Shown here: piece after piece, positions 1-64,000 of the stretch
Layout: each line of letters opens with the position of its first letter
Position numbering within the stretch: the first letter of the stretch is position 1
Assembly: GCF_000092125.1 (NCBI RefSeq)
Contig: NC_014212.1
Location: 2,066,001-2,130,000, forward strand
Direction: 5' to 3'
Source of the DNA: Allomeiothermus silvanus DSM 9946
GTDB lineage: Bacteria > Deinococcota > Deinococci > Deinococcales > Thermaceae
DNA: 64,000 nucleotides
Notes under the pieces: generated by a model
Database searches by the model: none
Told to the model about the DNA's origin: nothing
The model's input: only the letters and a program-made list of their open reading frames with translations
Made by a program: the position numbers and the translations under genes

Positions 1-783
1 GACGTGTACATCCCTCAAGCCCGCCTCGCAGGAGCTACCCCGGTGCTGGTTCCGATGCGGCTCGAGGACCGCTGGCAGGTGGACCTCTCCGCGCTCGAGG
101 CAGCCATCACACCCCGCACCAAAGCTATCTTGCTCAATAGCCCCTACAACCCCACCGGCTCGATCTTCTCGCACGAGGATCTGGAGCGCATAGTGGCCCT
201 AGCCCGCCAGCACGACCTCTGGATTGTGAGCGACGAGGTCTACGACGAGCTGTACTTCGAGGAAGCCCCGACTCCGCTGCGCCAACTGGCTCCCGAGCGG
301 ACCTTCACGGTGGGATCGGCAGGGAAGCGGCTCGAGGCCACCGGCTACCGGGTAGGCTGGATTGTCACCCCGCCCGCTCTGGCCCCCTTGGTCGCGGGGA
401 TGCGCCAGTGGTCGAGCTTCTGCTCTGCGGCTCCGCTTCAGGCCGCGGTCGCTGAAGCGCTGCCGGTTGCCCGCAGGGAAGGTTTTTACTCCGCGCTTCG
501 CTCGAGCTACCGCTCCCGGCGCGACTTATTGGCAAGGGGGCTCGAGGGGATGGGCATCCAGGTCTTCTTGCCCCAGGGGACCTACTTCCTGACCGCCAAA
601 TTCCCGGGCATCGAGGCGGAAACCCTGGTGCGCGAAGCCAGGGTGGCAATCATCCCTGGCGCCGCTTTTTACGCAGACCATCCAGCGCCCGAAGGGCTCT
701 TCCGGCTAGCCTTTTGCAAGAAGCCCGACGAAATCGAGCTGGCTTTAGAACGACTCGAGAGGTATATATCGGTAAAACGGTAA
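1..783 (+). CDS. PLP-dependent class I/II aminotransferase (3' part)
   Basis: The reading frame is open at the left edge, so the N-terminus lies outside the window and 260 residues remain. The fragment has the family's fold-type I landmarks: NSPYNPTG, SDEVYDELYF (the Asp and Tyr that contact PLP) and SAGKRLEATGYRVGW, whose Lys should form the Schiff base. This is the aspartate/aromatic/branched-chain branch. It transfers an amino group between an amino acid and a 2-oxo acid in the cytoplasm. The substrate cannot be named from this part. The downstream gene faces it from the other strand, so it is the last gene of its unit. No strong terminator of its own is seen. Confidence 0.9.
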   Translation, partial: DVYIPQARLAGATPVLVPMRLEDRWQVDLSALEAAITPRTKAILLNSPYNPTGSIFSHEDLERIVALARQHDLWIVSDEVYDELYFEEAPTPLRQLAPERTFTVGSAGKRLEATGYRVGWIVTPPALAPLVAGMRQWSSFCSAAPLQAAVAEALPVARREGFYSALRSSYRSRRDLLARGLEGMGIQVFLPQGTYFLTAKFPGIEAETLVREARVAIIPGAAFYADHPAPEGLFRLAFCKKPDEIELALERLERYISVKR

Positions 784-931
784 GCCGAACCATGGCTCGT
801 AAAAACCAGGGGTTGGTGTGTATGTTAGTGAATTTTATCACGATAAATCATGTTTGTGAAGATTGTACCTATTATTTGTCCAGGCAAGCAGCAGACTGAC
901 GTTCACCACTACCCAGGGCCATAAAGCCTTC

Positions 932-970
932 AAGAAAAACCGGCGCGGCGGATTGCCCGTGCCGCGCCGG
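932..970 (-). terminator. Rho-independent terminator of hsp20
   Basis: Arms CCGGCGCGGC (940-949) and GCCGCGCCGG (961-970) form a perfect 10-bp stem with an 11-nt loop. Read on the minus strand the stem is followed by TTTTTCTT. It lies just after the hsp20 stop codon. Confidence 0.85.
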
Positions 971-981
971 GAGGCCGTTTC

Positions 982-1449
982 TCACTGGACCTTGACGGCG
1001 ATCCTGCGGGCTTTGGCCTCGGGAGTCTTGGGCATGGAAATCCGCAACAGGCCGTTGTGCACCGTAGCCTGCACCTTGTCCACTTCTACCCCGGCGGGCA
1101 GGGTCAGGGTGCGGCTGAAGGCCCCGCGCGGAATGCCCTGGAGCCAGTAGCGCCGCTCTTCAGAGGCGGCTGGGTTGTAGTTACCCCGAATGGTGAGCTG
1201 ACGGCCCTCGAGGCTGATGTCCAGGTCATCTTTGCTGATGCCAGGAACCGCCATCTCGAGCACCACCTCTTCCCCGGTCTCGTAGAGGTCTACCGGGTAA
1301 CTCTCAGCCCAGCGCCCGAAGGAGGAAGCCACCTCGCTCCACAGCCGATCGAATTCGTTGAAAAGATCGCTGAAGCCGCCAAGGTTGGCCAGATTCCAGC
1401 TCCTGTAAGGCACCGGTTGACCATTGGTCCTGCGGATGATGTCCAACAT
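982..1449 (-). CDS. Small heat-shock protein, Hsp20/alpha-crystallin family
   Basis: An ATP-independent holdase chaperone that binds unfolding proteins in the cytoplasm. The protein is 155 aa. The alpha-crystallin domain begins near VDLYETGEEVVLEMAVPG at about residue 51 and ends with the conserved A-x-x-x-N-G-L-L-x-I box (ATVHNGLLRISMPK), followed by a short tail. A GTG at 1458 is also in frame, but the Shine-Dalgarno AGGAGG (1458-1463) overlaps it, so the ATG at 1449, 8 nt downstream of it, is chosen. The promoter is strong and the leader holds a 9-bp inverted repeat. An IS481-type element sits immediately upstream of the -35 box. Confidence 0.93.
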   Translation of the reverse strand: MLDIIRRTNGQPVPYRSWNLANLGGFSDLFNEFDRLWSEVASSFGRWAESYPVDLYETGEEVVLEMAVPGISKDDLDISLEGRQLTIRGNYNPAASEERRYWLQGIPRGAFSRTLTLPAGVEVDKVQATVHNGLLRISMPKTPEAKARRIAVKVQ

Positions 1450-1490
1450 AGCCGACACCTCCTTTCGTCCGGTTGGTAGATAGTTTTGAG

Positions 1491-1521
1491 GGGGTCGAAG
1501 TGGGCAGAGTCTTTCGACCCC
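1491..1521 (-). promoter_or_regulatory. Inverted repeat at the hsp20 mRNA 5' end
   Basis: Perfect 9-bp arms GGGGTCGAA (1491-1499) and TTCGACCCC (1513-1521) are separated by 13 nt. The repeat begins where transcription from the hsp20 promoter should start and ends about 28 nt before the Shine-Dalgarno. It could be a repressor operator or an RNA hairpin in the leader. It is not the CIRCE sequence and not a HAIR box. Confidence 0.6.
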
Positions 1522-1530
1522 GCAATTTGC

Positions 1531-1561
1531 ATTATATAAAACCTGAGCGCAGTTTTGTCAA
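1531..1561 (-). promoter_or_regulatory. hsp20 promoter
   Basis: Consensus -35 TTGACA (1556-1561, minus strand). The -10 is TATATA (1533-1538, 17-bp spacing) or TATAAT (1531-1536, 19-bp spacing). It is among the best matches to a housekeeping-type promoter in the window. The neighbouring transposase ends its reading frame inside the -10 box. Confidence 0.8.
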
Positions 1562-2629
1562 TATTGTGTAATCGGTCAACACATTTGAGACTCTTTGAGG
1601 AACCGACTCCTCTTGCATCTTAGCCAAAAACTCCAGCGGAGCAAGACCCCCCAGGGCCATGTGAGGCCTTCGGCGGTTGTAGTAGTCCAGGTAGGTATCC
1701 AGCTCTGCCTGCAGCTCGCTGAGCGGGGTGGGCAAAGGCCGGGTGTAGAACTCCTCCTTGAAGGTCCGCTGCATCCGCTCCACGTGACCATTGAGTTTAG
1801 GACTCCTCGGCGGTAGCACAAACAAGGCAATCCCCAGAGCACAGCAGGCCTCCTCAAACTCGGCCATGAACTCGCTGCCCCCATCCACCTGGATGGCCCG
1901 GATGGGAAAAGGGGCCCTGGCCAGAAGCAAGGACAAGAACCCCTCAGAAAGCTTAGCCGTGGCCCGGCTGTGCACCTCCGCCAGGACAAACCGGCTATGG
2001 AGGTCAATCGCCGAGAAGTGCTTGACCATGCTTCCCGGTCCTAAGGTCAGGGTGAGGGTGTCCACCTGGACCAGGTCCCCAGGAGCCCTGGCCTCGTATC
2101 CTCGGGGCTTCCTTTTGGCGTAGGGCCGGTTTACCCTTCGCTTTAGCTTCCCTCTTTGAGTCCGGGCCAGGTAGCCGGCCACGCTCTCGATACGTCGGTG
2201 CTTCTCCAGGTAGGCCAGGATGCGCCCCACCGTGCGTTCGCTCATCTGGAAACCCTCCTTGCGGAGGGTAAGCCAGATGGACCAGCGTCCCCAGGTGGGG
2301 TTTTCCTTGCGGAGAGTTTCTATTCTAATGAGCAGCCCTGGGGTCCAGTGGACCTTTGTGCGCAGGTGCTTAGGGCGGCGGGAGCGGGGTTTGAGTCCAG
2401 CCAGGCCCTTTTCTTTTAGGGCTTTTTGCCAGCGGTGGTAGGTGGCCCGGCTGATCCCGACCAGGTCCTGGATCTCCTTCCAGCTCTTTTTACTTTCACG
2501 CAGGGCTTTGACCAGTCGGAGCTTGCGCAGACGTTCCTGGACCTCTGGGTCGCTTGCGTTGGCCTCGGCCAGCCTCTGTGCTTGTCTAGCGCCTCTCCAT
2601 ATCTCTCGGCCAACGGTGGTAAACTGCAC
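1532..2629 (-). CDS. IS481-family DDE transposase
   Basis: 365 aa. N-terminal helix-turn-helix region (ESKKSWKEIQDLVGISRATYHRWQ, split by the family's Leu/Lys pattern, near residue 50-70), then an integrase-type catalytic core: first Asp in VQVDTL, second in IQVDGGSEF, Glu in NGHVERMQRTFKEEF. The C-terminal YYNRRRPHMALGG box is typical of IS481. The GTG start at 2629 is supported by AGGAGG at 2638-2643. The last 11 or so residues and the stop codon lie outside the left inverted repeat, in host DNA of the hsp20 promoter. The gene looks intact. Confidence 0.9.
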   Translation of the reverse strand: MQFTTVGREIWRGARQAQRLAEANASDPEVQERLRKLRLVKALRESKKSWKEIQDLVGISRATYHRWQKALKEKGLAGLKPRSRRPKHLRTKVHWTPGLLIRIETLRKENPTWGRWSIWLTLRKEGFQMSERTVGRILAYLEKHRRIESVAGYLARTQRGKLKRRVNRPYAKRKPRGYEARAPGDLVQVDTLTLTLGPGSMVKHFSAIDLHSRFVLAEVHSRATAKLSEGFLSLLLARAPFPIRAIQVDGGSEFMAEFEEACCALGIALFVLPPRSPKLNGHVERMQRTFKEEFYTRPLPTPLSELQAELDTYLDYYNRRRPHMALGGLAPLEFLAKMQEESVPQRVSNVLTDYTILTKLRSGFI

Positions 2630-2706
2630 CTGGGGAACCTCCTTTCCTGGTCGGTTCCCCTCTTTTTATCCCAGCTTAGAGTCTCACATGTGTTTGTCCG
2701 GGTTCA
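1567..2706 (-). mobile_element. IS481-type insertion sequence
   Basis: Imperfect terminal inverted repeats were found by eye at 1567-1594 and 2678-2706. They share the inner stretch GTGAGACTCT/TTGAGACTCT and the motif CAACACAT/AAACACAT. They enclose a single transposase gene, giving about 1140 bp. The left end is TGTAAT and the right end, read inward, is TGAACC. I could not see a clear target-site duplication (CAATAT outside the left end, GGATGC outside the right). The element holds no CTCGAG site, unlike the host DNA around it. Confidence 0.75.
2632..2660 (-). promoter_or_regulatory. Hairpin enclosing the transposase Shine-Dalgarno
   Basis: In the mRNA, GGGGAAC (2660-2654) can pair with GTTCCCC (2638-2632). 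The loop contains AGGAGG, and the stem's 3' arm ends 2 nt before the GTG start. Such sequestration usually limits translation of insertion-sequence messages that enter from outside promoters. Confidence 0.55.
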
Positions 2707-2743
2707 GGATGCTGGCCGGGTAGAGGCATAGATTGATCCGGTA

Positions 2744-2761
2744 AACTAACGATTGTTTGTT
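2744..2761. promoter_or_regulatory. Putative TetR operator
   Basis: An 18-bp imperfect palindrome (AACTAACGATTGTTTGTT, 14 of 18 positions symmetric) abuts the ATG of the tetR gene. Position and symmetry suit an autoregulatory site. This is inference; no experiment is implied. Confidence 0.5.
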
Positions 2762-3328
2762 ATGAACCGTCGAGAAGAAATTCTGGCTCGAGCTGGGGCC
2801 TTATTTAGCAGCCGGGGATACCACGCCACCTCGATGCGCGACCTGGCCCGCGAACTTGGTATCCAGGGCGGCAGCCTTTATGCTCACATCGAGGGCAAGG
2901 AAGAACTCTTGTGGGAGATCGTTAGCCGGGCGGCAGACGAGTTTGATGCGGCGCTAGCGCCGGTTGTAGCCTCCAGTGCCCCCCCACCGGAAAAATTGCG
3001 GCTGGCCGTAGAAGGCCACCTCGAGGTAGTAGCCCGCAACAAAGACTTGGCTACGGTGTTTTTCAACGAGTGGAAGCACCTCTCCCCCGAGCGCTACCGG
3101 GCCATCGCCCTTCGTAGGAACCGAGTTGAAAACGTCTATCGAGAGATCTTCGCCGAGGGAATCAAGGGCGGCCAGTTCCGCAAAGACCTAGACCCCAAGC
3201 TAGCAGCGGTGCTGGTGCTCTCAGGCGCCAATTGGGCTTACCAATGGTTCAACCCCCAAGGGCGCCTAAGCGCCCGGCAGGTAGCCGACGCCTTCGTGGA
3301 GATGTTGCTCGAGGGCTTTGAGAGATAA
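2762..3328 (+). CDS. TetR/AcrR-family transcriptional regulator
   Basis: 188 aa from the ATG at 2762; an in-frame TTG at 2753 is less likely. The N-terminal helix-turn-helix is clear: ILARAGALFSSRGYHATSMRDLARELGIQGGSLYAHI, covering about residues 5-45. The all-helical C-terminal ligand and dimer domain resembles the FadR/PaaR-like group that responds to acyl-CoAs, but that assignment is weak. The stop codon overlaps the next start (TAATG), so the two genes are translationally coupled. The IS481 element has separated this gene from whatever lay upstream, so the native divergent target may be lost. Confidence 0.88.
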   Translation: MNRREEILARAGALFSSRGYHATSMRDLARELGIQGGSLYAHIEGKEELLWEIVSRAADEFDAALAPVVASSAPPPEKLRLAVEGHLEVVARNKDLATVFFNEWKHLSPERYRAIALRRNRVENVYREIFAEGIKGGQFRKDLDPKLAAVLVLSGANWAYQWFNPQGRLSARQVADAFVEMLLEGFER

Positions 3329-4215
3329 TGCGCGTCCGATTCAGCCTTGGCTTCAAAAATATCCGTAGCGAAGCCCTCCCGGTGCTCCTGCCCATCCCCA
3401 CTGACCGGCCCGGCCAGCGGGTGCGGGGGGTTTCGCTCTCCTTCCGTCCTGAGCAAACCCAGGGGGTGGGGGATGACCTTTTCAGCAGCTACACGCTTGG
3501 GCCCAAGCAGGAGGTCTCGGTACGGGGAGAGGCCCGCCTCGAGCCGGTAGGGAAGCAAAAGCTGGCCCACCTGGCCGAGTTGTTGGAAGAAGCCCCCGAG
3601 GATTCCGCCCGTATGGTTAGCGAGTGGGCCAAAATTCGGCTCGAGAGGGAAGGGTATTTAGTGCGCCAGGCGGTAGGGGTATTGCTTGATGGAAGGCTCC
3701 ATTACTGGCTCGAGGTTTGGCACGAGGACGCCTGGCTACCCTTGGACCCCTGGGCTTTTTTGACCCTAAAGCGCGACCCCGGCGCGCTGATCGCGCTGGG
3801 CGTCACCGATCCGGCCATCTATCTGGGTGGGCACGAAGGGCGGCGCATCCACCTAGGGCAACCCCACGAAAGCTGGGAGGCGCTTGAGCTGGAAACCTCT
3901 ATGGAGGAAGGCACCACCGACCTTCTCCTCTCTGCAGTCCGTATCCTGGCTCTGGGGAGTGTGGCGCTGAACCTGCTCAATACCCCGGTTCCCCCGTTGG
4001 CTGGCTTAGCGGCGTATGGGTGTTATCTCCTGTTGCTCGCGCTGAGGCAGGGGCGAACCCTCTTCAAAGTGTTTCAGCGGCGACCTACCCGGGCGCTCGA
4101 GCCCCTATTCTTTCACGCCTTCGCCCTGAGCTGCCTCTTCCGCCCGGAGCCCATCTTGGGCCTGATATTCCTGGCCCTCTTTACCTACCACCGCTGGCCC
4201 CGCCACCCCATTTAG
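3328..4215 (+). CDS. Membrane protein with a degenerate transglutaminase-like domain
   Basis: 295 aa, coupled to tetR by a 1-nt overlap. The centre (about residues 100-160) follows the transglutaminase-core pattern: an EGYLVRQAVGVLLDG strand, HYWLEVWHEDAWLPLDPW with the His and Asp of the usual triad. No Cys occurs where the catalytic Cys should be, so enzyme activity is doubtful. C-terminal hydrophobic stretches (about residues 200-240 and 255-285) make two to four membrane segments. There is no signal peptide at the N-terminus. The partnership with TetR suggests a regulated membrane function, but I cannot name it. Confidence 0.6.
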   Translation: MRVRFSLGFKNIRSEALPVLLPIPTDRPGQRVRGVSLSFRPEQTQGVGDDLFSSYTLGPKQEVSVRGEARLEPVGKQKLAHLAELLEEAPEDSARMVSEWAKIRLEREGYLVRQAVGVLLDGRLHYWLEVWHEDAWLPLDPWAFLTLKRDPGALIALGVTDPAIYLGGHEGRRIHLGQPHESWEALELETSMEEGTTDLLLSAVRILALGSVALNLLNTPVPPLAGLAAYGCYLLLLALRQGRTLFKVFQRRPTRALEPLFFHAFALSCLFRPEPILGLIFLALFTYHRWPRHPI

Positions 4216-4317
4216 CTCCGGCCAACCTGTGTATATGCAGTGCTAGGGGAACAAACGATCGAATATGATGATTGTGCATCAACAGTACGTATGCGGTTTG
4301 GCACAAGGAGGAACTTT

Positions 4318-4908
4318 ATGCAACATTTTGTCGCTTTAGGAGTACTTACGGCACTGGTTCTAGCAGGATGCGGGCTGATCAGCACCCCGCCAATTAATGA
4401 CCCTCTCAAACTCGATGGTAAAACCATCAGTGCTTCTTTCCCTTTGGTCACGGCGATTAAAGCTAATCCAAAGCCGAGCATTGCGACTTTCACCTTCGAT
4501 AACCTGACCGATCTCCCTAGTCTCTCCACTACCCCCAGCGGCTTCGAGCTGCGCATTGGATTCTCCAGCGGAGAGGTTACGGGCTCTTGCACGGCTCCCA
4601 ACACCATCAACGTTTCGCTAACCAGCATCTCTTTCCAGGTCAGCGATGACCAAGGGACAGTGGCTATCGGAGGCGGCCCAGTTACGTTCAAGCTCAACAA
4701 AGGAACCGGCAGCGCTTACACCGTGAGCAATCTCAGCACCACTGTGCTCGGGTTTACCCAGGGTAGTGTGGGCACTCTGCTTAACATCCTAAAAGCAGGC
4801 GGCAAAAATACTTTGCAGGGGTCTATGGATGTCGAAGTGGACGACGCTCTAGCAGGCTGCACTTTGACCCTAACCCTCGGTGGGACAACCGGCACCATCA
4901 AGTTCTAG
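4318..4908 (+). CDS. Predicted lipoprotein of unknown function
   Basis: 196 aa from the ATG at 4318, which has AAGGAGG 6 nt before it. An earlier in-frame start at 4240 is not needed. The N-terminus is a lipoprotein signal ending in the lipobox LAGC (MQHFVALGVLTALVLAGC), so Cys18 should be lipidated and the protein anchored on the outside of the cytoplasmic membrane or the outer membrane. The mature part is rich in Thr, Ser and Gly and probably beta-stranded. I recognise no family. It stands alone between its own leader and a terminator. Confidence 0.75.
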   Translation: MQHFVALGVLTALVLAGCGLISTPPINDPLKLDGKTISASFPLVTAIKANPKPSIATFTFDNLTDLPSLSTTPSGFELRIGFSSGEVTGSCTAPNTINVSLTSISFQVSDDQGTVAIGGGPVTFKLNKGTGSAYTVSNLSTTVLGFTQGSVGTLLNILKAGGKNTLQGSMDVEVDDALAGCTLTLTLGGTTGTIKF

Positions 4909-4925
4909 GGTTATCCTCAGCTTTG

Positions 4926-4958
4926 CCGGCTCGAGCTTACCCGAGCCGGTATTGTTTT
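4926..4958 (+). terminator. Rho-independent terminator after the lipoprotein gene
   Basis: Stem CCGGCTCG (4926-4933) with CGAGCCGG (4942-4949), 8-nt loop, followed by TATTGTTTT. It lies 17 nt after the stop codon. Confidence 0.8.
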
Positions 4959-4998
4959 GCGCCCCAGCATTCTCAAGATCAGCCGGTATACTCGCACT

Positions 4999-6768
4999 GT
5001 GGAACAGACTCTAGACCTCACCTGGGACTTGAGCGACCTCTACGCCTCGCCCACCGACCCAGAGCTCATTCACGACCTCGAGGCCGCCAAGGCCGAGGCA
5101 AGATCTTTCCGGGAGCGCTACGCGGGGAATATGGCTACGCTCTCCCCTACCCAGCTCGAGGCGGCTATGCGAAGCTACGAGGCCATCCTCGAGCGGGCCT
5201 ACAAACCTCTGACCTTCGCTAGCTTGGCCTTCGCTACCGATACCCAAAACGACATCATCAAAAAGGTACAAGACCAAGCCCGCCAAGCCCTCACCGAGGT
5301 GCACAACCTATTGCTTTTTGTCGAGATCGAATTGAAGGCGATGCCCGAGGAGGAGTTTGCCAAATTCCTCCAGGCCCCCGAACTGGCCCCACTTCATCAC
5401 TGGCTTGCCCGGCTGCGGGCCTACGCACCTCATACCCTTTCAGAAAAGGAGGAACGGGTTCTAAACCTCAAAAGCCTCACCGGGCGGATGGCGTGGAGTC
5501 AGTTCTATACCGAGTACACCAGCCGATTCCGCTTCCGCGTGCAAGTAGACGGGGAGGAAAAGGAGCTAAACGATCCCCAAACTCGCTCCCTCCTCCGCCA
5601 CCCCGATCCCGCCGTGCGTCGCAATGCCCACGCTGCTTTGTACGGCAAGTACGCCGAGGAAGCCCCCACCCTGACCTACATCTTCAACACCGTGTTGCAA
5701 GACCGTCTCACTGACCTCGAGCTGCGCGGCTACACCCACCCGCTAGGCCAGACCGCCCTCGACGACGAGCTTACCCCCGAGGAGATCGAGCGGCTCTTGG
5801 CTGCTACCGAAGCCCATTACCCCTTGGTGGAGCGCTACCACCGCCTCAAAGCCCGCCGGCTGGGTTTTGAGCGCTTACCCAGCGCGGACCGGCTAGCCCC
5901 TTGGGGCCAGGAGCCTAAGGTAAGCTACCTAGAAGCTAAGGAGATGACGCTCGAGGCCCTAGGCCGCTTCAGCCCAAAACTGAGGCAGATCGCCCAGGAG
6001 TTTTTCGACAAGCGCTGGATTGACGTGTTTCCCAAGAAGGGTAAGCGGGGCGGGGCATTTTGCTCAGGCGGGCTGCCCAGCACCCATCCCTACCTGCTGC
6101 TGAACCACACCGACGACCTCGACTCGGCCCACACCCTAGCCCACGAGATGGGCCACGGCCTGCACTATATGCTGATGCGTCATCAGCGCCTGCTGAACTT
6201 CGGCGCCACTACCCCCTTGGCCGAGACCGCCAGTGTCTTCGCCGAAATCCTGCTGGATGACTTGATCCTCGAGCGCCTGAACAGCGAAGAAGAGCGCGCG
6301 GCGCTATTGGCTAACCGCCTCGAGGACGCAGTGAACACCGCCTTCCGCCAGGTGATGTATACCCGTTGGGAACTCGAGGCCCAGCAAGCCCGCAAGGACG
6401 GGATCCAACCCGCCGAACTCTACAACCAGCTCTGGCGCCAAGAGAACCAGAAGCTCTACGGGCAAAGCATGGAGTTTACCGAGCTGGACTGGGTAGCCTG
6501 GAGCGGTATCCCCCACTTCGTGCATTATCGCTTCTACTGCTATAGCTACGCCTATGGCTACTTGTTAGTGCTGGCGCTGTACAACCGCTACCGCGAGGAG
6601 GGTCAGGCCTTCGTGCCCAAGTACCTGGAGATCCTGGCTGCGGGCGAGTCCGACAGCCCGCAGGGTATTTTGGCCAAGGCTGGAATCAACCCCGCCGACC
6701 CCGGATTTTGGGAGGGGTCTTTCAAGGTGATTGAAAGCTGGCTATCGGAACTCGAGGCCTTGGCCTGA
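4999..6768 (+). CDS. pepF: Oligoendopeptidase F, M3 family
   Basis: A cytoplasmic zinc metallopeptidase that degrades oligopeptides. 589 aa, as usual for the PepF branch. The zinc site is HEMGHGLHY (His, Glu, His) with a downstream Glu in AETASVFAE. The N-terminal helical domain (LTWDLSDLY onward) is typical of oligoendopeptidase F. A TTG at 4957 is also in frame, but the -10 box TATACT (4987-4992) lies 6 nt before the GTG at 4999, so that GTG is probably the start of a leaderless message. It is followed, not overlapped, by a TetR gene. Confidence 0.93.
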   Translation: MEQTLDLTWDLSDLYASPTDPELIHDLEAAKAEARSFRERYAGNMATLSPTQLEAAMRSYEAILERAYKPLTFASLAFATDTQNDIIKKVQDQARQALTEVHNLLLFVEIELKAMPEEEFAKFLQAPELAPLHHWLARLRAYAPHTLSEKEERVLNLKSLTGRMAWSQFYTEYTSRFRFRVQVDGEEKELNDPQTRSLLRHPDPAVRRNAHAALYGKYAEEAPTLTYIFNTVLQDRLTDLELRGYTHPLGQTALDDELTPEEIERLLAATEAHYPLVERYHRLKARRLGFERLPSADRLAPWGQEPKVSYLEAKEMTLEALGRFSPKLRQIAQEFFDKRWIDVFPKKGKRGGAFCSGGLPSTHPYLLLNHTDDLDSAHTLAHEMGHGLHYMLMRHQRLLNFGATTPLAETASVFAEILLDDLILERLNSEEERAALLANRLEDAVNTAFRQVMYTRWELEAQQARKDGIQPAELYNQLWRQENQKLYGQSMEFTELDWVAWSGIPHFVHYRFYCYSYAYGYLLVLALYNRYREEGQAFVPKYLEILAAGESDSPQGILAKAGINPADPGFWEGSFKVIESWLSELEALA

Positions 6769-6817
6769 ACCCGAGCACGCCGTAGCTGCGTAGAGCTGCT
6801 GAGGTTTGTAACCCCGC

Positions 6818-7393
6818 ATGGGCCGTAGCAAGCACCTCCAGACCCGGCAAGCGCTGCTCGAGCAAGCTACCCAGTATGTGCTCGAGCATGGACTACAAGA
6901 CCTCTCCCTGCGCCCTTTGGCTCAGGCTTTAGGTACCAATGCCCGGATGCTGATCTACCACTTTGGCTCGCGGGAGCATCTAGTCGCCGAGGTACTTACC
7001 CTGGCTGTATCCCGCCAGCAAGCAGCTATGCAAGCCCTGGCGACAGAGCAACGCTTTGCAAGCCTGGGGGAATTGCTTGGAGCTTTCTGGGAGCGCTTGA
7101 CCGCCCCCCAATCCCGGGCTTTTTTGCGTCTGTTGTTTGAGGTAGACGTGTTGGGATTCTCAGGTCATCCGGTGTATGCGGGTTTTTCCAAGGCCGCACT
7201 GGAGGGCTGGGTAGGGTTGATCGAAAGCCTGCTCGAGCGAATCCTGGGGCAAGGTGATCACCGGAGTCTAGCCACCAACATCGTCGCGAGCTTTAACGGG
7301 CTAGTCCTCGATCTGCTGGCGACGAAAGATGAAGCTCGCGTAAATCGGGCTTTCCAAGCTTTTGTGAAGACACTCGCGTTGTCCAGCAGATGA
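6818..7393 (+). CDS. TetR-family transcriptional regulator
   Basis: 191 aa. Helix-turn-helix at about residues 8-50 (LEQATQYVLEHGLQDLSLRPLAQALG, then MLIYHFGSREHLVAEV). The C-terminal part is helical and diverse, with no clue to the ligand. It lies 49 nt after pepF on the same strand and converges on the HD-domain gene. A weak inverted repeat GGAACC/GGTTCC (about 7395-7412) lies between the two stops and may serve as a shared terminator, though no U-run is present. No operator can be named. Confidence 0.87.
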   Translation: MGRSKHLQTRQALLEQATQYVLEHGLQDLSLRPLAQALGTNARMLIYHFGSREHLVAEVLTLAVSRQQAAMQALATEQRFASLGELLGAFWERLTAPQSRAFLRLLFEVDVLGFSGHPVYAGFSKAALEGWVGLIESLLERILGQGDHRSLATNIVASFNGLVLDLLATKDEARVNRAFQAFVKTLALSSR

Positions 7394-7427
7394 CGGAACC
7401 CCCGCGAAGGTTCCCCCGCACCCTGGC

Positions 7428-8360
7428 TCAGTCCAGGATGAAGCGGTCTTCGGTGCCGTGCAGCCGTACTCGCTTGATAATGCGTTGGTCGCTATCGGAG
7501 CCCTCGAGGGTCATCGCTACCACGCTCACCAAATGGCGAATTGGGCTACGCAAAACCTTTTTGGTGAGGGTTTCCTCGACCTGGAAAATTCCCGCGGAGT
7601 TGTTCATGTACACCTGGATCTCCACTGGGGTGCGCTCCCCCTTGAGGATATGCACCTCGTCCACCGCCAGCGCGCTGATCGAGTGGATATCCACTGAGCC
7701 CAACGCGAAAGCCTTGCGCCCACGCCCCTTGGTGATGTCGGTGCCGTCGGCCACTGCGGTAATGCCGCCTTCTACGGTAAGGGGTTCGGGAGAGAGGTCG
7801 TGGCAGTTGATACCGTGCAGGATAAACGAGCGTAGCTTGACCCGCTGTTCGGGATCGGAGTAGATCTGCCCCAGGATGCGATCCACGATAGGGATGGCCA
7901 GCATCACACTGAACCCCTCATGGGCTACCCGATGCACCTGGTTGCCGATATCGTGGAGCATGGTCGAGAGGAGAACTACCAAGAAGGTATCCTCGAGGTT
8001 CCCCGCCCCACTCTCCACCACATCGAGCTTGGCCCCCGACTTGGCGATGAGCGAGAGGATCGCCACACTGGCAGCTCCGGTGAGCATAGCGTGAACCCGC
8101 CCGTGGTCGTTATAGCCCAGCTTGCGCATGGTGATGTAGTTCGCCATGTCCCAGTGGGCTTTGGCTTCGGAGTCGTTGTAGAGGATCTCATAAGCCTGGA
8201 GGGCACGGGGGTACCCTTTGAGCGCTTCGCGAATGGACTGGTCCGCCTCGAGGTAGAGCTTGGTTTTGGGGCTTGAAACTAAAACTACGCGTTCTTGCAC
8301 GTTGACGTTGGCTTCTGACACACCCCATGGTACGCCATCCCTATCCTGGGGGGAAGGCAT
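7428..8360 (-). CDS. HD-domain phosphohydrolase
   Basis: 310 aa. The HD signature is spread as usual: DHGRVHA, then MLHDIGNQVHR, which supply the metal-binding His and Asp residues. The C-terminal portion (about residues 190-310) is predicted alpha/beta and has no name that I recognise. HD enzymes hydrolyse phosphate esters such as nucleotides; the substrate here is unknown. Start is uncertain: ATG at 8360 has no Shine-Dalgarno, while GTG at 8321 has TACCAT 5 nt before it and could start a leaderless message. Confidence 0.82.
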   Translation of the reverse strand: MPSPQDRDGVPWGVSEANVNVQERVVLVSSPKTKLYLEADQSIREALKGYPRALQAYEILYNDSEAKAHWDMANYITMRKLGYNDHGRVHAMLTGAASVAILSLIAKSGAKLDVVESGAGNLEDTFLVVLLSTMLHDIGNQVHRVAHEGFSVMLAIPIVDRILGQIYSDPEQRVKLRSFILHGINCHDLSPEPLTVEGGITAVADGTDITKGRGRKAFALGSVDIHSISALAVDEVHILKGERTPVEIQVYMNNSAGIFQVEETLTKKVLRSPIRHLVSVVAMTLEGSDSDQRIIKRVRLHGTEDRFILD

Positions 8361-8493
8361 TTGCTCACGCTTCTAAACGTTTCTTATAACGTCAACCCGC
8401 ACATAGCCCGGCGACGCTCCGGTTCACCCCATGCCCGAAGGCCAAGAGGGGAACGGTTTGTTCACAAAGCTCACCGACCTTGCGGTCAGGCCC

Positions 8494-9303
8494 TTACTCG
8501 CCCTTGAAATTCGCCGCCCGCTTCTCCAGGAAGGCCTTCGTCCCTTCCTTCATGTCCTGGGTCTGGCAAGCCAGGCCGAAGAGATCGGCTTCGATCTCGA
8601 GAGCCTCCGCCAAATCCAGGTTCTCACCGCGCGACACCGACTCCTTGGCCAGTGCCAGGGCTACCGGGCCGTTCTTGAGGATCTGCCGGGCTAGCTCCTG
8701 GGCCGCTTGCAGGGCATCCTCGGCTACCCGGTTGACCAGGCCCAGCTGCAAAGCCTCCTCGGCAGGGACGTGCCTAGCGGTAAAGATCAGGTCGAGCGCC
8801 CGTCCCCGCCCGATAAGGCGCGGCAGGCGCTGGGTCCCGCCGAAGCCGGGGATGATCCCTAAACCCACCTCGGGCAGACCTAGCTTGGCTTTTTGGCTGG
8901 CTACCCGAAGGTCGCAGGCCAACGCCAGCTCGAGCCCACCCCCCAGGGCAAAGCCGTTAACCGCTGCGATAGTCGGCAGCGGTAGGGCTGCGATCTCGTT
9001 GAATACCGCCTGGCCCAACAGGGCGAACTCGCGCGCCGCGAACACATCCGCGATCCCCGCGATCTGGTTGATGTCGGCCCCAGCCACAAAGGCCCGTCCT
9101 TCGCCGGTGAAGATGGCCACTTTAGCCTCGGGGTCTTCGGCGATGACCTCGCTAACCTGGGCCAGTTCCAGTAATACATCCTGATTCAGGGCGTTCAAGG
9201 CATCCGGGCGGCGAATGGTAACGGTGGCGATGCCGCCTCCTACCGTATAAGACAGGTATTGGAACTCGGGAACCTCGAGCGCAAAGAACTCTTCCTGGTT
9301 CAT
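8494..9303 (-). CDS. Enoyl-CoA hydratase/isomerase family protein
   Basis: 269 aa of the crotonase fold. AFVAGADINQI is the first oxyanion-hole loop, and the second lies in NGFALGGGLELALACD. Glu residues in GLPEVGLGIIPGFGGTQ match the two catalytic Glu of true hydratases, so hydration of 2-enoyl-CoA to 3-hydroxyacyl-CoA in fatty acid or amino acid breakdown is likely. The ATG at 9303 is preceded by AAGGAGG, which lies inside the end of the PNP gene. The two are therefore co-transcribed, an odd functional pair. Confidence 0.9.
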   Translation of the reverse strand: MNQEEFFALEVPEFQYLSYTVGGGIATVTIRRPDALNALNQDVLLELAQVSEVIAEDPEAKVAIFTGEGRAFVAGADINQIAGIADVFAAREFALLGQAVFNEIAALPLPTIAAVNGFALGGGLELALACDLRVASQKAKLGLPEVGLGIIPGFGGTQRLPRLIGRGRALDLIFTARHVPAEEALQLGLVNRVAEDALQAAQELARQILKNGPVALALAKESVSRGENLDLAEALEIEADLFGLACQTQDMKEGTKAFLEKRAANFKGE

Positions 9304-9305
9304 CG

Positions 9306-10028
9306 TCAACCTCCTTGGTTTTCCATCTGCACAAAGGCCTCGAGGGCTACCCGGGTCATCCGGTTGACCCCCTCTTGGATCAGCTCAGGTGCTACGAACT
9401 GGGCATCGCCTACCTTGTTCACTACCGCCAGCACCGCCCCCGCTTTCATCCCCCGCATCTTGGCGATGAGGAAGAGGGCCGAAGACTCCATCTCCGCCGC
9501 CAGAGCGCCAAAGGGAGCCATAGCTTGGCCGTGGTGCTCCAGCGGGGAGTAAAAGGCGTCCTCGGTGACGATGATCCCGACGTGGTGAGGATAGGCCAGG
9601 CGGCGAGCCGCTCCTACCAGCTGCTCGAGCACTGCGTAGTCCGGCACCGGCGCATAGGGTTTACCGCCCAGGTACTGCCGGGTAGTGCCATCGAGGGGAA
9701 TCGAGGCCTGCGCCACCACTAGCTCGGGGGCTTTAAGCGTCTCGCTAAAAACCCCGCAGGTCCCTACCCGGACTAGCACCTTGGCCCCTAGCTGGGCTAG
9801 CTCCTCTACCACAATAGCTGTGGAGGGGCAACCCATTCCGGTAGTTTGTACCGAGACCGGTAAGCCCTTGTAGGTACCGGTGAAGCCCAACAGGCTGCGG
9901 TAGGTAGTGTAGGGTTTGGGGTTCTCGAGGAAATGCTCAGCGATCCACTGGGCCCGGCCCGGATCACCCGGCAATAGCACATAAGGAGCCACATCGCCCG
10001 GCCGACCACGCACGTGCAAGGGTGTCAT
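9306..10028 (-). CDS. Purine nucleoside phosphorylase, hexameric (DeoD-like)
   Basis: Phosphorolyses purine (deoxy)nucleosides to base and (deoxy)ribose-1-phosphate. 240 aa. The PNP/UDP family 1 signature is present (TGMGCPSTAIVVEELAQLG), as are LLPGDPGRA at the N-terminus and AAEMESSALF, the ribose-binding Met-Glu. Where E. coli PNP has the catalytic Asp204 there is NKVGD, an Asn, which in the related Thermus enzyme goes with preference for 6-oxopurines; that is inference. Start ATG 10028; TATCCT lies 9 nt upstream. Its stop overlaps the Shine-Dalgarno of the next gene. Confidence 0.87.
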   Translation of the reverse strand: MTPLHVRGRPGDVAPYVLLPGDPGRAQWIAEHFLENPKPYTTYRSLLGFTGTYKGLPVSVQTTGMGCPSTAIVVEELAQLGAKVLVRVGTCGVFSETLKAPELVVAQASIPLDGTTRQYLGGKPYAPVPDYAVLEQLVGAARRLAYPHHVGIIVTEDAFYSPLEHHGQAMAPFGALAAEMESSALFLIAKMRGMKAGAVLAVVNKVGDAQFVAPELIQEGVNRMTRVALEAFVQMENQGG

Positions 10029-10208
10029 ACGCAAGACAGGATACAAGGTGAAGGGGGTGGGAAGCGAGCGGACAAGCGCAACTCCTAGCTGTTAGATGTA
10101 CCCCATAAGCCGTCTGAAAGGGGATGACACCCACTACTCAGCAGCCCCAAGGATTCGTAGGAGGCCATTCTGAGGGAACGCTTCCCGTGGTGTTCGCCGT
10201 GGCTCTTT

Positions 10209-10835
10209 TTAGCCTAGCCGCAACTCCGGCAAACCTTGCACCAGGTGTTCGTCGTGGGTAGCCAGCAGCACTGCGGCACCTAGGTCGTGGGACAGTTCGA
10301 GCATCAAGGCCAGCACCCGCTCAGCATTCCGGCGGTCCAGGCTGCCGGTGGGCTCGTCGGCCAGCAGCAGCTTGGGCCGTAGGTAGAGCGCCCGCACCAC
10401 CGCCACCCGCTGCCGCTCCCCGCCGGAGAGCGCTTGGGGGCGCAATCGGGCACGATCCGCCAAGCCAACCCGCCTTAGAAGCTCGAGCCCCCAGGCTGGG
10501 TCTACTCGGCCCGCCAGATAACCAGGAACCAGCACGTTCTCGAGGGCGGTTAGCTCGGGCATCAAGTAGTGGTGCTGAAATACCAGACCCAAGTAACCTA
10601 GCCGCAACCGGGCCAGGGCCTCTTCACCCAAGCCCCGCAGGTTCGTTGCCCCCCACCACACCTCGCCCTCCTGCAAGGCTAGAAGCCCGGCCAACAGGTG
10701 AATGAGGGTGGTCTTGCCGCTTCCCGATGGGCCCAGGATGACCCGCACATCACCTGGGGAAAGCTCAAGATTAAAGTTTCTGAATAGTTCGACCTCAGGG
10801 TACCGATAGGCTAGATGAACGGTCCGCAATACCAC
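10209..10835 (-). CDS. ABC transporter ATP-binding protein, LolD/MacB type
   Basis: 208 aa from GTG 10835. Walker A GPSGSGKTTL, Q-loop VFQHHYL, signature LSGGERQRVAV, Walker B LLLADEPTGSL and H-loop THDEH are intact. The closest subgroup is the LolD/MacB/FtsE-like ATPases that work with large membrane partners. No permease or substrate protein lies nearby. The -10 box TATGCT (10842-10847) is 6 nt before the GTG, which supports this start over the ATG at 10958. The partner must be encoded elsewhere. Confidence 0.88.
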   Translation of the reverse strand: MVLRTVHLAYRYPEVELFRNFNLELSPGDVRVILGPSGSGKTTLIHLLAGLLALQEGEVWWGATNLRGLGEEALARLRLGYLGLVFQHHYLMPELTALENVLVPGYLAGRVDPAWGLELLRRVGLADRARLRPQALSGGERQRVAVVRALYLRPKLLLADEPTGSLDRRNAERVLALMLELSHDLGAAVLLATHDEHLVQGLPELRLG

Positions 10836-11145
10836 CCCCAAAGCATACCAACCCCCGGATGGCACTCCCCAGCGACCCAAAACCCGGTAGGAACCTACGC
10901 TCCTTGCTGCGAGATTCATCCCACCAAAGGGCCAGCATGGCTCGAGATACGCTAGCACTCAGCAGGTCATCCCTGTTGACGAAGCCCCCGCGCTAGCGAA
11001 AGGGTTCTCAGAGCGTTACCCACGGATACCCCACACGGCCAATCGGCGGGTGTTTGTGGGTACCGCGATCAGAGTGCAATTTCTCCATATCCCACCCCGC
11101 TTTGTATCTTGCGTTTACCCGGCGGGGGCGCTTAGAGTGTGGGCA
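10836..11145. other. Intergenic region between divergent abc and crp genes
   Basis: 310 bp. Holds the two -10 boxes (TATGCT on the minus strand, TAGAGT on the plus strand with a -35-like TTGCGT 18 bp upstream). It also holds one copy of a dispersed 23-bp repeat (10975-10997) containing GCGCTAGC. No gene is seen. Confidence 0.6.
10975..10997 (+). repeat. Dispersed repeat GTTGACGAAG...GCGCTAGC, copy 1
   Basis: 23 bp matching 34463-34485 with two C/T changes, both intergenic. Confidence 0.6.
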
Positions 11146-11823
11146 ATGCTGCGCGACACCACCCTGCTGGCCCAGACTCCTCTTTTCCAGGGGGTTCCGC
11201 CTCAGGCGCTCGAGATCGCCCAGGAAGCCTTCACCGCCCGCTTCTATCCGGCGGGGACCACGGTCTTCAAGGCGGGCGACCTAGGGGCCGCGCTCTACGT
11301 GGTGCAACAAGGCCGGGTGCGCATCTTCCGCACCTACCTCGACGAGCGCGAGCGGGTTTTTGCCTTCTTGGGCCCCGGCGAGGTTTTTGGCGAGATGAGC
11401 CTCCTGGACGAAGAACCCCGTAGCGCGAGTGCAGAAGTGGTCGCCGACTCGGTGCTATTGGTGCTCTACCGCGAGGCTTACCAAGGCCTGATCCGCCGCT
11501 ATCCGCAGGTGGCCCACAACATCGCGGGTATCCTGGCCAAAAGGCTGCGCGAGGCCGATCTGGAACTTGAAGTTCTCTCCTTTGAGGAAGCCCGGGGACG
11601 GGTGGCCTATGCCCTCTTGAAGCTCTACCGACAGGGGTTTGGCGAGAATGGCCGGATGAAGCTCACCCACCTCGAGTTGGCCCAGCTTTCCGGCACCAGC
11701 CGTGAGACCGTGACCCGGGTACTCCACGCCCTCAAGAACGAAGGGTTGTTACGGGTCACCGGGGGGTACGTGGAGATTGTGGATACCACTACCTTAGAAG
11801 AAGTCTTGTACGGTCTTCGGTAA
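11146..11823 (+). CDS. Crp/Fnr-family transcriptional regulator
   Basis: 225 aa. Cyclic-nucleotide-binding-like beta-roll at the N-terminus (residues about 15-125: GVPPQALEIAQEAFTARFY, GPGEVFGEMSLLDEEPRSASAEV, which resembles the cAMP-site motif GELALL/E-R-SA). The winged helix-turn-helix is at the C-terminus (LTHLELAQLSGTSRETVTRVLHAL). No iron-sulphur Cys cluster is present, so it is more Crp-like than Fnr-like. TAGAGT at 11133-11138 precedes the ATG by 7 nt and a TTGCGT -35 is 18 bp upstream, giving a leaderless start. The target is unknown. Confidence 0.9.
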   Translation: MLRDTTLLAQTPLFQGVPPQALEIAQEAFTARFYPAGTTVFKAGDLGAALYVVQQGRVRIFRTYLDERERVFAFLGPGEVFGEMSLLDEEPRSASAEVVADSVLLVLYREAYQGLIRRYPQVAHNIAGILAKRLREADLELEVLSFEEARGRVAYALLKLYRQGFGENGRMKLTHLELAQLSGTSRETVTRVLHALKNEGLLRVTGGYVEIVDTTTLEEVLYGLR

Positions 11824-11920
11824 AATCTGCTCGTTGACTTATGAGACGGAACTGCCGCCCGGCTCCCGCCGTGAACAAATATGGCCTGTTGGCACTTAGG
11901 TCGAGCGCTGGGGCGTTTTC

Positions 11921-11944
11921 TCGCCGAGCGAAGCGAGGGGTGGG
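11921..11944 (+). repeat. Dispersed repeat, copy at the rpe leader
   Basis: 24 bp that recur as the exact reverse complement at 35707-35730. The core GAGCGAAGCGAG is partly palindromic. Lies 10 nt before the rpe start. Confidence 0.6.
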
Positions 11945-11953
11945 TACCGACCG

Positions 11954-12628
11954 ATGAGCCGACCGACCCCAGTATGGATCGCTCCCTCAGTGTTGGCGGC
12001 CGACTTCACCCGCCTGGGTGAACAGGTCCGGGAAGCCCAGGAGGGCGGGGCTGACTTGATCCATGTGGACGTGATGGATGGGCGCTTTGTACCCAATATC
12101 AGCATGGGAATCGTGGTCGTGGAGGCCATCCGGCGGGTCGCCCAGATTCCCTTGGACGTCCACCTGATGATCGTGGAGCCTGAGAAATACCTGGCCGACT
12201 TCGTGCAGGCCGGGGCCACCTACCTCACCTTTCACGCCGAAGCCACCCCCCATGCCCATCGGGCTGTGCAGCGCATCCGCGAGCTGGGGGCCAAGCCAGG
12301 GCTGGCCCTCAACCCAGCTACCCCCTTATCCTTTTTGGAAACCCTACTACCTGACCTCGATCTAGCCCTTTTGATGACGGTCAATCCCGGATTTGGCGGG
12401 CAGAAATTTATCCCGGGCTCCACGCAGCGTTTGCGCGAGTTACGGGCGCTACGGGACCGGCTCAACCCGGCCTGTTTGATCGAGGTAGACGGGGGGATCA
12501 CCCCCCAGACCGTGACCCAAGTATCGGGAGCCGACATCCTGGTGGCAGGCTCGAGCGTGTTCAACCTCCACTCGAGCATCCAGGAAAATATAAAAACTCT
12601 GAGGGAGAACTATGCGCTTACGGGTTGA
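11954..12628 (+). CDS. rpe: Ribulose-phosphate 3-epimerase
   Basis: Interconverts ribulose-5-phosphate and xylulose-5-phosphate in the pentose phosphate pathway. 224 aa, the family's usual size, and a TIM barrel. Key residues are seen: [10 protein letters not shown] at the N-terminus, the metal site in [12 protein letters not shown] and DVHLMI, the [12 protein letters not shown] loop, and the phosphate site VDGGI. It overlaps the comB-like gene by 17 nt, so the two form an operon. No strong Shine-Dalgarno is present; a dispersed repeat occupies its leader. Confidence 0.95.
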
Positions 12629-13367
12629 CCTGATCCCCCGCGAAGAACTTTCCTTTTCTGACGTGGTGCTGGTAGTGGACGTGATCCGGGCCACCACCAC
12701 CGCCGCGGCTTTCCTGGAGGCCGGAGCCAGCGCCCTCTACCTGACCCCCTCGATCGAATCCGCCCGGGCCTTCAAAGACGAGGACGTGATCCTCGGAGGG
12801 GAGGTGGGCGGGCTCAAACCCCAGGGCTTCGACCTGGGGAATAGCCCCCAGGAAGCCCTCGAGGCCCAAGTGGGCGGGCGCACGGTGGTGATGAGCACCA
12901 CCAACGGCACCAAGGCGGCCCACCTGGCCGCCCGCTCGGCCAAGCACGTACTGCTGGCCTCGCTGTATAACGCCCACGCCGCAGCCCGGCTGGCCCACGA
13001 ACTCGCTACCGAGGAGGTGGCGGTGCTGTGTGCGGGCAAGGAGGGCCGGGTAGGGCTCGACGATACCTACACCGCCGGGGTGCTGGCGGAGTTTTTGCAG
13101 CTGATGGGCCAGTACGAACTCGACGACGGGGCGCTGGTAGCCCTCTCCACCCGCCGCACCTACCCCGACCCGCTCGAGCCCCTCTCCCTCTCGGCGGCGG
13201 CCCAGGCGCTCAAGCAGGTAGGGCTCGAGGACGATGTACCCTTCTGCGCCCAGGTGGCCAAATCCCCCGCCGTGCCCTTGCTGGTAGGCCGCAGCGGGGA
13301 GGCCTTGATCTTCCACCGGGGAACCTCGCAGCGCTCGAGCCAGGTGGGGATTCCGGTGGTGTCCTAA
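12612..13367 (+). CDS. 2-phosphosulfolactate phosphatase family (ComB-like)
   Basis: 251 aa of the ComB family: [12 protein letters not shown] near the N-terminus, [10 protein letters not shown] and [10 protein letters not shown] in the centre, [17 protein letters not shown] toward the C-terminus. In methanogens ComB makes sulfolactate for coenzyme M. In bacteria without coenzyme M the role is not settled. Start ATG 12612 lies inside rpe with GAGGGAGAAC just before it, so translation is coupled. The pairing with a pentose phosphate enzyme hints at a sugar-phosphate phosphatase role, but this is inference. Confidence 0.85.
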
Positions 13368-13376
13368 CCGCAGGCC

Positions 13377-14699
13377 TCAGGGTGCGGACATTAGCCGCAA
13401 GAAGTTCCGGCTGGCCTCGATGCCCTTCTCGTAGTTGACCAGGTCGAACTTCTCGTTGGGCGAGTGCAAATTATCATCGTTGAGACCCATCCCCAAAAGC
13501 ACCACCGGAATTCCTAGCAGTTCCTGGAAATTCGCCACGATGGGGATGCTCCCGCCAGAGCGGGTAAAGACCGGCTTGCGGCCCCAAGCGGCCTCGAGCG
13601 CCTGTGCTGCCTTGCGCATATAGGGCGAGTCCAACTCGGTCACCACGGGTTTCCCGGTGCCGTGGTAGAGAATCTCCATCCGGTAGCCTTCGGGTTTAAT
13701 CCGCTGGAGGTACTCGGTGACGGCTTTTTGGATCGCCTCAGGATCCTGGTCGGGGACCAACCGCATAGAGAACTTGAACCCAGCCTTGGCGGGGATCACC
13801 GTCTTGGAGCCTTCGCCTTGGTACCCCCCCCAGATGCCGTTTACGTCTAGGGTGGGGCGGACCCAGGTACGCTCCAGCGCCCCCCAGCCCGGCTCACCCG
13901 GCAGGGCCTCAGCCCCAATGGAGGATGCGAACGCCGCCGCGTCAAAGTTCAGGCTGGCCAAGCTGGCGCGTTCCTCCTCGGTAAGCTCACGCACCGCATC
14001 GTAGAAACCGGGGACCAAAATGCGCCCGTCTTCGCCCTTGAGCTTGGCGATCATCCAGGCTGCCGCGTGGATGGGGTTAGGTGCAGCCCCGCCGTACACC
14101 CCGGAGTGAAGATCGCGGTTGGCCCCTTCTAAGCGCACTTCCATGTACACCAGCCCGCGCAGACCGTACTCCAGGCTCGGCACCCCAGGGGCGTACATCG
14201 CCCCATCGGAGATGAGCAGCACGTCGGCCCCCAGGCGCTCGGCATTGGAGCGCACAAAGGGCTCGAGGTGCGCACTGGAAATCTCCTCTTCCCCTTCAAT
14301 CACGAACTTGACGTTGACCCCAAGGTCGGGGCCTAGATCTTCGACCGCAGCGATGTGGGCATAGATTTGGCCCTTATCGTCGGATGCCCCCCGGGCGTAG
14401 AGTTTGCCCTCTCGCAAGGTGGGCTCAAAGGGCGGGGTATGCCACAGCTCGAGCGGGTCTGGCGGCTGTACATCGTAGTGGCCGTAGATGAGCACGGTAG
14501 GAGCCTGGGGATCTACGATTCTCTCGGCGTAGACGATGGGGTGGCCGGGGGTGGCGACCACCTCAACTTGAAACCCGAGTGCGGAAAGCTTGGCCTCAAG
14601 CCAGCGAGCGGCCCGGGCAACGTCTTCTTTATGGTCAGGGTTAGCCGAAACCGAGGGGATCCTTAAAAACTCGATAAGCGCGTCTAAGTGCTTGTTCAC
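13377..14699 (-). CDS. M20-family dipeptidase / carboxypeptidase-like metallopeptidase
   Basis: 440 aa. GHYDVQPPDP (metal His and Asp), RGASDDKGQ (bridging Asp), IEGEEEISS (catalytic Glu-Glu) and GGSIPIV plus ...NLHSPNE near the C-terminus follow the carnosinase-like M20 dipeptidase family. It hydrolyses di- or short peptides in the cytoplasm with two zinc ions. The GTG at 14699 has TATAAT (14707-14712) 7 nt upstream, a leaderless promoter. It lies 43 nt after the HspR-like gene, which is on the same strand, but the promoter lets it be expressed on its own. Confidence 0.92.
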   Translation of the reverse strand: MNKHLDALIEFLRIPSVSANPDHKEDVARAARWLEAKLSALGFQVEVVATPGHPIVYAERIVDPQAPTVLIYGHYDVQPPDPLELWHTPPFEPTLREGKLYARGASDDKGQIYAHIAAVEDLGPDLGVNVKFVIEGEEEISSAHLEPFVRSNAERLGADVLLISDGAMYAPGVPSLEYGLRGLVYMEVRLEGANRDLHSGVYGGAAPNPIHAAAWMIAKLKGEDGRILVPGFYDAVRELTEEERASLASLNFDAAAFASSIGAEALPGEPGWGALERTWVRPTLDVNGIWGGYQGEGSKTVIPAKAGFKFSMRLVPDQDPEAIQKAVTEYLQRIKPEGYRMEILYHGTGKPVVTELDSPYMRKAAQALEAAWGRKPVFTRSGGSIPIVANFQELLGIPVVLLGMGLNDDNLHSPNEKFDLVNYEKGIEASRNFLRLMSAP

Positions 14700-14742
14700 G
14701 CCCCGAATTATACGGGCAAGCGCCCGATGCCTACACGTGCCC

Positions 14743-15471
14743 CTATGCGCTTTCCGTCTTGGGTTCGGATTTTTGCGGTTCGTTCAGCTCGCGCAGCAAC
14801 GCCAAGCGCAGCCGGGCTATTTCACTTTCAAGCCTGGCCTGTTGGGCATCGAGTTCGTCGCGCAGCTTGATGATCTCCTCCACCCCGGCCAGGTTGACGC
14901 CTAATTCTTGGGTCAGGCGGCGAATCTCCCGCAACTTCTCTAGATCCCGCTCTGAGTAAAGACGGGTTTTCCCTGAGGAGCGCTTGGGCTGAATCAGCCC
15001 CTTCCGCTCGTACAGACGTAGGGTCTGCGGGTGCATGTCTACCAACTCAGCGGCCACAGAGATCACGTAGACCGGGCGGTCCTTGGCGGCGGACGGTTTC
15101 TTAGCCGGGGGTTCGGGCTCGCGCGGGGCGGGCAGGGCCGGAGGAGACTTGAGCGCCTCGAGCTTCTCCCCCAGCTCGGCCTTGAGCCGCAAGACCTCCT
15201 CACGGAAGCGGGTTTCGAGGGCGTATAGCTCGTCGCGGAGTTTAATGATCTCCTCAACCCCTGCCAGATTCACCCCAAGCTCCTGGGTCAACCGGCGAAT
15301 CTCTTTGAGCTTTTCCACATCCCGCTCGGAGTATAGACGGGTCTTGCCGGAGGAACGCTTGGGAGCTACCAACCCTTTGCGCTCATATAAACGCAGGGTC
15401 TGCGGATGCATATCCACCAGCTCCGCAGCCACCGAGATGATATACACCGGACGGTCCTTCTCCCCTGCCAT
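14743..15471 (-). CDS. Fused tandem HspR-type MerR regulator
   Basis: 242 aa holding two full MerR/HspR DNA-binding domains in one chain. Domain 1 is residues 5-82 and domain 2 is residues 130-207. I count 73 of 78 positions identical; the differences are I/V, V/I, A/Q, V/L and K/R. The linker (about 83-129) is a coiled-coil-like stretch followed by Pro/Ala-rich sequence. Each domain has the HspR box [14 protein letters not shown]. HspR represses heat-shock genes by binding HAIR sites as an ordinary dimer of single-domain chains, so this copy is unusual. The ATG at 15471 fits best; TATACT (15481-15486) lies 9 nt upstream. No HAIR box was found in its own leader. Confidence 0.9.
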
Positions 15472-15543
15472 ATCACAACGAGTATACAAAAGTTTATACG
15501 GGGGCAATCAATCAGCTTACACAATCAAAAGAATAAGGCTTGG

Positions 15544-17283
15544 CTAATCTTCCCTCCTCCGGTCTGCCCAGCGGAAAGGCAGGTAGTGCGGCTCCCACAT
15601 CCGGCTAGCTACAAAAGCCCCTACCTGGGCAGCGTTCATGTTCTGAACTCGAGGCTCGCGGCACAACCCCTCCTCGAGCGCCTTGGCCAACACGCGGCTG
15701 GCAACCTCACGGCTCACCTCGCGCAACTGCTTAACGGGCGGGTAAACCCGCTCGGGGGTCTCGCGGGCGGTGTAGTCAGCCAGGGCATAAGCCGCTTCCA
15801 ACACCATCCCATCCGAAACCTCGCTTACCTGGCCCAGTACCGCAGCAAACCCCAAACCGGGAAACACGAAGGCGTTGTTACCCTGCCCCACTGGGTAGTA
15901 GCTTCCATTATAGACCACCGGAGGGAAAGGGCTCCCCGCCGCCACGATGGCCTGACCTTCGGTCCAGTGAATGAGGTCGTCGGGGAGCGCCTCCGAAGCG
16001 GAAGTGGGATTAGATAGGGGGAAGATGATCGGCCTGGGGGTATTGAAGTGCATGGCCCGTACGATGGGTTCGGTGAAAGAGCCTCCCTGACCGGAAAGAC
16101 CCAGGAGCACCGTCGCCCGAGCGTTCTGGATGGTCTCGAGCAGAGTTGGGACCTGCCCGGCGAAGCTCCACCCCTCCAAAGCCTGAGGCTGCTGGGCGTA
16201 GGGCTGTTTGTAGGCCTCCATGCTGCGGTTTTCCACCAACAATCCCCTCGAGTCCAGCACGAACAGGCGCTTTTTGGCCTCCTTCTCGGAGAGGCCATCG
16301 CGTTTGAGTCCTTCCAAAATAGCCCAGGCCACCCCTATACCACCGGCCCCGGCTCCATGGATGACCACGCGCTGGTCCGAAAGCCGCTCTCCCTTGAGGC
16401 GGCAAGCTGAGATCAGCCCAGCCAGCGCCACCGCTCCGGTTCCCTGAATGTCATCGTTGAAGGAGGGGATCACCTTACGGTAACGCTCGAGTACGGCGAA
16501 CGCGGTGTCCTTGGCGAAGTCCTCCCACTGGATGACCACCTTGGGATAACGGTCTTTGACCGCTTCGACAAACCTATCCATGAACGCGTAGTAGGGCTCG
16601 CCGCTAAGCCGCTTGTGCCGCACACCCAAGTAGAGTGGATCAAAGAGTAAATCAGCACGGTCGGTACCCACGTCGAGTTCCACTGGCAGGGTTTTATCGG
16701 GTCCCACCCCACCTGCTGCGGTGTAGATCGAGAGCTTGCCTATGGGGATAGCCATCCCGCCAAAACCCTGATCACCGATACCCAAAATCGCCGAAGAATC
16801 CGTCGCTACGATGAGCCGTACATCGTTTAGAGGCACGTTTGCCAGCGCCTCCCGGATCCCCTCGATGTTCGCGGTGCTGGCGGTAAAGCCACGCGGGTAG
16901 CGGTAGATGTGGGAAAACTGCCGCACTGCCTCACCCACGGTGGGGGTGTAGAGGATGGGTAGCATCTCCTCTAGGTGTTCCTCCAAAAGCGCATAAAACA
17001 GGACCTCGTTGCGGTCTTGCAGATTGCGCAGGTAGATGTGCTTTTCCATCTCTGAGCCCAGCAGGCGGTACTGCCGGTAGGTCTGGTCCAGCTGCTCTTT
17101 GATGCTGTTGACGTGGGGCGGCAAGAGCCCCTCGAGCCCCAGTTGGCGGCGCTCCTCGAGGGTATAAGCAGTCCCTTTGTTGAGGAGCGGAAAGCGGGTC
17201 AACAAAAAACCTTGAACGTAGACCTCGAGGTAGCGGTTGCCCGCTTCGTCCCGCTTGACGTCGTAATACCGGCTGACGCTCAT
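15544..17283 (-). CDS. NAD-dependent malic enzyme
   Basis: Oxidatively decarboxylates malate to pyruvate with NAD(P). 579 aa, the length of the large malic enzymes. The N-terminal domain has [12 protein letters not shown] and the active-site IWATDSSAI-like stretch [30 protein letters not shown] is the family signature, and [13 protein letters not shown] is the nucleotide-binding fold. An earlier ATG at 17319 is in frame but TAGGAT (17291-17296) stands 7 nt before the ATG at 17283, so the shorter form is chosen. It is a stand-alone unit next to the aldehyde dehydrogenase. Confidence 0.93.
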
Positions 17284-17323
17284 GCGCACTATCCTAACGC
17301 TTTCCCCGCAAACGCTCACAAGG

Positions 17324-18916
17324 TCATAGGCCCAGGGTCTTGGACCAATCGGTGGGCTCCTTGGCCTGGGCGTACTCGGTATCCATCTGCGCCAACTGGA
17401 GGCGGCCGGAGTATTCTTCGTTTACCGCCTGCCAGTAGGTGTACTCCTCAATCACCCAGATGCCCGACTCGCGAGCCCCGTTGCCGCTTGCACGGATACC
17501 CCCAAAAGGCAGGTGCGCCTCGGCCCCTACGGTGGAGTTGTTGATAGAGGTCATTCCGGCCTTGATGCCGTTCTTGAACAGGTAAGCCCAGCCGCGGTGG
17601 TTGGTGTAGATGCTCGAGGAAAGCCCGTAAGGATGGGCGTTTGCCGCTATGATTGCCTCCTCGATCCCGTTCACCCTGACCAAGTTGATGGTGGGACCAA
17701 AGACTTCCGTCTCGAAGATCTTCATACCTGGCGCCGCCTCCCAGACCGTGGGCCAGCCGAAGTAGCCGGCATCGGGGTCGCCTTTGAAGTGCGGATAAGG
17801 GTTCTCCGCAGTGATGCGGCCTTTGCCAAAAAGAAGCTTGGCTCCGTCCTGGGAAGCCCATTCGTAGTGCCTAGCCCACCCTGCATAGAAGCGTTCGTTC
17901 ATGAAGGGGCCGTAAGTGACCGGCTCCGCTTGCAGGGGGTTGCCGACTACGGTAGCTTCGGTTCGCTCGAGGAACCTCCGCTTGAACTCCTCGTAGATGG
18001 GCGCGTCCACCAGGATGTTTCCTGCGCTGGTACAGCGCTGCCCACCGGTGGCGAATGCGCTCCACCAAGCCCCCTCCACCGCCAGCTCGATATCGGCGTC
18101 GCGCATCACCACCAACGGATTCTTGCCGCCCAGCTCGAGGGTAGGGCGGATCAGGTTGCGTCCGGCGATCTCCCCGATGCGGCGGCCCACCGCGCTCGAG
18201 CCGGTGAAGGCGAATTTGTTGAACAGCCCCTCATCCATCAGCTCAACCAACCACTCCCCAGTTGCGCCGCCTCCCCCCCCAAAGACCACGTTGAGCACAC
18301 CGGGGGGCAGCCCGGCCTCCTCGAAAAGCCGCACGAATACCAGAGAAAGCGCGGGGGAGTCGTCGGAGGGCTTCCACACCACGGTGTTCCCGGCTAGCAC
18401 TGCGGGGATGATTTTCCACGAGGGTACTGCAATGGGAAAGTTCCCGGCGGTGATCATCCCCACCACCCCCAGCGGGCGGCGGAAGGTGAAAAGCTCTTTA
18501 CCTACCATCTCGCTGGGCACAGTCTGGCCATAGAGGCGGCGGCCTTCCGAGGCGAAGAACACCGCCGTGTCTATGGCTTCTTGCACATCACCGCGAGCTT
18601 CCTTGAGGGTTTTACCGACCTCGCGTACCAAAAGCCGCGCGATCGTCTCCTTTTCACGGGTCAAGGCGGTGGCAAAGTTCAAGAGGGTCACACCCCGCAC
18701 CGGGGCCGGGGTACGTGACCAGCGCTCGAAGGCCTCCCGGGCAATTCGGGCCGCTCGCCGCAGGAGGTCTTTGCTGGCTTCGGGAAAGCGGGCTACCACA
18801 TCGCTGCGATCCGAGGGGTTGCGGCGCTCTAGCATCCGCCCCTCCATCACCTCTTCCCCGCCGATCCAGTGGCCGAACTCGAGGGTATTGCCGTACTTGC
18901 TGGGAGATGTCTTCAT
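17324..18916 (-). CDS. Aldehyde dehydrogenase family protein
   Basis: 530 aa. The catalytic Cys is in GQRCTSAGN and the general-base Glu in LELGGKNP. The cofactor site is seen in [10 protein letters not shown] and [12 protein letters not shown]. Oxidises an aldehyde to an acid with NAD(P). The N-terminal region resembles the aminoadipate/glutamate semialdehyde type, but the substrate cannot be fixed. A frame open up to 19354 covers the upstream coaD region and is not part of the gene. The ATG at 18916 has GATAAT (18923-18928) 6 nt before it. Confidence 0.88.
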
Positions 18917-18987
18917 AGTTTCATTATCCGGTGGACCGAGCCGGGCGCAAAGCGCCCAACCTTCCCTGCGACTGCGGGCATGAGGGA

Positions 18988-19491
<504 letters not shown>

Positions 19492-19593
19492 TTAATGCTA
19501 AAAGCGCAAGGCTGAAAGCTCACGGCTTTACGCTGTAGGTCCTACGTCCCACGCCAAGATTCCCTTGACAGGCGAGGTTCGACGTGCGATTAG

Positions 19594-20112
19594 CTATCGC
19601 TCCACGATGGTGATGGTATTCGTCCCATATACCCGTCGCTCTCCTCGCGGCAGGTGTAGCTCGGTGGGGTGCTGCAGGATGTAGATACCCCCTGGGGCAG
19701 CCAGGTCTGCTTGCAATAGGCGTTCGAAGTCCTCGAGCAGGTTGTGGGGATAAGGCGGGGCCATAAAGGCCACCGTAAACTGCTCGCCGCGCCGGGCCGC
19801 CAAGGCAAGATAACGCTCTACCGACTGGGGTTCGATGCGGACCTCGAGGTGGGCCTTGAGGGCGTTGGCTCGGAGAATTCGCACCGCTTGAGGATCTTTT
19901 TCCACCAGCACGACCTCGAAGCCCTCAGAGGCGGCCTCAAGCCCGATGGCTCCGCTCCCGGCATAGAGATCGAGAAAGCGCCCCTTTCGGGGGTAGCGCG
20001 AGCGGAGGTAATCGAAAAGAGCTTTGCGCAAGCGCACCGGTGAGGGCCTAGCCGAGGTAGGAACCTCGAGGCGCACCCCCCGGGCTGTTCCGCCGAGTAT
20101 CTGAAGTTTCAT
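19594..20112 (-). CDS. rsmD: 16S rRNA (guanine(966)-N2)-methyltransferase
   Basis: Methylates 16S rRNA. 172 aa with a Rossmann methyltransferase fold: RLRKALFDYL, then the SAM-binding FLDLYAGSGAIGLEAAS and VEKDPQAV. The catalytic motif, normally [DN]PP[FY], reads MAPPYPH here, with Ala instead of Asp or Asn. Neighbouring coaD lies downstream on the same strand, the usual rsmD-coaD pair. The start ATG 20112 lies close to the tRNA terminator; no promoter is clear. Confidence 0.9.
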   Translation of the reverse strand: MKLQILGGTARGVRLEVPTSARPSPVRLRKALFDYLRSRYPRKGRFLDLYAGSGAIGLEAASEGFEVVLVEKDPQAVRILRANALKAHLEVRIEPQSVERYLALAARRGEQFTVAFMAPPYPHNLLEDFERLLQADLAAPGGIYILQHPTELHLPRGERRVYGTNTITIVER

Positions 20113-20152
20113 CCGAGCCTAGGATACCCGAAGCAACCGACCCGGCCAAAAG

Positions 20153-20182
20153 AAAAAACGCCCAGCCGTGTAGGCTGGGCGT
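20153..20182 (-). terminator. Terminator of the tRNA-Pro gene
   Basis: Perfect 10-bp stem ACGCCCAGCC (20158-20167) with GGCTGGGCGT (20173-20182), 5-nt loop, followed on the minus strand by a run of T. It lies just after the tRNA 3' end. Confidence 0.9.
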
Positions 20183-20187
20183 GATCT

Positions 20188-20264
20188 TGGTCGAGGAGAG
20201 AGGATTCGAACCTCCGACCCCCTGGACCCGAACCAGGTGCGCTACCAGGCTGCGCTACTCCTCG
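20188..20264 (-). tRNA. tRNA-Pro (anticodon CGG), CCA encoded
   Basis: 77 nt read on the minus strand. Acceptor arms CGAGGAG and CTCCTCG pair fully, with discriminator A and an encoded CCA. D arm has AGCCTGGTAG, the anticodon arm is CCTGG-TTCGGGT-CCAGG with CGG at the centre, and the T arm has the GGAGG-TTCGAAT-CCTCT pattern. The anticodon CGG reads CCG proline codons. Promoter and terminator are both visible. Confidence 0.97.
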
Positions 20265-20310
20265 AAGCCTTACATTTCGAAGCTCGAGCAGGGCCTAAGC
20301 CCGAATGCTG

Positions 20311-20339
20311 AGTATAGAACCTTGACCATGCTTTGTCCA
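20311..20339 (-). promoter_or_regulatory. Promoter of the tRNA-Pro gene
   Basis: -35 TGGACA (20334-20339) and -10 TATACT (20311-20316) with 17-bp spacing on the minus strand, about 40 nt before the mature 5' end. Confidence 0.75.
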
Positions 20340-20379
20340 GCAGGGGCTTAGTTCAACTGGCATCCGTCCTGTGCCAAAC

Positions 20380-21315
20380 TCACGCAGCAAGCTGCGCGAA
20401 AGCTCGGCGATACTCCTCCTCCTCGAGGCCCCGCCCGATCACCACCAGCCGCGACAGACCGGTAGCCGGGCGCTCGCTGAACTCGAGGCTGAAGATCTCC
20501 CGCACACCCTGGAACACCACTTCCTGGGTCATCCCCTTCACCGAGAGCAAGCCCTTGGCCCGGAACACCTGGCCGGGCCGGGAAACCAAGTAGCGGTCAA
20601 TGAACGCGTTGACCCGATCGCGGTGTAGGGGCCGCTCAGCAAAGAGGGTAAAGGTCTGGACGCTAGGGAGGTGTAAGTGGGTGTGGTTTTGCGGTTTCCA
20701 GTCGGGGTCGAAGGCCTTGATCCCGAGCACCCGGGCTGGCTCGACCTGGCTCTGCCGCACCGGGTACACCTCAGCTAAGGGGTTGATGACCCCCAGGATG
20801 CGCCGGGCCTGCTCGAGTCCCGCCGCGTCCACCCGATCCGTTTTGTTGAGAAGCACCACGCTGGCATAGGCCAGTTGTACCGCACCCTCGGGGACGTCGG
20901 AGAGGGTTTGCTCGAGGTGGCCGGCATCGGCTACCCCCAGGATGCCATCCAGCTCGAACTTAGCCCGTACAAAGGGGTCTAAGAGTGTTTGAGCCACCGG
21001 CACCGGGTCAGCTAAGCCGGAGAGTTCCACCAGAAGGTACTCGGGCGGGGTAGGGCGGTTGGCGAGGCGGAACATCGCATCTACCATGCCGTCGCGGCCC
21101 ACACAGCACAGACAGCCATTGGAAAGCTCAGCGATCCCATCGGTGTCTATGTTCTCGATCAGGGAGCCGTCGATTCCCGTATCGCCAAACTCGTTGATAA
21201 TCACTCCAAAACGTTTTCCTCCCTGGGCTACTAGGTGGTTGACCAGGGTAGTCTTCCCCGCTCCCAAAAATCCACCGATCACCGTCACAGGGATGCGTTG
21301 TTTGAACCTCACCAT
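20380..21315 (-). CDS. CobW/P47K-type metal-chaperone GTPase
   Basis: 311 aa of the COG0523 family. Walker A GGFLGAGKTTL at about residues 14-24, INEFGD, the metal-binding CxCC in GCLCC, GTP-specificity NKTD in VVLLNKTD, and a C-terminal CobW domain. These GTPases load metal ions such as zinc onto client enzymes. The client cannot be told. No Zur or cobalamin gene is beside it. Start ATG 21315 has AGCATA/TATGCT (21324-21329) 8 nt before it. It ends 110 nt upstream of the tRNA. Confidence 0.88.
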   Translation of the reverse strand: MVRFKQRIPVTVIGGFLGAGKTTLVNHLVAQGGKRFGVIINEFGDTGIDGSLIENIDTDGIAELSNGCLCCVGRDGMVDAMFRLANRPTPPEYLLVELSGLADPVPVAQTLLDPFVRAKFELDGILGVADAGHLEQTLSDVPEGAVQLAYASVVLLNKTDRVDAAGLEQARRILGVINPLAEVYPVRQSQVEPARVLGIKAFDPDWKPQNHTHLHLPSVQTFTLFAERPLHRDRVNAFIDRYLVSRPGQVFRAKGLLSVKGMTQEVVFQGVREIFSLEFSERPATGLSRLVVIGRGLEEEEYRRAFAQLAA

Positions 21316-21360
21316 GCGTAACCAGCATACGCCAGACGAATGAGCGTTATTATCAAGAGA

Positions 21361-22701
21361 TTATTTGGGTTTGTCCTTCTCGAGCATGTCTTGGACCCAA
21401 GAACGCCCCTCTGCCGGGCGCTGGGGTTTGGGCCAGCGCTGCTCGATATAGCGGGTGTTCCCGCCGTGGAAGAAGCACGCTGCGACAAAGGTGGTGAAGG
21501 GGACGGCCAGCACCAGGCCCAGCGAACCCACCAGCATGGAGACGAACTCGGCCATGAAGGGTTCCTGGTTGAGCAAAAAGCGCAGCGGGGTGCTCCCCTG
21601 CTGGATCAAGAGCATGAGCGGCAAAGAGCCCGCGCTATAGGCCAGCACTAAAGTATTGACCAGGCTCCCGATATGGTCGAACCCTACGGACATCCCCCGC
21701 TGGTACAGCTCGCGCAAGGAGTAGCGCGGGTTGGCCAGGGCTAGGGCCTGGGTCACCGAGGCCTGGGTCACCGTCACGTCGTTGAGCGCACCCAGCGCAC
21801 CCACCACTACCCCGGCTAGGTAAAGAGAGACCAGATCCAGGTTTTGCAGGGCAAAGCGGGCCAGGAAAGCTTCCTCCGAGGTAAGGCCGGTGAACCCCAT
21901 CCAGCGGGTGAACAAAGCCGCCAGCCCTAGCGAGATCGCCACTGCCAAGCTCGTTCCCAACAAGGCTGCTGTGGTCTTGCGACCCACCCCATGGACGAAG
22001 TAGATTGAGAGCAAGAGGATCCCAAAAGCCCCGGCGAACGTGACCAGGAGGGGGTTGGCCCCCCGGGTGATGAGCGGAACCACCCCGTAGACCAACACTA
22101 GCAGGCTCGCCGCCGTACCGATCAGCCCCCGCAGGCCCTTCCCTCGACCTAACAACAACACCGCCACCACAAACAGTCCCAGTAGCGCGTACAGGTAGCC
22201 CAGGCGGAGGGGTTCGACTAAAAAGGCCCGCCCCTCCACCTGCCGGATCCGCACACTCTGTCCCACCCGCAAAGCCTGGGCCTCCTGGGGCGAGGCCTCG
22301 ACCTCCTGGACACTGCCGTCCGGTAGGGCCACCCGTACCAGCGGAAGGCCGAACTCGAGCACCCTCCCCTGCCGATCCCCTGGCCGGGAAGGCTCATCCG
22401 GGCGAACCAACTGGTAACTGAGCAGGCGGTAGAGGACCACCCGTTGGCCGATATGAAACCCCTCCGGGCCGGAAACCGGAAATTCGGCCTCCACGCTGCG
22501 CCCGCCGCCCAGATCCACCGTGGCGGATCGGCTCCCCATCTGGGTGACGCGCCCCTCGAGGTAGACCCCTTGTGGCTGGGATTGAACCGGGGGTGGGCTC
22601 TGCCCAACGGGTTGTGCCCCGGCTAGCGAGAGCCCCACCAATAGGGTCATCCCCAGTTTGGGTAAAAGTACCGAAAAACACTTGCCCAACGTGGTGAGCA
22701 T
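21361..22701 (-). CDS. YibE/F-like multi-pass membrane protein
   Basis: 446 aa from the ATG at 22701; the frame upstream of it is unlikely to be translated because TATACT (22710-22715) lies only 8 nt before this ATG. An N-terminal signal or anchor (LPKLGMTLLVGLSLAGAQ) is followed by a periplasmic beta-rich part of about 130 residues and then seven or so hydrophobic segments typical of YibE/F (for example LYLAGVVVGALGALNDVTVTQ, the family's hallmark DVT-T-Q stretch). Its biochemical function is not known. It lies divergently from the G8 lipoprotein gene. Confidence 0.85.
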   Translation of the reverse strand: MLTTLGKCFSVLLPKLGMTLLVGLSLAGAQPVGQSPPPVQSQPQGVYLEGRVTQMGSRSATVDLGGGRSVEAEFPVSGPEGFHIGQRVVLYRLLSYQLVRPDEPSRPGDRQGRVLEFGLPLVRVALPDGSVQEVEASPQEAQALRVGQSVRIRQVEGRAFLVEPLRLGYLYALLGLFVVAVLLLGRGKGLRGLIGTAASLLVLVYGVVPLITRGANPLLVTFAGAFGILLLSIYFVHGVGRKTTAALLGTSLAVAISLGLAALFTRWMGFTGLTSEEAFLARFALQNLDLVSLYLAGVVVGALGALNDVTVTQASVTQALALANPRYSLRELYQRGMSVGFDHIGSLVNTLVLAYSAGSLPLMLLIQQGSTPLRFLLNQEPFMAEFVSMLVGSLGLVLAVPFTTFVAACFFHGGNTRYIEQRWPKPQRPAEGRSWVQDMLEKDKPK

Positions 22702-23005
22702 ACCCCGGGAGTATACCTCTGTGGGATGAGAGGGATGGGGGCTCGAGCCTATGCCCTTCCCCCTGACTCTGGTTCTTAATGTCATGCCCCGGCTCGCTTC
22801 CATCAAACCCTGAGCTTTATCAAAAAACCATATGAGCGATGTTCTGGTCGAATTTTCTTGCTCACCACCCCCAAGTCTCTGTCGCTTAACCAACGCTTAA
22901 TCCATGTTCGGTTTTGCTGCAAAGATTTACATCCTCTGTTTACAATCCGGGCAGGTCAGTTGCAGCAAAGCAGCTAGCAGTCATCTATAGCTTGGGAGGA
23001 ATGCT
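22702..23005. other. Divergent intergenic region yibEF / G8 lipoprotein
   Basis: About 300 bp. TATACT for yibEF is at 22710-22715. A possible -10 TACAAT (22941-22946) for the G8 gene lacks a good -35. The Shine-Dalgarno GGGAGGA (22994-23000) precedes the G8 gene. Nothing else is recognised. Confidence 0.5.
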
Positions 23006-25768
23006 ATGAAATCAAGTCTCAGCCTGGGGATCGCCGTGGCGCTGGCGCTCGCCGCCTGTAGTCAGCGGCCCGCCAACCCGGTCCCCCCCGGAACCCAGGT
23101 GGTGAAGTGGTCGGAGAAGCCGGAGTGGAACCAGGTCGGGGCTCAGGTGACGATCCCCCAGGGGACCACCGCCATCCTGGACCAAAGCCCCCCCGCCCTG
23201 CGCAGCCTGACCATCGAAGGGAACCTGATCTTCGACCGCACCGCCAAGGAGAAACTGGTGCTCCAATCGGATTGGATCATGGTGCATGGCGGAAGGCTCG
23301 AGGTCGGCACCGCCGACCAACCCTTCACCGGCCAGGCCGAGATCGTCCTGACCAGCAACAACCCCCAGGACAACCTCGAGCACATGGGTATGAAGATGGG
23401 GGCCAAAGCTTTGGCGGTGATGGGTGGGGTAGTGGAGATGAACGGCAGACCGCTCAGCTCGAGCTGGACCCGCCTCGCCTCCACCGCTACCAAGGGCGCT
23501 ACCGCGATCACCCTCGCTCAGCCGGTGGACTGGCCAGTCGGCGCAGAGATCGTCATCACCTCCACCGACCACTATGGCTGGGCGGCAGGCATCAACCCCG
23601 CCAACCCCCGCAGCGAGAAGGCCATCGTCAAGGCGGTGAACGGCTCCTCGGTCGAACTCGAGCGCCCGCTCGGCTTCGCCCACTGGGGGGCCGAAGCCAG
23701 CGGGGTTCCGGAGTACGCCGAGGTAGGGCTCCTCTCGCGGAATATCGTGGTGCGCAGCGACGAAAAAGCCAAAGACCCGGCCAGCGCTAGCTATCAAAAG
23801 GGCGGACACGTGATGATCATGGCGGGCTCGCAGGCCCGCTTCAACTGGGTCGAGTTCCGCAATATGGGCCAAAAGAGCACCTTCGGACGCTACCCGGTGC
23901 ATTTCCACCAGGTCTCTGATCAGGGCGAGGGTTCCTACTTGAAGAACTCTTCAATCCGCGAGAGCTTCAACCGCTGCCTGGTCATCCACGGCACCAACAA
24001 GCTCCTGGTCGAGAACAACGTGGCCTTTGACACCCTGGGCCACTGCTTCTTCCTCGAGGAGGGCTCCGAGACCAAGAACACCCTCCGGGGCAACCTGGCG
24101 GTGCTGGTGCGTCCGCTCAAGAGCAGCCCCGAGGAGCGGCTGATCCCCTCGGACAACGAGCCTTCGGCCTTTTGGATCACCAACCCAGATAACACGATCG
24201 TCGGCAACGTGGCGGTGGAGGCCGCTGTGGGCTTTTGGTACGCTCTCCCCTATCGGCCCATCCCCTTCGGGCGGGGCACCCAGGACCTCACCTGGATGGA
24301 CAGCATCTACCCCCGCCGCACCCCCCTGGCTGGGTTCGAGGGCAACGTGGCCCACTCCAACATGAGCAACGGGCTCTTCGTGGACTCAGGCCTCAAGAGC
24401 AACCTCTGTGCCAACACCGCCTCGCGCAACACCTGCAAGGACCACAACGCCCCGGCTCAACTCGACGATGAGACCACCGGCTTTGACCCCCGGCAAAACC
24501 CCAGCCTGACTAACTCGAGCGGGAACCTGGAGAACGACCCCAGCAAAAACCCCCGGGTCTGGGCCGAGTTCAAGGACTTTGTGGCTTACAAGAACGGGGT
24601 GCGGGGGGTGTGGCTGCGCGGGACCTATCACAAGCTGGTGAACCCCAAGCTGGCCGATAACGCCATCGGGGCCACCTTCGCCTCCAACCTCAGCTATCTC
24701 GAGGGCGGCCTCATCGTGGGAGAGAGCACCAATAACCTCACCAAGATCAGCGGGCTGTGGATCACTGGTCTGGTCGGCTTTGAGCACTACGACGGACACG
24801 TGGGGGCTAGCGGGACGGTGTTTAGAAACTTTAGCGGAACCCATCCACGCGAGGTGTACTGCGGCAGCGCCAAGACCACCATCACCACCCGCAACGCGGC
24901 CATCGGCACCCTGCGCTGGACCAGTTTCGGCCTGAGCGGGCAAAACTTCATCCAAAACGTTACCTTCGACAACGCCAACCCGGTCAACTACGACGACCCG
25001 CTGGAGCCTTGCTTCGACCCCGCCAACGACCGCGAAGACCCCCACGACGGCTACCGCTCGGCGGTGTTCTACGACCCTATGGGCAGCGTGACCGGCTCCG
25101 CGGGCAGTTCGGTGGTGGTGAAGAACGACTTCCTGGTGAACGCAAACTGCTCCTTGAACTCGAGCTGGAACGCCTATATTTGTAACCCGGGCAACCTCTA
25201 CGCCACCCTCTCCATCAGCAACGAGCAAGCCAGCCCCGTCGCCCTGGCCGGGACCGACCTCTCGAGCCCCCTGACCATCACCCGCGACGCTGGCCCCCAG
25301 ACTAAGCTCTGGGGCACGCCCCGCGACGGGCTGAACGTGCCGAATACCTACTTCGAGAGCCGCCTGATCGCCAAGCGGGGGGACTCGAGCGCCAACGATT
25401 ACACCTATCGGGTCCATTTCGGCACCCTCAACCGAAGCGCCAAGCTCCGGGTCGGACTCAACTACCGCCGTCTCCCGGGCGGCAGCTTCCCGGCAGGCAC
25501 GGCGGGTTCCTGGGTGATCGTGGGGGTTCCGGTTCCCAGCGGGCCGGTCTGGGTCTATCGCAACTACTACTTTAGCGAGCAGTACAACAAGAGCACCCCT
25601 CTCAGCAGCTTGGACGCCCTCCGCGCCGATACCAGCGGCAAGGCCTTCTACCGCGAGGGGGACGTGGTATACCTCAAGCTCTCGTTGAGCCAGCAGGATC
25701 TTGACAAGGCCGGGGACTACGGGGCGAGCGTCAACTATCACCTGTGTAGCACGCTCGAGTGCAAGTAA
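23006..25768 (+). CDS. G8-domain lipoprotein resembling CEMIP/TMEM2
   Basis: 920 aa. A lipoprotein signal ends in LAAC (LGIAVALALAACS), so it should be anchored outside the cytoplasmic membrane. Residues about 30-150 form a G8 domain (VKWSEKPEWNQ, VTIPQGTTAILDQSPP, LTIEGNLIF). Then comes a long right-handed beta-helix region with FGRYPVHFHQVSD, SIRESFNRCLVIHGTN and FDTLGHCFFLEEGSE. This order and wording match the animal hyaluronan depolymerases CEMIP and TMEM2. The C-terminal 250 residues are beta-rich and of unknown role. It is likely a surface or periplasmic polysaccharide-active protein. It is a single-gene unit with its own terminator. Bacterial G8 proteins are poorly characterised. Confidence 0.8.
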   Translation: MKSSLSLGIAVALALAACSQRPANPVPPGTQVVKWSEKPEWNQVGAQVTIPQGTTAILDQSPPALRSLTIEGNLIFDRTAKEKLVLQSDWIMVHGGRLEVGTADQPFTGQAEIVLTSNNPQDNLEHMGMKMGAKALAVMGGVVEMNGRPLSSSWTRLASTATKGATAITLAQPVDWPVGAEIVITSTDHYGWAAGINPANPRSEKAIVKAVNGSSVELERPLGFAHWGAEASGVPEYAEVGLLSRNIVVRSDEKAKDPASASYQKGGHVMIMAGSQARFNWVEFRNMGQKSTFGRYPVHFHQVSDQGEGSYLKNSSIRESFNRCLVIHGTNKLLVENNVAFDTLGHCFFLEEGSETKNTLRGNLAVLVRPLKSSPEERLIPSDNEPSAFWITNPDNTIVGNVAVEAAVGFWYALPYRPIPFGRGTQDLTWMDSIYPRRTPLAGFEGNVAHSNMSNGLFVDSGLKSNLCANTASRNTCKDHNAPAQLDDETTGFDPRQNPSLTNSSGNLENDPSKNPRVWAEFKDFVAYKNGVRGVWLRGTYHKLVNPKLADNAIGATFASNLSYLEGGLIVGESTNNLTKISGLWITGLVGFEHYDGHVGASGTVFRNFSGTHPREVYCGSAKTTITTRNAAIGTLRWTSFGLSGQNFIQNVTFDNANPVNYDDPLEPCFDPANDREDPHDGYRSAVFYDPMGSVTGSAGSSVVVKNDFLVNANCSLNSSWNAYICNPGNLYATLSISNEQASPVALAGTDLSSPLTITRDAGPQTKLWGTPRDGLNVPNTYFESRLIAKRGDSSANDYTYRVHFGTLNRSAKLRVGLNYRRLPGGSFPAGTAGSWVIVGVPVPSGPVWVYRNYYFSEQYNKSTPLSSLDALRADTSGKAFYREGDVVYLKLSLSQQDLDKAGDYGASVNYHLCSTLECK

Positions 25769-25803
25769 AAGCCCTTACCCTACCGGCTGTGCCGCTAGGG
25801 CCC

Positions 25804-25832
25804 TCCCCGCTCCCCAAAGGAGCGGGGATTTT
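25804..25832 (+). terminator. Terminator of the G8 lipoprotein gene
   Basis: Perfect stem TCCCCGCTCC (25804-25813) with GGAGCGGGGA (25819-25828), 5-nt loop, followed by TTTTG. Confidence 0.85.
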
Positions 25833-25955
25833 GTCAGCGCTAGAATCGGCCTTTCACCCCGACCCGCCCACGGTAGCCAACCCTGTAAAAGTACCTGTCC
25901 TCTCAAAATATCTAGAGGCTGACCCGTTCGGCTAACAGGGCCTCGAGCTAAGCTC

Positions 25956-28042
<2,087 letters not shown>

Positions 28043-28152
28043 TCATCGAACACCGCCCATCGAAGTCTGCAAAGAGCTTTACCACATCCTAAAGACACTC
28101 CCTAAAGACATCCCCATGATATGCATAAAACGAAAAAACGTTTTAATATTAT

Positions 28153-29244
28153 TAGGAGTTACGCAGTTGCAGTTGACTGGACATTCTTCTGTGTGCTAGG
28201 AGGAGAGTGCTTAGCCAAGCTTCTCCAAAGGGGGTGATGCCCATGAACCCACCGAAGTGCGATGACCTGGACTACATCCACTTTCTCATCGCCGCTCAGC
28301 GGGTCTTCACCTGTACCGAGGCCGCTCGCTGTAGTCCAAAGGAGAAGAGCCCTCCCGCCCATGATGCCTTTACCCGCCTGCTGCAAAGACAGCCGCCCGA
28401 CACGGCGGCGCTGTGGCAGGAGGCCAAGGCCTTCGTGAAGCTCAGGGAGGGGCTGCTGATCCTGGACGACACCACCCTGGATAAGCCCTACGCTCGGGAC
28501 ATGGATCTGGTGAGTTACCACTGGAGCGGCAAACACCAAAGGGTGGTTAGGGGCATCGCCCTCATGACCCTGCTGTGGACGGAGGGGCAGGCCCTGATCC
28601 CCTGCGACTTTCGGGTCTACGACAAGCCCCAGGATGGGAAGAGCAAAAACGACCACTTTCAGACCATGCTCCAGAAAGCGAAGGAGCGGGGGTTTCAGCC
28701 GGAATATGTCCTGATGGACAGCTGGTATGCCAGCTTGGAGAACCTCAAGGCCATAGTCAGCTTTGGCTGGCGGTTTCTGACGCGGCTGAAGGGCAACCGC
28801 CTGGTCAACCCGGAGGGGAAGGGAAATGTACCCATCCGTGAGGTGGAAATCCCTGGGGAGGGGAGGGTGGTTCATCTTCGGGGTTTTGGGTTCGTGAGGG
28901 TGTTCCGAACGCTCTCCAAGGACGGGGAGGCGGAGTACTGGGCCACGAACCATCTGGGGATGAGCGAAGAGAAGCGGGCGGAGTTAGAGCGGCAAGGATG
29001 GGGGATCGAAGTGTACCATCGGGGGCTCAAGCAGTGCTGTGGGGTGGAGCGGGCCCAGGTGAGGAAGGCGGTCTCCATCCTGCGGCACCTCCTCCTGGCT
29101 TTGCGGGCCTTCCTCCGGCTGGAGGTCTACCGGCTGCGCAGGGGGGTGAGCTGGTACGAGGCCAAGGCGTCCATTGTTCGCGAGGCAATACGAAGTTATC
29201 TCGCCCATCCCCTCCACATCCTTCAGCCAACTGCGTAAGTCCTA
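28153..29244 (+). mobile_element. IS701-type insertion sequence
   Basis: Terminal inverted repeats TAGGAGTTACGCAGTTG (28153-28169) and its near-complement (29228-29244) differ at one position. The flanks carry a possible 5-bp target duplication ATTAT (28148-28152 and 29245-29249). Length 1092 bp, one transposase gene. No CTCGAG site inside. It lies between ligA and the BMP importer genes, in an AT-rich stretch. Confidence 0.85.
28243..29238 (+). CDS. IS701-type DDE transposase
   Basis: 331 aa from the ATG at 28243, which has AGGGGG 8 nt before it; an in-frame GTG at 28207 is possible. The DDE triad fits DDTTLDKPY (first Asp), LMDSWYAS (second Asp) and YHRGLKQCCGVE (Glu side). The C-terminal helices run into the right inverted repeat, where the TAA stop falls (29236-29238). 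The gene looks intact and complete, so the element could be active. Confidence 0.88.
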   Translation: MNPPKCDDLDYIHFLIAAQRVFTCTEAARCSPKEKSPPAHDAFTRLLQRQPPDTAALWQEAKAFVKLREGLLILDDTTLDKPYARDMDLVSYHWSGKHQRVVRGIALMTLLWTEGQALIPCDFRVYDKPQDGKSKNDHFQTMLQKAKERGFQPEYVLMDSWYASLENLKAIVSFGWRFLTRLKGNRLVNPEGKGNVPIREVEIPGEGRVVHLRGFGFVRVFRTLSKDGEAEYWATNHLGMSEEKRAELERQGWGIEVYHRGLKQCCGVERAQVRKAVSILRHLLLALRAFLRLEVYRLRRGVSWYEAKASIVREAIRSYLAHPLHILQPTA

Positions 29245-29354
29245 ATTATGTGAAAACCTCAGACCGCTCTCACCCCTGGGGGCTACCTGTACCCCAGAAG
29301 GGCCTATATAATCCCTTTGGCGTGAGCCATTGCAACAACTTATGGAGGAGCCAC

Positions 29355-30485
<1,131 letters not shown>

Positions 30486-30497
30486 AGCTGGTCATCA

Positions 30498-30534
30498 GAG
30501 AGGGTGGGCTTGCGCCCACCCTTCTCGCTTTTTT
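30498..30534 (+). terminator. Terminator after the BMP gene
   Basis: GGGTGGGC pairs with GCCCACCC around a short TTGC loop and is followed by CTTTTTT. It separates the binding protein gene from the ATPase gene, which has its own promoter. Confidence 0.8.
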
Positions 30535-30618
30535 GAGTTCCCACCTTAGATACACTAAACCGGGTGCCTTTCCTCCGCACATGCTCCTGCTCACGCTTGG
30601 GGTGTTTAGAATTAGGAC

Positions 30619-32163
<1,545 letters not shown>

Positions 32164-32219
32164 GATGCTCGGGTCATAAGGGGTTACCTCAACCCCGAGG
32201 CAGTGCTGGGCCAGGCTAC

Positions 32220-33473
32220 TTACTGGTTCGCCCAGCGCTCGAGCATCGCCGTGCCCAGATCGTTGCCCACCAGCAGCACCACATCTCCCCCCACCGGGTA
32301 ATCGGGGTTTTTCTCTAGTTTTGGGATGTGTAATAGTTGCTGGATGGCTCTGGCTTGAGGCTCGAGAGCCGCCTGTTTATAGATCAAGGTGGAGGTTTCC
32401 TGGCGTTCGCGGGCAGTGTCGGTACGTTGGATGCTGAACCCTTGCTGTCGGAGCAAACCCGCAGCAGCCCGTGCCACCCCGCCTCTACTGCTGGCGTTCA
32501 AGACGCTGACTTCTACCAGCCGATTTCCTGCAGTGGGGTCTCCTTTTATGAGCCAATCCACCAAGGCTTGCGCCTTTTCACGGTCGAGGTAGTAGAGGTA
32601 GACCCCGCCATAGGTTCCGCCGGCGCCGGGCAGGGTAGCGGTGCGCAGGTTACTCAGGCCCTGGCGTCCTCCCATCCGGGCGGCGATGGCCATCATCTGG
32701 GGCCTCGAGAGGTCGGTCTCGATCTCGCCCAAGGCCACATTGACGATCTGGTCCAGACGCAACAGATTGTTCGGCTGCAAGGCTTGTTCGGCCATTGCCC
32801 GTAACAGCTGCTGCTGCCGCTCGGTGCGGCGAATGTCGCCTTCTTCCTTGCTGGGCGGGGCGTCTTCGTTGGATTTTCGGAAACGTACGAAGCCTACCGC
32901 CTGTTCCCCATTGATGAACTGTCGCCCTTTGGGCAGATCGATGTGCAGGTGGCCCCAGCTATCGTCGTAGCGCATGGCGTCGATGGTTTCGACCCAGACC
33001 CCGCCTAAAGCATCCACGATGTGTTTGACTGCGGTGTCTTTAAGTACCACGTAGTGGTCAATTTTGATATCGAAGGTGCGCTCGAGGGTCTGTTTCAACA
33101 GCTCGACTCCCCCACGCGCAAACGTGCCATTGATTTTCCCTGAGACGCCGTCAGGGGCTTGCACATAGGTGTCGCGCGGCACCGATATGGCCGCAGCGCT
33201 GCCATTTTGCAGATCCAGCGATAGCAGCATGATGGTGTCGGAGCGAGCGTTTTTGCTGTAGGCGATGCCCTGGCGGGTGTAGTTGTAGTCCTTGCCTACG
33301 ATCAGCAGGTTGACCCGGTTGCGGGGGAAAAACCCCTCAGGATCGCGAACCACCCGGATCAGCTCAGCGGGGGGGGCCCCACCCGAAACCGCATGCAATA
33401 GCCGATAAGCCCATGCAGCCCCAGCTAGGCCTGCCAGCAGTGTTAGCGCCACGAGAATTCTGCCAAAACGCAT
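32220..33473 (-). CDS. LCP (LytR-CpsA-Psr) family ligase with LytR_C domain
   Basis: 417 aa. One N-terminal membrane anchor (ILVALTLLAGLAGAAWAY), then the LCP domain: RVNLLIVGKDYNYT, RSDTIMLLSLD, SVPRDTYVQ, a DALGGVWVE stretch and GFVRFRKSNED, with the Arg and Asp residues that bind the polyprenyl phosphate. LCP proteins attach polymers to peptidoglycan outside the membrane. The C-terminal LytR_C-type domain starts near VEVSVLNASSRGGVA. The gene stands alone. TATAGT about 30 nt upstream could be its -10. Confidence 0.88.
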   Translation of the reverse strand: MRFGRILVALTLLAGLAGAAWAYRLLHAVSGGAPPAELIRVVRDPEGFFPRNRVNLLIVGKDYNYTRQGIAYSKNARSDTIMLLSLDLQNGSAAAISVPRDTYVQAPDGVSGKINGTFARGGVELLKQTLERTFDIKIDHYVVLKDTAVKHIVDALGGVWVETIDAMRYDDSWGHLHIDLPKGRQFINGEQAVGFVRFRKSNEDAPPSKEEGDIRRTERQQQLLRAMAEQALQPNNLLRLDQIVNVALGEIETDLSRPQMMAIAARMGGRQGLSNLRTATLPGAGGTYGGVYLYYLDREKAQALVDWLIKGDPTAGNRLVEVSVLNASSRGGVARAAAGLLRQQGFSIQRTDTARERQETSTLIYKQAALEPQARAIQQLLHIPKLEKNPDYPVGGDVVLLVGNDLGTAMLERWANQ

Positions 33474-33554
33474 GATTCTACCGGCCCAAAGCCGATCTCC
33501 GAGCCCCTACTATAGGGCATTTGTGTGAGCAAATCTTGGGAAAGCGGGCCTGTA

Positions 33555-34397
33555 CTACTTCGACCTCAGCCCCCAGTCCAAAGCTGCCGGATACGAACCC
33601 AGCACCTTGACGAAAGAAGCCCGGCGTAAAAGGGCCAGGAGGGCTTGTGAGGGGCCGGGGTCTTCGGCGTGGCCTTCGAAGTCCACATAGAAAATGGGGC
33701 TAAAGGGCTTGTCAGGGTCACGGCGGGGGCGCGACTCGAGCTTGACCAGGTTGATCCCTTGATCGGCGAAAGCTTGCAGGGCGGCTAGCAGCTCGCCGGG
33801 ACGGTGGCGGGTAGTGAAGACCACCGAGGTTTTGTAGGGGCCTTCCCGCCGTGGCTCGTCGTGGCGGGAGAGCACAAAGAAGCGAGTGTAGTTCCCGGTG
33901 AAGTCCTGGATGCCCTCCAATACTACCTGCAGCCCGTAACGCTCGGCGGCTCGGCGTGAGGCAATGGCGGCCATGCCCGGCTCGGGGTGCTCGGCTAGTT
34001 CGCGGGCTGCCCCGGCAGTATCGTAGACTGGGATCCCCTCGAGCTTGTAGCGGGCGATGAACCCGTCGCACTGGGCCAGACCCTGGGGGTGGCTCTTGAC
34101 CTTGCGGATGGACTCGAGTGTCGTGCCCTTAGGAGCCAGCAAGCAGTGTTCGACCTTCAGCACGATTTCTCCGATTACGTGCAGGTCGGTCTCGAGTAGC
34201 AGGTCATAGGTTTGATTGATAATTCCGGCGGTGGTGTTTTCCACCGGAACCACCCCGTATTCAGCCTCCCCCGTGGTTACCGCCGAGAAGACCTGATGAA
34301 AGGTGGGAAAGCCCACCGGGATAGCCTCGGGGAAGGTTTTAAGCAGGGCCTCTTCGCTGAAAGCTCCCTCGGTGCCCTGAAACGCCACGCGCATCAT
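33555..34397 (-). CDS. pheA: Prephenate dehydratase
   Basis: Converts prephenate to phenylpyruvate in phenylalanine synthesis. 280 aa, the monofunctional length. MRVAFQGTEGAFSE starts the catalytic domain, with VPVENTTAG and the NYTRFFVL motif (Thr-Arg-Phe) in the active site. A C-terminal ACT domain (KTSVVFTTRHRPGEL, LVKLESRPRR) binds Phe for feedback control. TATACT (34405-34410) lies 7 nt before the ATG at 34397, a leaderless start. The frame extending upstream to 34433 is not needed. Confidence 0.95.
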   Translation of the reverse strand: MMRVAFQGTEGAFSEEALLKTFPEAIPVGFPTFHQVFSAVTTGEAEYGVVPVENTTAGIINQTYDLLLETDLHVIGEIVLKVEHCLLAPKGTTLESIRKVKSHPQGLAQCDGFIARYKLEGIPVYDTAGAARELAEHPEPGMAAIASRRAAERYGLQVVLEGIQDFTGNYTRFFVLSRHDEPRREGPYKTSVVFTTRHRPGELLAALQAFADQGINLVKLESRPRRDPDKPFSPIFYVDFEGHAEDPGPSQALLALLRRASFVKVLGSYPAALDWGLRSK

Positions 34398-34462
34398 GGG
34401 CTTTAGTATAGGGTTTGTGACCGGGAAAAGCACTGGGCTGGGGCTATCCCAAAGCGGTTTTT

Positions 34463-34485
34463 GTTGACGAAGTCCCTGCGCTAGC
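34463..34485 (+). repeat. Dispersed repeat, copy 2
   Basis: Second copy of the 23-bp GTTGACGAAG...GCGCTAGC sequence also found at 10975-10997; two bases differ. Confidence 0.6.
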
Positions 34486-34535
34486 AGCGGATTTCAACCC
34501 CCAGGTGCACCGGATCTCGTGGCATCATAGAGGGG

Positions 34536-35432
34536 ATGGCGCAGATCCTGGTGGTAGACGACGATCCTAGCCTCCGACATCTGCTGGACGTGTTGCTTTC
34601 AGCCACCGGACACCAGATCGTGGAGGCGGGCTCGGCGGTGGAGGCGCTCAAATTCCTCCGTGAGCACACGCCTGATCTAATCATCGTGGATGTGACCCTG
34701 CCGGATCTAGACGGGATCAGCTTGGTCAGCCGGGTTAAGAACGTGGTGCGGCTGAAGACAGTGCCGGTAGTGGTCATCAGCGGAGGTTCGCCCGACCTCG
34801 AGACCCACGCTAAGTTCGTGGGGGCCGAAGCTTTTCTGAAGAAACCGATAACCAATAAGGCCCTACGGGAGACGGTAGGGGTCATTCTCTCCAAGCAAGG
34901 CGTGGTGCTGCCGGGGAAATCGGTGCTGACCACCCTAGAAGATGCCACCCCCCAGCTGCGCGACAGCCTCCCCGACGAGGAACGCTTCCGCGAACTCTGG
35001 TGTAACCGCAAAAGCCGCGAAGCCCTGCTGCGCTCGCTAAAGAATAGAGGGTGGGGCGAGGAGCAGCTGGAACGGCTGCGCGAGTGGTCCGGAGCCGGGG
35101 ACCGAGTCGACCTCTTCGACTTGATTGGCCACTTAGGCTACGGCTGGCCTCTCCTGAAGCGCTCGGAGCGGGCCACAGCTTGCATGAACCGCCTTTGGGA
35201 TCATCCCCACGCGGATATCTGTTACTACCTCCTACACGTCTATACCCAAAAGGGGCTCGAGGCCATGCAACCCCTGGACATTCTCGACACCCCAGAGGCC
35301 AAGGACCGGGGCTTAGGTGGCTCGGACAAGGTCTTGGCCAAGGTCGGGGGGCTCAAGGCGTACCTGCAACTGCTGGACAGCCTCGAGGACCAACTCTATA
35401 GCGCTACGCCCACCCCGCTTGGCGAGAGCTAA
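34536..35432 (+). CDS. Orphan response regulator with a C-terminal domain of unknown fold
   Basis: 298 aa. Residues 1-120 are a CheY-like receiver: acidic pocket VVDDD, the phospho-acceptor Asp52 in IIVDVTLPD, the Ser/Thr switch in VVISGG and Lys in FLKKPI. Residues about 140-298 have no helix-turn-helix, GGDEF or kinase signature that I recognise; they are helical with many Trp, Leu and charged residues. No histidine kinase is nearby, so signals come from an unlinked partner. The output is unknown. It is followed by a repeat-rich spacer. Confidence 0.8.
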   Translation: MAQILVVDDDPSLRHLLDVLLSATGHQIVEAGSAVEALKFLREHTPDLIIVDVTLPDLDGISLVSRVKNVVRLKTVPVVVISGGSPDLETHAKFVGAEAFLKKPITNKALRETVGVILSKQGVVLPGKSVLTTLEDATPQLRDSLPDEERFRELWCNRKSREALLRSLKNRGWGEEQLERLREWSGAGDRVDLFDLIGHLGYGWPLLKRSERATACMNRLWDHPHADICYYLLHVYTQKGLEAMQPLDILDTPEAKDRGLGGSDKVLAKVGGLKAYLQLLDSLEDQLYSATPTPLGES

Positions 35433-35469
35433 CCCATACCCCAAACGCCGCGCGGCCACCCCTCATACC

Positions 35470-35527
35470 GGATTCAAAAAGATAATCATCCAAACCAAAG
35501 GCCCCCAGAGGCTATCTTTTTGAATCC
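35470..35527. repeat. Perfect 15-bp inverted repeat
   Basis: Arms GGATTCAAAAAGATA (35470-35484) and TATCTTTTTGAATCC (35513-35527) with 28 nt between. Could terminate the response-regulator transcript (U-rich right arm) or be the remnant of a small mobile element. Confidence 0.8.
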
Positions 35528-35543
35528 TAGAGCACACCCCTCC

Positions 35544-35660
35544 CTTGAGTACCGGCGCTAGCCGGGGGCCGATGGCCCTTCACTTGAGTACCGGCGCTAG
35601 CCGGGGGCCGATGGCCCTTCACTTGAGTACCGGCGCTAGCCGGGGGCCGATGGCCCTTCA
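35544..35660. repeat. Three tandem 39-bp repeats
   Basis: Units start at 35544, 35583 and 35622 and look identical. Each contains CTTGAGT and the GGCGCTAGCC core shared with the ligA repeat. No spacers, so it is not a CRISPR array. Confidence 0.9.
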
Positions 35661-35706
35661 CTGACGGTCGGCGAAGAAAGCGTATCCCTTCCAAGGGGCG
35701 GTATCG

Positions 35707-35730
35707 CCCACCCCTCGCTTCGCTCGGCGA
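35707..35730 (-). repeat. Dispersed 24-bp repeat, inverted copy
   Basis: Exact reverse complement of 11921-11944. Confidence 0.6.
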
Positions 35731-35764
35731 AACTACGCCACCGCTACGCGGATAACTTCGGTCG

Positions 35765-35798
35765 GGTTAGTTCGCCGCCATCCGGCGCCGAACTAACC
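35765..35798. repeat. 10-bp inverted repeat upstream of the FemX-like gene
   Basis: GGTTAGTTCG (35765-35774) and CGAACTAACC (35789-35798), 14-nt loop. Could be an operator or a hairpin of the upstream transcript. Confidence 0.5.
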
Positions 35799-35855
35799 GA
35801 ATCTGGTATTACTTCGTTCGGCGAAAGAACACCACTGTTTGGTATGGTGGTGGGC

Positions 35856-36884
35856 GTGTTGCGTTGCGAAATAATCACCGACCCCGCCCACTGGAACTTG
35901 ATAGTGGCTTCGCTGCCCATCACCAGCGCGTTGCAGTCGTGGGGCTGGGGCGAGGTCAAAAAGCTCTCCGGCTGGAAGGCGGAGCGGGTGGCGGTCTATG
36001 AGGGAGATAGCCTGGTCGCGGCGGCCCAACTTTTACGCAAGGGCTATGCCGGGCCGCTCTCGATGCTCTATGCCCCGCGTGGCCCAGCCTTAGCCGATCT
36101 CTCCTACCTTTCCCGCGTGGCTGAGGCGCTAAAAGCTTGGGCAAAAGGAGCCGTCTACCTCAAGCTCGAGCCCGAAATTGGCCAACCTGCTACCGAAGCT
36201 GCTCCCCGCTGGCCGGGCTTGATCCAGGAAGAGACCATACAACCCGAATACTCTATCTGGCTCGATCTCACGGCAGGCCCCGAAACGCTGCTTGCGGGCA
36301 TGAGCAGTATGCATAAGCGCAACACCAAACTGGCCGAGAAACGGGTAGTAACAAGTATTGAGGGACCGGAAGCGTTCGAGGAGTTCTGGAGGCTCTTCGT
36401 CGAAACCAACCAGCGGGCTAAGCTGATGCAGCATTCCAAAGACTACTACCGAACTGTCCTGCAGGAGATGAACCAGACTGAGGGGAAAGCCTTTATCTCG
36501 ATCTCGAGGCAAGAAGGCCAAGCCTTGGCGGCGGGGTTATTTGTGGCTTTCGCTGGACGAGTAGATTACCTCTACGGTGGATCTACCCGGGAACACTCCG
36601 AAGCCAAAGCCCCCAACGGGATGCACTGGGGGGCCATCCGCTGGGGCATCGAGCACGGCTACCGCATCTACGACTTGTGGGGAGTCTCGGCGAGTTCTCA
36701 GGGCTCTCACGCAGCGGGGATCGACCGCTTCAAGGAGGGCTTTGGCGGGGTACGGGTGCGCTTTCCAGCGTATGATCTTCCCCTCTCGCCCCTGTATGGC
36801 CCGGTGAAAAAGGCCTTGCGCCTGCGCAAGGGCCTGCGCAACTGGCGGGCCCGGGGGACCACTCGCGACGTGTTGGGAGGCTGA
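35856..36884 (+). CDS. FemX/FmhB-like peptidoglycan bridge ligase
   Basis: 342 aa from GTG 35856 (TATGGT at 35843-35848, 7 nt upstream); an ATG at 35844 overlaps that box. Two GNAT-like halves as in Fem ligases: SALQSWGWGEVKKLSGWKAERVAV near the N-terminus (residues about 20-45, WGWGEVKK being typical), ISRQEGQALAAGLFVAF, and the C-terminal NGMHWGAIRWGIEHGYRIYDLWGV box. Fem ligases add amino acids from aminoacyl-tRNA to the peptidoglycan stem; Thermus-type walls have a diglycine bridge, which this enzyme may start. The role is inferred from family only. Confidence 0.87.
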   Translation: MLRCEIITDPAHWNLIVASLPITSALQSWGWGEVKKLSGWKAERVAVYEGDSLVAAAQLLRKGYAGPLSMLYAPRGPALADLSYLSRVAEALKAWAKGAVYLKLEPEIGQPATEAAPRWPGLIQEETIQPEYSIWLDLTAGPETLLAGMSSMHKRNTKLAEKRVVTSIEGPEAFEEFWRLFVETNQRAKLMQHSKDYYRTVLQEMNQTEGKAFISISRQEGQALAAGLFVAFAGRVDYLYGGSTREHSEAKAPNGMHWGAIRWGIEHGYRIYDLWGVSASSQGSHAAGIDRFKEGFGGVRVRFPAYDLPLSPLYGPVKKALRLRKGLRNWRARGTTRDVLGG

Positions 36885-37063
36885 GGTGAGGAGGTATTAT
36901 TTGTATCCGGTGAAGCCAACCTTAGCCGGAGGCGAGTCGGAATCTTTACCCTACAAAACCCCCGGAAGCCAGGAATCGTGTTGGTTAGGGGATTTAGTCT
37001 TTGGCCCTGGGTATTTGGCCTCACTTCACTCTTCTAAGTGCCCCCCCCGCTACGGTGAGGTCG

Positions 37064-37636
37064 ATGGTTCGCTACGCGCTGATCGTGCTGGGATTGGTTC
37101 TGGGTTTGTCGGTGTTTTTTGCCACCCGACCTGTGCCCAAGCCCCCGGTGCCTCCCCAGGGGGTGAGGCTCGAGAACGTCTCGCTGGTGCTTTACCCGGA
37201 GCAAGATCCCGAGGCTAAGTGGCGCTTCCGGGCCAAAGAGGTAGTACAAGACCCCGGTAGCCGCGAGTCTAAGGTGAAAGGGCTCGAGGAGGGGGCCCGC
37301 TACGTGGGCGATAAGCTCGACCTGCGTTTACACGCTCCCGAGGTGACTATCGACCGTAACGACAACCTGCAGGCCCCTTACGCTACAGCGGAGATCCTCA
37401 AAGGATGTCTTAGCGTAGACCTGGGTGCGCCGGGTGGCCCCCCGGTCAGCATCGATCAGCGCTCGGGCTTTGCCGCTCCTACCGTGCGGATCTCCTCCCC
37501 AACCTATAATGCCAGCGGGGTCAACTTCACCAGCGATTTCGCTATCGAGCACATTCGCTGGGGGAACCCCACGTGGAAGTTCTATGACTACCCTGAGGGG
37601 CAAACCCCGCCCTGCACGATCAAAGGTGGAGACTAA
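37064..37636 (+). CDS. LptC-like export protein, membrane-anchored
   Basis: 190 aa from ATG 37064 with GGTGAGG close upstream. One N-terminal anchor (YALIVLGLVLGLSVFFA), then a beta-rich domain of LptC type (VRLENVSLVLYPEQD, WRFRAKEVVQDP, RLHAPEVTIDRNDNLQAPYATAEI). In Gram-negatives LptC receives lipopolysaccharide from the LptBFG pump. It is followed after 1 nt by an LptA-like gene, so the unit looks like a trans-envelope bridge. The cargo cannot be ordinary LPS if this lineage lacks lipid A. Confidence 0.72.
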   Translation: MVRYALIVLGLVLGLSVFFATRPVPKPPVPPQGVRLENVSLVLYPEQDPEAKWRFRAKEVVQDPGSRESKVKGLEEGARYVGDKLDLRLHAPEVTIDRNDNLQAPYATAEILKGCLSVDLGAPGGPPVSIDQRSGFAAPTVRISSPTYNASGVNFTSDFAIEHIRWGNPTWKFYDYPEGQTPPCTIKGGD

Positions 37637-37637
37637 C

Positions 37638-38528
37638 ATGAAACGACTAGCAACCCTCTCACTGCTTTGCTTGATGCTCGTTGTCGCTCAAAGCAATAAC
37701 GTCCGGGTCATCACCATCGACAGCCCCAACGGGGGCACGGTCTCGGGGAATCCCCGCAGTGGTCCCCTGACCTTCGAGAACCCCAAACCAGGCGGGGTGG
37801 TGGGCAAGGTCAAGGATTTGCAGATTACTTCTTCGAAAGCGACCCTCGAGGCCCCTCCAGGCAAAACCTTAGACGAGTCCAAGGGCGAGCGCACCGCTAC
37901 GTTCCAGGAGACCGTTACCGTCAAGCGCGACCGCATGACCGCTACCGGCCCCAGGTTGGTCTACAGCGAGAAGACCGGTCAGGGCGTGCTGGAAGGCCCG
38001 GCCAAGATGCGCCAGGAGCCCAAAGACAAAGAGGGCGACCCGGTAGAAGTCACTGCTAATAAGATGACCTTCGATGTGGACACCGATATCTCCACCAGCG
38101 AAGGCAATGTTTCGCTTAAAAACGGTCGCCAGGAGGGTAAGTCGGATACGGTCTACTACGAAGAGAAGCGGGGCTTAGCGGTTTTCAATGATAAAGAACA
38201 GGTAGTACTCACCCGCCGCCGCACCGACGGCGATTTGGTGATCCGGGCCAAGGAGGTACGTAGCCTCACCGAGGACAAGCGGCTCATCGCCACCGGTGGG
38301 GTTACGCTGGTAGATGGCAATATCACCACCACCGGAGCCAGCCTGTCGTACGATGACAAGACGGGGATCGCGTTCATCACCGGCAACGCCCGCAGCGAGA
38401 ACAAAAAAGAAGGGTTGGTCATTAGCGGAACCACCCTGCAGCACAACGTAAACAAACACATCGTGGTCAATTACACCAAGCCCTACCAACTGCCCACTGC
38501 CGATTTCAAGCGAGTGGGCGAAAAGTGA
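37638..38528 (+). CDS. LptA/OstA-like periplasmic protein 1
   Basis: 296 aa. Signal peptide MKRLATLSLLCLMLVVAQS. The mature part is a string of short beta-strand pairs typical of the OstA/LptA fold (for example VEVTANKMTFDVDTD, EGNVSLKN, DTVYYEEKRGLAVFND, RSLTEDKRLIATGGVTLV). Starts 1 nt after the LptC-like stop. It probably polymerises into a bridge that carries a lipid across the periplasm. It is longer than E. coli LptA (about 185 aa). Confidence 0.75.
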   Translation: MKRLATLSLLCLMLVVAQSNNVRVITIDSPNGGTVSGNPRSGPLTFENPKPGGVVGKVKDLQITSSKATLEAPPGKTLDESKGERTATFQETVTVKRDRMTATGPRLVYSEKTGQGVLEGPAKMRQEPKDKEGDPVEVTANKMTFDVDTDISTSEGNVSLKNGRQEGKSDTVYYEEKRGLAVFNDKEQVVLTRRRTDGDLVIRAKEVRSLTEDKRLIATGGVTLVDGNITTTGASLSYDDKTGIAFITGNARSENKKEGLVISGTTLQHNVNKHIVVNYTKPYQLPTADFKRVGEK

Positions 38529-38538
38529 CCACACAGCG

Positions 38539-39537
38539 ATGAAGGGGCTGTGGATCATCCTGCTGGCTCTGTTGTTAGGGGCCAGCATTCTTGCTCAGGA
38601 AAGCTCCACCCGTACCGCCGAGATCATTCGCAAAAAGAACAACAAGAAGGTGGTTGCGCAGGTCAAGAGCGACGAAGGGGTCTTCTATATCGACTATGGC
38701 GACATCGCCATAGGCAGGGTCAAAACTGTGGGCGAAAACCTGCTCACCCTGGAGGACGGCAAAACCTACTGGCTGGACATAGAAAGTCGCCTGCTAAGGA
38801 ACCGGGCTCCGGCTCCCCGCGACGAACTCAAGCCGGGAGCCTGGGTGGAGGTGGCCTACAACAAGGACAACACCGACAAGGAGAACCGTCCTTACGGGAT
38901 GCGGCTGTTGCTCTTGGACAAAGCGCCCGAGGCCAAAGCCGATGAGGAGAAGTCCTACGCCCGCATCGTGCTCTCGGACCAGCCTCCCAACCGGGTCTCG
39001 GTCAAGTTCGGCGAAGACGCCATCGCCTATGGGCCCCTCGCGTTGGTGGAGAAGGGGGTACAGGAATTTGTGCGGCTGTCCGATGGCAGCGCATCAGTGG
39101 ATGAGAACACCCTAGCCCTTTCCCTCTCCAGCCGGTCCACTCCTGGTAGCGTAGAGGTCGACCAAGGCAAGAGCAAAGCCTTTGGTAGCGTTCTTGAGTA
39201 CGACAACGAATCTGGCCAGGCCAGCCTGGCCGGGCCGATCCGGCTCGAGCGCCAGGGGGAAAAACCCCTCACCGGCGAGTCTAAGACCCTTACCTATAAT
39301 GTAGATGACGAAACCTTGTTGCTCCAGGGGGACCTCAAGCTAGTGCAGGGTGACCGCACCACCACTGCCCAGTCGGCCATCGTGCGCGAGAAGGAGGGGT
39401 TAGCTTTCCTCTTCGGAAATCCGGTAAAGAGCGTGAGCAAGGACGGCACCGTGCAGGGCAAGAAGGTCCGCTATACCCTCGAGCGCGGCGATATCGTAGT
39501 GCTCGAGGGCGTAAGCGGCGAATTCCAGGATCAGTAG
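38539..39537 (+). CDS. LptA/OstA-like periplasmic protein 2
   Basis: 332 aa, 10 nt after the previous gene. Signal peptide MKGLWIILLALLLGASILAQ. A first 130 residues unlike LptA (VKSDEGVFYIDYGDIAIGRVKTVGEN, with LEDGKTYWLD) is followed by OstA-type repeats: FGSVLEYDNESGQASLAGPIRLE, KTLTYNVDDETLLLQGDLKLVQGD, and AIVREKEGLAFLFGNPV. The last gene of the three-gene bridge unit; the next gene converges on it. Confidence 0.72.
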   Translation: MKGLWIILLALLLGASILAQESSTRTAEIIRKKNNKKVVAQVKSDEGVFYIDYGDIAIGRVKTVGENLLTLEDGKTYWLDIESRLLRNRAPAPRDELKPGAWVEVAYNKDNTDKENRPYGMRLLLLDKAPEAKADEEKSYARIVLSDQPPNRVSVKFGEDAIAYGPLALVEKGVQEFVRLSDGSASVDENTLALSLSSRSTPGSVEVDQGKSKAFGSVLEYDNESGQASLAGPIRLERQGEKPLTGESKTLTYNVDDETLLLQGDLKLVQGDRTTTAQSAIVREKEGLAFLFGNPVKSVSKDGTVQGKKVRYTLERGDIVVLEGVSGEFQDQ

Positions 39538-39596
39538 GGGTCTGGCTAATCCCCATCCCCCACTTCGCCTACTCAGCAATTCGGCCCGCTAAAAAA

Positions 39597-40226
39597 CTAT
39601 CCCCGCACGTCCAGCACATTTTCCCCCGCCGCCCGAAGCCGGTCGGCCACCCCTGCGGTACCTTCCCCAGTAACGCGCAGAACCATACGTTGCTTGCCCC
39701 CTGCGTGGGCTACCGTCGCTACCGAGACGATATTGCTTGGGGGAACCGCCCCGGCAGCCTTAGCGAGCGCCCCAGGCACATCGGGAATCTCTAAGGTAAT
39801 CCGTACTCCGCCCGAACGCAGCCCAAGCACTTCGGTAAACGCCTTCAGCACGTCGGTGACAGTGATAATCCCTACCAGTTGGCCTCCCTCCGTCACCGGC
39901 AGCCCTCCTACCTTATATTCCTGCATGAGGAGGGCGGCGTCCTCGAGCGGCTGGTCAGCCTCGATGGTGATCACCGGCTTGGCCATCACCTCGTGGACGG
40001 TGAGCTTAGCCAGCAGATAGTTCAACTCCCACACCGAGAGCGTGGTGGCCTTGGAGGGCATCGCGTCCTTGAGGTCTTTATCGGTCACGATCCCCACCAG
40101 GTTTTGCCCGTCCATCACCGGCAGGCGCCGGAAGGAGTGTTCCTTGAGCAATTTGAGGGCATCTAGCACGGGGGTATCGGGGCTGACCGATACCGGGTTG
40201 GGAGTCATCCAGTCACGCACGAGCAT
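39597..40226 (-). CDS. CBS-pair plus ACT domain protein (AcuB-like)
   Basis: 209 aa. Two CBS domains ([27 protein letters not shown] near residues 1-60; [35 protein letters not shown] near 75-125) bind adenine nucleotides. A C-terminal ACT domain ([19 protein letters not shown]) senses amino acids or other small ligands. The start ATG 40226 has AGGAGGG upstream. The output is not known; AcuB in Bacillus affects acetoin use. It lies at the 3' end of the pyrimidine operon but has its own leader. Confidence 0.85.
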
Positions 40227-40340
40227 ATCAAACCCTCCTGTGGGGCGGCCTGGGCTGGGGCTCATCCGGCCCCACGGGTCCGCTCGATTCATTCTATATA
40301 GTCTTCGGTGGAACTTTGTCCCAGGGGAAGCTACCCAAAC

Positions 40341-40370
40341 CACAAGGCCGACCCGTCGCCGGAGTCGGCC
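40341..40370 (-). terminator. Terminator of the pyrimidine operon
   Basis: GGCCGAC (40346-40352) pairs with GTCGGCC (40364-40370), 11-nt loop; on the minus strand it is followed by TTGTGGTTT. Located 20 nt after the last gene's stop. Confidence 0.6.
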
Positions 40371-40388
40371 CTGCTCGAGACCTATGCT

Positions 40389-41468
40389 TTACTTGTAATC
40401 GGCAGCCTTCTTACCAGTGGCCTGCTCCCAGGGGCCGTAGTCTACGGTCTGCCGCGGCGGGTCCTTGGTGAGGATGCCCTGCTCCTTGAGCAGCTTGACC
40501 GAGGCCTGATAGTCAGCCGGGACTAAGAACCCAGCCCAGCCCTTGGTGGTGGCTCCGGCGTTGTAGAGCTTGGCAATTTCGGCCATCTGCCAGGTCTGGT
40601 GACTCTTAGCATCGGAGCGCGTACCCGAACCCTTACAGGTGTTGCCGCAGAAAGGTAGCACGTACTTCTCTACGGTTTCGGCCTGGTTTTTCACCGCCCA
40701 ATCCCAGCCTTTGATGCTGGCCCGGATCAGCCGAGCCGCTACCTCCCGGCCCGAGAGCCCGGAGTTCTTAAAGTTGGGGGTGTTGAGCACCCGTTCGGTG
40801 GTGAAGATGTTGTCCTCGAGGAGGTTGATGCCCTCGTCGGCCAGCTTGAAGATATCTATTTTGCTCTCGTCGTAGCCCAGCCCCACGATTTGGTCTACTT
40901 CGTTATAGGTCATCGCGGAGACCAGTTGCACCCGGTTGGGAAACACCAACGCTGGGTCAAAGGGGTAAGAGACTGCAGTTACATCCGGGTTGCTAACTTT
41001 AGCGTCCAGGGAGCTGGTCAGGCCGCACTTGCGGAAAAGGGCCACTACCGGATACTCATTGCCCGAGGGCCATACTCCCACGCTCTTGCCCTTCATGTCC
41101 TTGCACAGATCCTTGATCCCGGTAGATTTGAGGGCCACCAAGGTGAAGCCCGAGCGCTGGAACATCTGGGCGATAAGCACTACCGGGATACCCTTCTCGC
41201 GGGCAGTGAGCAGGTCGGCAATCCATGTGGTACCGAAGTCTGCCGCTCCCGATTGCACCACCTGGATGGGTGATTGGTCTCCCACGGGCAGCAGGGTCAC
41301 ATCCAACCCCTCTTCCTTAAAGAAACCGCGCTCCTTGGCCACGAAGTAGCCCGCGAACTGGGCTTGGGGAAACCATTTGAGCTGGAGGTTGACCTTCACC
41401 AGGTTCTGCTGGGCCATCCCCAGCGAGGCCAGAGCCATTGCCACCCATACAAACCACCATTTTTTCAT
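40389..41468 (-). CDS. NMT1/THI5-like ABC substrate-binding protein 1
   Basis: 359 aa from ATG 41468 with GAGGAGGG upstream. Signal peptide MKKWWFVWVAMALASLGMAQ. The family core is seen in LQLKWFPQAQFAGYFVAKERGFFKEEGLDVTLLPVG, then AADFGTTWIADLLTA and VFPNRVQLVSAMTYNEVDQI. This family binds pyrimidine or thiamine-precursor-like and aromatic ligands. The leader from 41469 to 41666 is 200 nt, AT-rich, with GCTATAAGC, so it may have its own promoter. Last gene of the operon. Two Cys pairs (about residues 125 and 275) are unusual. Confidence 0.87.
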   Translation of the reverse strand: MKKWWFVWVAMALASLGMAQQNLVKVNLQLKWFPQAQFAGYFVAKERGFFKEEGLDVTLLPVGDQSPIQVVQSGAADFGTTWIADLLTAREKGIPVVLIAQMFQRSGFTLVALKSTGIKDLCKDMKGKSVGVWPSGNEYPVVALFRKCGLTSSLDAKVSNPDVTAVSYPFDPALVFPNRVQLVSAMTYNEVDQIVGLGYDESKIDIFKLADEGINLLEDNIFTTERVLNTPNFKNSGLSGREVAARLIRASIKGWDWAVKNQAETVEKYVLPFCGNTCKGSGTRSDAKSHQTWQMAEIAKLYNAGATTKGWAGFLVPADYQASVKLLKEQGILTKDPPRQTVDYGPWEQATGKKAADYK

Positions 41469-41666
41469 GTTTCCCTCCTCAAAACCCACCTAAACGACAC
41501 CGCGCATCCGAGTCACGATCCGCCTTCGATGCTTACTACCTCAATGTTGGGAAAGCGTGTTTTCCCCTTAACTTCACCTCCCAGGTTGCTGGTTGCAGAT
41601 AGCTTATAGCGAAGGACGCAAAATTGCTCTTTATGGGATCAATCAAAAACGAGGTAGCCATACTAC

Positions 41667-42653
41667 TTACTCCCTGAACGAAACGTGCCAGCTGGTGATT
41701 TTGCGCTCGAGCCAGGCTACCAGGTTGTACCACAGGATGCCGACCAGCGAAGCCACGATGATTGCCGCCCAGACGATGTCAAAGCCAAAGCGCCCAGCCT
41801 CGATCTGGATGCGGAAACCCAACCCTTGGCCACCTGCGCCAAAAAACTCGCCCACGATAGCCCCAATCATCGCTAAAGTGGTTCCCAGTTTGAGCGCATT
41901 GAAGATGAACGGCAGGGCGTTGGGGATGCGCAGCGAGAGGTATTGTTGGGCCTCGCTAGCGGCATACGAGCGCATCAGGTCCAGGGAGAGTGGGCTCACC
42001 TCGGTCAGCCCACGGAAGGTATTGACCACCACCGGGAAGAACACCGTGATGGCTACGATGATGGCCTTGGAGGGCCACTCCAGACCGACCATCTTTACCA
42101 ATACCGGGGCCAAGGCCACGATGGGGATGCTCGAGAAAGCCGTAGCGTAGGGCAAAAGGCCGCGCTCGAGGAAGATGAAGCGGCTCACCAATAAAGCGGT
42201 TGCTACCCCCAGGCTGCAGCCTACCAAGTAGCCCACCAACGCTTCCTGAACTACTGTTTGGAAAGCATCTTGCAGCAGTACCTCGCGCACTGCCCACAAG
42301 GTAGCGAAGACCCGGGTAGGGGTGGGGATTAGCCCAGGCGGGATCTGATAAGCCCGCAACAAGGCCTCAACGGTGAGCAGCACCAAGAGCAAGGTGAGCG
42401 CAGCAGGAACAAACCCGACAAGGGGGTTCTTGGTCTGGATAAAGCTGCCCGCAACCCGCCCTACTCCCAAAGCCCCCAATAAAAACCCCAGCCCGACCAA
42501 TAGCTTCTGCCCCGATGAAGCAACTTCGGTGTGGTTCCACCAGGAAGCGATGAAGTACACCAGCAGGGCAAACCCTACCCCCAGCATGGCCCAACCCACC
42601 GAGGTCCAGCCCTCAGCTCTCGGCTCTTGGCTCTCGACCCTCAGCGTTTCCAA
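41667..42653 (-). CDS. ABC transporter permease, SsuC/ThiX type (A)
   Basis: 328 aa if the TTG at 42653 is used, preceded by GGAGAGG about 10 nt upstream; the start is uncertain and the frame runs back to 42734. N-terminal extra helices (about 100 residues, unlike the other two permeases), then a BPD-type core with LVGYLVGCSLGVATALLVSR, SSIPIVALAPVLV and the EAA loop LRSYAASEAQQYLSLRIPNALPFIF. It overlaps the end of the preceding permease gene by 13 nt. Works with the shared ATPase. Confidence 0.87.
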   Translation of the reverse strand: METLRVESQEPRAEGWTSVGWAMLGVGFALLVYFIASWWNHTEVASSGQKLLVGLGFLLGALGVGRVAGSFIQTKNPLVGFVPAALTLLLVLLTVEALLRAYQIPPGLIPTPTRVFATLWAVREVLLQDAFQTVVQEALVGYLVGCSLGVATALLVSRFIFLERGLLPYATAFSSIPIVALAPVLVKMVGLEWPSKAIIVAITVFFPVVVNTFRGLTEVSPLSLDLMRSYAASEAQQYLSLRIPNALPFIFNALKLGTTLAMIGAIVGEFFGAGGQGLGFRIQIEAGRFGFDIVWAAIIVASLVGILWYNLVAWLERKITSWHVSFRE

Positions 42654-43501
42654 GGCGTCACCAACCTCTCCAGCCAGCCCACCCCTGCAACCAATAGAAT
42701 GCCCAGAAAGGCCGAGGCGATCATGATCACCCACATGGCTACCACATCGGAGGCGCGGGAGTTTTCGGCGAGCATCTTGCCGATGCCCTGGAAGCTAATC
42801 GTGGAAATCTCCGCCACGATAGCCCCGATCAAAGCCGCGGTCATGGCCACCTTGAAGGCGGTGAAGAGGTAAGGCAGCGAGGCCGGGAAGCGCAGCTTGA
42901 GGTAGGTCTGCCAGCTGCTGGCGTTGTAGGTTTTCATCAAGTCTAAAGACAGCGGATCGGGGCTGCGCAAGCCCTTAGCCACGCCGATGGTGATGGGGAA
43001 AAAGGCGATGTAAGCGGCGATGATGGCCTTAGGAATCCAGCCTTGCACCCCATACTGGCCCAGCACCACCACCAGCATAGGGGCGATGGCGATGATGGGT
43101 ACGGTTTGTGAGGCTACGATCCACGGCAGCAGAGAACGTTCGAAAGCCCGCGAAGCCACGATTCCGATGGCGAAGAAGAACCCCACTATCGCCGCCAGGG
43201 CCAGCCCCACTACGGTCTCGAGCGCGGTCACCAGAGCATTGAGCGGGATGGCATTGGGCGAATTGAGCGGGAACATCAGGTTGCGGAAACCCAACAACAG
43301 CTGGGAAGGCGACGGTAGCACCGGGCTACGCAGTTGGGTGGCGCACTCGAGCGCAGTTTTGCAGCCTAGGTCAGCCCCGGTGTTCAAGGCCTGTTGCGCC
43401 GCAGGGACATTGGCCAACAGCATCAGTGGGTAGTAAAGCAGCCCAATCACCAGGGCCACCAATAGCATCGGGACGAGATTGGTCGGCAAGCGAGAGGACA
43501 T
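42641..43501 (-). CDS. ABC transporter permease, SsuC/ThiX type (B)
   Basis: 286 aa. Six or so membrane segments beginning with MLLVALVIGLLYYPLML. Core QTVPIIAIAPMLVVVLGQ and EAA loop LMKTYNASSWQTYLKLRFPASLPYLF, which contacts the ATPase. A 50-residue periplasmic insert (LNTGADLGCKTALECATQL) follows helix 1. Starts 6 nt after the binding protein 2 gene and overlaps permease A. Confidence 0.9.
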   Translation of the reverse strand: MSSRLPTNLVPMLLVALVIGLLYYPLMLLANVPAAQQALNTGADLGCKTALECATQLRSPVLPSPSQLLLGFRNLMFPLNSPNAIPLNALVTALETVVGLALAAIVGFFFAIGIVASRAFERSLLPWIVASQTVPIIAIAPMLVVVLGQYGVQGWIPKAIIAAYIAFFPITIGVAKGLRSPDPLSLDLMKTYNASSWQTYLKLRFPASLPYLFTAFKVAMTAALIGAIVAEISTISFQGIGKMLAENSRASDVVAMWVIMIASAFLGILLVAGVGWLERLVTPWKR

Positions 43502-43507
43502 AACGCT

Positions 43508-44491
43508 TTATTTGACCCCGCTGGGGACCGGGTTAACGAAGCCGCTCAAGGAAGCGCTTTCCAGGAGCCCAGCAGCCTGCAGTTGTTGAGCCATCTTCTG
43601 CAGTTTGGCGGTGTTGAGGTAGCCGAGCCCGTTCTTCTGGGTGTCGGGCGTGATCATGATCTTCTTGATCTGCTCCAAGCCTTTGAGTTCGAAGGGGATG
43701 TCCAGGTTGGGGTTGTACTTCGCCAGGATCTTCCCGGCCTCCTCGGGGTTATCCAGGGCGTAGCGGAAGCCCTTGTAGCGGGCCTGCACGAACTTCCTGA
43801 CCTCGCTGGGGTACTTCTTGAGCACGTCCTCGGTGGTGAAGAGTACGTTCTCCGGCCAGTCCACGCCGAAGTCCTTGTAGCTGTAGAGGTAGTACTTTTC
43901 CTTGGCCTGCTTCTCGGCCACCATGACCTCGTTGTAGATCATGGCCGAGGCGAAGGGGTACTGCTTAGCCAGCCAGCCGCCCAGCGTGGCAGGGTCACCC
44001 TGTTGGTTGACGACCCGGATCTGCTTCTCCCAACCCTTGCCAAGCACCGCCTTGATGGGCTTGTCGTAGCCGATCCAGGTCGCGAAGGTGCCCTTGATAT
44101 CGGCGGGTTTACTGATGGGCTGCCAGGAGAGGATGCGCATGGCCGACTCCTGGAAGTCAGCGGCCAGGATCACCAGCGGCAGTTTCTGCTTCTGGCGGGC
44201 CTCGAGCAGGTTGTAGGGGTAGTCGATGCCCAGCACCAGCTTGCCCGCCTTGGCCTCGGCCATCACCCGGTCGATGGGCGAGAGCCCGGGGCCGCCCGGC
44301 ACCACCGTCACGTCCAGGCCCACCTCCTTGTAGAAGCCCTTGTCCACGGCCACGGGGTCGCCGATGGATTCGGCGTGGATGAACCACGACTCGATGATGG
44401 TGGCCTTGGTCAGGTTGCCTTGAGCCGTGCCCCAAAGCCCCCACGCTAGTAGTCCCGATGCCAAAACTGCCAATGCCGCTTTCCTCTTCAT
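43508..44491 (-). CDS. NMT1/THI5-like ABC substrate-binding protein 2
   Basis: 327 aa with a signal peptide (LAVLASGLLAWGLWGTAQG). Family core: WFIHAESIGDPVAVDKGFYKEVGLDVTVVPGGP, LVLGIDYPYNLLEARQ, and NEVMVAEKQAKE. GGAGGAGG lies before the ATG at 44491. Paralogue of binding protein 1 but diverged, so the two may take different ligands. Gene order suggests it belongs with permeases B and C. Confidence 0.88.
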   Translation of the reverse strand: MKRKAALAVLASGLLAWGLWGTAQGNLTKATIIESWFIHAESIGDPVAVDKGFYKEVGLDVTVVPGGPGLSPIDRVMAEAKAGKLVLGIDYPYNLLEARQKQKLPLVILAADFQESAMRILSWQPISKPADIKGTFATWIGYDKPIKAVLGKGWEKQIRVVNQQGDPATLGGWLAKQYPFASAMIYNEVMVAEKQAKEKYYLYSYKDFGVDWPENVLFTTEDVLKKYPSEVRKFVQARYKGFRYALDNPEEAGKILAKYNPNLDIPFELKGLEQIKKIMITPDTQKNGLGYLNTAKLQKMAQQLQAAGLLESASLSGFVNPVPSGVK

Positions 44492-44525
44492 ACCGGCCTC
44501 CTCCCGAATAAGCCCATAAGCCGCT

Positions 44526-45329
44526 TCAACCCTTCCGGGTCATCTCCAGATGCCAACCCACAAAGCGCCGCTCGAGCGCTGTGAGCACCCCCAGCAAGAG
44601 CCAGCCCACCACCGTGCAGAACACCGCCGCCAAAAAGACCCGCGCGGTGTTGCCCACATAGCGCGAGTCGAGGATCATGAACCCCAAGCCCTGGAAAGCC
44701 CCAAAAAGCTCGCCCACGATGGCCCCGTTCACCGCCGCCATGGCCGCCCCCTTGAGGCTGGTGAAGATGATGGGCAGCGCGAAGGGCAGCTTCAGGTAGC
44801 GCACCCGCTGAAAGAAGCTCGCGCTGTAGGAGGTAAGCAGCTCCTCCTTGGTGGCGTCGGTGGAGACCATCCCCTTGTGCACGAAGTAGACCAGGGCGAA
44901 AAAGGCGTACAGCGCCGCGATCGCCACCTTTGAGCCGATGCCGTTGACCCCTAACCACACCACCACCAGGCTGGCCAGCGCCACGAAGGGGATGGAATTG
45001 AGCGTGGAGACGGCGCGGAAGATAAAGTCCTCCAGCCACTCCGGCAGCACGATCAAGAGCAGCGCCGCCAGGTGCGCGACCAGGGCGCCCAGCACGAAGC
45101 CCAGCACGATCTCCTGGGTGGTGATCCAGGCGTGCGCGAGCACAAGCGCCGGGGTCTTGAGGAACTCCTCGAGGATGCGCGAGGGAGCAGGCAGCAGGAA
45201 GGACGAGTGATACAGCCGCGCCCCCACTTCCCACAGGCCCAGGGCCACCCCGGCGAAGACCAGCCAGCGTACCCCCTCGTTCTTCCACAGAGGGGGGGCG
45301 TTGCGGGGGGGATGTACGGCCCTGGCCAT
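44526..45329 (-). CDS. ABC transporter permease, SsuC/ThiX type (C)
   Basis: 267 aa. TM core with LNSIPFVALASLVVVWLGV and the EAA loop LLTSYSASFFQRVRYLKLPFALPIIF. AUG at 45329 overlaps the codA stop region, with GAGGTGAGG just before it, so it is translated right after codA. A frame one base off covers the same DNA but lacks a membrane pattern. Takes part in the same NMT1-type importer as the ATPase at 46613-47425. Confidence 0.9.
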   Translation of the reverse strand: MARAVHPPRNAPPLWKNEGVRWLVFAGVALGLWEVGARLYHSSFLLPAPSRILEEFLKTPALVLAHAWITTQEIVLGFVLGALVAHLAALLLIVLPEWLEDFIFRAVSTLNSIPFVALASLVVVWLGVNGIGSKVAIAALYAFFALVYFVHKGMVSTDATKEELLTSYSASFFQRVRYLKLPFALPIIFTSLKGAAMAAVNGAIVGELFGAFQGLGFMILDSRYVGNTARVFLAAVFCTVVGWLLLGVLTALERRFVGWHLEMTRKG

Positions 45330-45332
45330 GCC

Positions 45333-46610
45333 TCACCTCAGGAACCGGACCGCCTGGCCTTGCACGTAGGAGACCTCGGGCCGGGTCTCGGCCACCACCT
45401 GGCCGCGCTTGAGCACGTAGCGGCGCATGGGTAGGGTGCGGATGGCATCGTCTTCGGTGGGGACCGGCCAGACCACCAGGTCGGCGGGGTTGCCCACCGC
45501 GACGGCGTGCCCCTCCAGGCCCTCCCCACCCCGCACCAGCCGGCCCTGCCAGATGGCAGCAGGACGAGAGGTGAGCATGGGGAAAAGCTGCTCACGGTCC
45601 TCGCGCCCCGACATCAGCCCCAAGTGCAGCAGCACGAAGGCGGTGTGCAGGGGATCGCCCTTGCCCATGGGGTACCAGGGGTCCATCACCGAGTCATGCC
45701 CGGCGGCCACGTTGACCCCGGCGGCCAGCAGTTCCTTGACCCGCGTGAGGCCGCGCCGGATGGGGTAGTGGTCGAAGCGCCCCTGCAGCACGGCGTTGTC
45801 GGGCGGATTGCAGATGATGTGCAGCCCGGCCCGCCGTACGTTGCCGATGATCTTGTCGGCGTAGGCGTTGTTGTAGGAGTGCATGGCGGTGGTGTGCGAG
45901 GCTGCCACCCGGCCTGAAAGCCTTAGGCGCAGCGTCTCGGCGGCCATGGTCTCGAGGAAGCGGGAGTGGTCGTCGTCGGTCTCGTCGCAGTGGATGTCCA
46001 CGGGCAGGCCGGTTTCGTGGGCCAGGGAGAGCGCGAACTTCACGTTCTGCACTCCGTACTCGCGGGTGATCTCGTAATGCGGGATCCCCCCGATCACGTC
46101 GGCGCCGATCTCCACCGCTTTTCTGACCAGCTCATCCCCCCCCTCGAAGGAGAACATCCCCAACTGCGGGAAGGCCACGATCTGGAGGTCGATGAGCCCA
46201 GCTACCTCGGCTTTGATCTCGAGCAGGGCCTTGAGCGCGGTGAGGTGGGGATCGCACACATCCACGTGGGTGCGGATGTGGGTGACCCCATGGGCCACGA
46301 ACCACGGCAACGCCTTGAGCACCCGTGCGCGCACGTCCTCGCGGCTGAGCTGCTGGACCCGCTCGGCCCAGATGGCAATACCCTCCCACAGCGAGCCCGA
46401 GCGGTTGGGCCGGGGGTCGCCCTCGGTGAGGATGGCATCGAGGTGGATGTGGATCTCGTAGAAACTGGGGCTCACCAGGTTGCCCTCGGCCGAGATCTCC
46501 TCCCCCCCGCGCAGGCCGGCCTCGAGCGCGGCGATGCGCCCGCCCTCTATACCGATGTCCACCAGCCCCTCGCGGCCGGTGAGGCGTGCATCCTTGATGA
46601 CGAGGTCCAT
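45333..46610 (-). CDS. codA: Cytosine deaminase / amidohydrolase
   Basis: Converts cytosine to uracil. 425 aa TIM-barrel amidohydrolase. The zinc ligands fit IHIHLDAIL (HxH), HCDETDDDHSRFL, and AAGHDSVMDPWYP, the last being a CodA hallmark. Starts at ATG 46610, 3 nt after the ATPase stop, with AGGAG in the junction. Placed between ATPase and permease genes, so uptake and deamination are co-expressed. It would feed uracil to PreTA. Other cyclic amidines are possible substrates. Confidence 0.92.
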   Translation of the reverse strand: MDLVIKDARLTGREGLVDIGIEGGRIAALEAGLRGGEEISAEGNLVSPSFYEIHIHLDAILTEGDPRPNRSGSLWEGIAIWAERVQQLSREDVRARVLKALPWFVAHGVTHIRTHVDVCDPHLTALKALLEIKAEVAGLIDLQIVAFPQLGMFSFEGGDELVRKAVEIGADVIGGIPHYEITREYGVQNVKFALSLAHETGLPVDIHCDETDDDHSRFLETMAAETLRLRLSGRVAASHTTAMHSYNNAYADKIIGNVRRAGLHIICNPPDNAVLQGRFDHYPIRRGLTRVKELLAAGVNVAAGHDSVMDPWYPMGKGDPLHTAFVLLHLGLMSGREDREQLFPMLTSRPAAIWQGRLVRGGEGLEGHAVAVGNPADLVVWPVPTEDDAIRTLPMRRYVLKRGQVVAETRPEVSYVQGQAVRFLR

Positions 46611-46612
46611 GT

Positions 46613-47425
46613 TTACTCCTGCACCTCGAAGCCGTGCCCCTTGCGCAGAGCCTCGCGCACCTGGGTGGCGATCTCGAAAAAGCGGGTGGTCTCGCGGGTC
46701 TCGAAGTTGCGCGGCTGGGGCAGGTCCACCGGGATCACGGTCTCGATCTTGCCGGGGCGCGGGGTCATGACCACGATGCGCGTGGAGAGAAACACCGCCT
46801 CGGGGATGGAGTGGGTGACGAAGATGACGGTCTTGCCGGTCTCGCGCCACAGCCGCAGAAGTTCCAGGTTCAGGTTCTCCCGCGTGATCTCGTCCAAAGC
46901 GCCAAAGGGCTCGTCCATGAACAAAAGCTGCGGGTCGAAGGCCAGCGCACGGGCGATGGAGACGCGCTGCTGCATCCCGCCCGAGAGCTGCCAGGGGTAG
47001 TGGCGGGCAAACTTCTCCAGCCCCACCAGGGCCAGCATCCGCTCAGCGCGGGCTTTATGCTCGGCTTTGGGGAAGCCCATCACCTCCAGCGGCAGCATCA
47101 CGTTCTGTAGCACCGTGCGCCACTCCATGAGGGTAGGGGCCTGGAAAACATAGCCGTAGGCCCGGCTCTTGCGCGCCTCCTCCGGGGTCTTGCCGCCGAT
47201 GCGGATGGTGCCCGAGGTGGGCTGGATCAGGTCGGCCAGCAGGCGCAAGAGGGTGGTCTTGCCGCAGCCCGAAGGCCCGATAAGCGAGATGAACTCGCCC
47301 TGGGCGACCTCGAGGCTCGCGTTTTGCAGGGCCACGGTGCCGGTGGGGAATACCATCGATACGTCCTGTACCGAGACGAGGGTACCTGTAGTTTTGGCCT
47401 TAGTTTGCGATTCTGTCACGCACAC
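46613..47425 (-). CDS. ABC transporter ATPase, SsuB/TauB type
   Basis: 270 aa from GTG 47425 (GTG at 47419 is nearer to GAGGTG). Walker A GPSGCGKTTL, Q-loop VFQAPTLMEWR, signature LSGGMQQRVSIARAL, Walker B LLFMDEPFGALDE, H-loop THSIPEA. The only ATPase in the operon, so it must serve all three permeases. It lies between the LysE gene and codA and is coupled to both by short gaps. Confidence 0.93.
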   Translation of the reverse strand: MCVTESQTKAKTTGTLVSVQDVSMVFPTGTVALQNASLEVAQGEFISLIGPSGCGKTTLLRLLADLIQPTSGTIRIGGKTPEEARKSRAYGYVFQAPTLMEWRTVLQNVMLPLEVMGFPKAEHKARAERMLALVGLEKFARHYPWQLSGGMQQRVSIARALAFDPQLLFMDEPFGALDEITRENLNLELLRLWRETGKTVIFVTHSIPEAVFLSTRIVVMTPRPGKIETVIPVDLPQPRNFETRETTRFFEIATQVREALRKGHGFEVQE

Positions 47426-47426
47426 C

Positions 47427-48062
47427 TCATTTGTGATGCGACCCGGTAAAAGCTGAAGTCACACCCAGGACGATATAGATGCTCCCAGTCACGTACCTCT
47501 GCCTCTTGAAGTAATACGGATTGCGCTGCAACCACCGGCCCAAACTGCTCGCCAGCAGCGCGTAGCTGCCATCCGAGAAAATCGCCAGCAGCGCGAACAA
47601 ACCGCCCAGTGCGAGGATTTGTAGCACCACCTGCCCATGGGAAGGGTCTGCAAACTGCGGCAGGAAGGCAAAGATAAAGAAGGCCACCTTGGGGTTGAGC
47701 AAGTTGACCACGTAGCCCTCCGCGAAAACCCTAAAAAGGCCGTCTTTGCGAGGCTGGATGGCCTCAAGCGCACCCTTGCTCAAGAAAGCCCTGATACCCA
47801 TGCAAACCAGGTACGCCGCACCTGCCCACTTCACCACATTGAAATCTGGGGCACTCGCCAGCAGGATTGCGGCAAGGCCTAAGGCCGCAGCCACGGTATA
47901 GGTGAGGGTCGCCAGGTTGATGCCCAGCACCGAAGCGATGCCCGCTGCACGACCCTGCGCGATGCTGCGGGTGACGACGTAAATCACGTTGGGCCCAGGA
48001 ATCAGCAGGATTCCTACACTGGCGAGAACGAACAGTGAGAGTTTTTCAGAGGATATAAGCAC
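47427..48062 (-). CDS. LysE/RhtB-family exporter
   Basis: 211 aa with six hydrophobic segments. N-terminal GILLIPGPNVIYVVTRSIAQGRAAGI is the family signature, with NPKVAFFIFAFLPQF in the centre. LysE proteins export amino acids such as lysine, threonine or homoserine. Inside this operon it may export a product such as beta-alanine or carbamoyl-beta-alanine; that is inference. GTG 48062 with AGGAGAGG just before it. Ends 2 nt before the ATPase start. Confidence 0.88.
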   Translation of the reverse strand: MLISSEKLSLFVLASVGILLIPGPNVIYVVTRSIAQGRAAGIASVLGINLATLTYTVAAALGLAAILLASAPDFNVVKWAGAAYLVCMGIRAFLSKGALEAIQPRKDGLFRVFAEGYVVNLLNPKVAFFIFAFLPQFADPSHGQVVLQILALGGLFALLAIFSDGSYALLASSLGRWLQRNPYYFKRQRYVTGSIYIVLGVTSAFTGSHHK

Positions 48063-48075
48063 GGCCTCTCCTGAC

Positions 48076-49455
48076 TCAAAAATATATCGGTTCGCGCTTT
48101 AGCAGTTTTCCGCGCCCTTTTTCCCCTACGAATTTTCCGTCGCGCACCTGCACCTTTCCCCGCACCGTCACCACGCTGGGCCTGCCGTCGATCTCAAAGC
48201 CCTCGAAGCCGTTGTAGTCGTTGTTGACATGTTGGGTCTTAGCCGAGATGACCCCGCGGTAGCTGGGGTCGTAGACCACTAGGTCGGCATCGGAGCCCAC
48301 CGCGATGGTGCCCTTGCGGGGGAACAGCCCGAAGAGCTTGGCGGCCTTGGTGCTGGCGGCGTCCACGAAGCGGTGCAGGTCGAGGTGGCCCCGGCTCACC
48401 CCGTAGGTGTAGAGCAGATTGACCCGGTCCTCGATGGCGGGGATGCCGTTGGGGATCTTGGTAAAGTCCCCCTCGCCCAGCCGCTTCTGCGCGGTGTCGA
48501 AGGGGCAGTGGTCGGTGCCCACGGTGTCGATGAAGCCCTGGGCCAGCGCGTCCCACAAGGCCTTCTGGTTGCGCTTGTCGCGCAGGGGCGGCGACATGAT
48601 GTACTTCATGGCCTCCACCCCACCCCGCTCGGCGTAGGTCTTATCTAGAAGAAAGTGGGGGATCACGCTCTCGATGTAAATGGGCACGCCGCGCGCCTTG
48701 GCGCTCAAAGCCGCCTCGAGCGCGGGCTTGCAGGAGAGGTGCACCACGTAACCGGTGGCGCCGGTGGCCTCGAGGAAGGTGGCGAAACGGTTCGTCCCCT
48801 CGGCCTCCACGGACTCGGGACGGCTGGGCTCGTGCCACTCGGGGCCGGTCTTGCCCTCCGCCAGCAGGCTCTGCTGCAAGCGCCCCACCAGTTCGGCGTT
48901 CTCGCAGTGCGCGGTGACGATGACGCCCAGCTCCTTCGCCAGCTTCATCGTCTGGTACATCTCTCCATCGTCCACGCCGAAGAAGTTCTTGTACGACAGG
49001 AAGATCTTGAAGCTGGTGATCCCGTCTTGCACGATCTCGCGAAGCTCCCCCTCGGTCTTGTCGTCGAACTTGGTCACCGACATGTGGAAGGTGTAGTCGC
49101 AGGCGCTGTTGCCTTCGGCTTTGCCCTTCCACAACTGGTAGCCCTCGAGCGCGTCGTCGTTGCGGTTGGGGCAGCACATCTCGATGTAGGTGGTCGTACC
49201 CCCGATGAGCGCGGCGATGCTCCCGGTCTCGTGGGTGTCCTTGGCGAAGGTGGCCATGAAGGGCAGGTAGATGTGCACGTGGGGGTCGATGAAGCCGGGA
49301 AAGACGTACTTGCCCGTCGCGTCGATGACCTCGGTGCCGGGGGGGGCCTCGAGGCCCCGCCCGATGCGGGTGATGGTCTCGTCCTCGACGTAGATGTCGG
49401 CTTTGTAGCGCGAATCCGCGGTGACGATCTCGCCGTTTTTGATCAAGAGTCCCAT
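48076..49455 (-). CDS. Dihydropyrimidinase / D-hydantoinase
   Basis: Hydrolyses 5,6-dihydrouracil to N-carbamoyl-beta-alanine, or hydantoins. 459 aa from ATG 49455. Binuclear zinc site: GFIDPHVHIYL (HxH), carbamylated Lys in SFKIFLSYKN, His in TAHCEN and VHLSCK, Asp in TVGTDHCPFD. All metal ligands are present. Placed after preTA, it is the second enzyme of reductive pyrimidine breakdown. The third, beta-ureidopropionase, is not in the window. Confidence 0.94.
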   Translation of the reverse strand: MGLLIKNGEIVTADSRYKADIYVEDETITRIGRGLEAPPGTEVIDATGKYVFPGFIDPHVHIYLPFMATFAKDTHETGSIAALIGGTTTYIEMCCPNRNDDALEGYQLWKGKAEGNSACDYTFHMSVTKFDDKTEGELREIVQDGITSFKIFLSYKNFFGVDDGEMYQTMKLAKELGVIVTAHCENAELVGRLQQSLLAEGKTGPEWHEPSRPESVEAEGTNRFATFLEATGATGYVVHLSCKPALEAALSAKARGVPIYIESVIPHFLLDKTYAERGGVEAMKYIMSPPLRDKRNQKALWDALAQGFIDTVGTDHCPFDTAQKRLGEGDFTKIPNGIPAIEDRVNLLYTYGVSRGHLDLHRFVDAASTKAAKLFGLFPRKGTIAVGSDADLVVYDPSYRGVISAKTQHVNNDYNGFEGFEIDGRPSVVTVRGKVQVRDGKFVGEKGRGKLLKREPIYF

Positions 49456-49467
49456 ATCCACCTCGCT

Positions 49468-49659
49468 CTATCCGAAAACACCCCGGTAAATCTGTGCTAG
49501 CGGGAGGTTTCCGCTCAGACACGGCGAGGGAATCCCGCCGTCTTCGCTCAGGCCTTGCGCCTGCCGCCTTATCGGGTATGCCTGTCCCTCCACGTATTCA
49601 AAGCGTACGGGGGGGGACAGTTCACTGCCAAGGTACGCCTTGAGAACGGGCTTGGTCAT
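49468..49659 (-). CDS. Small hypothetical protein in the pyrimidine operon
   Basis: 63 aa in the gap between preA and the dihydropyrimidinase, with 9 and 12 nt to each neighbour. Sequence begins MTKPVLKAYLGSELSPPVRFEYVEG and ends in a Gly/Pro-rich tail. No signal, no membrane helix. The tight fit argues for a real gene; no strong Shine-Dalgarno is seen. I recognise no family. Confidence 0.45.
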   Translation of the reverse strand: MTKPVLKAYLGSELSPPVRFEYVEGQAYPIRRQAQGLSEDGGIPSPCLSGNLPLAQIYRGVFG

Positions 49660-49668
49660 GACTCAAGT

Positions 49669-51054
49669 CTAGTGGATCTCGATTCCCACTTCCTTGCGGT
49701 AGCGCTCCATGGCCTCCCAGTCCGTGCCCACCTCGGGCCGCTCACGGGTGAGCTGGTCCCAGGTAATGCTCGCGCGTCCTGAAGGCACCTCCACCATCTC
49801 GATGCAGCCCTCCACCGGGCAGACGTTGTGGCACAACCGGCAGCCCACGCAGTCCTCTTCGCGCACCACAGGTTGTGGGCGGGTGGAGACGGCCTCGAGC
49901 CTGCCATTGGAGCGCACGTCGTAGCTGTAGGGCTGCACCAGGTTCCCGTTCGCATCCACCAGGTCGATGCACTGGTGGGCGGTGTCGTTGCAGGCCACGT
50001 AGCAGAGGTTGCACTTGATGCACTTGTCGGGGTCGATGCGGGCGACGGCGCGGAAGGAAAGGTCGAAGTCCTTGAAGTCGGAGATGCGCGGGAGGCTCTT
50101 GCCTACCACGTCGCTAATGCTCTTGAAACCCTGGGAGTCCATCCAGTGGGAAAGTCCATCGCACAGGTCTTCGATGATGCGGTAGCCGTAGTGCATGACC
50201 GCGGTACAGACTTGCAAGCTGGTGGCCCCCAGCAGCAAGAACTCGGCGGCATCACGCCAAGTGGAAATGCCGCCCATACCGCTGATAGGGATGCCGCTGC
50301 CGCTCACCTCGGGAGTGGTGGCTACCTGGGACAAAAGGTGTAGGGCGATGGGCTTGACTGCCGGTCCGGCATACCCTCCGTGCCCACCTTTCCCGCCGAT
50401 GTTTGGAACGAGCTCGAGGGTATCCAGATTTACCCCGATGATCGAGTTGATGGTGTTGATCAGGCTGATGGCCTGCGCCCCTCCGGCTACAGCGGCTTTG
50501 GCCGGGTAGGAGATGTTGGTGATGTTGGGGGTGAGCTTGACGATCACTGGGATTTTGGCTACTGAGGTCACCCAGCGCGTGATCTGTTCGCAGTACTCCG
50601 GCACCTGCCCCACCGCGCTGCCCATGCCGCGCTCGCTCATGCCGTGGGGGCAGCCGTAGTTGAGCTCGATGCCGTCGGCACCGGTGTCCTCGATCTTGAG
50701 GACGATGTCGCGCCAGGCCTCGGGCGTGGACTCCACCATGGCCGAGACGATCACCGCCCGATCGGGCCAGTGGCGCTTGACGTCGCGGATTTCCCGCAGG
50801 TTGACCTCCAGGGGTCGGTCGGAGATGAGTTCGACGTTGTTGATGGCGAGCATCTTCTGGGAGCCGTAGTGCCAGGCCCCGTAGCGGTTCGAGACGTTCA
50901 ATACCGGCGCCCCGATGGTCTTCCACACCGCCCCACCCCAGCCCGCCTCGAAGGCCTTGTGGATCTGCGCCCCCGAGTTCGTCGGCGGCGCCGAAGCCAG
51001 CCAGAAGGGGTTGGGGGACCGGATTCCCGCGAAATTGATGCGAAGGTCAGCCAT
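49669..51054 (-). CDS. preA: NAD-dependent dihydropyrimidine dehydrogenase subunit PreA
   Basis: Reduces uracil and thymine at C5-C6. 461 aa: an FMN-binding DHODH-like barrel (NPFWLASAPPTN, ELNYGCPHGMSERGMG, the active-site Cys in NYGCPHG), then two ferredoxin-type 4Fe-4S clusters (CIKCNLCYVAC and CVGCRLCHNVCP). Works with PreT, which lies upstream by 61 nt. AAGGAGC precedes the ATG at 51054. The C-terminal 40 residues follow the last cluster. Confidence 0.95.
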   Translation of the reverse strand: MADLRINFAGIRSPNPFWLASAPPTNSGAQIHKAFEAGWGGAVWKTIGAPVLNVSNRYGAWHYGSQKMLAINNVELISDRPLEVNLREIRDVKRHWPDRAVIVSAMVESTPEAWRDIVLKIEDTGADGIELNYGCPHGMSERGMGSAVGQVPEYCEQITRWVTSVAKIPVIVKLTPNITNISYPAKAAVAGGAQAISLINTINSIIGVNLDTLELVPNIGGKGGHGGYAGPAVKPIALHLLSQVATTPEVSGSGIPISGMGGISTWRDAAEFLLLGATSLQVCTAVMHYGYRIIEDLCDGLSHWMDSQGFKSISDVVGKSLPRISDFKDFDLSFRAVARIDPDKCIKCNLCYVACNDTAHQCIDLVDANGNLVQPYSYDVRSNGRLEAVSTRPQPVVREEDCVGCRLCHNVCPVEGCIEMVEVPSGRASITWDQLTRERPEVGTDWEAMERYRKEVGIEIH

Positions 51055-51115
51055 TGTTGCTCCTTTCGGTCGCGTCGTGCGTCCTACGCCAAACCTGCCT
51101 CGCTCAGGGCAGTCG

Positions 51116-52453
51116 CTAGTCGTCTGCCGCCGCGCGCAGCGGCACCAGCTTGCGGTGGATGGCGAAAGCCGCCAGCTTGCCGTCCTCTACGGCCATCACC
51201 GTCGAGGCCGAGCCCTTCGCCCGCACGCAGTCGCCGCCCGCGTAGACGCCGGGGAGGCTGGTCTCAAAGTCGTCGTTGACCTTGATGTAGCCCTTCTCGG
51301 TCTCGAGCCCCAGTATCCGCGCCAGCGCGGGCTTCTCCTGCCCGATGGCCTTGACCACCTGGTCGGCGGGGAGCACGAACTCCGAGCCGGGGACGGGTCG
51401 CGGCGCCGGGCGGCCCGAGGCATCCGGGGCGCCGAGTTCCATCCGCACGCACTCGAGCCCCGTCACCTTCCCACCCTCGACGATCACCCGCACCGGCTGG
51501 GTGAGGAAGCGGAACTCGATGCCCTCCTTCTTGGCGAACTCGTACTCGTGGGGGTAGGCGGTCATCTCGGCGTCGGTGCGGCGGTAGACCATGGTGACCC
51601 GCTCAGCCCCCATACGCTTGGCGATGGTGGCACAGTCGATAGCGGTATTGCCCGCCCCGATGACCACCACGTTCTGGCCCACCTCCAGGCCCTCGGGCTC
51701 CAGCTTGCTCTTCTCGATGTACCTAAGACCATCGGCGATGTACTCCTCACCGGGGATGCCCAGGGTAGGCACCGCCCCCAATCCCACGCTGAGGAAGACC
51801 GCGTCGTACTCGCGCCGGATCTGCTCAAAAGATAGGTTGGCGCCCAGCTCCATGCCGGTCCTTACCTCCACCCCCAGCCGCTTGACCATCTCCACCTCGG
51901 CCAGCGCGACCTCCACCGGCTCGCGCAACCGGATGATTCCGTAGGTCGAAAGCCCCCCAGGTAGCTCGCGCTTTTCGAAGACCGTGACGCTATGCCCTAG
52001 CTTGGCCAGTTCGCCCGCGCAGGTCAGCCCGGCAGGCCCCGCCCCGATCACCGCCACCTTTTTGCCAGTAGGAGTGCCCGGTTTGAACACGTCGATACCC
52101 TGTACAAGGACGTAGTCGGTGGCGTAGCGCTGCAGCCGCCCGATCATGATGGGCTTCTCTTCGGCATTGAGCACGCACGCGCCCTCGCACAGCTCCTGTA
52201 CCGGACACACCCGGGCGCACGTCGCACCCATGAGGTTGGCCTCGAGGATGGTGCGGGCCGATCCTACCAGGTTCCCGGTGGCGATCTTCTTGATGAATTT
52301 GGGGATGTCGATGTGGGTAGGACAGGCATGGGTACAGGGCGCGTCGTAGCAGTAGAGGCAACGGTTCGCCTCCACGGTCGCTTCGTGCTCCGAAAGGGGG
52401 GGGTAGTGCTCTGCCAGCACCTCTTCGGGCCGGATGATCGAGCGGTGATCCAC
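51116..52453 (-). CDS. preT: Dihydropyrimidine dehydrogenase subunit PreT
   Basis: FAD/NAD flavoprotein with Fe-S clusters that passes electrons to PreA. 445 aa. N-terminal Cys clusters (CLYCYDAPCTHACPTHIDIP and CARVCPVQELCEGAC), then the GltD-like dinucleotide folds: VIGAGPAGLTCAGELAKLGH for FAD and VIGAGNTAIDCATIAKRMG for NAD. GTG start 52453 with AAGGAGG 9 nt before. First gene of a 12-gene operon. Upstream are operator-like palindromes. This subunit lends the physiological direction (uracil reduction). Confidence 0.94.
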   Translation of the reverse strand: MDHRSIIRPEEVLAEHYPPLSEHEATVEANRCLYCYDAPCTHACPTHIDIPKFIKKIATGNLVGSARTILEANLMGATCARVCPVQELCEGACVLNAEEKPIMIGRLQRYATDYVLVQGIDVFKPGTPTGKKVAVIGAGPAGLTCAGELAKLGHSVTVFEKRELPGGLSTYGIIRLREPVEVALAEVEMVKRLGVEVRTGMELGANLSFEQIRREYDAVFLSVGLGAVPTLGIPGEEYIADGLRYIEKSKLEPEGLEVGQNVVVIGAGNTAIDCATIAKRMGAERVTMVYRRTDAEMTAYPHEYEFAKKEGIEFRFLTQPVRVIVEGGKVTGLECVRMELGAPDASGRPAPRPVPGSEFVLPADQVVKAIGQEKPALARILGLETEKGYIKVNDDFETSLPGVYAGGDCVRAKGSASTVMAVEDGKLAAFAIHRKLVPLRAAADD

Positions 52454-52495
52454 GGTTGGGCCTCCTTAAAAGGACATGGAACGCTGCCTTGAATG

Positions 52496-52513
52496 CTACG
52501 TTCTATAGCGTAG
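52496..52513. promoter_or_regulatory. Palindrome over a possible preT -10 box
   Basis: CTACG (52496-52500) and CGTAG (52509-52513) flank TATAGA (minus strand, 52502-52507), a possible -10 box about 50 nt before the preT start. A repressor site is plausible but unproven. Confidence 0.4.
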
Positions 52514-52597
52514 TTCCCTCCTCGATCCCACATCAACAGACACAGTGTCCAAAAACGCTTTCCGCTCATCCCTACCCCCAAAAGGTGAACTTCCTCA

Positions 52598-52619
52598 AGT
52601 GATGGCAACTTCCATCACT
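52598..52619. promoter_or_regulatory. Inverted repeat upstream of preT
   Basis: Perfect 8-bp arms AGTGATGG and CCATCACT with a 6-nt spacer, about 145 bp before the preT start. Looks like a dimer binding site. Confidence 0.45.
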
Positions 52620-52650
52620 ACGATGGTTCGAGCCCTCACGGGAGCCGACT

Positions 52651-52664
52651 TAACCTTAAGGTTA
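52651..52664. promoter_or_regulatory. 14-bp perfect palindrome upstream of preT
   Basis: TAACCTTAAGGTTA, about 200 bp before the preT start. No clear regulator match. Confidence 0.4.
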
Positions 52665-52927
52665 GTTTGGTTTGGACTGTAGGAATAGCCCAAATAGCAT
52701 TGGGCACACGCCAGCGAACCGGCGTTGATATATTATGCAAATTTTCGGTAATTAATTCAATACCCCAAGCGAGATCGCGGACTTTAAAGACTCGCTATAT
52801 CTTCCCTAGAAGGTATAAAGTCACATCGAGGTGCCTTTGGCGGATGGAAAAGTTTGTGCAAGATCATGCTGTTTCCCCAGTGGGCAAAATCCTCTCATTC
52901 CCACGCCAAAAGCCCTACAATAAACGC

Positions 52928-53014
52928 ATGCACAACGAGGCGCCAGGAGCCATGGAGCCCAGCCACGCTAAGCCCGCCAGGGGTGTAGGTACAGATGAGA
53001 TAGATCAGTCTTGA
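52928..53014 (+). CDS. Possible small leaderless ORF
   Basis: 28 codons: MHNEAPGAMEPSHAKPARG..., hydrophilic. TACAAT (52916-52921) ends 6 nt before the ATG, the spacing seen at other starts here. There is no -35 that I trust, and a 28-codon frame can occur by chance. Confidence 0.25.
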   Translation: MHNEAPGAMEPSHAKPARGVGTDEIDQS

Positions 53015-53030
53015 GTGAAGTATGCTCAAC
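53010..53030. promoter_or_regulatory. HAIR-like HspR binding site upstream of lon
   Basis: CTTGAGT-N7-GCTCAAC, against the HAIR consensus CTTGAGT-N7-ACTCAAG: 12 of 14 fixed positions match. It ends 17 bp before the lon -10 box and so covers the -35 region. The window also encodes an HspR-type protein. Confidence 0.6.
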
Positions 53031-53047
53031 TGATTTGAAGTGTGATA

Positions 53048-53053
53048 TATAAT
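53048..53053 (+). promoter_or_regulatory. -10 box of the lon promoter
   Basis: TATAAT; no good -35 (the HAIR-like box sits there). Expected start of transcription near 53060, giving a leader of about 110 nt. Confidence 0.55.
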
Positions 53054-53169
53054 CCTATATCTCCCCATCCTCGCAGTACAATTCGCTTACATCGTCGGCG
53101 AGCCGCCGCGTCCGGCGATTCCGTACCCACCCGTGGAGCGGAAACCTCGGCGGATAACGGAGGAAAGGA

Positions 53170-55551
<2,382 letters not shown>

Positions 55552-55570
55552 TACCCAATCCCAACCTTGT

Positions 55571-55600
55571 CGGGACGCCCAGCCGGGCGTCCCGAGTTTT
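55571..55600 (+). terminator. Terminator of lon
   Basis: Perfect 10-bp stem CGGGACGCCC (55571-55580) with GGGCGTCCCG (55585-55594), 4-nt loop, followed by AGTTTTA. Confidence 0.92.
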
Positions 55601-55724
55601 AAAACCCCCGCCCTTTCATGCACAGTGGTTATGCAGGAGAGTCCCCACCCGAAACACCGCAAGGAGAAGCGCCCCTAGCTAAAACCTTACGCTTCGGGGA
55701 GGCTTCGTATGAAATAATCGGGGT

Positions 55725-55817
55725 ATGGCCCGTGTGATCCTCTTCGTGCTGGTGACGGCGCTGCTTTTGGCCGGTTGGTTGGCTTTCCTGACCCGCATCA
55801 GCCCCCCACCCGCCTGA
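55725..55817 (+). CDS. Putative 30-aa single-helix membrane peptide
   Basis: Starts MARVILFVLVTALLLAGWLA and ends in a short Pro-rich tail, so one membrane helix. AATAAT (55713-55718) ends 6 nt before the ATG, the leaderless pattern. It overlaps the end of the convergent FAD oxidoreductase gene by 20 nt. Too short to trust without transcript or peptide evidence. Confidence 0.4.
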   Translation: MARVILFVLVTALLLAGWLAFLTRISPPPA

Positions 55818-56695
55818 GCAGGCGCTCAGCGTAGAGCGGGGCGTAGAAAAACCCGGCGGAGCCGAACCCGGTGAGGGCGAAACCTTGGCCGGGCAGTTCT
55901 TTCAGGTAATGCCTATCCACCCGGTAGCGCACCCCGCTCCAATGGCCGGTCACAGTGGGCCGGAAGCCCGCCAGCCGCTCCCCGTTGCGCCGTATGGCCT
56001 CGAGTTCTCCCCTTGGTCGCCCTGTGTTCGGAGTAAGTGTTGGTGTCGGGGAGATGGCTACCCCCCACTACGTTCCCGGCCACGTAGCCCCCATAAGAGC
56101 GAGCCTCGGCAAACCACTCCCGCACCCGCAGCACCGACCCGGCGGTGAAGCGGCCTCCCAAACTGACCAGGCGGGCTCCTTCGGCTCCTCCAGCGAAGAC
56201 TAGAACTTCGGCCTCTACCTTCTGTCTATCCTCGAGCCAGAGGGTTTTCCCCTCAAGCCCCTCCACCTTCGCCGGCACAAGCTCGAGCCCATCCGCCAAC
56301 CGCTCGAGCAAGGGAATACTCTCGAGCCAAAAAGCCTGGGGGAGATACAAGCCCTCTTTTTTCCAGTAGTAGGCCGAGTATCGTCCCCTGAGCTTGGCCT
56401 CCCAGACCCCGCGCTCGGCTTCGGGAACCGGGCGTAGAACTCCGGGGTGAACCTTGGCGAAGCGGGTATAAAAGCAGTAGGCATGCTCCAACGCTTCTTC
56501 GGCCTCGGGCAAAATCGCTGCCCGCTGGCCCCGTACCGGGTTGACCAGGGCCACCGGAACCCGGCTGGCTCCGCCTAGTTCGTGGCTTATTACCAGGACT
56601 TTTCGGCCTGCCTCGTGCAGAAGCCGGGCCGCCGACAACCCGGCGATCCCGGCTCCCAGAATGGCGATCTCAGTGGATCTGGGTGCGGCGGACAT
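55798..56695 (-). pseudogene. FAD-dependent DAO-family oxidoreductase with a frameshift
   Basis: Residues 1-230 read well: FAD fold IAILGAGIAGLSAARLL, VALVNPVRGQRAA, and a beta domain typical of DAO oxidoreductases such as MnmC2 or glycine oxidase. Near 56010-56020 the frame breaks after HRATKG. In another frame the sequence carries on as ELEAIRRNGERLAGFRP, then GVRYRVDRHYLKELPGQGF, then GFGSAGFFYAPLYAERLL, and stops at 55798. One extra A in a GGGGAGAAC run explains it. This could be a true pseudogene, a sequencing error or a programmed shift. It overlaps the next gene upstream by 26 nt. Confidence 0.75.
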
Positions 56696-57095
56696 TGCGC
56701 ATGAGGTATCCGGCGAGTTCGGCCATGCCGGTGTACCACAGGCTCAGCGGAACGATCAAGCGATCGTTCGTGGAGATAGTCACCCCCAGCAGGTTGGTGC
56801 CCAGCTTGTGCTTCCAGACCTTTATGCTCGACTGGCGGATGTCCTCAACGGCGTAGACGCGGTGTAAGAGACCAAAAAGATGCACCGTGACACGCTCGCC
56901 GTTGACCTCGAGCCAGGAAAAGGCTGCGTGAATGAGCAGCAGCAACACCAAGGCGCTGCCAAGCCACAACCCGATGTCCTGCCAGAGGGGGCGGGGAGTG
57001 GTAAGGACCATGTGCAGCCACGAGAGCATAAAGGCGGTAAGGGTAACCCGCAACCAAACCGGGCGAAATACGGCGAAGTGCTCCCGCTTTTCCAT
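56670..57095 (-). CDS. Small membrane protein, PH-like domain
   Basis: 141 aa. Two hydrophobic segments (VTLTAFMLSWLHMVL and LGSALVLLLLIHAAFS), then a short beta-rich part (VNGERVTVHLFGLLHRVYAVEDIRQ, VTISTNDRLIVPLSLWY) resembling bacterial PH-like membrane proteins. The function is unknown. Overlaps the FAD oxidoreductase gene, so they share an operon. Confidence 0.65.
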   Translation of the reverse strand: MEKREHFAVFRPVWLRVTLTAFMLSWLHMVLTTPRPLWQDIGLWLGSALVLLLLIHAAFSWLEVNGERVTVHLFGLLHRVYAVEDIRQSSIKVWKHKLGTNLLGVTISTNDRLIVPLSLWYTGMAELAGYLMRNVRRTQIH

Positions 57096-57181
57096 GTCCT
57101 TACTCTAGCAGCATATATAAAAAAAGAGTGTACACCTGAGCCAGTAGATTGAGCTTCTTGGGGGGTAGATTCCGTGGAAGA

Positions 57182-57400
57182 TTACAGGTTGGATTTCGAA
57201 GCATGGAATACCGCCCATTCATTCACGCGACGCTCAGCACCCAGTAAAAAACCTCGGCTGGCCAGCGCGTGGGCCGCGGCTCGGGGCACCTCCCGGCCCC
57301 GAAGGTGCTCAGCAGCACGCCACAGGTGGGCGGCCGCTTGCTCGAGTTCCTTAGCCGCTTGCTCGAGGGCTTGGGCTTGGGTTTCAAAAAGGTCCTGCAT
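57182..57400 (-). CDS. Small helical hypothetical protein
   Basis: 72 aa from ATG 57400 with GGGAGGA 5 nt upstream; the frame before it is unlikely. Begins MQDLFETQAQALEQAAKELEQAA, an amphipathic, coiled-coil-like stretch rich in Ala, Glu, Gln. No signal or membrane helix. Family unknown. Confidence 0.6.
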   Translation of the reverse strand: MQDLFETQAQALEQAAKELEQAAAHLWRAAEHLRGREVPRAAAHALASRGFLLGAERRVNEWAVFHASKSNL

Positions 57401-57465
57401 ACTTCCTCCCGAAGCGACAGTGTAGGCTAACCTGAAGATCAGGAAGGTGGGGCTAAGCCAAACCC

Positions 57466-57831
57466 TCAAGCTTGCTTCGGGTTAGGATAAAAGAGGTATA
57501 CACTCCCCTCTTTGCGGCATAAACCCCGCTCGGCCAGGGCCTCCAGCGTCTGTTGGGCTAGGTCTGTGGGTAGACCCACCGCCTGGCTGAACTCAGCCAC
57601 GCTAAGCTTTCCCCCTTTACGCCAGGCGGTCTGCATGGCGATGCGTTCACGAGCAGCGGGGTTCATGTAGGTGCGCTCGAGCCTACCGTTCCAGCGATAA
57701 AACAAGTAAGCCCCAATCCACCCAATGACAGCCGAGACCACAAAGCCCCCCGCGTTCCAGCGGAAGGTAGCCAAGCTCAGGGCAAAAAGCGCCCCACCGA
57801 TGCCTAAGGCGATAAGCAGACGCGGTTGCAT
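57466..57831 (-). CDS. Hypothetical membrane protein with a winged-helix-like tail
   Basis: 121 aa. Two membrane helices (LLIALGIGGALFALSLATF and GGFVVSAVIGWIGAYLFY), then a cytoplasmic part (LSVAEFSQAVGLPTDLAQQTLEALAERGLCRKE) resembling a winged helix. Conserved-looking but not one I can name. Ends 66 nt before the small helical gene starts. Confidence 0.6.
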   Translation of the reverse strand: MQPRLLIALGIGGALFALSLATFRWNAGGFVVSAVIGWIGAYLFYRWNGRLERTYMNPAARERIAMQTAWRKGGKLSVAEFSQAVGLPTDLAQQTLEALAERGLCRKEGSVYLFYPNPKQA

Positions 57832-57979
57832 GGGTCAATTATCCTTGAAGGCGCGAAGAGGGTAACTTGCAGAGGTCACGAGCTACCTAGGCCCCTATCC
57901 TGGCCAGCCCATCGGGGGTCCCGGTCGAAAGGCGGGAGAGCATCTCGTAAGATTTTGCCTCCGCCCCGACAAAACCACC

Positions 57980-59302
57980 TCAAGCCATCATCAGTGGGAT
58001 GGTGGCGGGCTCCTCCGCCCCCACTACCTCACCCAAGAGCATGTGCGGGGTGGCTTGCTTGACTACCACCTGGTACAAGCCCGGGCGCGGAGCCTGGGAG
58101 GCCAGGACTAAGACCGGGTGGTTGCCGCGGCTATGGCCCTCGGCATAGCTATCGTCTTTGGCAGCGCCGCGCACCAGGACTTCGAGCGTCCGCCCTACCC
58201 AGCGCTGATTCTGCTTGTAGCTCCACTGTTTTTGTTTTTCGATAAGGCGCTGGAGGCGCTCGACCTTGACCTCGCGGGGCAGGTCTTGGAAGTGCTTGTA
58301 GCTGGGCGTGCCGGGGCGCGGCGAGTAGATGAACATGTAGGCCGAGTCATAGCCCACCTGGTCGTACAGCGAGAGGGTTTCTTGGAAATCCTCCTCCGTC
58401 TCGCCGGGAAAACCCACGATGATGTCGGTAGAAAGCACTACTTCGGGCATGGCCTCGCGGATGGCCCGGATGCGGTCCAGATACCACTCGCGGCGGTACT
58501 CCCGGCCCATCCGTCGCAGCACCCGGTTCGACCCCGACTGCACCGGCAAGTGGATGTATTCGCAGACCTGGGGTGTTTCGGCCATGGCGCGGATCACCTC
58601 ATCGGTGAAGTTGACCGGATGGCTGGTGGTGAACTTGATGCGGGGGATACCGATCTGCCCCACCATCCGCAACAGTTCGGCAAATTTGGGGAAGCCGGGC
58701 TGGTCGTTACCGTAGGAGTTGACGTTTTGGCCGAGAAGGGTCACCTCCACCACCCCGGCAGCCTTGAGTTGCTCGATTTCCCGCAGGATGAGATCGGGAT
58801 GGCGAGAGACCTCGGGACCCCGGGTAGTGGGGACGATGCAGTACGTGCAGTGGTGGTTACATCCGCGGATAATGCTCACGAAAGCCGAAAGCTGCCCTTG
58901 GGGCGCGGGCGGCAAGTGGTGGGCCAATTCTTCGCGGAAGGAAAGCTCCCAAAAGCGGCTCTTGGCCTCGAGGGCCTTGCCGATCTCGGTAAGGGCGCCA
59001 GGACCCAAAAGTATATCCACCCCGAACTTGCGAGCGATCTGCTGGCCTTCCTCGAGCTGAGCCAAGCAGCCCATCATGCCTACCATCAAGTCGCGCTTGT
59101 CCTTTTCCTTGCGCAGTTCACCCAAAAGCGAGCGCACTTTTTCGACCGGCTTTCCGCGCACCGCACAGGTGTTGACGAGCACGAAGTCGGCTTCCTGCCA
59201 GGTGTCTACAAATTCCGCACCCAACGACGCCAGCTCGCTTTTGACGAGGTGGGTGTCGTACTCGTTCATCTGACAGCCATAGGTGATGATGTGGGTTTTC
59301 AT
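57980..59302 (-). CDS. miaB: tRNA-2-methylthio-N6-(dimethylallyl)adenosine synthase
   Basis: Adds a methylthio group at A37 of tRNA. 440 aa. N-terminal domain with three Cys ([22 protein letters not shown]) that holds the first 4Fe-4S cluster, the radical-SAM CxxxCxxC in [17 protein letters not shown], and a C-terminal TRAM domain. ATG 59302 is chosen; GAGGTAGG is upstream and the longer frame to 59398 has no support. All cluster Cys are present. Confidence 0.94.
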
Positions 59303-59429
59303 GCCTACCTCAGGTGGCGTACCGGAGGGATTCCGGGGCCTGCAACGCCCCCCAGTGTACCGGACGGGGCGTGAATTGTCACACCGGTTGCCCTTCACAA
59401 ATAGCGATGTACCCGCACAGACCAGGAAT

Positions 59430-60251
59430 CTAGCGGCGCCGCAGACCCCGACGGATTAGCCGCATCAGGGTAGGCTCTTCCTCTTCTATTCCCTCGCGAA
59501 GCCGCACCGCCGCCACTACCGGCATCCAAGCCTCGAGTTCCTCCCAGTCAGCTTTGGGAGCGCTCCCGAAGTAGTGCTCGAGGTACACTTGATAGAACTG
59601 TTTTCGCCGGGCCAGCAGTTCCCGTCGGGCCGGAAGATTGGGAGGCAGGGCACTATAAAGCAACAACAGCCCGGTACGGGCCACGTCGGCCAAGGGGTTT
59701 CCCTGGACTGCATTGGGCCAGTCAATGATCCAAGCGTTCTCGCTGCTTAGAGGGACTTGGCCACTCACCAGCACATTGTCGGGGTGAAAATCTCCGTGGC
59801 ATAGGGCGCTACCCTCTGGCAGGCCACCCATATAGGCCAAAAGATCGCGCCTGAGGGCTTCGTCGAGCTTGCTGGCGCGAATACGCTGTAAAAAACGCTC
59901 CCGCTGAGAGGGAAGCCATCCACCCGTATGCCGGGGGGATGAAATCTGGTGGAGGCGGCGGTGTAACAAGCCTAGCAGCGCTGCTGTATCGAAAAGCTGA
60001 TCGGGGTTCTGCCATACGTACTCGATCAGCGAGACCCCAAAGATCCGCTCATAGACTATTCCCCAGCGCCCCTCCACCTCGAGCAGGTCTTCGACTTTAG
60101 GCGCAGGCGCTCCTGCCGCCCACACCTTGGTAGCGAGGTCGGCCTCGAGTTCCACATCCTCGCGCGAGAATTCCGGCCAGAACAGCTTGAGCACGAAACT
60201 CTCGCCCCAGGCATATACCTCGGCTTCGCGGCCCTGACCCAAGCGTAGCAT
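59430..60251 (-). CDS. APH-fold kinase (aminoglycoside phosphotransferase family)
   Basis: 273 aa. [16 protein letters not shown] has the ATP-binding Lys, [13 protein letters not shown] the catalytic His-Gly-Asp, and [19 protein letters not shown] the metal-binding Asp. The enzyme phosphorylates a small molecule. Aminoglycosides are one of many substrates in this family; here sugars, choline or antibiotics are equally possible. AGCATA/TATGCT (60260-60265) is 8 nt before the ATG. Stands alone. Confidence 0.85.
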
Positions 60252-60360
60252 GCCTTTTCAGCATAGTGGTTTTCTACCGCATGATCATCAGAGGGAGCGC
60301 GTATACCTCCCACCTTTCAAGCGGATTGGCCAGCGTCTGCTCCGGCCCATGCAAGCACGA

Positions 60361-60385
60361 AAAAGTCGGGGCCTTGTGCCCCGAC
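60361..60385 (-). terminator. Terminator of the glycogen phosphorylase gene
   Basis: GTCGGGGC (60365-60372) with GCCCCGAC (60378-60385), 5-nt loop; on the minus strand followed by TTTTTCG. Confidence 0.85.
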
Positions 60386-60401
60386 CGATATGTATAAGAC
60401 G

Positions 60402-62900
60402 CTAGGCCCATTTGACGAAGGCTACTTCATGTGGCCCTGAGAGTTCGGGGTGAACCGCGATAGCCCGCACCCCGTAAACGTAGCTGCCGGGGCGGTGGGG
60501 CAGGTAGCTACCCTCAAAAACCAGGGCTTCGCGCTCACGACCCGCGGGCCTGAGCGGCAAGACTTCCAGGTCTCCGCTGCTGCGGCGTACTACCAGTTCT
60601 ACCCGCAAAGTATTTTCGGGCAAGTTGGGAGCGCTCAGGAAGGCCCTGAGGTTTAGGCCTTGGCCATTGACCATCACGTCGCCGCGATTCTCCACCCATA
60701 GCCGTACGTTGCTCCACTGGCTCTTGGTCTGGGTCTTCCAGGCCGCAATCTCCTTGAGCCGCACCCCTTCTTGGGCGCTGAGGCGGGCTGAGCGCTGGGC
60801 CAGTGGGATGTAGTACTGGTTGACATAGTCGCGCACCATGCGGGCTGCCGAGAAACGCGGTCCCACACTCTTGATGCTCTCGCGTACCATATTGAGCCAG
60901 CCCGAAGGAGTTCCTTCCGCCCCGCGGGCGTAGAAGAGCGGCAGGATCTCGTACTCGAGGGTGTAGTAAAGCGCCTGGGCATCGGCGGTGTCCTGGGCCT
61001 CATCGGTAGCATAATTGCGCTCGTCGCCGATCTGCCAACCGTTGCGGGTGTTGAAGGCTTCCGCCCACCAGCCGTCCAGGATCGAGAAGTTGAGCGCCCC
61101 GTTGAGGGCAGCTTTCATGCCGGAAGTCCCGCTAGCCTCCATCGGGCGGCGGGGGGTGTTAAGCCAGATATCCACCCCCTGCACCAGCAACCGGGCTAAG
61201 CTTATATCGTAATTTTCCAAGAGGATTATCCGGTCCTCAAGGCCCAGATCGCGGATTTTGGCCACGAGGTCTTTGATGAAGCTTTTACCGGGGTCGTCCT
61301 GCGGGTGGGCTTTACCTGCAAAGACAAACTGCACCGGGTAGGCCCCGCGCAGAATGCGCACCAGCCGCTCAGGATCGGTAAACAGCAGCACCGCCCGCTT
61401 GTAGGTGGCGAAGCGCCGGGCGAAACCGATGGTGAGGGCGTGCGGGTCGAGGGCCTTCTCGGCCTCGCGAAGCCGGGCCGGAGCCTCACCGTTACGTTTA
61501 CGCTGCTCGAAGAGCCGGGAGCGCACCTCACGCACCAGGTGAGCCCGCAGGCTGTTGCGCACCCGCCAAAGGTCCTCTTCGGGCAGGTCCTCGGTGCGCC
61601 ACAGTTCGGGATCTTCGACCTGCTCACGCCACTGCGGGGGGAAGTGCTGGCGGTAGAGCCCGAGCAGTTCGGGGTGCAGGAAAGTCCAGGTGTGTACCCC
61701 GTTGGTGACGTGACCCACCGGTACCTCCTCCGGCTCGAGCCCCGGCCACAGGTGGCGGAACATGTTGCGAGAGACCTCCCCGTGCAGCCTGGAGACCCCG
61801 TTGGCAGCCCGCGAAAGGGTAAGGGCTAGGTGAGACATGGAGAAAACTGGGCCCCAGGACTTTTGCTCGAGGCCCAGCGCCATGAACTCGTCGCGGCTGA
61901 TCCCGAGCTTGTCCCACCAGCCGCCCAGGTAGCGATCCATCAGATCTAGCGGGAAGGAGTCGTGCCCGGCGGGGACCGGGGTGTGGGTGGTGAAGAGGGC
62001 CCCGGAAGCTGCCGCCTCCAAGGCCTCAGGGAAGGGCTTGCCCGAGGCCACCAGCTCGCGTATCCGCTCGAGGCCCATGAAGGCCGCGTGCCCCTCGTTC
62101 ATGTGCCAGACCGTGGGGGCCAATCCCAAAGCCCGCAGCATCCGCACCCCCCCGATCCCCAGGATAAGCTCCTGCTGGATGCGCATCTCTTGCCCCGGGG
62201 CGTAGAGCCGGGCGGTGAGGTAACGGTCATCGGGGGCGTTCTCGGGCAGGTTGGTGCTCATCAGGTAAACCGGGACAGTGCCCACCTGGGCCTTGTAAGC
62301 TGTCACCCATACCGTGCGCCCAGGGAACTCTACCCCGACACGTAGAGGCTTACCCTCAGCGTCCTCCACCGGGGTAAGCGGTAGTTCCTCGGGGTGCTGC
62401 TCATCATAGACCTCTTTTTGCTGCCCATCCGGGGAGAGTTCCTGGCGGAAGTACCCTTGGTGGTAGAAAAGGCCTATTCCAACCAGGCTCAGGCCGTGAT
62501 CAGAAGCGGCTTTGATGTGGTCCCCGGCCAAAATCCCCAAGCCCCCCGAGTAGATCGGCAAGGACTCGTGAAAACCGAACTCCATGGAAAAATAGCCGAT
62601 CAGCGGGGTGGTGGATTTGGGGCGGCTCGAGAGGTATTTGCGAAAGCTCTCCACCACCGCCTCGACGTGCCCCAGATAGGAGACGTCTTCGGCCAGGGCG
62701 GCAATCCGGTCGGGGTCGGTCTCGAGGAGCTGTTTGACCGGATTTCCCCGGAAGCGCTTCCAGTTGCCGGGATCGAGCTGCTCAAAGAGGCGCTGGGCCT
62801 CGGGGTTCCAACTCCACCAGAGGTTATAGGCTACCTCGCGCAACCCCTTGAGGGGCGCAGGCAAGGTGGGCATAGCGGTAATCCGTCCGAGTACATTCAT
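60402..62900 (-). CDS. Alpha-glucan (glycogen) phosphorylase
   Basis: Releases glucose-1-phosphate from alpha-1,4-glucans. 832 aa of the short GT35 group with an N-terminal DUF3417 domain (NLWWSWNPEAQRLF, near residue 27). Core: YSGGLGILAGDHIKAASDHG, FATYKRAVLLFTDPERL and the PLP-Lys loop EASGTSGMKAALNGALNFS. The family uses PLP on the Lys of GMK. No other glycogen gene lies near. -10-like TAAGAT is about 12 nt before the ATG. It ends before a clear terminator. Confidence 0.93.
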   Translation of the reverse strand: MNVLGRITAMPTLPAPLKGLREVAYNLWWSWNPEAQRLFEQLDPGNWKRFRGNPVKQLLETDPDRIAALAEDVSYLGHVEAVVESFRKYLSSRPKSTTPLIGYFSMEFGFHESLPIYSGGLGILAGDHIKAASDHGLSLVGIGLFYHQGYFRQELSPDGQQKEVYDEQHPEELPLTPVEDAEGKPLRVGVEFPGRTVWVTAYKAQVGTVPVYLMSTNLPENAPDDRYLTARLYAPGQEMRIQQELILGIGGVRMLRALGLAPTVWHMNEGHAAFMGLERIRELVASGKPFPEALEAAASGALFTTHTPVPAGHDSFPLDLMDRYLGGWWDKLGISRDEFMALGLEQKSWGPVFSMSHLALTLSRAANGVSRLHGEVSRNMFRHLWPGLEPEEVPVGHVTNGVHTWTFLHPELLGLYRQHFPPQWREQVEDPELWRTEDLPEEDLWRVRNSLRAHLVREVRSRLFEQRKRNGEAPARLREAEKALDPHALTIGFARRFATYKRAVLLFTDPERLVRILRGAYPVQFVFAGKAHPQDDPGKSFIKDLVAKIRDLGLEDRIILLENYDISLARLLVQGVDIWLNTPRRPMEASGTSGMKAALNGALNFSILDGWWAEAFNTRNGWQIGDERNYATDEAQDTADAQALYYTLEYEILPLFYARGAEGTPSGWLNMVRESIKSVGPRFSAARMVRDYVNQYYIPLAQRSARLSAQEGVRLKEIAAWKTQTKSQWSNVRLWVENRGDVMVNGQGLNLRAFLSAPNLPENTLRVELVVRRSSGDLEVLPLRPAGREREALVFEGSYLPHRPGSYVYGVRAIAVHPELSGPHEVAFVKWA

Positions 62901-63002
62901 AAGCCAAAGAGCATCTTACCATTGAGTATTTGCCGCGCTTCGTGAACCGACCGTAAGCTGAACCTGGATGCCGTTAGCACAGCGCCCTAGACTGGCCTAG
63001 GG

Positions 63003-63710
63003 GTGAAAAAAGACCTAACGACTTACCTTTCTGAAGCCGTGCAAAGCGCCCACGATCAGCTTGAGCGGCGGATCGCAGCTTACCTGGCTGGTAAGGAGCT
63101 AGGTATAAGCTGCCGCAAAGGGTGTGCGTTTTGCTGCCACGCCCTGGTGACCCTCTCGCTGGCCGAGGCTGAGTATCTGCGGGGCCATCTGAGCCCGGAG
63201 GGCCTCGAGCACGTCCAGGGCGTAGGCCAGAAGCGGCTGCAACGAATTGCCCGCGAGAAAAACACCCCCGACTTCCCTACCCGCTACTTCCTCGAAGCCC
63301 ACCCCTGCCCGCTGCTCACCCAAGACGGAGCTTGTTCGGCCTATGCCCACCGCCCCCTGGCCTGCCGCGGCGTGCTCACCGACCTCCAGGCCCGCTACTG
63401 CTCTCCGGGGGCCATCCCTGCACTCAAAGGAACACAACGAAAAGCTTATCTGGGCCAGCTCGAGCCCCATCACGGTCCTGAGCACTATCTGAAAATTCCC
63501 TGGCGGGCCTCCGAGCAAGCCGCCCGGCGGCTGTGGCGACGCGAGCAGGGGGCTCGAGGCTTTACCGTCATTGGGGAGTTAGCAAGCATGATATACCTGC
63601 TGGGCCAAGCCGATTTCCGCAAAGCCCTAAGCGGGGGACAAAAAGCCGTCCGGGACTACCTGAGAAGTCAGGGCCTGCTGGGTGGAGAGTGGGGATTCTG
63701 GGTGGGGTAG
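63003..63710 (+). CDS. YkgJ-family Cys-cluster protein (putative metal binding)
   Basis: 235 aa from GTG 63003. Cys pattern GCAFCCHALV near residue 40, then HPCPLLTQDGACSAYAHRPLACRG (Cys about 8-12 apart) as in YkgJ (UPF0153) proteins, thought to bind zinc or iron. Function unknown. The C-terminal 90 residues are helical. Converges with the JAMM gene. Confidence 0.8.
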   Translation: MKKDLTTYLSEAVQSAHDQLERRIAAYLAGKELGISCRKGCAFCCHALVTLSLAEAEYLRGHLSPEGLEHVQGVGQKRLQRIAREKNTPDFPTRYFLEAHPCPLLTQDGACSAYAHRPLACRGVLTDLQARYCSPGAIPALKGTQRKAYLGQLEPHHGPEHYLKIPWRASEQAARRLWRREQGARGFTVIGELASMIYLLGQADFRKALSGGQKAVRDYLRSQGLLGGEWGFWVG

Positions 63711-63713
63711 GTG

Positions 63714-64000
63714 TTACTGCCTTATCTCGATCCCCACCTCTTCCCCTTCCGGTAAGCGATACGCCCGTACCTCGCTTGACTCGAGGGCGAAGATCACGTA
63801 GGGAACCCGCCAGTAGGCTTTAGAGGTATCGGTGGGGCTGGGCCGGGCCGGGCCAGTGGGGTGCGAGTGGTAGATGGCCAGAAGCTCCAGGCCCGCCGCC
63901 TCGAGCCCCTGGAGCGTCCGCAACAGCTCTACCGGGTCGGCCTCGTAGCTTTGATGGGGCTTGGGATGCACATTGGGTAGGGGATGTACCTGGGTCACCA
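63714..64000 (-). CDS. JAMM/MPN+ metalloprotease (C-terminal part)
   Basis: The frame is open at the right edge, so the N-terminus is outside the window. The visible part has the JAMM zinc motif IYHSHPTGPARPSPTD (His-x-His plus Asp). Members include M67 deubiquitinase-like proteases and sulfur-carrier processing enzymes such as those that cleave MoaD- or ThiS-like tails. Which one this is cannot be seen. Confidence 0.8.
   Translation of the reverse strand, partial: VTQVHPLPNVHPKPHQSYEADPVELLRTLQGLEAAGLELLAIYHSHPTGPARPSPTDTSKAYWRVPYVIFALESSEVRAYRLPEGEEVGIEIRQ

Follow-up and report, generated by a model that had tools for sequence, protein, structure and literature searches.

In Streptomyces, DnaK is the co-repressor of HspR. 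Single-domain HspR proteins (NCBIfam model NF047375; Streptomyces, Helicobacter, and Trueperaceae) carry one HspR domain per chain and go with HAIR-type operators before heat-shock genes. GlnR and TnrA, which are single-domain MerR-type nitrogen regulators with other operators, dimerize without the classic MerR coiled coil. In Deinococcus radiodurans, chaperone and protease genes are repressed by HspR (DR_0934) through HAIR sites (PMC6888292), and Helicobacter HspR binds its own promoter and covers >70 bp via several dimers (PMC6102357). Proteins with two HspR domains in one chain are described by a second NCBIfam model, NF047377 (heat shock protein transcriptional repressor HspR, fused homodimer type).

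The window analyzed here is a 64,000-nt stretch of Allomeiothermus silvanus DSM 9946 (NC_014212.1, positions 2,066,001 to 2,130,000). The features of its hspR locus and of one operator are listed in Table 1. The protein has the two-domain architecture of the NF047377 members and shares with single-domain HspR the domain itself and the HAIR-type operators, with two domains per chain instead of one. It matches NF047377 end to end (396.9 bits, 1-214 of 214; curated cut-off 300 bits), each half alone exceeds the cut-off of NF047375 (124.6 and 123.4 bits; cut-off 105 bits), and Pfam detects two MerR domains independently. The two-domain HspR-type chain proposed at 14743-15471 in the initial annotation is confirmed by these matches, but the fusion is not novel, as NCBIfam already names the fused type, and the protein itself therefore adds little. 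What is new is the concerted evolution of the halves and a retained asymmetry between them that is reversed in A. silvanus; the literature search returned no paper on fused HspR or on homogenized halves with retained asymmetry, and nothing relevant was found on MerR combined with gene conversion. The reading to which we give a probability of about 0.75 is that the window protein is a covalent (pseudo-)dimer of HspR that was duplicated in place and whose halves have since been homogenized by gene conversion.

Table 1 Features of the hspR locus and the lon operator in the window
Feature	Positions	Strand	Basis
Fused HspR gene, 242 aa (ATG at 15471, stop codon ending at 14743)	14743..15471	-	ORF and translation; NF047377, 397 bits
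N-terminal HspR half, residues 5-82	15226..15459	-	Half alignment, Pfam, NCBIfam
End of first long helix, residues 83-107 (predicted helix 69-107)	15151..15225	-	AlphaFold2 model
Disordered Pro-rich linker with PALPAP motif, residues 108-129	15085..15150	-	pLDDT <50 over 107-131; tail comparison
C-terminal HspR half, residues 130-207	14851..15084	-	Half alignment, Pfam, NCBIfam
End of second long helix, residues 208-229 (predicted helix 194-229)	14785..14850	-	AlphaFold2 model
Codons GTA GCT, residues 35-36 (Val-Ala), N half; C-type in all sister genomes	15364..15369	-	Half comparison
Codons ATT CAG, residues 160-161 (Ile-Gln), C half; N-type in all sister genomes	14989..14994	-	Half comparison
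M20-type peptidase gene, conserved downstream neighbor	13377..14699	-	ORF list and synteny
HAIR-type operator CTTGAGTGAAGTATGCTCAAC before lon (ATG 53170), 140 bp upstream	53010..53030	+	Sequence search and conservation across genomes

Searching related genomes for the same fusion showed that 50 of the 111 genomes of the phylum pass the fused-family cut-off, with fused HspR present across the Thermus/Meiothermus lineages and in Deinobacterium. No genome of the Trueperaceae (family f3) passed it, the HspR matches there being single-domain. Among the control genomes, only Thermus composti and Deinobacterium chartae did, the latter of which we take to be a relative of D. radiodurans. No fused HspR match at 1e-40 was obtained in 296 genomes of another phylum (centered on a Nesterenkonia record), and the plasmid search gave no place covering 80% of the query. 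Many genomes, among them the single-contig G009, G036, and G039, have the same fused frame, and the window fusion is therefore not an assembly fault, as had been stated from the sequence alone. Working labels for the groups are partly inferred and are as follows: g5, Thermus-type; g4, Meiothermus; g2, Calidithermus-type; f4, Marinithermus-type.

The count of 73 identical residues out of 78 between residues 5-82 and 130-207 was reproduced exactly. The DNA of the halves is 76.9% identical, and the 54 differences fall 11/2/41 on the first, second, and third codon positions; 39 codons differ silently and 5 by a replacement. The dS is saturated or nearly so and the dN is ~0.05, in line with the silent divergence noted earlier. 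The protein identity between the halves should be read with caution and appears less surprising because the HspR domain is very conserved anyway, single domains of Trueperaceae being identical to the window halves at 62-69 of 78 residues.

A PALPxP-like motif occurs in the linker in families f1, f2, and f4. A similar ALP motif was seen in the tails of other proteins: the C-terminal tail in several single-domain proteins of Trueperaceae, and the second tail in some proteins of f2 and f5. In families f1, f3, and f4, hspR has an M20-type peptidase gene close by. The linker and the synteny support a single-domain hspR duplicated head-to-tail in place beside the peptidase gene; one such whole-gene duplication would be the simplest reading, with the linker probably being a former C-terminal tail. 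Since the linker motif and the peptidase neighbor are common to several families, the fusion is old.

Half-versus-half DNA identity ranged from ~75-77% (window gene, several Meiothermus, f5) up to 100%. The halves were 100% identical in four Thermus-type genes (L027, L028, L029, and L061) and 98.7-99.6% identical in four more genomes, and over this stretch, each genome with identical or near-identical halves was 5-12% different from its closest relative. In the sister genome G001, where the halves are 91.5% identical overall, codons 34-77 show 0/132 differences between the halves and 23 to either window half. Identical-codon runs of 44, 61, and 70 gave permutation P values of ≤1e-4, and partial tracts with diverged flanks were seen in L002, L010, and L026. 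The window gene, whose halves are more diverged in DNA than those of Thermus-type NF047377 members, shows no converted tract (longest identical-codon run 3, P = 0.9993), and as no identical tract is visible, it has probably been unconverted for a long time.

In the tree of halves, both halves of a genome are sisters in most g5, f4, and f2 genomes. In the window genus, all four halves group in a single clade (support 0.92), and the common ancestor of its N and C halves is younger than the split of this genus from the others. The AU test rejected a division into one clade of N halves and one of C halves for g5+g3+f4 (deltaL 528, p 1.6e-4), g1+g2 (deltaL 48, p 1.2e-4), and g1+g2+g4 (p 0.0105). 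For Meiothermus alone, this division was not rejected, and the free tree was no better than the constrained one; in core Meiothermus, N halves do group apart from C halves, and conversion is therefore not universal. Together, the tree tests and the tracts argue for repeated intragenic gene conversion that would have homogenized the halves, most strongly in Thermus and most weakly in Meiothermus. With the common ancestor of the N and C halves lying within the window genus and the N/C division rejected for g1+g2, the silent divergence of the window gene dates from its last conversion rather than from the duplication. The earlier statement of an old duplication kept by selection on both halves therefore stands as to the age of the fusion, but the halves have apparently been homogenized repeatedly since.

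Purifying selection acting alone on the halves of an old duplication, without conversion, would account for a window gene saturated at silent sites with no converted tract and for the separate clades of core Meiothermus, where it is a possible reading. It is refuted for most lineages by the rejection of N and C clades in Thermus-type plus f4 and in g1+g2, and protein selection cannot yield DNA-identical halves or sharp identical tracts; as a general account, we regard it as most improbable.

Only 15 of the 27 g5 genomes have an intact fused frame, and contigs end inside hspR in G010, G016, and G026. In L070 (G020), L071 (G008), and L073 (G032), the start of the fused gene is joined to its C-terminal tail, giving a single-domain ORF, which would be expected if identical halves recombined or if the assembly collapsed. 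Near-identical halves break, and perhaps collapse, in short-read Thermus-type assemblies, and single-domain HspR calls there need checking. These ORFs would suit an evolution by repeated loss to one domain and fresh re-duplication in place of conversion, but they may themselves be collapsed assemblies, the linker and tails are still orthologous across genomes (PALPxP motif), and the partial tracts with diverged flanks need local conversion, so that such a cycle seems quite unlikely. The finding of deletion-like forms where the halves are identical, together with silent sites near saturation in a protein 94% identical between its halves, would also agree with selection for the DNA divergence of the window halves itself, as a guard against recombinational deletion of a half. 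Neutral drift without conversion predicts the same picture, however, and the sister genome G001 keeps its halves at the high identity given above; we consider selected divergence very unlikely.

The operator is a single 21-bp inverted repeat of the HAIR type, TTGA-N11-TCAA, at clpB, dnaK, and lon. Exact copies were found upstream of clpB in 34/41 cases, of dnaK in 20/39, and of the window-type lon paralogue in 18/40 (0.15-0.20 expected each), and of the spacings 5 to 17, only 11 stands out. Operator positions are conserved between genomes. At clpB, hsp20, and groES, a -35-like box shares bases with the left half-site, and a -10-like hexamer follows at a distance of 16-17 bp. The A. silvanus genome has the operator before hsp20, clpB, dnaK, and lon and, with one mismatch, before groES, and groES may be under HspR control too in this species. 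The sites directly before hsp20 and groES lie outside the window, at L058 (C1:415903) and L040 (C1:595013), respectively. Two further one-mismatch operator-like sites outside ORFs were noted in the same genome at L301 (C1:1043268) and L306 (C1:1622797), with no recognized heat-shock gene downstream within the stretch examined. The lon operator is retained in most Meiothermus-type genomes and mostly missing in Thermus-type genomes. Unlike in Helicobacter, where HspR binds its own promoter, no exact TTGA-N11-TCAA was found within 300 bp before hspR in the window genome and the relatives examined.

The same clpB operator is present in Trueperaceae with unfused HspR. The operator was therefore left unchanged by the fusion, with one chain very probably taking the place of one dimer. 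Fused chains that dimerize half to matching half could alternatively form a tetravalent binder gripping two operators or one long operator, as the initial annotation had also considered; the long, disordered linker would allow this, and Helicobacter HspR spans its >70 bp through several dimers (PMC6102357). None of 120 clpB, dnaK, and lon promoters has two TTGA-N11-TCAA sites, however, and the sites have the same geometry in the unfused Trueperaceae, which makes a tetravalent binder unlikely and the covalent pseudo-dimer, the other form proposed there, the best-fitting reading.

The AlphaFold2 model (37 sequences; mean pLDDT 75.9, pTM 0.60) has two winged-helix domains, the two long helices of Table 1, and disorder over residues 107-131. 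In Foldseek, GlnR, TnrA, and classic MerR proteins match one domain at a time, and for a single DNA-binding half, the best matches among solved structures, in sequence as in fold, are GlnR/TnrA; the longer alignments of the whole model had an rmsd of 13-14 Å and were uninformative on the pairing of the halves. Since its operator is the 21-bp site found at clpB of single-domain Trueperaceae, the window protein most likely works as a covalent dimer. A single chain would then cover a single operator, with one half-site read by each half and the two long helices packed together. Bound in this way, the chain would block RNA polymerase at low temperature, and heat would free the operator, probably by loss of DnaK binding or of fold. 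Coiled-coil pairing within the chain is less secure because the closest solved relatives dimerize otherwise, and with a pTM of only 0.60, a dimer of chains is possible instead.

Just past the recognition helix, the halves differ at positions 31-32 of the domain (residues 35-36 and 160-161 of the window protein) in 20/20 fused genes of g1+g2+g4. In 19 of these, the N half has Ile followed by Gln, Arg, Lys, or Glu, and the C half has Val followed by Ala, Thr, Ser, or Lys; relative to other NF047377 members, the window gene has this asymmetry reversed, its N half carrying Val-Ala and its C half Ile-Gln. In L010, the two patch codons stand alone as differences in a stretch of 62 otherwise identical codons; the replacement differences between the L008 halves all fall at codons 16-37. 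The pattern, drawn from one clade and few independent events, looks like conversion with selection sparing the patch, and in the Meiothermus group, selection may thus keep the halves different at this place. It is tempting to extend this to a fusion that let HspR break its two-fold symmetry, conversion and patch-protecting selection together giving a fixed hetero-dimer on unequal half-sites, one of them the -35 box, with the patches exchanged in A. silvanus; we hold this extension to be speculative and rather doubtful. Trueperaceae, presumed homodimers, also use unequal half-sites, and unequal operators therefore do not require unequal halves. The clpB operators are symmetric in Thermus-type genomes and family f4 and asymmetric in Meiothermus and the single-domain Trueperaceae. 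A rule by which symmetric operators go with identical halves and asymmetric ones with diverged halves was rejected, Trueperaceae being asymmetric at clpB and Thermus-type genomes at dnaK.

The phylum offers a natural experiment, in which one repressor, locus, and operator occur in unfused, fused-identical, and fused-different forms. Their comparison could reveal what a covalent dimer gains, such as heat stability or binding at low concentration, and could tell whether the likeness of the two halves of a dimer is maintained by gene conversion or by selection.

A TATACT hexamer is located at 15481-15486 on the minus strand, 9 nt ahead of the hspR ATG, and its position suggests that the hspR mRNA is leaderless or nearly so; TATACT recurs upstream of hspR in many Meiothermus-type genomes. 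The upstream regions of Thermus-type hspR (L028, L061, and others) have a short inverted repeat, TTTAGC...GCTAAA, around a purine-rich, Shine-Dalgarno-like stretch just before the start, which could be an RNA thermosensor or due to chance.

Follow-up and report, generated by a model that had tools for sequence, protein, structure and literature searches.

The question raised by this locus is whether the inverted repeat upstream of lon in Allomeiothermus silvanus DSM 9946 acts as an operator (HAIR) of HspR, and how such an operator would be placed relative to the lon promoter. The stretch of DNA analyzed, referred to below as the window, comprises 64,000 nt of contig C1 (3,249,394 bp), and further sites were searched for in the genome of 3,721,669 bp, which consists of three contigs. 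The lon gene (53170–55551, + strand) encodes ATP-dependent protease La of 793 aa, which according to TIGR00763 (930.5 bits, cut-off 608) is an ordinary Lon protease. Judging by its domains, the divergent neighbor of lon is probably a glutamate synthase small subunit-type oxidoreductase.

The window also encodes HspR (14743–15471, − strand; 242 aa from ATG), located 38 kb from lon beside malic enzyme and M20 peptidase genes. An earlier reading of the same DNA, hereafter the sequence-only reading, had proposed that this HspR is fused, which is borne out by NCBIfam model NF047377: the score of 396.8 bits exceeds the curated cut-off of 300, the single chain holds two HspR domains, and two MerR_1 domains are detected in it. 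Because NF047377 represents the fused homodimer type of HspR, this architecture is already catalogued, and no difference between the window protein and the NF047377 family was found. Fused HspR occurs across the taxonomic family of A. silvanus, in tandem form in most of its members, as well as in families f2, f3, and f4. Single-domain HspR is present in the f5 members examined and in several Thermus genomes, the latter suggesting either the loss of one copy via repeat recombination or, in drafts, assembly collapse. One of the single-domain Thermus proteins comes from a 2-contig assembly. In the promoter of hspR itself, no HAIR was seen.

The operator candidate upstream of lon and its conservation

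The predicted HspR operator of lon, CTTGAGTGAAGTATGCTCAAC, occupies positions 53010–53030 of the + strand. With the arms CTTGAGT-N7-GCTCAAC, it differs from the HspR-bound consensus CTTGAGT-N7-ACTCAAG (PMC6102357) at 2 of the 14 fixed positions; the 12/14 match reported for it earlier thus stands, and the site is conserved in relatives. A first-order Markov null predicts ~0.1 sites with at most 2 mismatches for every 64 kb and 0.0018 for the 716 bp preceding lon, which makes the placement of HAIR there notable by itself. When 3 mismatches are allowed, the expected number reaches 1.96 HAIR-like sites per window, which is unremarkable at that size. The lon site is judged not to be a product of chance because its position is conserved across Meiothermus-type genomes.

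This conservation was assessed in 22 Meiothermus-type genomes (genera g1, g2, and g3 of the family), in which the region upstream of lon was aligned from HAIR to the start codon. Nearly all of them have a HAIR-type site at the same place, reading CTTGAG(T/C)-N7-(A/G)CTCAA(G/C) with few exceptions and scoring 13–14/14 in many relatives. The site is degenerate (10/14) in the two g2 genomes, and in genome G039 one additional base separates the arms. Among 50 family genomes, the full motif CTTGAGY-N7-RCTCAAG is found in 13, as a single copy in each, and in 11 of these 13, all belonging to g3, it is located at lon and nowhere else. The only two full motifs away from lon belong to G036 (in a coding region) and G071 (at ssrA). 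In G071, a perfect HAIR overlies the −10 of ssrA, the tmRNA gene (L104:1501–1521). Among the genomes examined, the lon HAIR is absent from ten Thermus genomes (g4), most of which do encode HspR, and from G071 (g5).

Two kinds of HAIR-like sequences upstream of lon were set aside as evidence. In families f2 and f3, sequences matching 12–14/14 are mostly the last clpX codons (LES..LKK). Those with 13–14/14 matches (L115, L120, L113, L117, L112, and L116) lie inside these codons, in which CTT GAG TCT...CTC is constant, and they may reflect either a coding constraint or an operator. The sequence in genome G008 looks like a terminator.

Other heat-shock genes

The unrefined consensus taken from the sequence-only reading, with at most 3 mismatches, occurs at 112 places genome-wide, four of which precede lon, groES (595013), dnaK (437086), and hsp20 (415903). 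With lon excluded, three matches lie no more than 200 bp from one of five heat-shock genes, while ~0.03 to 0.05 are expected before these genes (P = 4e-6, or 2e-5 with the control rate). The strict motif shows no genome-wide over-representation (112 forward matches vs 186 for the reversed control), which is explained by the variation of real sites at positions 6–7 and 21. Enrichment is seen only by position, i.e., before heat-shock genes.

A weight matrix was built from the lon sites and then used on this and other Meiothermus-type genomes. In A. silvanus it reports a site for clpB at 425429, and groES, dnaK, and clpB of the other Meiothermus-type genomes are likewise preceded by sites of this type. 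A search of the 3.72 Mb with the clade motif CTTGA-N9-RCTCAAS gives 8 matches, 5 of which precede lon, groES, dnaK, clpB, and hsp20, these counts being obtained with a motif partly shaped on the same sites, the hsp20 gene having been recognized only afterwards. Since some target sites contributed to the clade motif, the test based on the unrefined motif is the clean one. The sequence-only reading had regarded the lon repeat as a likely HspR target and had named clpB, dnaK, and hsp20 as genes before which the motif should recur. Sites are indeed found before all three (for clpB via the refined motif) and before groES as well, and the assignment to an HspR regulon is supported both here and in relatives. 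The enrichment before heat-shock genes on which that reading depended is present. A second hsp20 gene, located in the window at 982–1458, has no upstream HAIR, which sets it apart from the hsp20 located at 415903 in the genome.

As for the layout of these sites, the left arm of HAIR is itself the −35 at clpB and at hsp20 (TTGACA-N17-TATATT and TTGACA-N17-TATTAT, respectively), and at dnaK the operator almost abuts TTGAC. The groES promoter (L165) has a CIRCE-like repeat, TTGACACTC..GACTGTCAA, beside HAIR, and groESL is likely under the dual control of HrcA and HspR. Thermus and f4 genomes have variants before clpB, e.g., CTTGACA-N7-TATCAAG, and in four draft Thermus genomes with no detected hspR, clear HAIR-type sites are still present before dnaK and clpB. 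A HAIR-like sequence, CTTGATATTGACACGCTCAAC, is also located upstream of ffh (L188:1501–1521) and is near-identical in approximately eight g2/g3 genomes, making ffh a possible HspR target.

Promoter and leader of lon

The predicted true −10 of lon is TACAAT at 53077–53082 (+ strand), which takes the form TA(C/G/A)AAT in 22/22 aligned genomes. HAIR lies 45–46 bp upstream of this invariant element (46 bp in the window). Transcription of lon is expected to start near 53089, and relative to this predicted start the operator spans approximately −79 to −59. The candidate −35 suggested by the alignment is CCTATA (53054–53059), 17 bp before TACAAT. In the region upstream of lon, the consensus scan called no sigma-70 promoter on the + strand, which implies a weak true −35. 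The 22-genome alignment also contains a conserved block between HAIR and −10, AAGTGT...CCTAT (53038–53059, + strand), with AAGTGT identical in 22/22 genomes and CCTAT in 20/22. The conservation of this block equals that of HAIR.

The sequence-only reading had placed HAIR over the −35 of a different lon promoter, composed of CTCAAC (53025–53030), a 17-bp gap, and TATAAT (53048–53053, + strand), an arrangement in which HspR would block RNA polymerase directly at lon. The letters and the 17-bp spacing are present, and the clpB and hsp20 operators of the same genome do overlap −35. As a promoter of lon, however, this combination is not supported: the sister species G023 has TGTAAC in place of TATAAT, and 20 others have TTTGAC or similar, none of which resembles a −10, whereas the element represented by TACAAT at 53077 is of the same kind throughout. 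In addition, CTCAAC makes a poor −35, and no sigma-70 promoter is called there. At clpB and hsp20 the −35 is provided by the left arm; at lon, no −10 stands at the corresponding distance from that arm. The hexamer at 53048 is thus probably not a −10, and the promoter chosen by that reading is probably the wrong one. Judged by the conserved −10, the operator would lie upstream of the lon promoter and not on its −35, and direct blocking of RNA polymerase at lon appears unlikely.

A different doubt concerns the protein that binds the repeat. Some other dimeric regulator might bind it, or the repeat might form a composite site with the AAGTGT...CCTAT block, which would fit the equal conservation of the two elements, and positions 6–7 at lon are GT/GC, compared with mostly CA/TA at the other sites. 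The lon arms, however, are closer to the published HspR consensus than the arms at other targets, and CTTGA-N9-RCTCAAS is shared by lon and four classic types of HspR target, and either alternative seems very improbable. The probability that the repeat is a mere chance palindrome is close to nil. Such a view could point to the roughly two sites expected per window with at most 3 mismatches and to the forward matches being fewer than the reversed ones (112 vs 186), but the arms are kept at a fixed position in Meiothermus-type genomes and other targets carry the motif; this conservation rules chance out. With its 12/14 match, its conservation, and its recurrence at heat-shock genes, the repeat at 53010–53030 is very probably an HspR operator controlling lon, and its regulatory reading is supported by the comparative evidence.

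The least expected observation belongs to the mRNA leader of lon, where positions 53092–53153 (+ strand) are predicted to form an H-type pseudoknot-like fold. Helix 1 joins TCGTCGG (53092–53098) to CCGGCGA (53112–53118). Helix 2 joins CCGCCG (53103–53108), located in the loop of helix 1, to CGGCGG (53148–53153), with 5 nt between the latter and the Shine-Dalgarno sequence of lon (GGAGG, 53159–53163, + strand). Helix 1 keeps its first six pairs in all 22 genomes, which were aligned by hand, and two-sided changes occur at pairs 4, 5, and 6, those at pairs 5 and 6 being within the window's own genus and resting on this hand alignment. Helix 2 has conserved core GC pairs and little covariation. 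The paired fraction is 93.5% in 14 distinct g2/g3 sequences vs 27–51% in slid controls, with modest covariation. The covariance model, derived from these sequences, gives a single match in every one of the 20 g2/g3 genomes, always at lon, plus one weak match elsewhere, and it misses the diverged copy of the window. Within the family, the fold is specific to lon. No Rfam family matches the leader at threshold, and the only match below it, M23 (E = 1), was taken as chance. According to the computed fold, the window leader is no more stable than shuffled sequences (z = −0.17). Regarding a possible RNA thermometer, in which a helix would sequester the Shine-Dalgarno sequence at low temperature, only a part of this sequence is paired in the computed fold, and 5 nt separate it from the conserved helices. 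It is conceivable, although rather doubtful, that lon is controlled in two layers, by HspR acting from a HAIR placed unusually far upstream and by a lineage-specific leader pseudoknot that would clash with the ribosome and be opened by heat or another signal.

Proposed switch and known HspR systems

At normal temperature, the fused two-domain HspR would bind 53010–53030 and lower the transcription of lon, probably with DnaK as co-repressor, a role that DnaK plays for HspR in Streptomyces. Misfolded proteins would then pull DnaK away, HspR would release the operator, and lon would be raised jointly with hsp20, clpB, dnaK, and groESL, which share this operator. Since the operator covers −35 at clpB and hsp20, blocking of RNA polymerase might be direct at these genes. 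The lon operator lies upstream of the conserved −10, and hence repression there would act from upstream.

In Streptomyces, hspR sits in the dnaK operon, whereas in A. silvanus the gene is not near dnaK and its product, unlike the HspR of Streptomyces coelicolor, is of the fused homodimer type. The HAIR consensus and the targets lon, clpB, and dnaK, the last three listed for S. coelicolor in the passage of PMC6102357 that cites Bucca 2003, are common to both organisms, the targets being predicted ones in A. silvanus. In A. silvanus, however, groES and hsp20 carry HAIR too, and the clade consensus CTTGA-N9-RCTCAAS is looser. The sequence-only reading had linked HspR to lon by way of actinobacteria. 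The link does hold in Streptomyces, but the system is not exclusively actinobacterial, given that HspR of Deinococcus radiodurans (DR0934) is described as binding HAIR sites near chaperone and protease promoters in the passage of PMC6888292 that cites Schmid 2005. D. radiodurans belongs to the same phylum as A. silvanus, the likeness between the two systems being drawn from this published description.

In Helicobacter pylori, the HspR sites of the groEL and hrcA promoters are located far upstream of these promoters (PMC6102357), a precedent for the repression from upstream proposed at lon. H. pylori and Campylobacter combine HspR with HrcA in dual control (PMC6102357, PMC7464140), and the groES of A. 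silvanus likewise has a CIRCE-like repeat beside HAIR. The lon gene is outside the three H. pylori heat-shock operons described in these two sources, whereas in A. silvanus it bears HAIR.

A literature search found no experimental work on HspR in this thermophile branch. As far as can be predicted from sequence, the HAIR of lon is a clear new example of the known HspR switch, and the analysis provides the branch with a concrete, testable predicted HspR regulon (lon, hsp20, clpB, dnaK, and groESL). Within this predicted regulon two operator–promoter layouts contrast with each other, the operator being merged with −35 at clpB and hsp20 and separate from the promoter at lon, and the single-chain two-domain HspR would be a handy subject for studies of operator binding. 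Should the leader fold of lon prove functional, a major protease would also be under control at the RNA level.
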